Virus record (IMG/VR): IMGVR_UViG_3300049827_000075
Location: 1 to 30,939 of that record
DNA length: 30,939 nucleotides
DNA from: a virus
Strand: one strand, 5' to 3'
Below, piece after piece: positions 1 through 30,939 of this stretch (position 1 is its first letter; each line of letters opens with the position of its first letter). Made by a program: the position numbers and the translations under genes. A model generated the notes under the pieces. It saw only the letters and a list, made by a program, of their open reading frames with translations. It had not been told where the DNA came from and did no database searches.

Positions 1-60
1 AGTGCCTGCATCGGCGGCGAATATCGCGGCATAGCGGGCTAACTCTTGTGCGTCTGTCAT
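1..60 (-). CDS. Start of a small leftward gene, cut by the window edge
   Basis: An ATG at 60 (minus strand) opens a frame that stays open to base 1, giving 20 codons that begin MTDAQELARY. A ribosome-binding sequence AAAGGA lies a short distance upstream, inside the end of the next gene of the run. The visible part is soluble and Ala-rich. Too little is present to name it. It continues the leftward run of tiny genes. Confidence 0.55.
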   Translation of the reverse strand, partial: MTDAQELARYAAIFAADAGT

Positions 61-63
61 GGT

Positions 64-159
64 TTAGTTTCCTTTCAGCGTGTAAATGATTGACCATATC
101 GCCAGCGCACCAGCGCCAGCGAATAGGAATAGGGCAGCGCCAGCGAGTAGCGCGCTCAT
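64..159 (-). CDS. 31-aa single-span membrane peptide
   Basis: This 31-residue frame is almost entirely one hydrophobic segment (residues about 3-25, with LLAGAALFLF and ALAIWSII) followed by a short basic tail YTLKGN. That is the pattern of a small inner-membrane peptide. Its ATG overlaps the TGA of the upstream 68-aa gene in an ATGA junction (156-159), which favours translational coupling. Function is unknown. A role in lysis timing, superinfection exclusion or host membrane modulation would be a guess. Confidence 0.6.
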   Translation of the reverse strand: MSALLAGAALFLFAGAGALAIWSIIYTLKGN

Positions 160-362
160 TCGGCCATATTGTCCAACAGGGCGTTATTCTCAGCGACTAG
201 GCGGTCATACAGTATCTGCAATTCCTCTAGTTGGTCTTTAACGTCCACTAGGTCTGCTAGGCGGTCAGCCAGCACAATTGCCAATTCGTCCATGCTGTCG
301 CGGCCTTCATTGATAAGGCCGTTATCGTCCAGCATCCGAAAATAGTTACGGTCGTATTTCAT
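156..362 (-). CDS. Hypothetical 68-aa protein with a coiled-coil segment
   Basis: The protein starts MKYDRNYFRMLDDNG and then becomes a regular acidic amphipathic helix (about residues 25-66, with leucine-spaced LADRLADL, LEELQILYDRL and NNALL), consistent with a dimeric coiled coil. A GGAG lies nine bases upstream of the ATG at 362. It is coupled to the 31-aa membrane peptide downstream by an ATGA overlap. No family was recognised. Confidence 0.65.
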   Translation of the reverse strand: MKYDRNYFRMLDDNGLINEGRDSMDELAIVLADRLADLVDVKDQLEELQILYDRLVAENNALLDNMAE

Positions 363-363
363 G

Positions 364-453
364 TTAGTTTACTCCGAATAGTAGGTGGTCAAGGGTTAGC
401 GCCGCGATGATATACACCGCGAACGCTAGGTTATGGATTGCAGCGCGGCTCAT
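364..453 (-). CDS. 29-aa single-span membrane peptide
   Basis: This 29-residue frame starts MSRAAIHNLAF and has one hydrophobic stretch (about residues 9-27, with AVYIIAALTL and LLFGV). Its ATG overlaps the TGA of the upstream 84-aa gene (ATGA at 450-453), and its stop lies immediately before the start of the 68-aa gene. Support comes from this exact packing, the overlap and the membrane pattern rather than from any recognised family. Confidence 0.5.
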   Translation of the reverse strand: MSRAAIHNLAFAVYIIAALTLDHLLFGVN

Positions 454-704
454 GCGTTGGTGCCGCCAACGTTGACGAAATAGTAACCTGTGCCGTCGGT
501 GTTGCCGCCTTGTGCGTAGGTGCCGTTCCAGCCCATCTTGGCAATGAGAGCGTCTGCAGCGGCCTTGTGGTTGTCTTGAACGTCTAGCGCATAGTCATAT
601 GGCACAGTTATGTTGCCACCCCATGCCGTCGCTTTGATACGCCCGCCACGGGTGTTGGTTGCGCCAAGATATTTGGTTGCGATTGCTTGTGTTGTAATAG
701 TCAT
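450..704 (-). CDS. Conserved phage hypothetical protein, 84 aa
   Basis: Starts MTITTQAIATKYLGATNTRG and has a pattern (TNTRGxRIKATAWGG, a short VPYDYALD, then an AAADALIAKMGW segment and a glycine-rich C-terminal strand region) that I recognise from unnamed small proteins in other phages and in bacterial genomes. I know no function for it. A strong AGGAG sits ten bases upstream of the ATG. It heads the more distal part of the leftward run and is coupled to a 29-aa membrane peptide. Confidence 0.75.
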   Translation of the reverse strand: MTITTQAIATKYLGATNTRGGRIKATAWGGNITVPYDYALDVQDNHKAAADALIAKMGWNGTYAQGGNTDGTGYYFVNVGGTNA

Positions 705-729
705 AGTGTCTCACTCCTATTGATTGTTG

Positions 730-912
730 TTAGGCGTCTAAATCAATCAGACGCTGTAAGGATTTGGTCAGTTCGCTGGCACGTGCCATGCTGTCGCTGT
801 CACCGTCGATTAAAAATGCCGTAATCTTTTCGGAAAGCTCAATCACAGTGTCGCGGTAAGTTAAGCCCTCGCCGCGCAAGAAATCAAAAATAGTGTCAGT
901 ATCATGTGTCAT
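730..912 (-). CDS. Hypothetical 60-aa acidic helical protein
   Basis: Starts MTHDTDTIFDFLRGEG. The rest is predicted helical and acidic, with two amphipathic stretches (VIELSEKITAFL and ASELTKSLQRLIDL). AAGGTGG precedes the ATG at 912 at a suitable distance, and the start overlaps the stop of the 53-aa gene in an ATGA junction (909-912). No family was recognised. Confidence 0.65.
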   Translation of the reverse strand: MTHDTDTIFDFLRGEGLTYRDTVIELSEKITAFLIDGDSDSMARASELTKSLQRLIDLDA

Positions 913-1070
913 GCTGCACCACCTTTCTTGCGAATTGCCAGTTTGACTAACGCAACGTGAATAGGGCGCATTGCGTTGAAACGCCCTTCTTCCAAAACGA
1001 TAGCTTCAAGCCAATGAAGTTCCTGTTGCATGGCAAGGTTAAAATAGGTGCGCTTAGGTGTCTGTGTCAT
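909..1070 (-). CDS. Hypothetical 53-aa basic protein, first gene of the leftward run
   Basis: This 53-residue frame starts MTQTPKRTYFNLAMQQELHW and ends with a basic KLAIRKKGGAA tail. AAAGGA is about ten bases upstream of the ATG at 1070. It is the first gene of the leftward run, directly below the repeat-rich control region, so it would be the first product of leftward transcription. Function is unknown. A DNA-binding role is possible given its size and charge, but nothing in the sequence proves it. Confidence 0.6.
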   Translation of the reverse strand: MTQTPKRTYFNLAMQQELHWLEAIVLEEGRFNAMRPIHVALVKLAIRKKGGAA

Positions 1071-1095
1071 ACTGAATTGTCCTTTACTGTTTAAC

Positions 1096-1150
1096 TACCC
1101 TCTTACTCGCATAGTTTGAGGGTATCTCCAAACGATATTTTACCCTCTAA
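1096..1150. promoter_or_regulatory. Cluster of TTAGAGGGTA motifs upstream of the leftward genes
   Basis: Three near-identical 10-mers lie here: TACCCTCTTA at 1096-1105 (minus-reading), TTTGAGGGTA at 1115-1124 (plus-reading) and TACCCTCTAA at 1141-1150 (minus-reading). A fourth, exact copy in plus orientation is at 1348-1357. The first two form a dyad with arms TACCCTC and GAGGGTA. The placement, just upstream of the first leftward gene and facing the rightward genes, suggests operators or an activator-type promoter element. No good sigma70 -35/-10 pair was found in this spot. Confidence 0.45.
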
Positions 1151-1178
1151 TGTCGATTTCTGGATTTGCAGCAAATTG

Positions 1179-1268
1179 TGTTGCGTTTATGCAACATTTT
1201 GCGCCGATTGATCGGGCTGGGCGAAATAGTCATTTGCTAGGCTATCATTTCAACCCAAATGACTATTT
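1179..1268. repeat. Two hairpins: 6-bp and 13-bp perfect inverted repeats
   Basis: TGTTGC at 1179-1184 pairs with GCAACA at 1191-1196 around a six-base loop. AAATAGTCATTTG at 1224-1236 is the exact reverse complement of CAAATGACTATTT at 1256-1268, leaving a 19-base loop that itself contains TAGGCTAT. The second hairpin is AU-rich and runs into further T residues, so it could act as a weak terminator, but a protein-binding dyad is equally possible. Confidence 0.6.
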
Positions 1269-1302
1269 TTTAATGGCTGATTTCCGCGGCTTTCCGGCTG
1301 AC

Positions 1303-1435
1303 TTAGGCGATCTAGGCTATGGAATGTTAAGTCACTGATGAAAATAGTTAGAGGGTATAAGAATATAACCATATAGGTTTTCGTCACTTCGCGGTGACTT
1401 GAAACCCGATAGCCTAAACCGCCTAGATCGCCTAA
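1303..1435. repeat. 15-bp perfect inverted repeat (TTAGGCGATCTAGGC / GCCTAGATCGCCTAA)
   Basis: TTAGGCGATCTAGGC at 1303-1317 is the exact reverse complement of GCCTAGATCGCCTAA at 1421-1435. The arms are 103 bases apart and flank the plus-oriented TTAGAGGGTA copy (1348-1357) and a small GTCAC/GTGAC hairpin (1383-1398). An 8-mer, ATAGCCTA, recurs four times in the wider region: twice reversed on the left (1238-1245, 1313-1320) and twice forward on the right (1409-1416, 1546-1553). Confidence 0.65.
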
Positions 1436-1447
1436 CTTGCCCTCAAA
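1412..1447. repeat. 9-bp tandem array of the GCCTA type
   Basis: Four consecutive 9-base units, GCCTAAACC, GCCTAGATC, GCCTAACTT and GCCCTCAAA, lie end to end. The third and fourth are the most degenerate. A shorter version (GCCTAAACC then GCCCAGACT) is at 1549-1566, and a reversed two-unit version is at 1302-1320. The array runs directly into the first 18-bp palindrome. Confidence 0.55.
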
Positions 1448-1465
1448 CTTTACGTTAACGTAAAG
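1448..1465. promoter_or_regulatory. 18-bp perfect palindrome, copy 1
   Basis: CTTTACGTTAACGTAAAG reads the same on both strands with no spacer, as expected of a binding site for a dimeric regulator or replication protein. The repeat with copy 2 extends beyond the palindrome to 22 identical bases (1447-1468). It forms the left border of the 12-bp iteron block. Confidence 0.6.
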
Positions 1466-1477
1466 CTGTCATGGCCA

Positions 1478-1525
1478 ACGCAAATTGCCACGCAATCGAT
1501 AACGCAATCGATCACGCAATCGGTT
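1478..1525. repeat. Four 12-bp iterons (ACGCAATCGATN)
   Basis: ACGCAA recurs at 1478, 1490, 1502 and 1514, exactly every 12 bases. The units are ACGCAAATTGCC, ACGCAATCGATA, ACGCAATCGATC and ACGCAATCGGTT. The block sits between the two 18-bp palindromes. More ACGCAA words follow outside the strict phase (1605, 1713, 1743). Phased short direct repeats in a gene-free region are typical of initiator-bound origins or of multi-site operators; the sequence alone does not decide which. Confidence 0.6.
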
Positions 1526-1564
1526 CACCGCAGACTTGCAAACGCATAGCCTAAACCGCCCAGA

Positions 1565-1582
1565 CTTTACGTTAACGTAAAG
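1565..1582. promoter_or_regulatory. 18-bp perfect palindrome, copy 2
   Basis: This is the same CTTTACGTTAACGTAAAG palindrome, 117 bases after copy 1 and within a 22-base identical stretch (1564-1585). Both copies are preceded upstream by an ATAGCCTAAACCGCC word (1409-1423 and 1546-1560), so a longer module has been duplicated around the iterons. Confidence 0.6.
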
Positions 1583-1585
1583 CTG

Positions 1586-1839
1586 GCCAGACAACAAAGG
1601 GCCAACGCAATATCCAGCCAGCCAATATGTTTTTGCGAATCGTTCGCATCAGCCACAAGCAAAGGCCAATCTCAATTCCAGCAAGAACAGAACAAGAACG
1701 CTGCACAGCGCAACGCAAGCCAGCAATCGCCAGCCAGCCACAACGCAAGATTGAATTTAACATAATGCTGGAGGGGAGGGGGTAGGGCCGGTGGGCCGCG
1801 CGACTGTCGCGGGTAGGATCGCAAACAATTTTTTATTTT
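1586..1839. other. Non-coding remainder of the control region
   Basis: No supportable gene lies here. The stretch has dispersed ACGCAA words, two GCCAGCC-type repeats (about 1616-1622 and 1730-1738), a TGCGAA-TCG-TTCGCA dyad (1634-1648), a G-rich run with GGAGGGGAGGGGG near 1770-1783, and a T-rich stretch (about 1829-1840) that leads into the promoter-like sequence before the small terminase. The short frames on the minus strand lack ribosome-binding sites. Confidence 0.5.
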
Positions 1840-1868
1840 TTGCAAATTAGAATGCAACACACTATAGT
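1840..1868 (+). promoter_or_regulatory. Sigma70-like promoter ahead of the terminase genes
   Basis: TTGCAA (1840-1845), a 17-base spacer and TATAGT (1863-1868) make a near-consensus sigma70 promoter in an AT-rich setting. Transcription would begin about seven bases after the -10 box, at or next to the ATG at 1876, so the small-terminase mRNA might have almost no leader. It is the only strong promoter-like sequence I found immediately upstream of the long rightward morphogenesis cluster. Confidence 0.5.
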
Positions 1869-1875
1869 ACGCCCA

Positions 1876-2385
1876 ATGACTTTCTACTCACTGCCATTTA
1901 CACCAGAGCGGACGCAGGCCACCGAGTCGCGGCTAGAGGCAATCTATGAAGCCGCCAAGTACGGGCTAAAAGGTGACAGCCTCGCTATGGCCGCTGGATT
2001 AACCCCGCGGCAGTTCCGCGTGTTGGCCGACGCAGACCCGCTGGTGGAAATGGCAGAGATCAAAGGACGCGCTGACGGCGAGTACACTGCGGCTAAGACA
2101 ATGTACGAAGCAGCACGCGATGGCGACAGCAAGGCTGCGCTGGAGATACTCAAGCATCAGCACGGCTGGGTAGCCAAGCAGCAGATCGACGTAAACATCG
2201 ACCAACAGATAAGCATCACAGGCGCGCTGGAAAAAGCACAGTCGCGCGTCATCGAAGGGCTGTACACTGACGTGACGCCCCCAGCGCAGCTAGAGGATAA
2301 CACATACCATGCAGCAGCCGATATACTCAGCCCAAGACGAGATGGAGTTGATGGCAAGGTTGTGGTCACCCAGCCTGAAGGATGA
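1876..2385 (+). CDS. terS: Terminase small subunit (probable)
   Basis: The 169-residue protein (from ATG 1876) would recognise phage DNA and load it onto the large terminase. A helix-rich N-terminal part (residues about 15-60, with AAKYGLKGDSLAMAAGLTPRQF and a following helix) looks like the helix-turn-helix of small terminases. The middle (YTAAKTMYEAARDGDSKAALEIL) is a helical oligomerisation-type segment also common in the family. It lies directly before, and overlaps by 77 bases, the unmistakable large subunit. The frame is open further upstream (ATG at 1852, TTG at 1840), but those starts fall inside the promoter-like sequence. No ribosome-binding site is visible before any candidate, which fits a leaderless start or leaves the start uncertain. 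Confidence 0.72.
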   Translation: MTFYSLPFTPERTQATESRLEAIYEAAKYGLKGDSLAMAAGLTPRQFRVLADADPLVEMAEIKGRADGEYTAAKTMYEAARDGDSKAALEILKHQHGWVAKQQIDVNIDQQISITGALEKAQSRVIEGLYTDVTPPAQLEDNTYHAAADILSPRRDGVDGKVVVTQPEG

Positions 2386-3844
2386 CCCGCTAGCTTTCGT
2401 ATTATATACATTCCCGTGGGGACAGCAGGGTACGCCGCTGGAACATTTCCCCGGACCGCGCAAATGGCAGCGCCAGATACTTGGCGACCTGCGCGACCAC
2501 ATCAAAGCGAACAACGGTAAGGTAGACTTCGACACTGCGCGGCTGGCGATTGCGTCAGGACGCGGTATCGGCAAGTCGGCGCTAGTGTCATGGCTGACGA
2601 TATGGATGCTGTCATCACGGATCGGCAGCACTACCATCGTGTCGGCTAACTCCGAGGCGCAGTTGCGGTCGGTAACATGGGCAGAAATTACTAAATGGCT
2701 GGCAATGAGCCTTAACAGTCACTGGTTCGAGATAGCTGCCACACGCATCATGCCAGCCAAGTGGCTGACAGAACTGGTCGAGCGGGACTTGAAGAAAGGT
2801 ACGCGCTACTGGTCAGTCGAAGGGCGGCTGTGGTCGGAAGAGAACCCCGACGCATACGCAGGGGTGCACAACTTCGACGGTGTGATGCTGATCTTCGACG
2901 AAGCCAGCGGTATTCCAGACTCGATATGGTCAGTGTCTGATGGTTTCTTCACGGAGAATACGCCGCATCGCTTTCATCTGGCCTTCTCCAACCCGCGGCG
3001 CAACACTGGCTATTTCTACGAGACGTTTCACAGCAAGCGGGCGTTCTGGCAGACGCGCACTATCGACGCACGCGATGTCGAGGGTACAGATAAAAATCTG
3101 TATCAGCGCATTATCGACGAATATGGGCCTGATAGCTACCAAGCCAGCGTCGAAGTCTACGGTAACTTTCCGTCAGAAGGTGACGATCAGTTCATTGGCA
3201 GCACGCTGGTAGATGACGCCATGCGGCGCACACCGGCTAAGGATGCCACAGCACCCATCGTCATCGGTGTTGACCCTGCACGCTTCGGGGCTGACGCCAC
3301 CGTCATCGCTGTGCGCCAAGGGCGTGACATCCTAGAGTTGCGGAGACACCGCGGCGCAGACACTATGGAAGTGGCTGGACACGTCATCGACGCGATAGAA
3401 GAGTTTAAGCCTGCGCTGGTCTGCATCGACGAAGGCGGCCTAGGCGCAGGCGTCGTAGACCGGCTGAAAGAGCAGCGGTACAAGATACGCGGCGTGAACT
3501 TCGGCAATAAGGCCAAGAACCAGACCATGTGGGGCAACAAACGGGCCGAAATGTGGGGTGCCATGCGTGACTGGCTCAAGACGGGCCATATACCGACAGA
3601 TAGGTTCCTGAAAACGGACCTCATCAGCCCGCGCACCAAGCCTGACAGCAAGGGGACGCTGTTCCTCGAAAGCAAGAAGGATATGAAGGCCCGCGGCCTA
3701 GCATCGCCTGACGCAGCGGACGCCATAGCGGTCACGTTTGCGTTTCCTGTAGCATCTACTGATCCGCGTCTAGGACGCGTTGACAAGCGCCGCGTAAGCG
3801 CGTATTCTTCCTCTGGAATATCTACATCGTGGATGGGCAGTTAA
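2309..3844 (+). CDS. terL: Terminase large subunit
   Basis: This is the 511-aa packaging motor: an ATPase that drives DNA into the prohead and a nuclease that cuts the concatemer. Walker A is GRGIGKS (residues 84-90). Walker B is VMLIFDE (192-198), with the catalytic Glu at 198. The RNase H-like nuclease half begins at VIGVDPARFG (Asp322), has VCIDEGG (Asp374), and ends with the SPDAADA aspartates (468/471). The early PFAWG-like PWGQQGTPLE and GPRKWQ segments are typical of this terminase type. Length is normal. The ATG at 2309 is preceded by GAGG about 13 bases upstream. It overlaps the small terminase by 77 bases and ends TAATG into the next gene. Confidence 0.96.
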   Translation: MQQPIYSAQDEMELMARLWSPSLKDDPLAFVLYTFPWGQQGTPLEHFPGPRKWQRQILGDLRDHIKANNGKVDFDTARLAIASGRGIGKSALVSWLTIWMLSSRIGSTTIVSANSEAQLRSVTWAEITKWLAMSLNSHWFEIAATRIMPAKWLTELVERDLKKGTRYWSVEGRLWSEENPDAYAGVHNFDGVMLIFDEASGIPDSIWSVSDGFFTENTPHRFHLAFSNPRRNTGYFYETFHSKRAFWQTRTIDARDVEGTDKNLYQRIIDEYGPDSYQASVEVYGNFPSEGDDQFIGSTLVDDAMRRTPAKDATAPIVIGVDPARFGADATVIAVRQGRDILELRRHRGADTMEVAGHVIDAIEEFKPALVCIDEGGLGAGVVDRLKEQRYKIRGVNFGNKAKNQTMWGNKRAEMWGAMRDWLKTGHIPTDRFLKTDLISPRTKPDSKGTLFLESKKDMKARGLASPDAADAIAVTFAFPVASTDPRLGRVDKRRVSAYSSSGISTSWMGS

Positions 3845-4110
3845 TGGCGGACAAGAAAAAATCGGTGTCGCTATCCGTTGGCAGGGGCGAGAAATTGCCC
3901 GTGTCAAAGGGTGCGGGACTGACAGCCGCTGGCAGGGCCAAATATAATGCTGCGACAGGCAGCAAGTTAAAGGCGCCTGCACCCAACCCGAAGACAAAAG
4001 CGGATGCTGGGCGCAAAGCGTCGTTTTGTGCGCGCATGGGTGCAGTAGCAGCCAAGGCTAAGAACGGCGAACGCGCCAAAGCTAGTTTGAAAAGGTGGAA
4101 ATGCTCATGA
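3844..4110 (+). CDS. Small basic phage protein, DUF6321-like
   Basis: An 88-residue protein starting MADKKKSVSLSV. The stretch GEKLPVSKGAGLTAAGRAKY, then APNPKTKADAGRKASFCARM, matches what I recall of DUF6321-type phage proteins. It is rich in Lys, Ala and Gly and strongly basic. The chosen ATG overlaps the terminase stop (TAATG); a start at 3829 would overlap more and has no advantage. It is the first of four tiny basic proteins before the portal. Function is unknown. Nucleic-acid binding or incorporation in the head is plausible from charge and place only. Confidence 0.8.
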   Translation: MADKKKSVSLSVGRGEKLPVSKGAGLTAAGRAKYNAATGSKLKAPAPNPKTKADAGRKASFCARMGAVAAKAKNGERAKASLKRWKCS

Positions 4111-4256
4111 AACCGGGCCTGTACGCAAATATCCATGCTAAAAAAGCCCGCATTGCCGCCGGATCAGGCGAAAAAATGCGTAAACCGGGCGCTAAAGGCG
4201 CACCAACAGCCAAAGCGTTCAAAGAGAGCGCCAAAACCGCTAAAAAAACCAGCTAA
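4107..4256 (+). CDS. 49-aa very basic protein
   Basis: The frame starts MKPGLYANIHAKKARIAAGS and continues with GEKMRKPGAKGAPTAKAFKESAKTAKK. It has no long hydrophobic segment and is Lys/Ala-rich throughout. I recognise the MKPGLYANIH...GSGEKMRKPG pattern from other phages, where it is unnamed. GGTGG lies nine bases before the ATG at 4107, which overlaps the TGA of the previous gene. An in-frame ATG at 4101 is an alternative but sits too close to that site. Confidence 0.75.
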   Translation: MKPGLYANIHAKKARIAAGSGEKMRKPGAKGAPTAKAFKESAKTAKKTS

Positions 4257-4270
4257 AAAGGGTAAGTAAT

Positions 4271-4498
4271 ATGCCAGCAGATAAATACGGTAAAAGCCTG
4301 TACAAAGCAGGAACTATGAAGTCCGAAAAAGCGGCTATTGCTAACCGCGATCCGGCCCGCAAGGCAGCAGCCATGAAGATTCTGGCCCGCGAAGGCACCA
4401 CAAGCGCAGCCGGCGGTCGCCCAGCGCCTGTTAAACCGCAGAAAGCCATCAGCCTAACAGTGCGGATGAAGCCAACACCGATGGGCAAAAAGAAGTAA
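4271..4498 (+). CDS. 75-aa very basic protein
   Basis: Starts MPADKYGKSLYKAG and is composed mainly of Lys, Arg, Ala, Pro and Gly, ending in PTPMGKKK. It is probably disordered. AAGGGTAAG precedes the ATG. It has the same composition and size class as its three neighbours, and the tight packing argues that it is a real gene of the set. No domain was recognised. Confidence 0.7.
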   Translation: MPADKYGKSLYKAGTMKSEKAAIANRDPARKAAAMKILAREGTTSAAGGRPAPVKPQKAISLTVRMKPTPMGKKK

Positions 4499-4500
4499 TC

Positions 4501-4641
4501 ATGCCGCTCATTAAATCGACAGGCAAAGCCGCGTTTCGCAAGAACATCAAGGCTGAAGTAAACGCTGGTAAGCCTGTCAAGCAGGCTGTAGCTATTGCCT
4601 ACAGCGTCAAGCGCGAAGCCGCCAAGAAGGGCAAAAAATAG
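4501..4641 (+). CDS. 46-aa basic phage protein, DUF6496-like
   Basis: The sequence starts MPLIKSTGKAAFRKNIKAEV and continues NAGKPVKQAVAIAYSVKREAAKKGKK. This is the pattern (AAFxKNxxAEVxAGKPxKQAVAIAYSxKR) I associate with DUF6496-type small proteins of phages and bacteria. It begins two bases after the previous stop and ends three bases before the portal start. Function is not known to me. Confidence 0.78.
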   Translation: MPLIKSTGKAAFRKNIKAEVNAGKPVKQAVAIAYSVKREAAKKGKK

Positions 4642-4644
4642 GTT

Positions 4645-6873
4645 ATGGCCGACCCCACAGGCATGAACGCGGCAGGTAAAGTCGCCAACGTAGGCTCTAA
4701 CGGGCCTAAAACTACTGGTGATGACCATGACAAGATGGCTACCATGCGTAGCCGCCTCACAATGGCGCAATCGGCGTATTCGGACAGCCGTGAAGACGAG
4801 TTGGACGATCTACGCTTCATGGCCGGCAGCCCTGACAACCAGTGGCAATGGCCTGCTGACGTGCTGTCAACACGCGGAAGCGTGCAAGGACAAGCAATTA
4901 ACGCACGTCCATGCTTGACAATTAACAAATTGCCTCAACACGTCCGTCAGGTGACGAACGAACAGCGTCAAAACCGTCCAAACGGTAAGGTTATACCTGC
5001 CGATGACAATGCTGACGTACAGGTAGCAGAGATTTTCAACGGTGTGGTGCGCCACATTGAGTATATGTCGGACGCCGACGTTGCATATGACACCGCCTGC
5101 GACAACCAAGTCACCTATGGCGAAGGTTATATCCGCCTACTGACTGAGTATTGCAACGACGATACGTTCGACCAAGACGTTAAGATTGGCCGTGTTCGTA
5201 ACGCATTCAGCGTTTACATGGACCCCACGATCCAAGACCCCTGTGGCGCTGACGCTGAGTGGTGCTTCATCACTGAAGACATCCTGAAAACTGAATATGA
5301 GCGTCTGTTCCCTGACGCAACGCCAATCAGCACGCTGTATAGCCAAGGCGTCGGCGACCAAGGCATTTCGTCATGGTTACAAGAAGATACGATCCGCATC
5401 GCGGAGTATTTTTACAACGATTACAAGCGTGAAACGCTGCATCTGTACCCAAATAACCAAACCGCAACTGCTAATTCGCCCGAAGACAAGCAGCTTAAAG
5501 AAATGTACGGTAAACCGCTTCGCACACGCGAAGTAAACCGTAAAAAAGTCATGTGGATGAAGACCAATGGCTTCGACATCCTCGACGAACGCGAATGGCC
5601 GGGCAAATGGATACCTGTCGTGCGCGTAATCGGCAACGAATGGGAAGTTGACGGTCAGATTTACATCTCTGGGCTTGTGCGTAACGCCAAAGACGCCCAG
5701 CGTATGTACAACTACTGGACCAGCCAAGAGGCAGAAATGCTTGCACTGGCGCCTAAAGCGCCATTTATCGGCTACGGCGGCCAGTTTGAAGGCTACGAAC
5801 AGCAGTGGAAGACTGCCAACACGACCAACTGGCCGTATCTGGAAGTCAACCCTGACGTTACAGACGGCGCCGGAGGCGTTCTACCGCTGCCACAACGCGC
5901 ACAGCCACCTCTGCCCCAAACAGGGCTGATACAGGCTAAAATGGGTGCTGGAGAGGATATTAAGGCCACAACGGGCCAGTACGACGCATCGCTGGGCCAG
6001 CAAGGCAACGAACGGTCTGCAAAAGCTATCGTCGCACGCGAAAAGCAGGGCGATGTCGGCACGTACCACTACGTTGACAACCTTGCGCGGGCTATTCGCC
6101 ACATCACGCGTCAAATCGTCGATCTTATCCCTAAAATCTACGACACACAGCGCATTGCACGCATTATCGGTGCTGATGGCGAAGTCAGCATGGTCAAGAT
6201 GGACCCATCGCAGGAAGAGCCTGTACGTGAAGTGCGTGACCCTGAAACCGGCGGTTTGATCGAGAAGATTTACAACCCCGGCGTTGGTACATACGACGTT
6301 ATGGTCACAACTGGCCCCGGCTACATGACTAAGCGTCAAGAAGCACTCGACGCTATGAGCCAGATTCTGCAATCCAACCCACAACTTTGGGCTGTTGCAG
6401 GCGATTTGTTCATCAAGAACATGGATTGGCCCGGCGCACAAGAAATGGCAAACCGCTTCAAGAAGATTCTTGATCCCAAGGTGCTGTCTGAAGGTGACGA
6501 ATCGCCTGAAATGGCTGCTGCACAGCAGCAAATGGAAGTCATGGCGCAAGAACTGAACCGCATGGTCGATATTATCGAAGGCGTTCAGGCAGACGTTGCG
6601 AAGCGCGAAGTAGATATCAAGGAGTACAAGGCTCAGGTAGATGCTTACGACGCTGAAACAAAACGTATCAGCGCGATGCAAGCGGGGATGACAGAAGAGC
6701 AAATTCAGGATATTGTCATGGGGACGATTGCAGGCGCACTGGATACCGGCGATTTAATCAGCGGATCACCAGAAATGCGTCAGCAACCTGAAATGACCGA
6801 AGAAATGCCTGAACCGCAACCAATGCCAGAAATGGGCGCCATGCCTGAAATGCCGCCTGAAGGAATGATGTAA
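4645..6873 (+). CDS. Portal protein, P22 type
   Basis: A 742-residue protein that would form the dodecameric portal at one head vertex, through which DNA enters and leaves and on which the neck is built. Features seen: an early acidic helix (SREDELDDLRFMAGSPDNQW), the CLTINKLPQHVRQVTNEQRQ segment, the GYIRLLTEY and NAFSVYMDPT strands, and a long helical C-terminal part. These fit the P22-like portal family, as does the length. The extreme C-terminus is an unusual Pro/Glu/Met-rich tail (PEM repeats, about the last 40 residues). It sits after the terminase, as in P22, and ends TAATG into the fibre gene. Confidence 0.92.
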   Translation: MADPTGMNAAGKVANVGSNGPKTTGDDHDKMATMRSRLTMAQSAYSDSREDELDDLRFMAGSPDNQWQWPADVLSTRGSVQGQAINARPCLTINKLPQHVRQVTNEQRQNRPNGKVIPADDNADVQVAEIFNGVVRHIEYMSDADVAYDTACDNQVTYGEGYIRLLTEYCNDDTFDQDVKIGRVRNAFSVYMDPTIQDPCGADAEWCFITEDILKTEYERLFPDATPISTLYSQGVGDQGISSWLQEDTIRIAEYFYNDYKRETLHLYPNNQTATANSPEDKQLKEMYGKPLRTREVNRKKVMWMKTNGFDILDEREWPGKWIPVVRVIGNEWEVDGQIYISGLVRNAKDAQRMYNYWTSQEAEMLALAPKAPFIGYGGQFEGYEQQWKTANTTNWPYLEVNPDVTDGAGGVLPLPQRAQPPLPQTGLIQAKMGAGEDIKATTGQYDASLGQQGNERSAKAIVAREKQGDVGTYHYVDNLARAIRHITRQIVDLIPKIYDTQRIARIIGADGEVSMVKMDPSQEEPVREVRDPETGGLIEKIYNPGVGTYDVMVTTGPGYMTKRQEALDAMSQILQSNPQLWAVAGDLFIKNMDWPGAQEMANRFKKILDPKVLSEGDESPEMAAAQQQMEVMAQELNRMVDIIEGVQADVAKREVDIKEYKAQVDAYDAETKRISAMQAGMTEEQIQDIVMGTIAGALDTGDLISGSPEMRQQPEMTEEMPEPQPMPEMGAMPEMPPEGMM

Positions 6874-9800
6874 TGACCGTAAGCCTCAAACATACCTTTC
6901 AGTCTGCCAAAACTGACAGCGCCGACGCAACGCTTATCCAGCCGTCCAACTGGAACCAAGAACACGTATTGACAGCGGCTGCCGGTAAAGTTCTTGGCCG
7001 CGATACGTCCGGCGACGGTACGGTGCAGGAGTTGCCAATCTCCGTGTCGCCTGCGGGCGATGTCACTATACCTAACAACTTTGCCGTCACAGGCACTACA
7101 GGGCTTACAGGTACTACAACGCTAGTTGATCTTACCTCTACGGGCACCGCGTCGCTTACCAACCTTGGCGTTACAGGGACTACAACGCTTACCAACGCGC
7201 TCACGGTTCCAAACGGCGGTACTGGCGTTGCAACGTTGCCTGCCAACAACGTCCTGATTGGCAACGGCACTTCGGCTGTGACGGGCGTCGCGCCGGGTAT
7301 TGCCGGCAACGTTTTGACCAGCGACGGCACGTCGTGGACAGCCGCGGCTGCATCAACCGGAGCGTATACAGAATACTTAAACCGATCGACGGACGTTACT
7401 CTTGTAGCCGCAAACACCGGCAAAGTCGTTATTGATCCAACAGTGTCAATTATGGTGCAGCTTCCGAACGCGACAACACTTACGGAAGGCGACACTTTTG
7501 AAATTACAAATATAAGCGAACAAAACAATCTGTTCGTAAAAAGCAACGACGGCACATATCAGGCATTTGTTGCCGCTGGTCAAACTGTAAATGTCACGGC
7601 GGCGGATGTTTCTACCGCTGCGGGCGGGTGGGTCGCCGATAATCCAAACTACGGATTTAGCAGCCCAGTTTCGTTTGGGTACACTGGGACGTACAATAAC
7701 TATAACATTAATAGCGCGACTGCGGCGATAAGCGCCACAAAAATGATACGCATTAATTACAGCTCTCGGCAGACGGGTGTGACTGCCACAATTATTACGA
7801 AAAGTGGGTCGGCTATTACGAAGGGGAGCGAACAATCTCTGTTTCAACCTAATATTAACGCCGCCACTGACACTAGGGGTATTTTAAATGTCGTTATGAC
7901 TAGCGCCACAACAGGTATTATTTCTATTATTGGAAATAATACTAGCGCCCTATCTAACGTTTTGTTGTATACATTTTCAATTAACGGAAGTGATATTGTT
8001 CAAATTACTGGGCAAGAACCTATTTCATTAAACCTTTCTGCGGCTTCAAAAGGCATTGCGTTTGCCACTCTTTCAGCCACATCTGTCATGATTACTTATC
8101 ATGTTGCTACTAACTCATACACTTCACGGATCTTAACCTTAACCTCCGGTTTAATTACCGCCGTCGGCGCGGCGTATCCCGTCAATACCTCCGCGGTGGG
8201 CCATAGCACTCAATTTCCGCAAATTGTTGCCTTATCCTCGACACTTGTTGTTGCTGCTTGGTTTGACAACAATACCATTAGGTTTTTTGTAAGCGCGGCG
8301 ACTATATCAGGAACCGCAATTACGTGGGGGACATCTGTCATAGTGCTTTCGTCCTCAACCAACACTAATTCATATGGTATTTCCAGACTTTCCGCGACTG
8401 AATTTATTCTGTCACTTGGAAATTTGGATACCGTTTTGTCAAATTATGGCAGCGTGAGCGGAACAACCGTTACCCTTGGCGCAACAGACACATACACCGG
8501 CGGCGGCACTGCAATATACAGTGTTATGTCGTATCCAATAAGCAGCACTTCCGCGCTTGTCGTGTATTATGATAGCGCCACTGCAAATAATAAACCTTAT
8601 GGGTTTGTACTGACAAAATCTGGCACGTCCTTGACTAGAGGAACGGTATACACGATTGCAACGGCCCCAATACCAACATCGACTGAGCCTTCGCCATTTT
8701 CGCTAAAAGGTTTTGTGGCGTTTGATCCCATTCAGCAGCCCGCAACCGATTTCTATATGGATTACGCGTCTGCTAGGTATGTCTTTGCTGTGCCTCTTTC
8801 GGTAAGCGGAACCGTTGTCACGCCGGGGACTGGAATTCTTGTAACGCCTGAAAACGCCAGCATTACGGCAGGATTTCAACCTGCAATCTGCACACTGTCT
8901 AAAACACGCGCCATTGCTTTTGTGTACTATAACGCCGCTTCTGACGGCGCACCAAGTTCGCGCTTGTATCTGCTTGATACGTCTGGCGCGCGACCTGTAG
9001 TGCTTGCAACATCTTCCACTATCAGCACAGCGGGCGTTTTTTGCGCCGGGCAATTAACAGCAACAAGGGCTATTATCGCTTACGCAACCAGTTCAAGTGT
9101 GACACCCACTATCAGAACGCTTGATATTACGGGGGATGTTTTCACATTTAACGCGTCAATTACTGGCGTTTCAAATATAGGCCAGCGCCCAGCAATACGA
9201 AAAGTTAATTCAACCAAAGCAATGATATATCTGGCGGATACTGCGACAGACCACCGCATATATAATATTGCCATTAGCGGTACAACGCTAACTCAAAGCC
9301 CGTCATATGTCACCATTGGTAACGACACCGCACAAGCGCAAACAAGCCGACGCATTTTATATAGCTATGATGATGTTGGGTATTTTTTCAAAGTTAGCAG
9401 CAGTACAGGGTCAACGTTAATGTTTACTGTGTCTGGCGTCAGCCCGGCGAATGAAAGCACAAGCAGTGAAACTGTTAGCAGTGCAACTCTACCGCTGTAC
9501 ATTTCGCTTGCAAAAGCGGGCAATATGATCGCCCTAGGCGCTTACCAATCATCCATTTCTTCGGGTCTTGTTAATTCAACACTTGATGGTATCCCAAGAA
9601 ATATAGGAGTTATTAGCGCCGAATTTAACGGCTCAGGAATTACAATGCCGTTTAGCGCGAATTCGGTTATGATTTACGGAAACAATGCAAACTCTTACGG
9701 AAAACTTGTTTTTACTTCACCGACTGCCGGAACGTCTAGAAACAGCACAATCCCTAATCAAACGCGCATTTTTAGCCCCAGTTTTGCAATGCACGAGCCG

Positions 9801-9926
9801 ATTCAAGACTGGGTAGACGGCGATTATTTTGCGCCGAATACCGACAAGATTTTGTTTTTGGGGCAGAATGGTATCAATTTACAATATGAAATGTATCATG
9901 TGTTTGATAAGGGGGCGGCTCAATGA
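6873..9926 (+). CDS. Large tail fibre or host-recognition protein with propeller-like repeats
   Basis: A 1017-residue protein. Residues 1-55 (MTVSLKHTFQSAKTD, then QPSNWNQEHVL) match a start common to virion-attached phage fibres. Residues about 60-165 carry Thr/Gly-rich short-strand repeats (TGTTTLT type) typical of trimeric fibre shafts. From about 275 to 850 a unit of roughly 40-60 residues recurs, with cores such as ISGTAITWGT, VSGTTVTLGA, KSGTSLTRGT and ISGTTLTQSP. Each is followed by an alanine- and aromatic-rich strand (for example SKTRAIAFVYY, NSTKAMIYLA), as in beta-propellers. Codon use becomes more AT-rich from about 7.7 kb. An assembly chaperone follows in an ATGA overlap. The receptor is unknown. 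Confidence 0.75.
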   Translation: MTVSLKHTFQSAKTDSADATLIQPSNWNQEHVLTAAAGKVLGRDTSGDGTVQELPISVSPAGDVTIPNNFAVTGTTGLTGTTTLVDLTSTGTASLTNLGVTGTTTLTNALTVPNGGTGVATLPANNVLIGNGTSAVTGVAPGIAGNVLTSDGTSWTAAAASTGAYTEYLNRSTDVTLVAANTGKVVIDPTVSIMVQLPNATTLTEGDTFEITNISEQNNLFVKSNDGTYQAFVAAGQTVNVTAADVSTAAGGWVADNPNYGFSSPVSFGYTGTYNNYNINSATAAISATKMIRINYSSRQTGVTATIITKSGSAITKGSEQSLFQPNINAATDTRGILNVVMTSATTGIISIIGNNTSALSNVLLYTFSINGSDIVQITGQEPISLNLSAASKGIAFATLSATSVMITYHVATNSYTSRILTLTSGLITAVGAAYPVNTSAVGHSTQFPQIVALSSTLVVAAWFDNNTIRFFVSAATISGTAITWGTSVIVLSSSTNTNSYGISRLSATEFILSLGNLDTVLSNYGSVSGTTVTLGATDTYTGGGTAIYSVMSYPISSTSALVVYYDSATANNKPYGFVLTKSGTSLTRGTVYTIATAPIPTSTEPSPFSLKGFVAFDPIQQPATDFYMDYASARYVFAVPLSVSGTVVTPGTGILVTPENASITAGFQPAICTLSKTRAIAFVYYNAASDGAPSSRLYLLDTSGARPVVLATSSTISTAGVFCAGQLTATRAIIAYATSSSVTPTIRTLDITGDVFTFNASITGVSNIGQRPAIRKVNSTKAMIYLADTATDHRIYNIAISGTTLTQSPSYVTIGNDTAQAQTSRRILYSYDDVGYFFKVSSSTGSTLMFTVSGVSPANESTSSETVSSATLPLYISLAKAGNMIALGAYQSSISSGLVNSTLDGIPRNIGVISAEFNGSGITMPFSANSVMIYGNNANSYGKLVFTSPTAGTSRNSTIPNQTRIFSPSFAMHEPIQDWVDGDYFAPNTDKILFLGQNGINLQYEMYHVFDKGAAQ

Positions 9927-10327
9927 CAAGCCTTATTGATAAAGGCTCAGTTGTAGCCTTTGGCGACATCGAAGATACCGCAGATGCTTATATACTGGGC
10001 GACGCAATTATCTGGAAATCCATCGTGCCGGATGGCGTTCTAATCGACAGCGAACCAGATTACGCGTCCGAAAACGGATGGATGTATATCGACGGCGTTT
10101 TTGTTGAGCGGGCGCCGGCGCCTGCGTTTGTTGATTACGAAGCTGAAGCGCAGAACCGCAAAACCCGTAATACCATGTTGTCTGATTGCGATTGGACGCA
10201 GCTTGGCGATGTCAACCTGACTGCCGACTGCAAGGCTGACTTTACCGCGTACCGCCAAGCCTTACGCGCGGTTGATCTTTTCAATCCAGTATGGCCCATT
10301 GCGCCCGTTGAAGAATGGGCCGCATAA
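9923..10327 (+). CDS. Tail fibre assembly chaperone-like protein
   Basis: A 134-residue protein. The C-terminal half has RNTMLSDCDWTQLGDV, then ADFTAYRQALRAV and NPVWPIAP. This is the signature of the Caudoviricetes tail-fibre assembly family (RxxxLxxSDWTQ, YRQALRD, VWPxxP). Such proteins bind the fibre tip during trimerisation and are coded just after the fibre they serve. Here the ATG overlaps the stop of the 1017-aa fibre gene (ATGA), which supports that pairing. The N-terminal half is acidic and probably specific to this fibre. Confidence 0.78.
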   Translation: MTSLIDKGSVVAFGDIEDTADAYILGDAIIWKSIVPDGVLIDSEPDYASENGWMYIDGVFVERAPAPAFVDYEAEAQNRKTRNTMLSDCDWTQLGDVNLTADCKADFTAYRQALRAVDLFNPVWPIAPVEEWAA

Positions 10328-10689
10328 TGACCTGCGCTAACTTCATAGGTACACTGTTTCTTGCGCGCGATGTAGCCCATTCGACGCACCTGAACACGCG
10401 TAGCTACGCAAAACACAAAGCGTTGCAGAAATTCTACACTGGGATCATTGATTTAGCGGATGATTTCGCTGAAGCTTATCAGGGCAAATACGGCCTTATC
10501 GGCCCTATTTCGCTTATGTCGGCTAAGAAGACAAACAACATTGTCGAGTTTCTTGAAGGTCAAGTAGACGAACTGATGGAAATGCGGTATAAAGTCGTTG
10601 ATAAGGAGTGTACCCCACTCCAAAACATTATCGACGAGATTTTTGGGTTGTATTACTCAACCTTGTACAAACTTAAATTTCTCGCATAA
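10327..10689 (+). CDS. DUF5856-like helical protein
   Basis: A 120-residue helical protein. MTCANFIGTLFLARDVAHSTHLNTRSYAKHKAL and IIDLADDFAEAYQG match the DUF5856-type phage family (FIGTLFLxRDxAHxxHLxTxSYAxHxAL). It has spaced His, Asp and Glu residues reminiscent of ferritin/Dps-type helical bundles. The start at 10327 (TAATG with the previous stop) was preferred over an in-frame ATG at 10315 that would overlap more. Function is not established as far as I know. Its place inside the appendage island is curious, because it does not look like a virion fibre protein. Confidence 0.75.
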   Translation: MTCANFIGTLFLARDVAHSTHLNTRSYAKHKALQKFYTGIIDLADDFAEAYQGKYGLIGPISLMSAKKTNNIVEFLEGQVDELMEMRYKVVDKECTPLQNIIDEIFGLYYSTLYKLKFLA

Positions 10690-10700
10690 GGACGCGACAT

Positions 10701-11018
10701 ATGGAAATTTTACGCCCTCTTAACGATTCCGGTTTTGCTACTCAAAGCGTAGCTTACACTGGTACCGCCGGTTCGGTAACTGGCTGGAACGCTGGCCCGC
10801 AAGCTGTGCTGGTATGGTGTACATCTGACGCGTACATTCGCGTAGGCAACAGCGCCACAGCTACAACGGCGGACACACCGCTGCCAGCCAACACACCTGT
10901 ACCAATTTACGTACCGCAACCCGGCGACGCTGGGGGCACTGGCGGCGTATGGCGCGTTAGCGCAATCCAGATCAGCGCAGGCGGCACGCTGTACGCAAAG
11001 CCGATTAACATTCGATGA
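10701..11018 (+). CDS. Small phage structural-type protein, 105 aa
   Basis: A beta-rich 105-residue protein. Recognisable segments are AVLVWCTSDAYIRVGNSATA, TADTPLPANTPVPIYVPQ and VSAIQISAGGTLYAKPIN, a pattern seen in unnamed phage proteins of neck and appendage modules. AAGGA precedes the ATG at a normal distance, and the stop overlaps the next ATG. A small virion protein is the likeliest role, from context and composition. Confidence 0.7.
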   Translation: MEILRPLNDSGFATQSVAYTGTAGSVTGWNAGPQAVLVWCTSDAYIRVGNSATATTADTPLPANTPVPIYVPQPGDAGGTGGVWRVSAIQISAGGTLYAKPINIR

Positions 11019-11848
11019 GTTTCGGTGCTCCCGTCCGTAATGGTATAGGTATAGGCTTAAAAGCCTCTACTTCGCTGTCTACGCGCGGCGGAGCAAGCGG
11101 CCCACCTCAAGGGCAGCAGGCGTTCACCACACCCGGCACGTTTAGTTGGGTTGCTCCCGCCGGGGTTACAAGCGTGTCTGTCGTCACTGTTGGCGGTGGT
11201 GGGGGTTATACTAACTATGACGCGGAGGGTATTGCAGGCGGCGGCGGCGGCGCTTTAGCGTACGCGAACAACATCAGCGTAACGCCCGGAAATAGCTACA
11301 CAGTTGTAGTCGGAAACCGGGGCGTCACCGGCGCTGGTGGCACATCTTCATTTATTAATACATCCACCGTCGCGGCAGGAGGCGGCACCGCCCCACCGTT
11401 TGCATATAGGGGCGGTACAGGTGGCGTTGTTGTGGCAGGTACAGGCTTTGCTGGCGGAAATGGCGGCGAAGCTGGCGGCGCTGATGTTATCCGCAGCGGT
11501 GCTGGCGGTGCCGGCGGTTATTCTGGTGTCGGCGGTAGGGGTGCGGACTTTTTAGGTACTGGTTTGGCTGGCGCCGGTGGTGGTGGTGGCGGCGGTGCTA
11601 CATCAGGCTCTCCATATCAGGGCGGTGCTGGCGGTGGGGTTGGTATTCTTGGCCAAGGGCCTAACGGCGCTGGCGGCGTTTCGGGGGGAACACTTGCCGC
11701 TGCAAATGGCGGCGCGGGTTCAGGCGGTACTGGTCAACTTTATGGCGGTGGGACAAGCAGCAGCGGCTCCGCGGGTGGAACAGGCGCAGTCCGCATCATT
11801 TGGGGTACTGATCGCGCATTTCCATCGACCAACACGGGGGACCTGTAA
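11015..11848 (+). CDS. Glycine-rich tail adhesin
   Basis: A 277-residue protein. After a short N-terminus, residues about 35-60 (TTPGTFSWVAPAGVTSVSVV) are a typical lead-in to the glycine-rich domains of phage and bacterial surface proteins. The remainder is dominated by runs of Gly (GGGGG, GGAGGG, AGGGGGGG) separated by short polar loops. Such domains fold as polyglycine-II bundles with variable loops in the T-even gp38-type adhesins, where the loops bind receptors. The same role is inferred here. The DNA has many GGCGG repeats. It is followed directly by a second chaperone-like gene. Confidence 0.8.
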   Translation: MSFGAPVRNGIGIGLKASTSLSTRGGASGPPQGQQAFTTPGTFSWVAPAGVTSVSVVTVGGGGGYTNYDAEGIAGGGGGALAYANNISVTPGNSYTVVVGNRGVTGAGGTSSFINTSTVAAGGGTAPPFAYRGGTGGVVVAGTGFAGGNGGEAGGADVIRSGAGGAGGYSGVGGRGADFLGTGLAGAGGGGGGGATSGSPYQGGAGGGVGILGQGPNGAGGVSGGTLAAANGGAGSGGTGQLYGGGTSSSGSAGGTGAVRIIWGTDRAFPSTNTGDL

Positions 11849-12148
11849 ATGGAACATACTGACCTCGAACTCTACATTCAAATCCGCGACGGTCAGCCGC
11901 ACGAGCACCCGATTTTCGGAGACAACTTTCGCGCCGCATTTCCTGACGTAGACACCGCAAACCTGCCAGACACGTTTGCTAAGTTCGTCCGCGTAGACGC
12001 CCCTGAGCCTGACACTTATGAAGTCTATGAAGGCGTTACATATCAATGGGTCGATGGCGTCGTAAAGGATGTTCACAGTGTCCGCCCGATGACGGACGCA
12101 GAGCGAACCGCTAAAACGCTTGAACTTGAAGCGAAGAACCAAATCTAG
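11849..12148 (+). CDS. Tail fibre chaperone-like protein, 99 aa
   Basis: A 99-residue acidic protein with IQIRDGQPHEHPIFGDNFRA, DTANLPDTFAKFVR and YQWVDGVVKDVHSVRPMT. I recognise this pattern from short phage proteins coded next to fibre genes. It begins at the base after the stop of the glycine-rich adhesin, so it probably serves that adhesin as the 134-aa protein serves the large fibre. It could also be a virion subunit. Confidence in the pairing rests on position. Confidence 0.65.
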   Translation: MEHTDLELYIQIRDGQPHEHPIFGDNFRAAFPDVDTANLPDTFAKFVRVDAPEPDTYEVYEGVTYQWVDGVVKDVHSVRPMTDAERTAKTLELEAKNQI

Positions 12149-12213
12149 CATATTGTCAAGCCACAAAATTTAATGTAGTTTGACCATTAACCGTACTGGT
12201 GCGGCACATCAGG

Positions 12214-12228
12214 AACTCCATAGGAGTT
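12214..12228 (+). promoter_or_regulatory. Hairpin that contains the scaffold ribosome-binding site
   Basis: AACTCC (12214-12219), loop ATA, and GGAGTT (12223-12228) form a six-base perfect hairpin just before the ATG at 12233. The GGAG of the ribosome-binding site is fully inside the 3' arm. If formed, it would limit initiation on the scaffold gene. The 84-base gap after the adhesin module (12149-12232) has no other clear signal. Confidence 0.45.
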
Positions 12229-12232
12229 AAAC

Positions 12233-13018
12233 ATGGACGAAACAGTCCCCAACGTAGCGGATGCCTCCGCGCCAGAACTCGAAGCCACGGCAGCAATCGA
12301 GCCTGTAGAAAACACGACGCCGGAAACGCCTGTCGAACAGGAAGCAAATAAGTCCTTCACACAAGAAGAACTTGACGCAATTGTCGGCAAGCGCCTCGCA
12401 AGAGAACAGCGCAAATGGGAGCGCGAACAGGCTCAAAAAGCAGAGGAAATGCAGGCCCGCCAACAAGCGGTACACGACATAACCCCTGAACAATTTGAGA
12501 CTTATGAGGATTACGCAGAGGTTTTGGCCGAACGTAAAGCCGAAGAATTGCTGGCGCGGCGGGAAACCGCACGGCAGCAAGCTGAATTGCAGGATGCTTA
12601 CCATGACCGTGAAGAAGCGGCGCGGGACAAGTATGATGACTTTGAACAGGTCGCTTACAATCCCAACCTTCCGATCACGGATTTCATGGCGCAAAGCATC
12701 CAAGCGTCAGACGCAGGCCCAGACGTTCTATATTATCTCGGCTCAAATCCGAAAGAAGCTGATCGCATCGCCCGCCTAGCGCCAATTTTGCAGGCAAAAG
12801 AGATTGGGAAACTTGAGGCTTCATTGTCCTCAAATCCGCCGGTCAAAAGAACTTCAAACGCCCCGGCTCCGATTGCGCCTGTCACAGCACGTTCTACTGG
12901 GTTAAACCAGTTTGACACCACCGACCCTCGCTCGACTAAGTCGATGAGTACGTCGGAATGGATCGAAGCAGAACGTATGCGACAGATCAAGAAGTACGAG
13001 GCACAACGCAACAGATAA
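12233..13018 (+). CDS. Scaffolding protein
   Basis: A 261-residue acidic and then charged helical protein directly before the coat gene, the standard place of the scaffold in P22-like phages. Residues 1-40 are acidic and disordered (Glu/Ala/Pro/Thr-rich). About 43-150 is a long charged helix or coiled coil (FTQEELDAIVGKRLAREQRKW and following). The C-terminus (WIEAERMRQIKKYEAQRNR) is a basic helix, as expected for the coat-binding end of a scaffold. GGAG before the ATG lies in a hairpin. The protein would be absent from mature virions. Confidence 0.82.
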   Translation: MDETVPNVADASAPELEATAAIEPVENTTPETPVEQEANKSFTQEELDAIVGKRLAREQRKWEREQAQKAEEMQARQQAVHDITPEQFETYEDYAEVLAERKAEELLARRETARQQAELQDAYHDREEAARDKYDDFEQVAYNPNLPITDFMAQSIQASDAGPDVLYYLGSNPKEADRIARLAPILQAKEIGKLEASLSSNPPVKRTSNAPAPIAPVTARSTGLNQFDTTDPRSTKSMSTSEWIEAERMRQIKKYEAQRNR

Positions 13019-13033
13019 TTTGGGATTATTACC

Positions 13034-14242
13034 ATGTCTAACTCGATTTTAACCATTGACATGATCACGCGGAAGGCTCTGGAAATTCTGGAGAACAACC
13101 TCGTGCTCACACGTAACGTAAACCGCCAGTACGACGACAGCTTCGCTGTTGAAGGTGCTAAAATTGGCTCAACCCTGCGTATCCGTCTTCCAGACCGTGC
13201 GCTTGTAACTGATGGCGCAGCCCTTCAGGTGCAGGATGACAACGAACAGTTCACAACGCTGACCGTTGCCAACCAGAAGCACATCGGCGTCAACTTCACA
13301 TCTGCTGAATTGACCATGCAGCTTGACGATTTCGCAGAGCGCGTTCTCAAGCCACGTATCTCGCAGCTTGCTTCCAGCATCGACGCTGACGTTGCAAACG
13401 CGTATGCAACCATCGGTAACTCGGTCGGCACGCCCGGCACAACGCCCGGCACTTCGGCAGTTCTTCTTGCTGCACAGCAGAAGCTGAACGAAAACGCTGC
13501 GGTGATGTCGCCACGTTACGCCACCGTCAACCCAGCAGCTAACGCTGGCTTGGTCGAAGGCTTGAAGGGTCTCTTCAACCCAACCGACACGATCAGCAAG
13601 CAGTTCAAGAACGGCATGATGGGTACAGGCGTACTTGGTTTCGACGAAATCAATATGTCGCAGTCCATCAAGCAGTTCACCACTGGTTCGCGTACTGCAA
13701 CTGGCGGCACAACTTCGGCTGCAATCACCGCTGAAGGCGCAACCGCCATCGCCATCACTGGCGCAGGCGCAAACGCTACTGTCAAGGCTGGCGACGTGTT
13801 CACTGTTGCTGACTGCTTCTCGGTCAACCCACAGACCCGTGAAAGCACAGGTTCGTTGTTCCAGTTCGTTGCGTTGGCTGATGTCACACTCAACGGTTCG
13901 GGCGCAGGCAGCATCACTGTTGCACCGATCTACTCGGCTGCTCACGCACTTGCTACGGTCAACACACTGCCTGCTAACAGCAAAGCAATCGTGTTCGTCG
14001 GCGCAGCGTCCACACAGTACGCTCAGAACCTTGTATACCACAAGGACGCTATCACCTTCGCAACCGCCGACCTTCTGCTCCCACAGGGCGTAGATATGGC
14101 TTCGCGTCAGGTGCATAACGGCATCAGCTTGCGCGTTGTTCGTCAGTACGACATCAACAACGACCGTATGCCTTGCCGTATTGACGTTCTGTATGGCTAC
14201 AGCACGATCCGTCCGCAGATGGCCGTCCGGATGTGGGGTTAA
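13034..14242 (+). CDS. Major capsid (coat) protein, P22 gp5 family
   Basis: A 402-residue coat protein with an HK97-type fold inferred. It starts MSNSILTIDMITRKALEILE, NNLVLTRNVNRQYDDSFA and IGSTLRIRLPDRALVTDG, a start typical of the P22 coat family. FTSAELTMQLDDFAERVLKP and later QNLVYHKDAITFATADLLLP, plus the ending YDINNDRMPCRIDVLYGY, fit the same family. Length is slightly below P22's. The ribosome-binding site is weak (only a GGGATT-like sequence). It ends just before a strong terminator, as expected for a highly expressed gene. Confidence 0.93.
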   Translation: MSNSILTIDMITRKALEILENNLVLTRNVNRQYDDSFAVEGAKIGSTLRIRLPDRALVTDGAALQVQDDNEQFTTLTVANQKHIGVNFTSAELTMQLDDFAERVLKPRISQLASSIDADVANAYATIGNSVGTPGTTPGTSAVLLAAQQKLNENAAVMSPRYATVNPAANAGLVEGLKGLFNPTDTISKQFKNGMMGTGVLGFDEINMSQSIKQFTTGSRTATGGTTSAAITAEGATAIAITGAGANATVKAGDVFTVADCFSVNPQTRESTGSLFQFVALADVTLNGSGAGSITVAPIYSAAHALATVNTLPANSKAIVFVGAASTQYAQNLVYHKDAITFATADLLLPQGVDMASRQVHNGISLRVVRQYDINNDRMPCRIDVLYGYSTIRPQMAVRMWG

Positions 14243-14250
14243 TTTAACAC

Positions 14251-14282
14251 TGGCCCTCGGTTCGCCGAGGGCCAACTTTTTT
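14251..14282 (+). terminator. Rho-independent terminator after the coat gene
   Basis: TGGCCCTCGG (14251-14260), loop TTCG and CCGAGGGCCA (14265-14274) form a ten-base perfect stem with a stable UUCG tetraloop, followed by AAC and six T residues (14277-14282). Confidence 0.92.
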
Positions 14283-14296
14283 AAAGGATTTATATT

Positions 14297-14692
14297 ATGA
14301 CTCTTCCTAATGGTGCTGGCGGTTATCAAGTCGGCGACGGAAATCTTGGTGAAGTTACTCTTGGTACTTCAGCTATCCCTACTGCGTATACCGCAGCAGC
14401 TACACTGACCACAGCCGATTTGGCTGGTGGCGCAGTTGTATACACTTCGGGCAGCACTGCTGACCTTACGCTTCCTGCTGTTTCGGTTGTAAACGCCGAC
14501 ATCAGCAGCGCAAAGACCAACTCATCGTTTGAGTTTTCTTTGGTTGCTACCAGCACCGGCGTGCCTACTATCGTAGTAGGCACTGGCTGGACGTTGGTCG
14601 GCGTTGGCACAGGCGTTGCATCGCGCAGCGTACTGTTCCGTGCTGTTAAAACCAGCGCGACAACGTACAACCTGTACCGCATCGCTGGTTAA
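14297..14692 (+). CDS. Head decoration or head-fibre-like virion protein
   Basis: A 131-residue beta-rich Thr/Val/Ala/Gly protein starting MTLPNGAGGYQVGDGNLGEV. This is a start I recognise from small virion proteins after the coat gene in other podoviruses. AAAGGA precedes the ATG. It is the only gene between two near-identical UUCG terminators, so its transcript level can be set separately by partial read-through. A capsid decoration or accessory head role is inferred from place and composition. Confidence 0.72.
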   Translation: MTLPNGAGGYQVGDGNLGEVTLGTSAIPTAYTAAATLTTADLAGGAVVYTSGSTADLTLPAVSVVNADISSAKTNSSFEFSLVATSTGVPTIVVGTGWTLVGVGTGVASRSVLFRAVKTSATTYNLYRIAG

Positions 14693-14699
14693 TAGGTTC

Positions 14700-14730
14700 T
14701 GCCCCGGCTTCGGTCGGGGCAAACTTTTCT
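14700..14730 (+). terminator. Rho-independent terminator after the decoration gene
   Basis: TGCCCCGGC, loop TTCG, GTCGGGGCA (14700-14721) form a nine-base stem with one G-U pair and a C(UUCG)G tetraloop, followed by AAC and TTTTCT. It has the same design and downstream word (CAAACTTTT / CCAACTTTT) as the one after the coat gene. Confidence 0.88.
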
Positions 14731-14743
14731 GAAAGATAGTTTT

Positions 14744-14923
14744 ATGGCTGTTATCTATCTCGTTCACCCACGCCACGGCGCAAAAGTTGCTATATCTGAA
14801 GATGAAGCACGCTGCGACGAAGATTACGGATGGGAAAGATACTATCCTGACGAACCTGTAGCTGCTATAGCTAACGAAATGCCGGCGCGCACTGGCCGCC
14901 GACGCACAACGCAGGAAGACTAA
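14744..14923 (+). CDS. Small 59-aa head-module protein
   Basis: The frame starts MAVIYLVHPRHGAKVAISED and continues with ARCDEDYGWERYYPDEP, ending in a basic TGRRRTTQED. The pattern (VHPxHGxKVA...D...GWERY) occurs in small unnamed proteins between coat and neck genes of other phages. GAAAG lies upstream of the ATG, and it ends three bases before the gp4-like gene. Its exact role is unknown. Confidence 0.75.
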   Translation: MAVIYLVHPRHGAKVAISEDEARCDEDYGWERYYPDEPVAAIANEMPARTGRRRTTQED

Positions 14924-14926
14924 ACG

Positions 14927-15637
14927 ATGGAAACGGCTGGGGATATAATCAACGGTTCGCTTAGGCTTCTAGGCGTTCTGGCAGAAGGCGAAACTCCCTC
15001 GGCTGATACGTCGCAGGACGCCCTGCGCGCCATGAACCAGATGATCGATAGCTGGAACACTGAGCGCCTGTCCGTTTTTTCTACGCAAGACCAAATATTC
15101 ACATGGCCCGCCGGCCAACTGTCGCGCACGCTTGGCCCTAGCGGCGACTTTGTTGGCAACCGCCCCGTGCTGCTTGAGGACTCGACGTACTTCAAAGACC
15201 CCGGCACCGGGGTTAGCTACGGCATCAAATTCATTAACCAGCAGCAGTACAACGGCATCGCGGTTAAGACGGTAACCTCTACGTTCCCGCAAGTCATCTT
15301 CGTCAACAACACGTTCCCTGATGTGGAGATGTACATCTACCCGCGCCCGACGCGCGCGTTGGAATGGCATTTCATTTCGGTAGAAGAACTGACGCAGCCT
15401 GCGACGCTCGACACAGTCCTGCATTTCCCGCCCGGCTACCTGCGTGCGTTCCGTTATAACTTGGCGTGCGAACTAGCACCTGAGTTTGGCACTGAGCCTG
15501 CACCGCAAGTGCAGCGCATTGCCATGACATCCAAGCGCAACCTGAAGCGCATCAACAATCCTGATGACATCATGTCGATGCCGTACAGCATTGTGGCTAC
15601 ACGCCAGCGGTATAACATCTTCGCAGGAAACTACTAA
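14927..15637 (+). CDS. P22 gp4-like tail accessory / head completion protein
   Basis: A 236-residue protein matching the gp4 family, which adds to the portal after packaging and starts neck assembly. Key segments are IINGSLRLLGVLAEGETPSA, DALRAMNQMIDSWNTERLSV and FTWPAGQ in the N-terminal half. The C-terminal half has VEMYIYPRP, LHFPPGYLRAFRYNLACELA and SKRNLKRIN. The P22 protein is shorter, but longer members are common. It overlaps the gp10-like gene by one base (TAATG), the order expected for this neck module. Confidence 0.9.
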   Translation: METAGDIINGSLRLLGVLAEGETPSADTSQDALRAMNQMIDSWNTERLSVFSTQDQIFTWPAGQLSRTLGPSGDFVGNRPVLLEDSTYFKDPGTGVSYGIKFINQQQYNGIAVKTVTSTFPQVIFVNNTFPDVEMYIYPRPTRALEWHFISVEELTQPATLDTVLHFPPGYLRAFRYNLACELAPEFGTEPAPQVQRIAMTSKRNLKRINNPDDIMSMPYSIVATRQRYNIFAGNY

Positions 15638-17169
15638 TGAAGACGCCCATACTGGGCAGCGCGTATGTGGCCCGTTCAGTAAACGCTGCCGACGCACGCA
15701 TGGTAAACTTGTTCCCTGAAGTGGTGCCGGAAGGCGGCATGGAACCTGCGTTCCTCCAACGCTGCCCCGGCTTGCAGCTTCAGCAGGTTGTTGGCACAGG
15801 TCCGATCCGCGGGCTGTGGGCGCACCAGACACGCGGCGATGACTTCTACGTCGTATCAGGCTTTGAAGTCTACAAGCTGTCGAGCCTGACCGGAACGCCA
15901 ATCAAACTGGGCGACGTAACCGGCACTGGCCCTGTGTCCATCGCCGACAACGGCACACAGATATTCTTCGCCTGCAATCCTGACGCGTTTATTTACGACG
16001 AGTCAACCGACACGTTCGGGCAGATTACTGACCCTGACTTTCCGGGCGCGGTCACTGTCGGCTATCTCGACGGCTATTTTGTGTTCAACGAACCAAACAG
16101 CCAGAAGATTTGGGTGACGCAGCTTTACGACGGCTTCCAGATTGACCCGCTAGAGTTCGCCAGCGCCGAAGGTAGCCCTGACGGCGTTGTCGGGCTGCTG
16201 GTAGACCACCGCGAGTGCTGGGTGTTTGGCACCGACTCCACCGAAGTGTGGTACAACTCTGGCGGGCTAGACTTCCCGCTGTCGCCGATCCAAGGCGCGT
16301 TCAACGAAATCGGTTGCGCTGCGCCACACTCCATCGCCAAGATGGACAACACCGTGTTCTGGCTGGGTGCTGACGCGCGCGGCCAAGGCGTTGTTTACAG
16401 GGCCGCTGGCTATAACGCACAGCGCGTATCCACGCACGCGATTGAATGGCGCATCCAAAACTACCTGAATATGGGCGACGCGGTAGGCTACACCTACCAG
16501 CAGGACGGCCATACGTTCTACGTCCTGTCGTTCCCGTCCGCAGACGAAACGTGGGTGTTCGACGCGTCTACTGGCGCATGGCACCAGCGGTCATCGTACT
16601 CAGCTATCGCGCCGTCTGAAGGTGCGTTCGAGGCCGAATCATTTTATTCTGGCGCGTTCTACACAGTGCTGCCGCTCACACCTTCTGGCGACAGCGGTGT
16701 GTTCTCGCGTCACCGCAGCAACTGCCAGTGCAACTTCCAAGGTAACATCATCGTCGGCGATTACGCTAACGGCAACATTTACACGTTTGAGTTGAATGTT
16801 TTTGAAGACAACGGAATCGCGCAGCGTTGGTTGCGGTCGTGGCGCGCACTGCCGACAGGCCAAAACAATCTAAAACGTACAGCAAACCACTCCTTGCAGC
16901 TTGAGTGCGAGACGGGCGTAGGTACATCGACAGGCCAAGGCGCAGACCCGCAAGCTATGCTCCGCTGGTCCGACGATGGCGGCCATACATGGTCCAACGA
17001 ACATTGGGCGTCTATGGGCAAGATCGGCGCAACTGGCACCCGCGTCATGTGGCGCCGGCTTGGCATGACGCAGAAGCTGCGCGACCGCGTCTACGAAGTG
17101 TCCGGCAGTGACCCTGTCCGCATCTACCTAACCGGCGCTGAACTGTTGTTGAGCGGCACGAATGCCTAA
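15637..17169 (+). CDS. P22 gp10-like packaged-DNA stabilisation protein
   Basis: A 510-residue beta-rich protein close to the usual length of the gp10 family, which extends the neck below gp4 and receives the tail needle. It starts PILGSAYVARSVNAADARMV and NLFPEVVPEG, the family's signature opening. VGYLDGYFVFNEPNSQKIWV, ECWVFGTDSTEVWYNSG and VFWLGADARGQGVVYRA are the repeated strand motifs of its propeller-like core. It follows gp4 with a one-base overlap and is followed by a needle or fibre candidate. Confidence 0.9.
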   Translation: MKTPILGSAYVARSVNAADARMVNLFPEVVPEGGMEPAFLQRCPGLQLQQVVGTGPIRGLWAHQTRGDDFYVVSGFEVYKLSSLTGTPIKLGDVTGTGPVSIADNGTQIFFACNPDAFIYDESTDTFGQITDPDFPGAVTVGYLDGYFVFNEPNSQKIWVTQLYDGFQIDPLEFASAEGSPDGVVGLLVDHRECWVFGTDSTEVWYNSGGLDFPLSPIQGAFNEIGCAAPHSIAKMDNTVFWLGADARGQGVVYRAAGYNAQRVSTHAIEWRIQNYLNMGDAVGYTYQQDGHTFYVLSFPSADETWVFDASTGAWHQRSSYSAIAPSEGAFEAESFYSGAFYTVLPLTPSGDSGVFSRHRSNCQCNFQGNIIVGDYANGNIYTFELNVFEDNGIAQRWLRSWRALPTGQNNLKRTANHSLQLECETGVGTSTGQGADPQAMLRWSDDGGHTWSNEHWASMGKIGATGTRVMWRRLGMTQKLRDRVYEVSGSDPVRIYLTGAELLLSGTNA

Positions 17170-17809
17170 CGACCAACTCACCCGCATCCCCGCGTCGCGT
17201 GTCCCGATTACGGACGCGTCAGACGGCACGGTGACGCGTGAGTGGTACAGGTATCTGTTTAACCTTTTTACGCTGGTGGGTGGCGGCCAAGCTAACTCCG
17301 CCGCCAGTTCGTCTTTCGGGCAAGACTTGGCGCCGGCTTATACGCCGCAAGTTGATGCTAAACGCCACGGCGTGTTTTATGACACGACCACGCAAACGGC
17401 TGCCGCCGTCAACACCGCGTATCCGGTGACGATTAATTCTACAAGCATAACTGACGGCGTCTACATTGGCACACCTACGTCGCGTGTGTATGTGGACCGC
17501 GTAGGCACGTACAACTTTCAGTTCTCTCTACAGCTTGTCAAAGCGTCTAGCAGTTCCAAACACGTTTACATCTGGTATAGGGTAAACGGCGTTGACGCGG
17601 CGAACTCTGCGACAAAGGTAACTTTGGCCGGAAGTGACGCAGCAGTTGTCGCCGCATGGAACTTTGTGGTAGAGTTAAACGCAGGTGATTACTTTGAACT
17701 GGTTTGGTCTACTGATGATACTGGCTGCCAAATTTACGCTCAAGGGGCCAGCGCCCCTGTACCCGCAATTCCGTCCGTCATCCTGACGGTTACGGATAAC
17801 ATTAATTGA
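17162..17809 (+). CDS. Fibre or needle-knob candidate with a jelly-roll-like C-terminus
   Basis: A 215-residue protein in the slot where P22 has its tail needle (right after gp10). The N-terminus (PASRVPITDASDGTVTREWY and RYLFNLFTLVGG) is a common virion-anchoring start of phage proteins. Residues about 75-215 alternate strands as in TNF/C1q-like trimeric knobs: YNFQFSLQL, HVYIWYRVNGVDAANS, WNFVVELNAGDYFELVW. The needle of phage Sf6 ends in such a knob. The long coiled-coil shaft of a true needle is missing, so an accessory fibre is equally possible. Confidence 0.65.
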   Translation: MPNDQLTRIPASRVPITDASDGTVTREWYRYLFNLFTLVGGGQANSAASSSFGQDLAPAYTPQVDAKRHGVFYDTTTQTAAAVNTAYPVTINSTSITDGVYIGTPTSRVYVDRVGTYNFQFSLQLVKASSSSKHVYIWYRVNGVDAANSATKVTLAGSDAAVVAAWNFVVELNAGDYFELVWSTDDTGCQIYAQGASAPVPAIPSVILTVTDNIN

Positions 17810-17818
17810 GGTCTGATC

Positions 17819-18610
17819 ATGGCTGTTCTTGCTCCACAACCTAAAGCGCAATTCTTTGACGCCAGCGGCACTCCGCTGGTTGGCGGTAAGGTCTTTACCT
17901 ACGCAGCCGGTACGACAACGCCGCTGGCTACGTATACGGATGCGTCAGCAGCTACGCCCAACACCAACCCTGTCATTCTAGACTCCCGCGGCGAATGTAA
18001 CCTGTGGTTCTCTAACGCGACCAGCTACAAAGTGGTGCTGAAAAACGCCACTGACGAACTGCAATGGACCGTCGATAACATTGCGACTTACGGCACCATC
18101 GCCAGCCAAAACTCCAACAACGTGGCGATCACCGGCGGTACGATCACCGGCGTCACAATCACCGGCTCCACTATCACCGGCGACATATCCGGCAACGCAG
18201 GCACCGTGACGAACGGCGTTTATCTGAACGCAGTGCAGACGCTGACAAACAAGACCATCTCAGGTCTGGCGTCGGCATCAACGGTCAAAGACAGCCTCGG
18301 TACGGATTACACTATCGGTTACCGCAGCATCCCGCAAAGCCTTAACACGACCGCCGCAGCTTCCGACGTTGGAAAGCATCTGTATGTGTCGGCCACCACC
18401 ACAATCCCGTCAGGTGTGTTTGTGGCTGGCAACGAGTTTCTTGTTGTCAACAGCAGCGGCAGCACCGTCACATTGACGCAGGGTGCGGGCACGACGCTAC
18501 GGCTCGGCGGCACTGCGACCACCGGCAGCCGCACCATTGCTGCTTACGGTGTGGCTAACGTGCTGTGCGTCGGCACTGAAACATTCTACGTCACTGGCAA
18601 CGTAACCTGA
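17819..18610 (+). CDS. Tailspike or tail fibre with a podovirus head-binding domain
   Basis: A 263-residue protein. Residues about 5-90 carry a well-known head-binding module of podovirus tailspikes: FFDASGTPLVGGKVFTYAAG, TTTPLATYTDAS, NTNPVILDSRGECNLWF and YKVVLKNATDELQWTVDNI. Then comes an ITGxT repeat stretch (about residues 104-123) and a small beta-rich end. GAGG precedes the ATG. There is no large catalytic beta-helix, so it is a short fibre or adaptor rather than a full tailspike enzyme. Confidence 0.82.
   Translation: MAVLAPQPKAQFFDASGTPLVGGKVFTYAAGTTTPLATYTDASAATPNTNPVILDSRGECNLWFSNATSYKVVLKNATDELQWTVDNIATYGTIASQNSNNVAITGGTITGVTITGSTITGDISGNAGTVTNGVYLNAVQTLTNKTISGLASASTVKDSLGTDYTIGYRSIPQSLNTTAAASDVGKHLYVSATTTIPSGVFVAGNEFLVVNSSGSTVTLTQGAGTTLRLGGTATTGSRTIAAYGVANVLCVGTETFYVTGNVT
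18128..18187 (+). repeat. 15-nt tandem repeat (ITGxT pentapeptides)
   Basis: ATCACCGGC recurs at 18128, 18143, 18158 and 18173, exactly every 15 bases, coding for ITGGT ITGVT ITGST ITGDI. It forms a short repeat shaft after the head-binding domain and is a candidate for length variation by slippage. Confidence 0.8.
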
Positions 18611-18622
18611 TAGGACCGGCCC

Positions 18623-18961
18623 ATGCCAATTATCGCAGCAAACATCATTCCGGCTAAGAATATGGAAAACGCCCAGACAGTGCAGTACGTGTCGCCAAGC
18701 AGCACCACGACTATCATTGACAAGTTCACCGCGACTAACTTCAGCAGCGGCATGGTCAACGTGAGCGTCAACTTAGGCGCGGTCGGTGCGGCCACCGGAA
18801 ACGACAACCTGATCGTCAAGACGCGGACGCTGCAACCCGGCGAGACGTACACCTTTCCAGAAATCGTGGGCCACATCCTGCCGTCCGGCGGGTATGTTTC
18901 GACGCTTGCGTCAGCGGCAGCCGCAGTCAACCTGCGTGCGTCTGGCCGCGAGATTAGCTAA
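18623..18961 (+). CDS. Small virion-type protein, 112 aa
   Basis: A 112-residue beta-rich protein starting MPIIAANIIPAKNMENAQTV. It has VNVSVNLGAV and a TRTLQPGETYTFPEIVGHIL segment, a pattern of alternating strands as in small capsid- or tail-associated proteins. TAGGA precedes the ATG, and it ends TAATG into the acetyltransferase. No family name was recognised; a structural role is inferred from place. Confidence 0.65.
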   Translation: MPIIAANIIPAKNMENAQTVQYVSPSSTTTIIDKFTATNFSSGMVNVSVNLGAVGAATGNDNLIVKTRTLQPGETYTFPEIVGHILPSGGYVSTLASAAAAVNLRASGREIS

Positions 18962-19422
18962 TGCCTGTTGTCCGCGCAGCCACTATAGAAGATATTCCTG
19001 CGTATATGGACTTGGCCGCGGCATTTGTGGCGACCACACCAATCAATCACGTTGTCCCCTTTGACCGCGAAGGCACATCCGCCTTTGTCGAAAAGGCGTT
19101 AGACAACCCAGATATGTTAATTCTAGTCGCGGAAGACGCAGGCAAAATAGTCGGCATCACGGGTGCTTTATTGTACCCTATGTACTTTAACCCCAGCAAG
19201 CTGGTAGCGCAGGAATTGTGGTGGTATTTAACGCCGGAGACGCGGGGCGGCCCTACATCAAAAATGCTATTCCAAACCATAGAAAAATGGGCTAAAGATA
19301 AAGGGGCAGAAGCCATGTTTATGATTGCGTTAGCGGATGCCCGCGTCGATACAATGGCTAAGGTATACAAGCGCAACGGATATACCCCGGCGGAACGGAC
19401 GTATATGAAAGGTTTAATCTAA
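18961..19422 (+). CDS. GNAT-family acetyltransferase
   Basis: A 153-residue protein with the GNAT layout: VRAATIEDIPAYMDLAA at the N-terminus, MLILVAEDAGKIVGITGALL as strands 2-4, then QELWWYLTPETRGGPTSKML, where RGGPTS takes the place of the acetyl-CoA loop (Q/R-x-x-G-x-G/A). AKVYKRNGYTPAERTYMK is the usual end. It would transfer an acetyl group from acetyl-CoA to an amine; the target is unknown. It is coupled by TAATG to both neighbours, inside the virion cluster, as in several T7-like and marine podoviruses, so modification of a virion or host protein is plausible. Confidence 0.85.
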   Translation: MPVVRAATIEDIPAYMDLAAAFVATTPINHVVPFDREGTSAFVEKALDNPDMLILVAEDAGKIVGITGALLYPMYFNPSKLVAQELWWYLTPETRGGPTSKMLFQTIEKWAKDKGAEAMFMIALADARVDTMAKVYKRNGYTPAERTYMKGLI

Positions 19423-21008
19423 TGGCTCTTACAACAGCAGCAGCAATATTAGGGGCCGCCGCCATCGGAGGCGTCGTGTCCGCTTCTGCGTCCAACAAAG
19501 CTGCTAAAACGCAAGCAGCCGCAGCTACTACGGCAGCACAGTCGCAGGAGCGCGCAGCAGCGTTGGCGGTAGAGGCGCAGCGTACTGGATCGGCTGAAGC
19601 TGTTGCAGCAGCAAGAGAAGCAGCAGCCACAGCGCAGCAGGCGCAGAATGAAGCAAACTTTCAAGCGCAGAATTTGGAGCGCCTGCGCTACAACGAAGCG
19701 CGCATGGCGGACGAGCGCGCGTTTACTGGCGCGCAAGAAGCCGCCACCAAGGGCTTTGACGCCGCTCAAAGCGCATACGACACTTCGTTCGGCGCCGCAC
19801 GCGCTGCTAGCGATTTGGGTTTTGATACCGCGCTAGCCGACGCCACCAGAGGTTTTGACACCGCTCTAACCGACATCAACAGGGGCTATGACGCGTCTCA
19901 AGCCGCGACGGAATTGGGGTATAACACCGCCCGCGGTGATTTTGAACAGGCGTATCAGCGGCAGGGCGAATTTCAAGACCCGTATATAAAGAGCGGCCTT
20001 ACTGCCCAAGAGCAGATTATGCAGCTTATGGGTATTGGCGGCGATGCGAACGCTGCCAATTACGGCCAGTACGCTAGATCATTTGGCATGGGCGATTTTG
20101 AGCAAGACCCCGGTTATGCCTTCCGTCAATCGGAAGGGTTAAAGGGGCTAGATCGGTCGGCGTCTGCACGCGGCGGTATCTTGTCTGGTAGCGCGCTAAA
20201 AAATATCCAGCGGTTCGGCCAAGACTTAGCCAGCCAAGAATATCAAAACGCGTTTAACCGCTACCAGACTGAGCGTGCAGCGCGCCTTAACACGCTTGGC
20301 GGCCTGTCCTCTGCGGGTCAGTCAGCGGCAAACGTAATGACGGGCGCTGCTGGACAGCTTGGGTCAAACAACGCGGCTAACGCTTTGGCGCGGGCGCAAG
20401 CGACATCCGCAAACTCTATTGGGCGCGGGACCGCGACTGGCAATATCGCCATGAACCGCGGCGCGACAACCGGCAATATCGCCATGAACCGCGGCGCGGC
20501 AACATCAGCAAACGTTTTGGGCCTTGGTCAAGCAACGGCGGGAACCGCTTTGGGGCGCGCTAATGCAGAATCCCAAAATCTTATGGACCGCGCAGCGGCA
20601 GCCAAAGCCAACGACGCGGCGTATTACGGTAATATAGGCAACCTTACGCTGGCCCGCGGCCAGAACACCGCGCAGAATGCGTACAACGTAGCCAATGCCG
20701 TTTCCGGCGGTGCCATGAACTTGGCGAACGCTGCATCGCAAGGCGCATACAATATCGGCAACGCTCAAGCGACAGGCGCGACTAACGCCGCGGCAGCCCG
20801 TGCATCTGGTTACGTTGGGCAGGCGAACGCACTTAACAACGCAATAGGCCAGATAGGCGGCTATTACGCTAACGCGCCTATGAACAACGCTATGATAGCA
20901 TACTACCAAAACAACAGCCCTAGCACTGCGCGCACTGCGGCAGCAGCGCCATCAACGGTTATGCAGGGCTACAACCCTTTCGCGTATAACCCCGACAGAA
21001 CAATTTGA
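19422..21008 (+). CDS. Alanine-rich internal virion (ejection) protein
   Basis: A 528-residue, very Ala-, Asn- and Gln-rich helical protein, first of three large proteins before the lysis genes, in the place of the P22 ejection proteins gp7/gp20/gp16. It starts with a hydrophobic LTTAAAILGAAAIGGVVSAS segment, then coiled-coil-like helices (about 28-110). Residues about 125-180 carry GFDTAL-type repeats (GFDTALADATR, GFDTALTDINR, GYDASQAATEL). Residues about 200-300 include a conserved-looking QEQIMQLMGIGGDANAANYG and FEQDPGYAFRQSEGLKGLDR, seen in many phage virion proteins. Residues 330-480 are low-complexity repeats. Entry into the host envelope with the DNA is inferred. Confidence 0.75.
   Translation: MALTTAAAILGAAAIGGVVSASASNKAAKTQAAAATTAAQSQERAAALAVEAQRTGSAEAVAAAREAAATAQQAQNEANFQAQNLERLRYNEARMADERAFTGAQEAATKGFDAAQSAYDTSFGAARAASDLGFDTALADATRGFDTALTDINRGYDASQAATELGYNTARGDFEQAYQRQGEFQDPYIKSGLTAQEQIMQLMGIGGDANAANYGQYARSFGMGDFEQDPGYAFRQSEGLKGLDRSASARGGILSGSALKNIQRFGQDLASQEYQNAFNRYQTERAARLNTLGGLSSAGQSAANVMTGAAGQLGSNNAANALARAQATSANSIGRGTATGNIAMNRGATTGNIAMNRGAATSANVLGLGQATAGTALGRANAESQNLMDRAAAAKANDAAYYGNIGNLTLARGQNTAQNAYNVANAVSGGAMNLANAASQGAYNIGNAQATGATNAAAARASGYVGQANALNNAIGQIGGYYANAPMNNAMIAYYQNNSPSTARTAAAAPSTVMQGYNPFAYNPDRTI
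20439..20498 (+). repeat. 33-nt tandem duplication (11-aa NIAMNRGAxTG repeat)
   Basis: A 27-base block is identical at 20439-20465 and 20472-20498, giving a 33-base period and two copies of GNIAMNRGA in the protein. Several weaker GRGTATGN and GRANAESQ units surround it. The near-perfect DNA identity indicates a recent duplication. Confidence 0.8.
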
Positions 21009-21027
21009 TACGTGAAGGTGTAATCGC

Positions 21028-22734
21028 ATGGCAAACCAAATGATAGCCCTCCAGACGCGCAACCCGCAGCTTCCCGATCCGGCGAAGATGACGGCGCAGT
21101 ACGCAAACTTGATGGGTATGGCGCAGCAGAACGAGACGGCTAAACGTCAGGCGATGCAAGCGCAGCAGACGATGGACATCAACGCCGCGCAAGAAGCGCG
21201 CGCAGCGCGCATAGCTGAACCGCAGTTTGCTAAAGCGCAGTCAGAAGCCACAGCCGCCGATATTAAAACGGCTATGGACTTTAACAATTTTGTCCGCGTG
21301 GCGCTGTCTAACTCCGACTCACCAGACCAAGTAGCGGCGTTTGCAGAGCGTATTGCAAGCCAACCGCAGTTTGAAAATCCCGTGTATCAGGGGGCGCTAT
21401 CAGATGCCATAGCGTCTATGCCTACCGATCCCGTGCAATTTGAGGCATGGAAAGAAAAGACGGCTCTTAGCACGCTTGAGGCCGACAAGCGTTATGAGCA
21501 GGTATTTAAAACGCAAACTACCGGCACTGAACAACGCGAAATTGCGATGCCGAAATATGGCCGCGGCGCCGCCGCCGAAGTCCCCGGCTCACGTTTTCAA
21601 GTTGCCCAAGGTATGCAGTATATTACAGATGACCAAGGTAATATTAGGGTTGTACCTAAAGAAGCTGGCGGCGGATTCGGCACGCCGGCACCTGCCGTTG
21701 GAACGCAACCATCAATGGGCACGCCGGGGCAGGGCGGCAATACGTTTGCCCGAATGATACGTCAGGAGTCTGGCGGTAAGCAGTTCGACCGCAACGGGCG
21801 CCCGCTCACGTCATCGGCTGGCGCTATTGGTATCGCACAAGTTATGCCGAAGACGGCGCCAGAAGCCGCTCGTTTAGCCGGACTGCCATTTGATGATAAG
21901 CGTTACCGCACCGACCCTGAGTATAATCTTGCGCTTGGCAAAGCCTACTACGAAAAACAACTGGCTGACTTCGGCGGCGACGAGCGGCTGGCTGCTGCTG
22001 CTTACAACGCTGGCCCCGGCGCCGTGCGCCGCGCTCTGCAAAAGGGCGGCCCTAACGGCTGGATCAATAATGTCCCAGCAGAAACACGCAACTATGTTAA
22101 GTCTGTGTTCGGCGGCGGCCAAACGGCTGGCACGCCAACCGGCGTAGCCAATGAACCGCCGATTGTGGTTAAAGGTTCAGGTGCAAAAGGTAAGGCATCT
22201 ACAGAAGGTGAGCGCCGTTTCGGAACTATCAGCCGCCAGATGCGCACCAACCTTAAAGATGCCGTTAGTATTCTTCAAACAAATCCAAAAGCTATTCGGC
22301 CTTCTGGGGCAGAATACGCCGCGTCGCAAATTCCGTTTTACGGCGAAGAGGCCCGGCTGTTTGCAGAAAGCGAACCGCGCCAGCAGTTTGTCGCGTCTGT
22401 CCTGCGTTTCCTTGACAACATCACGTTTGTCAACACCGGCGCCGGTACATCTAAAGAGCAAGAAGCCAACTACCGCCGGTCCTATATTCCGACGTACCAA
22501 GACACCGACGCGTCGGCGTACCGTAAGTTGGTCGGTATGGCGAACTTTGCGAAGAACGTTAAAGACGCCGCTGGCGTTATGTGGACGCCTGAACTAGACG
22601 CCGACTTCAACGCGCTGACGAAAGCGATTGAAAAGTTAAAACCAAAAGGTGCAGCAGCACCGAAAGCTGGACGGCGGACGCCAGTGCCTCGCAAAGCAAG
22701 CGGTGGGTTTACGGTTGTAAAGGTTGAAGACTAA
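21028..22734 (+). CDS. Internal virion protein with lytic transglycosylase (SLT) domain
   Basis: A 568-residue protein. The N-terminal 220 residues are helical and Gln/Ala-rich. Residues about 235-365 form an SLT-type transglycosylase: ARMIRQESGG with the catalytic Glu247, then GAIGIAQVMPKTA (265-277), LAAAAYNAGPGAVRRAL (321-337) and PAETRNYVKSV (350-360). This order is diagnostic. The enzyme cuts the glycan strand of peptidoglycan. In an ejection protein it opens a local hole for DNA entry, as in the T7 gp16 class. The C-terminal 200 residues are of unknown fold. The ATG at 21028 is preceded by GAAGGTG. Confidence 0.92.
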   Translation: MANQMIALQTRNPQLPDPAKMTAQYANLMGMAQQNETAKRQAMQAQQTMDINAAQEARAARIAEPQFAKAQSEATAADIKTAMDFNNFVRVALSNSDSPDQVAAFAERIASQPQFENPVYQGALSDAIASMPTDPVQFEAWKEKTALSTLEADKRYEQVFKTQTTGTEQREIAMPKYGRGAAAEVPGSRFQVAQGMQYITDDQGNIRVVPKEAGGGFGTPAPAVGTQPSMGTPGQGGNTFARMIRQESGGKQFDRNGRPLTSSAGAIGIAQVMPKTAPEAARLAGLPFDDKRYRTDPEYNLALGKAYYEKQLADFGGDERLAAAAYNAGPGAVRRALQKGGPNGWINNVPAETRNYVKSVFGGGQTAGTPTGVANEPPIVVKGSGAKGKASTEGERRFGTISRQMRTNLKDAVSILQTNPKAIRPSGAEYAASQIPFYGEEARLFAESEPRQQFVASVLRFLDNITFVNTGAGTSKEQEANYRRSYIPTYQDTDASAYRKLVGMANFAKNVKDAAGVMWTPELDADFNALTKAIEKLKPKGAAAPKAGRRTPVPRKASGGFTVVKVED

Positions 22735-25115
22735 TGCCTACATATACGGTCCGCGCACCAAACGGTAAGACTTACAAGATCACTGGTCCTGCCGGCGCTA
22801 CCAACGCGCAGATTGAGAAGGCGGTTCTTGAAGCGTACCCCGATGCGCGCGGTCCAGCCAAAAAAGCTGTAGCGCCGCCGCGTAACCGCGGGTCAGGCAT
22901 CGGCGTGGTCGATACGGCGCTGGACAACGTCAACGAAATACTAATGGGTATCCCCGAAGGCGCGTACAATCTCGCGGCTATGGTTACCGACCCTATATCG
23001 GGTATGATCTTTGGTAAAGATGCAGTAAAGCAGGCGCAGGCGCAACGCCGTGCGGCTACCGATAAAGTATCGCGTACCTTTGTGACGCAGCCGCGCCCGC
23101 TTGCGCGTAACCTTGGGCAGTCAATAGCGCCCGGCGGGGCGGTGTCGCGCACCGCCGCCTTGGCCGCCCCTGTAGTGTCAAAACTACCTGTGGTCGGCAA
23201 AACAGGGGCGCAAATTTTACGATCTACTGCGCGCGGCGGCGTTGGCGTAAAGGGTACGTCGATCCCTAAAACTGTCGGCTTAAAGGTAGTGGGCGGCGGT
23301 ACTTCTGGCGCAAGCACCGCAGCTTTAATGGGTGAAGACGCCGGCGAAGGTTTCCTGTACGGCGCAGGCATACCTGTCCTTGGCACTGTGTTTAAGAAAC
23401 TTGTCGGCGGCGGCGTCGATCTCTTTCGGATGTCTAAAGTTAAAGCGGGCAAAATTCTTCGTGATGCTTTAGGAAAAGATGTTGAAGCGGCGAAGGCTGC
23501 CTTTGCACAACTATCACCTGATGACCAGCGCCTAGCGCAACAAGTCCTTATTGATGCCGGCGTAGAGCCTAGCCCGTTCTTTGGCGTGGGCAAAATTGTA
23601 GCGGACCAAATTGATCCCGACACCCCCGCCCGTATATTAAAGCAGCAAGAAGCGGCGCGTAACGCACGGTTGGCTGGCATTTCAGGCGGCGAAACCGCAA
23701 CTGCACAACGCGCAGCCGCCGAAGCTGGTCGCCGCGAAGTCAGTACAGCCACTGGTCCTGCGCGCGACGCGGCGCTTGCGCGTGCTAACATCGCCGGCGC
23801 TACTGTCCCAGCCGCTGAAACATTGGCTAACGCCGCTCGGCAGCGTGCAGATGAAATAACCGCGTCTGGCTTTGTCCCACGTATGCGTGGGCTGGAACAG
23901 CGCGCAGGCGAACAGGCCGCTATTATGGGGGACAAACCGGCGTTGTTCCCTGATATGGGACTTATTCAACAAACGCGCGGTATATCCGGCGCCGCTGGGC
24001 AACGCGCGGATAACGCAATAAACGCTCAAATTAATTTGCGAGACGTTGCGCGCGACATGGAAGATGTTGTAGCGGACTTGGCCGCCGAAGGTATGCAGCC
24101 TTTGCGCGTTGCACCTATCGTGCAGCAGCTTCGCAGCATGGCGGGGCAGCCCGGCACACGCGCAGACGAACTTCAGCGTGGCGCGCTTAGGGGTCTGGCC
24201 GACAAGCTACAAGGTTTGGCGGACAACAACGGCGTCATTGACGCGCGCGACCTGTATCAAATCCGCAAGACCGGCTTGAATGACATCGTAGACACACTGC
24301 TGAGTGGCCGGCAGCCGGGGTCGGGCACCAAGGAACGTACTGCGTCGCTGCTGACTAGCGCCCGCGCAATGATTGATGACGCCATTGAAGGTAGCGGCGG
24401 TAAAAACTGGAAAGACTATTTGGCCCGCACACGCCAAGGGTTTGAAACTGTCAACCGTCAAAAGCTGGCCGGCGAAGGCGCACAACTAGCCCAGAAAAGC
24501 CCCAATGAATTTATTGAACTCATGAAGGGCAACCGCCCAGAGACGGTTGAGAACGTCATGGGTACGGGCCAGTTCGACATTGGCGGCATGGCGCTTGCTG
24601 ATCCGCGCCGCTACAACGCCATGAAGATGTCGGCGGAAGAACTGCAAAATCTTAACCGTATGACTGAATTGCAGTCGCTTGGCGAAACCGCCGGCGGAAA
24701 CCTTTTGTTTAAAGAACAGCCTAGCTTTTTGTCGCGCGGCATACGTAGTGTTATCGGCGCAAAGTTTCCTTCGGTTGCTTACGCTGGGCAGGGACTTAAC
24801 CAAACTCAACGCGCGCTGATGGCGCCAGAAGTGCAGAAACAGTTGGCAACGGCGTATGAGAGCGGACCTAACATGGCGAAAGCTATGAATGAGTTTCCGA
24901 CCGCAACGCGTGTGTCTGAGCAAGTGCAGCAGATAAACCCCACAGCACGTAATGTTATGGCGCAACAGTTTGCGTCGCCGCCTACGATTGGGTCGGAGTT
25001 TGGCTTCCCTGAAATAGACCCTGAATCCGGTGAACCGCTGATAGACATTGATTTTTCAGAAGGGTATCCTGTGCCGATATACGGCAGAGTATCCCGCAAC
25101 ATGATGAGACGCTAA
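22734..25115 (+). CDS. Large ejection-type internal virion protein, 793 aa
   Basis: The last and largest of three ejection-protein candidates, coupled by TAATG to the transglycosylase gene. Residues 1-36 (YTVRAPNGKTYKITGPAGAT, then EKAVLEAYP) are a small N-terminal module found on many phage internal proteins. About 60-220 is Gly/Ala-rich with amphipathic or weakly hydrophobic stretches (MGIPEGAYNLAAMVTDPISG, then GFLYGAGIPVLG) that could insert in membranes. The rest is mostly helical, with long Arg/Ala-rich coiled regions (about 290-480). By position it corresponds to P22 gp16, but I see no clear sequence signature of that protein. Confidence 0.72.
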   Translation: MPTYTVRAPNGKTYKITGPAGATNAQIEKAVLEAYPDARGPAKKAVAPPRNRGSGIGVVDTALDNVNEILMGIPEGAYNLAAMVTDPISGMIFGKDAVKQAQAQRRAATDKVSRTFVTQPRPLARNLGQSIAPGGAVSRTAALAAPVVSKLPVVGKTGAQILRSTARGGVGVKGTSIPKTVGLKVVGGGTSGASTAALMGEDAGEGFLYGAGIPVLGTVFKKLVGGGVDLFRMSKVKAGKILRDALGKDVEAAKAAFAQLSPDDQRLAQQVLIDAGVEPSPFFGVGKIVADQIDPDTPARILKQQEAARNARLAGISGGETATAQRAAAEAGRREVSTATGPARDAALARANIAGATVPAAETLANAARQRADEITASGFVPRMRGLEQRAGEQAAIMGDKPALFPDMGLIQQTRGISGAAGQRADNAINAQINLRDVARDMEDVVADLAAEGMQPLRVAPIVQQLRSMAGQPGTRADELQRGALRGLADKLQGLADNNGVIDARDLYQIRKTGLNDIVDTLLSGRQPGSGTKERTASLLTSARAMIDDAIEGSGGKNWKDYLARTRQGFETVNRQKLAGEGAQLAQKSPNEFIELMKGNRPETVENVMGTGQFDIGGMALADPRRYNAMKMSAEELQNLNRMTELQSLGETAGGNLLFKEQPSFLSRGIRSVIGAKFPSVAYAGQGLNQTQRALMAPEVQKQLATAYESGPNMAKAMNEFPTATRVSEQVQQINPTARNVMAQQFASPPTIGSEFGFPEIDPESGEPLIDIDFSEGYPVPIYGRVSRNMMRR

Positions 25116-25118
25116 CCC

Positions 25119-25289
25119 ATGACAACTATCGACCAGACCCAAGCACAACTTAACACGCACGAGCAGGTCTGCGCGTTCCGGTATGAGAGTATCTGTGCGC
25201 GCCTAAAGCGTCTTGAAACCATAGGTATGTCTGTGGCCGGCACAATTATAGTGCTGCTGCTCGGCATACTGCTTAAGGCTGGTGCATGA
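25119..25289 (+). CDS. 56-aa membrane protein of the lysis cassette
   Basis: The frame starts MTTIDQTQAQLNTHEQVCAF and forms an N-terminal helix (about 1-36, with RLKRLETIG), then one membrane span (about 38-52, VAGTIIVLLLGILL) and a short basic end. This helix-then-C-terminal-span layout resembles the XhlA-type lysis accessory proteins. It starts three bases after the ejection gene stop and ends in an ATGA overlap with the endolysin start. It is a good candidate for a holin or lysis accessory protein; family membership is not certain. Confidence 0.7.
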   Translation: MTTIDQTQAQLNTHEQVCAFRYESICARLKRLETIGMSVAGTIIVLLLGILLKAGA

Positions 25290-25678
25290 GCATCGTCTTA
25301 GGCCAGCGCAGTCTGTCGCGGCTTGAAGGTGTTCACCCTGATCTGGTGCGCGTTGTTAAGAAAGCTGCCGCGCTGTCCGACCTCGACTTCACGGTGCTGG
25401 AAGGCTTGCGTACCGTCGAACGTCAGAAGCAGTTAGTTAAACAGGGCGCGTCGAAGACGATGAACTCCCGTCACATCACCGGCCACGCTGTCGATTTGGC
25501 GCCGATGATTGGCGGTAAAGTATCTTGGGACTGGCCTTTATACCATCGGCTAGCCAAGATCGTGAAGGTCGCTGCGGCGGCTGAAAAAGTGCCGCTCCAG
25601 TGGGGCGGCGATTGGCGGACGTTCAAGGATGGCCCGCACTGGGAACTGCCTTGGAAGTCCTACCCGAAAGGAAAGTGA
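25286..25678 (+). CDS. Endolysin, M15-type L-alanyl-D-glutamate peptidase
   Basis: A 130-residue zinc peptidase that cuts the peptide cross-links of the cell wall. The family pattern is complete: VLEGLRTVERQKQLVKQGAS (37-56), SRHITGHAVDL with zinc ligands His63 and Asp70, then WGGDWRTFKDGPHWE (106-120) with the catalytic Asp115 and third zinc ligand His118. Length is normal for the T5-endolysin type. There is no signal peptide, so it needs a holin to reach the wall; membrane proteins are coded on both sides. The ATG overlaps the upstream stop. Confidence 0.94.
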   Translation: MSIVLGQRSLSRLEGVHPDLVRVVKKAAALSDLDFTVLEGLRTVERQKQLVKQGASKTMNSRHITGHAVDLAPMIGGKVSWDWPLYHRLAKIVKVAAAAEKVPLQWGGDWRTFKDGPHWELPWKSYPKGK

Positions 25679-25679
25679 T

Positions 25680-25838
25680 ATGTTAAAAGGTTACCGCACA
25701 TACGTTCTGGCTGCAATGGGCGTTCTTTCCGCCGTTGCTAGCTATCTGGTCGGCGATGCAGACTTGATGACGGCGGCTAACGCTGCCTTTACCGCAGGCG
25801 CTCTAGCGTTCCTGCGCGCAAGCGTCCCCCGCATTTAG
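25680..25838 (+). CDS. Small two-span membrane protein, probable holin
   Basis: A 52-residue protein starting MLKGYRTYVLAAMGVLSAVA. It has two hydrophobic stretches (about 7-23 and 31-46, MTAANAAFTAGALAFL) joined by a polar acidic turn VGDADL, with a basic end. This is the layout of short class II-like holins and of small phage membrane proteins next to M15 endolysins. AAAGGAAAG lies just before the ATG. The frame extends upstream to 25629, but that part is antisense-like overlap with the endolysin and was rejected. Its stop overlaps the stop of the convergent gene by four bases. Confidence 0.75.
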   Translation: MLKGYRTYVLAAMGVLSAVASYLVGDADLMTAANAAFTAGALAFLRASVPRI

Positions 25839-26089
25839 GTTCGCCTAGCCATCATACGCCCGATCAGTATAACCATCGGGCCTAAGTCTTCAGGTGATTG
25901 CCCTGCCTTGAGCATGGCAATCACCTTTTCTAATGCTTCAGCGGTTGCCGCGGCATGGTCTGTCATCTTCTTAATCCGTTCATATTTATATTCTGGTTGA
26001 ATACGCACCGGGTGCAAACCGCAGGCAGTGCATATAACTTTTCGGCTGTCATGACCATGTACGCAAACCCAAGGGTTATTTTCGTTCAT
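25835..26089 (-). CDS. Hypothetical 84-aa protein with possible zinc-binding N-terminus
   Basis: The N-terminus holds CVHGHDSRKVICTACGLHPV (residues 9-28). Cys9, His11/His13, Cys20 and Cys23 could bind one zinc. The rest is helical (AAATAEALEKVIAMLKAG, then MVILIGRMMARRT). It is the last gene of the leftward nuclease-helicase run, coupled by ATGA to the 63-aa gene, and meets the holin gene tail to tail. No family was recognised. Confidence 0.7.
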   Translation of the reverse strand: MNENNPWVCVHGHDSRKVICTACGLHPVRIQPEYKYERIKKMTDHAAATAEALEKVIAMLKAGQSPEDLGPMVILIGRMMARRT

Positions 26090-26277
26090 TTCTTCAGCCC
26101 TTTCAAAAGTTCGACGCGCTCCCGCGCTGTCCGCAGCGCAGAGTAACGCTGGTGCAAACGCCGGGCGATGGCCGGGCGCTTGTGCGTCCGCAGTTCAGCG
26201 TCCAGCGCCGCCTTCAGTTCGTCTTCCGTAAGGTCGGACAGCACGGCGATCATCGACCGCCAGTTTAGTTTACTCAT
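26086..26277 (-). CDS. Hypothetical 63-aa basic helical protein
   Basis: The sequence MSKLNWRSMIAVLSDLTEDE leads to a helical, very Arg/Lys-rich second half (LRTHKRPAIARRLHQRYSAL, then ERVELLKGLKK). It overlaps the helicase end by eight bases and the next gene by four, so it is translationally coupled on both sides. A nucleic-acid-linked accessory role is possible from charge and place. I do not recognise a family. Confidence 0.7.
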   Translation of the reverse strand: MSKLNWRSMIAVLSDLTEDELKAALDAELRTHKRPAIARRLHQRYSALRTARERVELLKGLKK

Positions 26278-27583
26278 TTTTCAATTCCTCTAAAGCTATG
26301 TCGGACACCGCACGCTTGTCGTGCAGCGCCGCCCATATGCGTTCGTCAATACTCTTTTCGGTCAGCATCACATAGACCCAGACATCCTTGGTCTGGCCGC
26401 TGCGGTGCAGGCGCCCGACTGTTTGCTCGTACAGTTCCAGCGACCACGGCAGCGACAGGAACACCATGTGGCATCCGCCGTGCTGTAGGTTCAGGCCGTG
26501 GCCTGCCGACTTAGGGTGGGCCAGCAGCAGTTCGACCTCGCCGCGGTTCCAGCGTTCGATGACGTTGTCATCATCCATCGTCTGCGCGTGCGGAAAGCGG
26601 CGCTTCAGTTCCGCCAACTCTTCTTGGTATGTATACGCTACTAGCGTATTGGCCCGTTGGTTCTCCGCCAGCAGTTCTTCCAGCCGGTCGAACTTGTGGC
26701 CACTGAACCAGATGGACGGCGTGCCTGCGTCGCGGTTGTAGACAAAGCCGGACGCCATCTGTTGCAGCTTGGTTGTGACCGACGCTGCGTTCTGCGCTAC
26801 GATCTGGTCATCGCCAAAGCGCACGACATACTCGCGTTTCATCTTGTCGTATGGCTTGCGGTCGTCCAGCGCGACGCGCACCTCAGTGACATGGCACGGC
26901 GGCAGCTTGTCCTTATACTCGCCCGGCTCCAGCACGAACGTCGCAGGGCGGATGCGCTGCATGACTTGCTCCAGTGCGCCGGCTGCCGGCACCCACTGGC
27001 CGAAGTCGCGGTTGGTGCAGATGAAATACTGCTGCATGAACGCACCCTTGGCACGGCCCAGCAGCGTCTGATCAATGATCTTGCACTGGCCGAAGACATC
27101 CTCAAGACCGTTCGACGTGAACGATCCGGTCAAGCCCCAGCGCACCTTCACGTTAGCCAGCATCTTGTCCAGCGCCTTGAAGCGTTTGCCGCTGGGGTTC
27201 TTCAGCCGCGTCAGTTCGTCGAAAACAATTCCGTCGAAACTGGATAAGTCCTCTAGCTTATCTAGGTTGTCATAGTTAATGACCACCACACTGGCATCGC
27301 TCTGAAGTGCTGCGGCGCGTTGCGACGGCGGTCCGACAGCAAGTGCAGGGGCGATGCCAGACCACTTCGGCGCTTCCACCGGCCACACATCTGTGCAGAC
27401 ACGCTTCGGTGCTACCACCAGCCAGCGTTTAACGTAGCCGTCGCGCAGCATCTCATCCATCGCCGTCAATGTAATGGCGGTCTTGCCCGCGCCGACAGGC
27501 GCAAGGATCATGGCGCGGTCACGTTCGTACAGGAACGTCGCAGCCTCTTGCTGATACGGCCTTAGCTGAAGCGTTTTATCCAT
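26270..27583 (-). CDS. SNF2-type (superfamily 2) DNA helicase/ATPase
   Basis: A 437-residue protein (from ATG 27583) with a full SF2 motif set: LRPYQQEAA (7-15), Walker A APVGAGKTA (28-36), VFDELTRLKN (DExx, motif II), LTGSF (motif III), SAGHGLNLQHGG (motif V) and QTVGRLHRSGQ (motif VI). The short form with HRSGQ is the phage SNF2-like helicase class, often next to a VRR-NUC nuclease as here. It would translocate on DNA or remodel replication intermediates. GGAGG lies ten bases upstream of the ATG. Upstream in-frame starts (GTG 27613, ATG 27607) lie deeper in the VRR-NUC gene and lack a better site. It ends in an eight-base overlap with the next gene. Confidence 0.93.
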   Translation of the reverse strand: MDKTLQLRPYQQEAATFLYERDRAMILAPVGAGKTAITLTAMDEMLRDGYVKRWLVVAPKRVCTDVWPVEAPKWSGIAPALAVGPPSQRAAALQSDASVVVINYDNLDKLEDLSSFDGIVFDELTRLKNPSGKRFKALDKMLANVKVRWGLTGSFTSNGLEDVFGQCKIIDQTLLGRAKGAFMQQYFICTNRDFGQWVPAAGALEQVMQRIRPATFVLEPGEYKDKLPPCHVTEVRVALDDRKPYDKMKREYVVRFGDDQIVAQNAASVTTKLQQMASGFVYNRDAGTPSIWFSGHKFDRLEELLAENQRANTLVAYTYQEELAELKRRFPHAQTMDDDNVIERWNRGEVELLLAHPKSAGHGLNLQHGGCHMVFLSLPWSLELYEQTVGRLHRSGQTKDVWVYVMLTEKSIDERIWAALHDKRAVSDIALEELKNE

Positions 27584-27837
27584 GCGTCTACATCCTCCAC
27601 CGACCATAAGCACGCGTAGTGCTGCTTCGTGTGCGCCATCTCATCTGCAAAGATACGCTGCAACGCAGACAGACGCCCGCCAGCTTTCTTCAGTTCGATG
27701 AACCACGCCTCACCGTTGGGCATACAGGCTATGCGGTCGGCCACACCAATCTGCGTAACGCTGCGGAACTTGTAGGCATAGCCGCCCACCGCACGCACAC
27801 GTTTGCAGAAATACCGCTCTATCTCTTTCTCAGTCAT
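27562..27837 (-). CDS. VRR-NUC domain nuclease
   Basis: A 91-residue stand-alone VRR-NUC (PD-(D/E)XK superfamily) nuclease. The active-site pattern is visible: Glu7 in the first helix, GVADRIAC with Asp34, FIELKKAGG with Glu48 and Lys50, and LSALQ with Gln60. The family acts on branched or structured DNA such as Holliday junctions and flaps. It is the first gene of the leftward replication unit and overlaps the helicase start by 22 bases, a pairing widespread in phages. The ATG at 27837 has a GGAG about 12 bases upstream. Confidence 0.92.
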   Translation of the reverse strand: MTEKEIERYFCKRVRAVGGYAYKFRSVTQIGVADRIACMPNGEAWFIELKKAGGRLSALQRIFADEMAHTKQHYACLWSVEDVDAWIKRFS

Positions 27838-27875
27838 GACGAAGGGCTACTCCAAAATTTTTTGCATTTCAAGCA

Positions 27876-27903
27876 TTGCATCAAATTTTGTTGTGTGTAT
27901 ACT
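27876..27903 (+). promoter_or_regulatory. Sigma70-like promoter of the rightward replication genes
   Basis: TTGCAT (27876-27881), a 16-base spacer and TATACT (27898-27903) form a good sigma70 promoter 30 bases before the nuclease ATG. A second TTGCAT lies 14 bases earlier (27862-27867). The element is like the one before the small terminase (TTGCAA, 17, TATAGT). No matching promoter for the leftward genes was found in the same 96-base gap. Confidence 0.6.
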
Positions 27904-27933
27904 GGCCGCTCAAACAGTAGAGTGAGGTACAGT

Positions 27934-29055
27934 ATGCAACATAGTAAGATAGTCGGCGGCTCTACCGCCAAGCGCGTCATAGCCTGCCCCGGCAGTGTGG
28001 CGCTGGTGGACACCGTACCGCCAAAGCCCAGCAGCAGCTACGCCGACGAAGGCACGCTCCTGCACGATACTATAGCAACCATATTAGAGCGCGACCTTGA
28101 CCCGTACAGCATGGTCGGCACGACCTATGAGAAGACCGTGCTGACTGAAGCGTTGGTTGATGACAAGCTGATACCGGCGCTGCGTGCGCTGGATGAGATA
28201 GACCCCAAGGGGGAGATGGAATATGCGGTTGAAAGCAGGGTTGGCTTTGGTGATTTTCTGCCTGACGTTTTTGGTTCTACCGATCTTCTTGGTCGCCTTG
28301 GTGATAGAGCGATTGTTCTGGATTGGAAGTTTGGCGATGGCGTGGCTGTCGAAGTCGAGGAAAACAGCCAGCTACTCTTCTACGCTGCGGCGGCTAAACG
28401 CACGCCGGAAACGTCGTGGGCTTTCAAAGACGCAAAAGAAGTCGAACTAATCATTGTCCAGCCGCCTTACGTCAAGCGTTGGGTGACGGACATCGCCCGC
28501 GTCGACGCGTTCGAGAAAGAACTTGCCGCCGCCGTCAAGATTGCGAAGCGTCCAGACGCGCCGTTGGCGTCAGGCGACCACTGCAAGTGGTGCGCGGCAA
28601 AGCCGGTTTGCCCTGTCATGACCGGCGCTGTGGACCGCGCGCTGAAGGCCAAGCTGGAAGCGTTGCCGGTTGAGCAGATCGCACACTATCTGGAACAAGC
28701 GCCGCTAATCGAAGGGTTCATCAAGGACTTGCAGCAGTTGGCGCACGGACTTCTGGAAGAGGGGCAGAAAGTCCCCGGCTGGAAGCTGGTCAACAAGCGC
28801 GCCACAAGACAGTGGACAAATGAGGATAAGGCTGTAGCCTTCCTAACCAGTGCTGGTGTAGAAGCATGGGCAGAACCCAAGCCGCTATCACCAGCCCAAG
28901 CGGAAAAGGCTTTGAAGAAAGCCAAGATAGAATTGCCGGCGGACTTAGTTGTCGCCGTCTCAACAGGCTCTACCCTTGCGCCGGAAAGTGATTCCCGGCC
29001 AGCGGTTTTGCAAATCGGACAGACGCTTACCAAAGCTATGTCTAAAATCCAGTAA
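27934..29055 (+). CDS. DUF2800 / Cas4-like nuclease with probable iron-sulphur cluster
   Basis: A 373-residue RecB/Cas4-type PD-(D/E)XK nuclease. The visible motifs are GTLLHD (His43), GSTDLL (Asp116), VLDWKFGDG (Asp129, Lys131) and NSQLLFYA. Cys18 (ACPGS) together with Cys216, Cys219 and Cys225 (CKWCAAKPVC) gives the four-cysteine arrangement of 4Fe-4S cluster nucleases. It fits DUF2800, which lies with DNA polymerase, SNF2 helicase and VRR-NUC genes in many phages, with a likely role in DNA end processing or recombination. The ATG at 27934 has AGTGAGG just upstream. The longer open frame from 27619 runs antisense to the VRR-NUC gene and crosses the promoter, so it was rejected. Confidence 0.9.
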   Translation: MQHSKIVGGSTAKRVIACPGSVALVDTVPPKPSSSYADEGTLLHDTIATILERDLDPYSMVGTTYEKTVLTEALVDDKLIPALRALDEIDPKGEMEYAVESRVGFGDFLPDVFGSTDLLGRLGDRAIVLDWKFGDGVAVEVEENSQLLFYAAAAKRTPETSWAFKDAKEVELIIVQPPYVKRWVTDIARVDAFEKELAAAVKIAKRPDAPLASGDHCKWCAAKPVCPVMTGAVDRALKAKLEALPVEQIAHYLEQAPLIEGFIKDLQQLAHGLLEEGQKVPGWKLVNKRATRQWTNEDKAVAFLTSAGVEAWAEPKPLSPAQAEKALKKAKIELPADLVVAVSTGSTLAPESDSRPAVLQIGQTLTKAMSKIQ

Positions 29056-29073
29056 CAGAAAAGGTACAATACA

Positions 29074-29736
29074 ATGACAAATATCACTACTTTTGGCGGC
29101 GCTAACTTGCCGTCCGTTCAGTCCCTCTCCGGCGCGCTGCGCTCCATCCAATCGGAAGTCGCTCCCGGCGGCACAGTAATCCTGAAGATGGACAAGACAG
29201 GCCATTGGGTTTTCGGTGCAGACCAGACCGAAGTTGAGGATGGCAGCCTGTGGGCCGCTAACCCGTTCTCGTTCGTGCATGGCTACATTGCATGGGGCAA
29301 CGGCGAAGTGCTGGCTGAGAAGCTGGTTCCTGTGTCAGAGCCGCTGCCAGAGTTGGACCCTGCACCGTCAGGCGCAACCCGCGGCTGGGAAATGCAGGTC
29401 GGCATGATGCTGGTCTGCACCAACGGTGAAGACAAGGATATGCAGGCGCGCTTCACGGCTACGTCAGTCGGCGGCAAGCGTGCAGTGCAGGCTTTGGCGG
29501 TTGCCATCGCCGATCAGGTCGAGAAAGACCAGACTAAGCCTGTGCCATTGCTTTCGCTGAAGTCGGAGCATTACCAGCACAAGACCTACGGGCGCATTTT
29601 TACGCCTATCTTTGAGATTACCGATTGGGTGTCTATGGACGCAAACTCGGTTGAAGAAGCAGAGGATGCGGAGTTGGAAGTCGCCGCTGATGCTGAAGCC
29701 GCTGATGGTGCGCGCCGTCGTCGTCGCGTAGTATAA
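29074..29736 (+). CDS. Probable ssDNA-binding-type replication protein
   Basis: A 220-residue protein between the DUF2800 nuclease and the polymerase, the place where many phages carry a single-strand binding protein (DUF2815 type). Residues 35-175 are strand-rich with aromatic positions (GHWVFGADQ, SFVHGYIAWGNGE, ARGWEMQ-like RGWEMQVGMMLVC, TYGRIFTPIFEITDWV), compatible with an OB-like fold. The last 35 residues are very acidic (EEAEDAELEV, ADAEAADGA) like SSB tails but end in RRRRRVV, which is unusual. AAAGG precedes the ATG. Function is inferred from place and the acidic tail; I see no decisive motif. Confidence 0.6.
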   Translation: MTNITTFGGANLPSVQSLSGALRSIQSEVAPGGTVILKMDKTGHWVFGADQTEVEDGSLWAANPFSFVHGYIAWGNGEVLAEKLVPVSEPLPELDPAPSGATRGWEMQVGMMLVCTNGEDKDMQARFTATSVGGKRAVQALAVAIADQVEKDQTKPVPLLSLKSEHYQHKTYGRIFTPIFEITDWVSMDANSVEEAEDAELEVAADAEAADGARRRRRVV

Positions 29737-29748
29737 CAGGGTGCGAAA

Positions 29749-29773
29749 GCCGGGGCGCACACCGCGCTCCGGC
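29749..29773 (+). other. Strong RNA hairpin between replication genes
   Basis: GCCGGGGCGC (29749-29758), loop ACACC, and GCGCTCCGGC (29764-29773) form a ten-base stem with one G-U pair. No T-run follows, so it is not a standard terminator. An mRNA processing, stabilising or attenuation role is possible. Confidence 0.5.
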
Positions 29774-29798
29774 AAGTAGCGGAAGAGTGAGAACTTCT

Positions 29799-29987
29799 AT
29801 GAGCATAAATAAGTACAGACACGTTTCGGCCAAAATGCCGCGCATGGCGGTATGTTCGGTATGCGACCGCGCCGCGGGCGAAGCAGCGGCGCCTAAGTTT
29901 ACCCGCGTTTGCATTCAGTTACGCGACCGCCAGCCATTCATGTGCGACGAATGTTGGGAGGGTTGCCATGTCCGTTCTTTGGGTTGA
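29799..29987 (+). CDS. Small zinc-ribbon protein, 62 aa
   Basis: The protein starts MSINKYRHVSAKMPRM and has two Cys pairs, CSVC and CDEC, about 30 residues apart, as in a zinc ribbon, with a basic surface between them. It ends 20 bases inside the DNA polymerase start. The ATG at 29799 was chosen; an in-frame GTG at 29787 lies inside the purine-rich GGAAGAGTGAGAA stretch that more likely serves as the ribosome-binding site. A DNA- or RNA-binding accessory role next to the polymerase is likely but not shown. Confidence 0.7.
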   Translation: MSINKYRHVSAKMPRMAVCSVCDRAAGEAAAPKFTRVCIQLRDRQPFMCDECWEGCHVRSLG

Positions 29988-30939
29988 CTTTGAGACGCGC
30001 AGCCGTTGCGACCTTCGCAGCCGCGGCGTGTATAATTACGCGCAGGACGCCAGCACAGACGTGCTGTGTATGTCCTACGCATTTGATGACGAAGACGTGC
30101 GGACGTGGCTCCCCGGTGAGCCTTTCCCGCAAGCCGTCAAAGACCACAAGGGGCTGGTATACGCGCACAACGCAGCGTTCGAGCGCCTGATATTCTGGTA
30201 TGTCCTTCAGGTGAACTTCAAGCTGGAGCAGTTCTACTGCACAGCAGCGCAAGCCCGCGCCAACTGTGCGCCGGGCAGCCTAGAGGATGTCGGGCGCTTT
30301 GCTGGCGCGACCATGAAGAAAGACCATCGCGGCAGTCAACTGATCCGCCTGCTGTCCATCCCGCAAGCTGACGGCACATTCCGTGAGGATGCGGCGCTGA
30401 TGCAGGAGATGGTTGACTATTGCGAACAAGATGTCCGTGCCATGCGCGCTATCGCGCAGGCGCAGCGTCCGCTGTCGGCTGATGAGTTGGCCGACTATCA
30501 CGTCAACGAGCGCATCAACGACCGCGGCGTGCTGCTGGATCGTCCATTGGCGCAGGCGGCGGTGCGCTACGCTGAGACTGAATTGACTGAGATACAGTCC
30601 ATTGTCGCAGAGGTGACGCACGGCGAGATTAAGTCCGTCCGCAGCCCGAAGATGAAGGATTGGGTGTTAGCTAGGGTAGGGCCGCAGGCGCTCGAACTGG
30701 CAACCGTGATGAAGGACGGCGTCGAGAAGCTGTCCATTGACAAGAACGTGCGCGCCAACTTACTCGTGTTGGCAGAGGAGAACCCAGATGAAGTCCCAGC
30801 GGAAGTTGCAGAAGTCATCCAGTGCGCGGACGATCTGTGGGCATCGTCCGTTGCGAAGTTCCAACGTGCGGCGGCGCTTGCTGATGAGGAGGATTTTCGC
30901 GTTAGAGGAGCGTTCGTATTTTCTGGAGGCAGTGCTACT
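29968..30939 (+). CDS. Family A DNA polymerase, N-terminal part (runs off the window)
   Basis: Starting at ATG 29968, the frame is open for 324 codons to the window end. The N-terminus is a DnaQ-like 3'-5' proofreading domain: VDFETRS (Asp7, Glu9; Exo I), AHNAAFER (Asn68; Exo II, with Glu72 where Asp is more usual), and YCEQDV (Tyr151, Asp155; Exo III). NERINDRGVLLD and later VRGAFVFSGGSAT are typical of the phage PolA type just before the polymerase core. It would replicate the phage genome. GGGAGGG lies 5-11 bases upstream, within the end of the zinc-ribbon gene. The polymerase motifs A, B and C lie beyond the window. Confidence 0.92.
   Translation, partial: MSVLWVDFETRSRCDLRSRGVYNYAQDASTDVLCMSYAFDDEDVRTWLPGEPFPQAVKDHKGLVYAHNAAFERLIFWYVLQVNFKLEQFYCTAAQARANCAPGSLEDVGRFAGATMKKDHRGSQLIRLLSIPQADGTFREDAALMQEMVDYCEQDVRAMRAIAQAQRPLSADELADYHVNERINDRGVLLDRPLAQAAVRYAETELTEIQSIVAEVTHGEIKSVRSPKMKDWVLARVGPQALELATVMKDGVEKLSIDKNVRANLLVLAEENPDEVPAEVAEVIQCADDLWASSVAKFQRAAALADEEDFRVRGAFVFSGGSAT

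Follow-up and report, generated by a model that had tools for sequence, protein, structure and literature searches.

The internal proteins of phage T4 are among the closest described counterparts of the small phage proteins analyzed here. They are small and basic, occur at about 300 copies each, bind DNA at low salt and are mostly dispensable (PMC9026906). For one of them, the small basic head protein IPI, the role is anti-restriction (PMC9026906). The protein families P1, P2 and P4 described below are frequently encountered in phages from freshwater and the sea, cyanophages and pelagiphages among them, and their function is so far unassigned. The family of P1, DUF6321, has no function in Pfam, and a search of the literature found no paper on it.

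Here, we analyzed a virus record of 30,939 bases (referred to as the window), in which four such genes, P1 to P4, lie side by side. We tentatively propose, with a confidence that falls just short of even, that the four form a mobile head-module cassette whose products become part of the phage head and bind the DNA packaged there, similar to the T4 internal proteins and without sequence kinship to them.

Four small basic genes between terminase and portal

P1 to P4 occupy positions 3844-4641 on the + strand, with the gene for the large terminase subunit (TerL) on one side and the gene for a P22-like portal on the other:

2309..3844, + strand: TerL (terminase large subunit), flanking gene; phrog_2 (E=1.4e-41), Terminase_6C
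3844..4110, + strand: P1, 88 aa, DUF6321; PF19846 (E=2.7e-16), phrog_10346 (E=2e-22)
4107..4256, + strand: P2, 49 aa, phrog_16028 family; PHROG profile (E=4e-28)
4271..4498, + strand: P3, 75 aa, without known family; alignment of relatives
4501..4641, + strand: P4, 46 aa, phrog_2423 family; PHROG profile (E=5e-17)
4645..6873, + strand: P22-like portal, flanking gene, acidic (pI 4.6); PF16510 (P22_portal, E=1.7e-170)

The TerL stop and the P1 start overlap by 1 nt, P1 and P2 share an ATGA overlap, and the gaps before P3, P4 and the portal gene are 14, 2 and 3 nt long. This is a spacing typical of translationally linked genes, and the overlaps suggest that translation of the four may be coupled. 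The computed pI of P1-P4 ranges from 10.68 to 10.80 and the net charge at pH 7 from +10.5 to +17.5. Lysine and arginine together account for 24-28% of their residues, compared to 3-13% in the remaining genes of the window that were examined, none of which exceeds a pI of 9.5, so that values above 10 are found only in P1-P4. The scaffold-position gene of the window is acidic (pI 4.7). Coordinates, pI and Lys/Arg content are in agreement with an earlier note on this DNA, which had described four consecutive tiny basic reading frames running almost without gaps from TerL to the portal. The same note had called the products largely unstructured, which is wrong for P4: AlphaFold2 predicts a two-helix hairpin (H9-21/H26-45, pLDDT 87). 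RNA families and tRNAs were not found in the window.

Long antisense open reading frames of 104 and 176 aa overlap the region, as might be expected if P1-P4 were spurious readings of GC-rich sequence. Comparison with related contigs resulted in dN/dS values of 0.044 for P1, 0.067 for P2, 0.307 for P3 and 0.114 for P4, and substitutions in all four occurred mostly at codon position 3. Low dN/dS together with the third-position bias indicates that these are not chance reading frames but real genes under purifying selection; P3 is under relaxed constraint, whereas P1, P2 and P4 are strongly constrained. The codon statistics in the sense frame (dN/dS 0.04-0.31 plus third-position bias) refute the spurious reading, which is also opposed by the existence of homologues in other phage lineages and keeps a negligible probability.

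Gain and loss of genes in the terminase-portal interval

To compare the interval within the lineage, 80 loci were picked by TerL, a criterion independent of the small genes, and 70 of these contain both TerL and portal. All 70 contigs carry at least one of P1-P4 (P1 in 48, P2 in 60, P3 in 24 and P4 in 64), but only 18 carry all four, and the order differs in one. Since the full set is restricted to these 18 and each gene is absent somewhere, the TerL-portal interval is a conserved slot with gain and loss of parts, and the four genes are not a fixed set. What the earlier note had taken for a conserved set at this spot is therefore conserved in its place and in the order of its members, not in its completeness. 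P1 never occurs without P2, which is present in 48 of 48 contigs with P1 and in 12 of 22 without it (Fisher p=1.6e-6, kinship not corrected).

P3 is the lineage-restricted and fastest-evolving member of the four. It belongs to no known family, had no match in phage records and no solved relative in a profile search. In the alignment it is marked by the N-terminal motif MPA.KY..LYK.GT and the C-terminal motif KPTP..KK, and it was found in 76 viral contigs. The P3 slot of another contig (L245:10494-10724) is occupied by a product of 76 aa that contains KPAPKPTPKP repeats and carries an IRTTV...KKK motif at its C-terminus; it may be a P3 that has diverged strongly.

Among the additional genes found in the slot are an HNH endonuclease and a GroES co-chaperonin, as annotated in DSL-LC05. 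The latter gene is located between P4 and portal (L002:7592-7840) and is not present there in the window; GroES-like reading frames were also seen in two relatives (L261:10547-10795, L277:8149-8388). A further insert (L132:5490-5951, L277:7588-8016) encodes an acidic protein of 142-153 aa with TVTQ/AVTLN-like repeats, possibly a head-decoration protein.

P1, P2 and P4 in head blocks of unrelated phages

P1 is a true member of DUF6321: it scores 60.4 bits against the Pfam model (PF19846), above the curated cut-off of 28.5, with residues 22-85 covering model positions 4-72 of 72. GR, LK.P, R..SF..R, R and W are invariant motifs. Among 163 unique sequences, the cysteines C62 and C87 are both kept in 155 and both lost in 8; this joint presence or absence fits cysteines acting as a pair, although the eight losses may share one ancestry. 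Three helices and a disordered N-terminus were predicted by AlphaFold2 at low confidence (pLDDT 64), and neither phmmer nor a profile search found a solved relative. Whereas DUF6321 is a free-standing protein of 88 aa here, it forms the C-terminal end of proteins of 165-849 aa in T4-like cyanophages, where these are encoded between gp16 and gp17. Proteins designated T4-GC119 with a C-terminal DUF6321 were located in this interval at L360:6802-8928, L361:27778-29208 and L362:18537-20024.

P2 matches phrog_16028 over its full length (E=4e-28, residues 1-48 to model 2-49 of 50). Its core reads GLYANIHAKK.RIAAGSGEKMRKPG.KGAPTA..F..SAKTAK, with 20 columns that are invariant across 22 diverse sequences, and identity amounts to 71-87% over most of the length in cyanophages, roseophages and pelagiphages. 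A profile search returned no solved relative.

P4 is a full-length match to phrog_2423 (E=5.5e-17, residues 1-44 to model 1-44 of 52) with the consensus MPLxKSxSxxAFRxNIxAExxAGKPxKQAVAIAYSxKR, in which the MPL start is invariant. In an Obolenskvirus, P4 constitutes the N-terminal 42 residues of a DUF2213 prohead protease, and the matches of the predicted fold in BFVD include a prohead serine protease with 58% identity over 38 residues. P4 had no Pfam match at E<=1 and no solved relative by profile search. We rejected it as a member of DUF6496 (PF20106): P4 itself does not match, and three of eight relatives reach 13.8-16.5 bits (E=0.01-0.08), below the curated cut-off of 24 bits. The resemblance claimed earlier comes down to a C-terminal KQA.AIA.S motif common to both, while the MPL N-terminus of P4 differs. 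One contig (L101) has a true DUF6496 gene (38.1 bits, E=2e-9) where P4 would otherwise lie, immediately ahead of P2, and a literature search on DUF6496 gave no paper containing the term among the matches listed.

The gene order in other phages places these families among head genes. We found scaffold-P2-P1-capsid in pelagiphage HTVC031P, capsid-P1-P2-tail tube in Prochlorococcus phage P-SCSP1d, portal-scaffold-P4-P2-psbA in contig L147, TerL-portal-scaffold-coat-P4-P2-adaptor in contig L151 and major head protein-P4-P2-P1 in contig L116. When divergent P4 proteins were used to seed a scan, about 20 of 80 contigs carried P2 too, often starting in the P4 stop region, and P1 and P2 are fused in a single open reading frame of 131 aa in contig L324. 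Thus, the neighbourhood survey proposed in the earlier note revealed that P1, P2 and P4 are repeatedly found next to each other among the head genes of unrelated phages, namely of T7-like cyanophages and pelagiphages and of other podoviruses, with orders and places changed. P4 stands alone among the head genes of pbunaviruses, MyoSmar and phiEap-2, and in K1E-type phages it is found among hypothetical genes near one record end. P1 lies outside head blocks in MaMV-CH01 and ctz7E20. An annotated prohead protease was not present within the stretches examined of DSL-LC05 and MW202483.

Small basic proteins could also be regulators or ribosome/RNA-binding proteins that ended up in the late operon by chance and are unrelated to the particle. 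Their composition would fit RNA binding as well, and the PDB fold matches of P4, all weak and non-significant (E>2), include ribosomal proteins. The recurrent head-block placement in unrelated phages and the detection of the P4 family in virions argue against this explanation, which we consider very unlikely.

P4 homologues are virion proteins in pbunaviruses

The pbunavirus protein known as PB1 gp20, SCUT-S1 ORF22 or E217 gp21 is 51-59% identical to P4 over about 45 aligned residues. It is encoded between portal/MuF-type genes and the prohead protease, with no P1 or P2 seen alongside, and comprises 68 aa with a C-terminal extension of 23 residues, being less basic than P4. Mass spectrometry of purified SCUT-S1 particles detected ORF22 (S1_022, 7.46 kDa) with 7 peptides and 77% coverage (PMC6521218). 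As residues 1-44 match the P4 profile (E=5e-21) and the P4-like part makes up all but 23 of the 68 residues, this part itself was detected, and the coverage implies that at least about 28 of its 45 residues were seen. In KPP22M3, the P4 homologue ORF084 was deposited as 'virion protein'. Pa193 gp21 was found in the mature virion by LC-MS (PMC11042391) and corresponds to the E217 homologue of P4 by gene order, counted from portal gp19. Taken together, P4 homologues are virion proteins in pbunaviruses, and the P4 family is the only one of the four for which virion location is evidenced.

S-SZBM1_192, a DUF6321 protein of 165 aa from cyanophage S-SZBM1 with about 13 tryptic peptides of at least 6 aa, is absent from the published virion table of this phage, although the adjacent products 190 and 195 appear there. 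The record of Syn9 does not label the counterpart, gp114, as structural. In the S-SM2 record, the DUF6321-bearing T4-GC119 protein carries a note that is also given to proven virion proteins. T4-GC119 in S-SM1 virions was not relied on, as the paper calls the protein hypothetical. The P-SCSP1u cryo-EM paper mentions neither mass spectrometry nor P1-P4-type products under the terms searched, and no proteome was found in the P-SSP7 paper. Missed detection is weak evidence for proteins of this kind, because digestion with trypsin leaves few peptides that can be used when lysine and arginine are abundant (two for P4, three for P2). For the earlier suggestion that the proteins are packaged with DNA, the result is mixed, with the pbunavirus homologues of P4 in its favor and the missing DUF6321 protein of S-SZBM1 against it; nothing specific was found in support of the further ideas that they coat the motor or bind host nucleic acid.

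The main rival to a head-internal location is that the proteins are cofactors of procapsid assembly or packaging, acting on scaffold, portal, terminase or capsid folding, which are gone before the virion is completed and do not coat DNA. Such a role would explain the positions of P1, P2 and P4 among assembly and packaging genes in lineages with resolved head-block context and the attachment of P4 to a prohead protease. It would also be in line with the GroES-type gene between P4 and portal in DSL-LC05 and the similar reading frames in L261 and L277, with the DUF6321 proteins at gp16-gp17 in cyanomyoviruses, one of which is missing from the S-SZBM1 virion, and with the acidic nature of the scaffold-position protein and the portal of the window (pI 4.7 and 4.6). 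However, the P4 homologues of pbunaviruses are still present in the mature virion, and the absence of each gene in some relatives fits accessory proteins better than essential factors. We regard the cofactor explanation as somewhat unlikely.

A putative head-internal role and comparison with T4

We favor a location of P1-P4 inside the head because the genes are constrained and repeatedly placed in head blocks, P1 is linked to P2, the P4 family is present in virions, and fusions connect these genes with each other or with a head gene. According to this proposal, the four proteins would be made late and co-translated with TerL and portal via their overlapping starts. Binding to the acidic scaffold or the portal would then bring them into the procapsid, and the protease fusion in Obolenskvirus suggests the MPL N-terminus of P4 together with its helical hairpin as a candidate docking element. 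During packaging, the proteins would move to the DNA, which P1 and P2 may contact via Lys/Arg-rich surfaces, P1 perhaps being closed by the pair Cys62-Cys87. Finally, they would stay in the mature virion, as documented for the pbunavirus homologues of P4 only, and might be ejected together with the DNA.

Like IPI, IPII and IPIII of T4, P1-P4 are small (46-88 aa) and basic (pI 10.7-10.8), come as several proteins per set, are individually dispensable in places and are located with head assembly genes. Presence in mature virions is common to the T4 proteins and the P4 family, in the latter case through the pbunavirus homologues. A sequence link between the two groups was not found. The T4 proteins possess an N-terminal capsid-targeting sequence that is removed by a prohead protease, for which the MPL start of P4 and its protease fusion are suggestive parallels only. 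Unlike the genes of the T4 proteins, those of P1-P4 lie between TerL and portal or around scaffold and coat. Placement, fusions and the virion data for the P4 family turn genes annotated as 'hypothetical' into a testable proposal, namely that many tailed phages may carry small basic head proteins, as T4 does.

Bacterial relatives of P2

Of 251 genomes sampled from the family to which Ramlibacter belongs, 5 also contain P2. In Ramlibacter pallidus (L337:3871-6144), it forms the C-terminus of a chromosomal LigD of 757 aa, which carries the ligase and primase-polymerase domains of non-homologous end joining (NHEJ). This is a single observation, and an internal methionine ahead of P2 makes a separate start possible. 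In another single case, the chromosomal P2 protein of Variovorax KK3 is followed by a KKTKKTKK tail. The attachment to LigD and this tail point to nucleic-acid binding; taken with the basic composition, P1 and P2 may both be nucleic-acid-binding proteins. If P2 binds DNA, it would represent a compact module for DNA binding that passes between phages and the repair genes of bacteria.

The bacterial relatives, including the one joined to a repair ligase, are also compatible with host-interaction proteins that are injected or made late and serve in anti-restriction, nuclease blocking or host nucleic-acid binding instead of DNA compaction. T4 IPI, a small basic head protein with anti-restriction function, provides a precedent (PMC9026906), and the patchy occurrence of P1 and P3 as well as the faster evolution of P3 (dN/dS 0.31) would fit an arms race. 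The opposite of an arms race is seen in P2, which is 71-87% identical across phages of hosts in different phyla, and no family of defence or counter-defence was matched, PADLOC being outside the search. An interaction with the host as the main role thus appears unlikely to us.

The head-internal proposal can be extended to a mobile head-nucleoprotein cassette of unrelated tailed phages consisting of P1, P2 and P4. P4 would act as the procapsid dock and P1 and P2 would bind the genome, with the cysteine pair of P1 as a possible switch. The set would be ejected to protect or organize the incoming DNA, and the P2 module would have been captured by bacteria, once as the tail of LigD. We consider this extended version improbable.

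In addition, P2 was observed in an open frame of 826 aa in another genome of the Ramlibacter family (L356). Stand-alone P2-like genes, without P1 or P4 nearby, occur in Variovorax (L321:5980-6174, L336:5533-6264), and their products carry Lys-rich tails.
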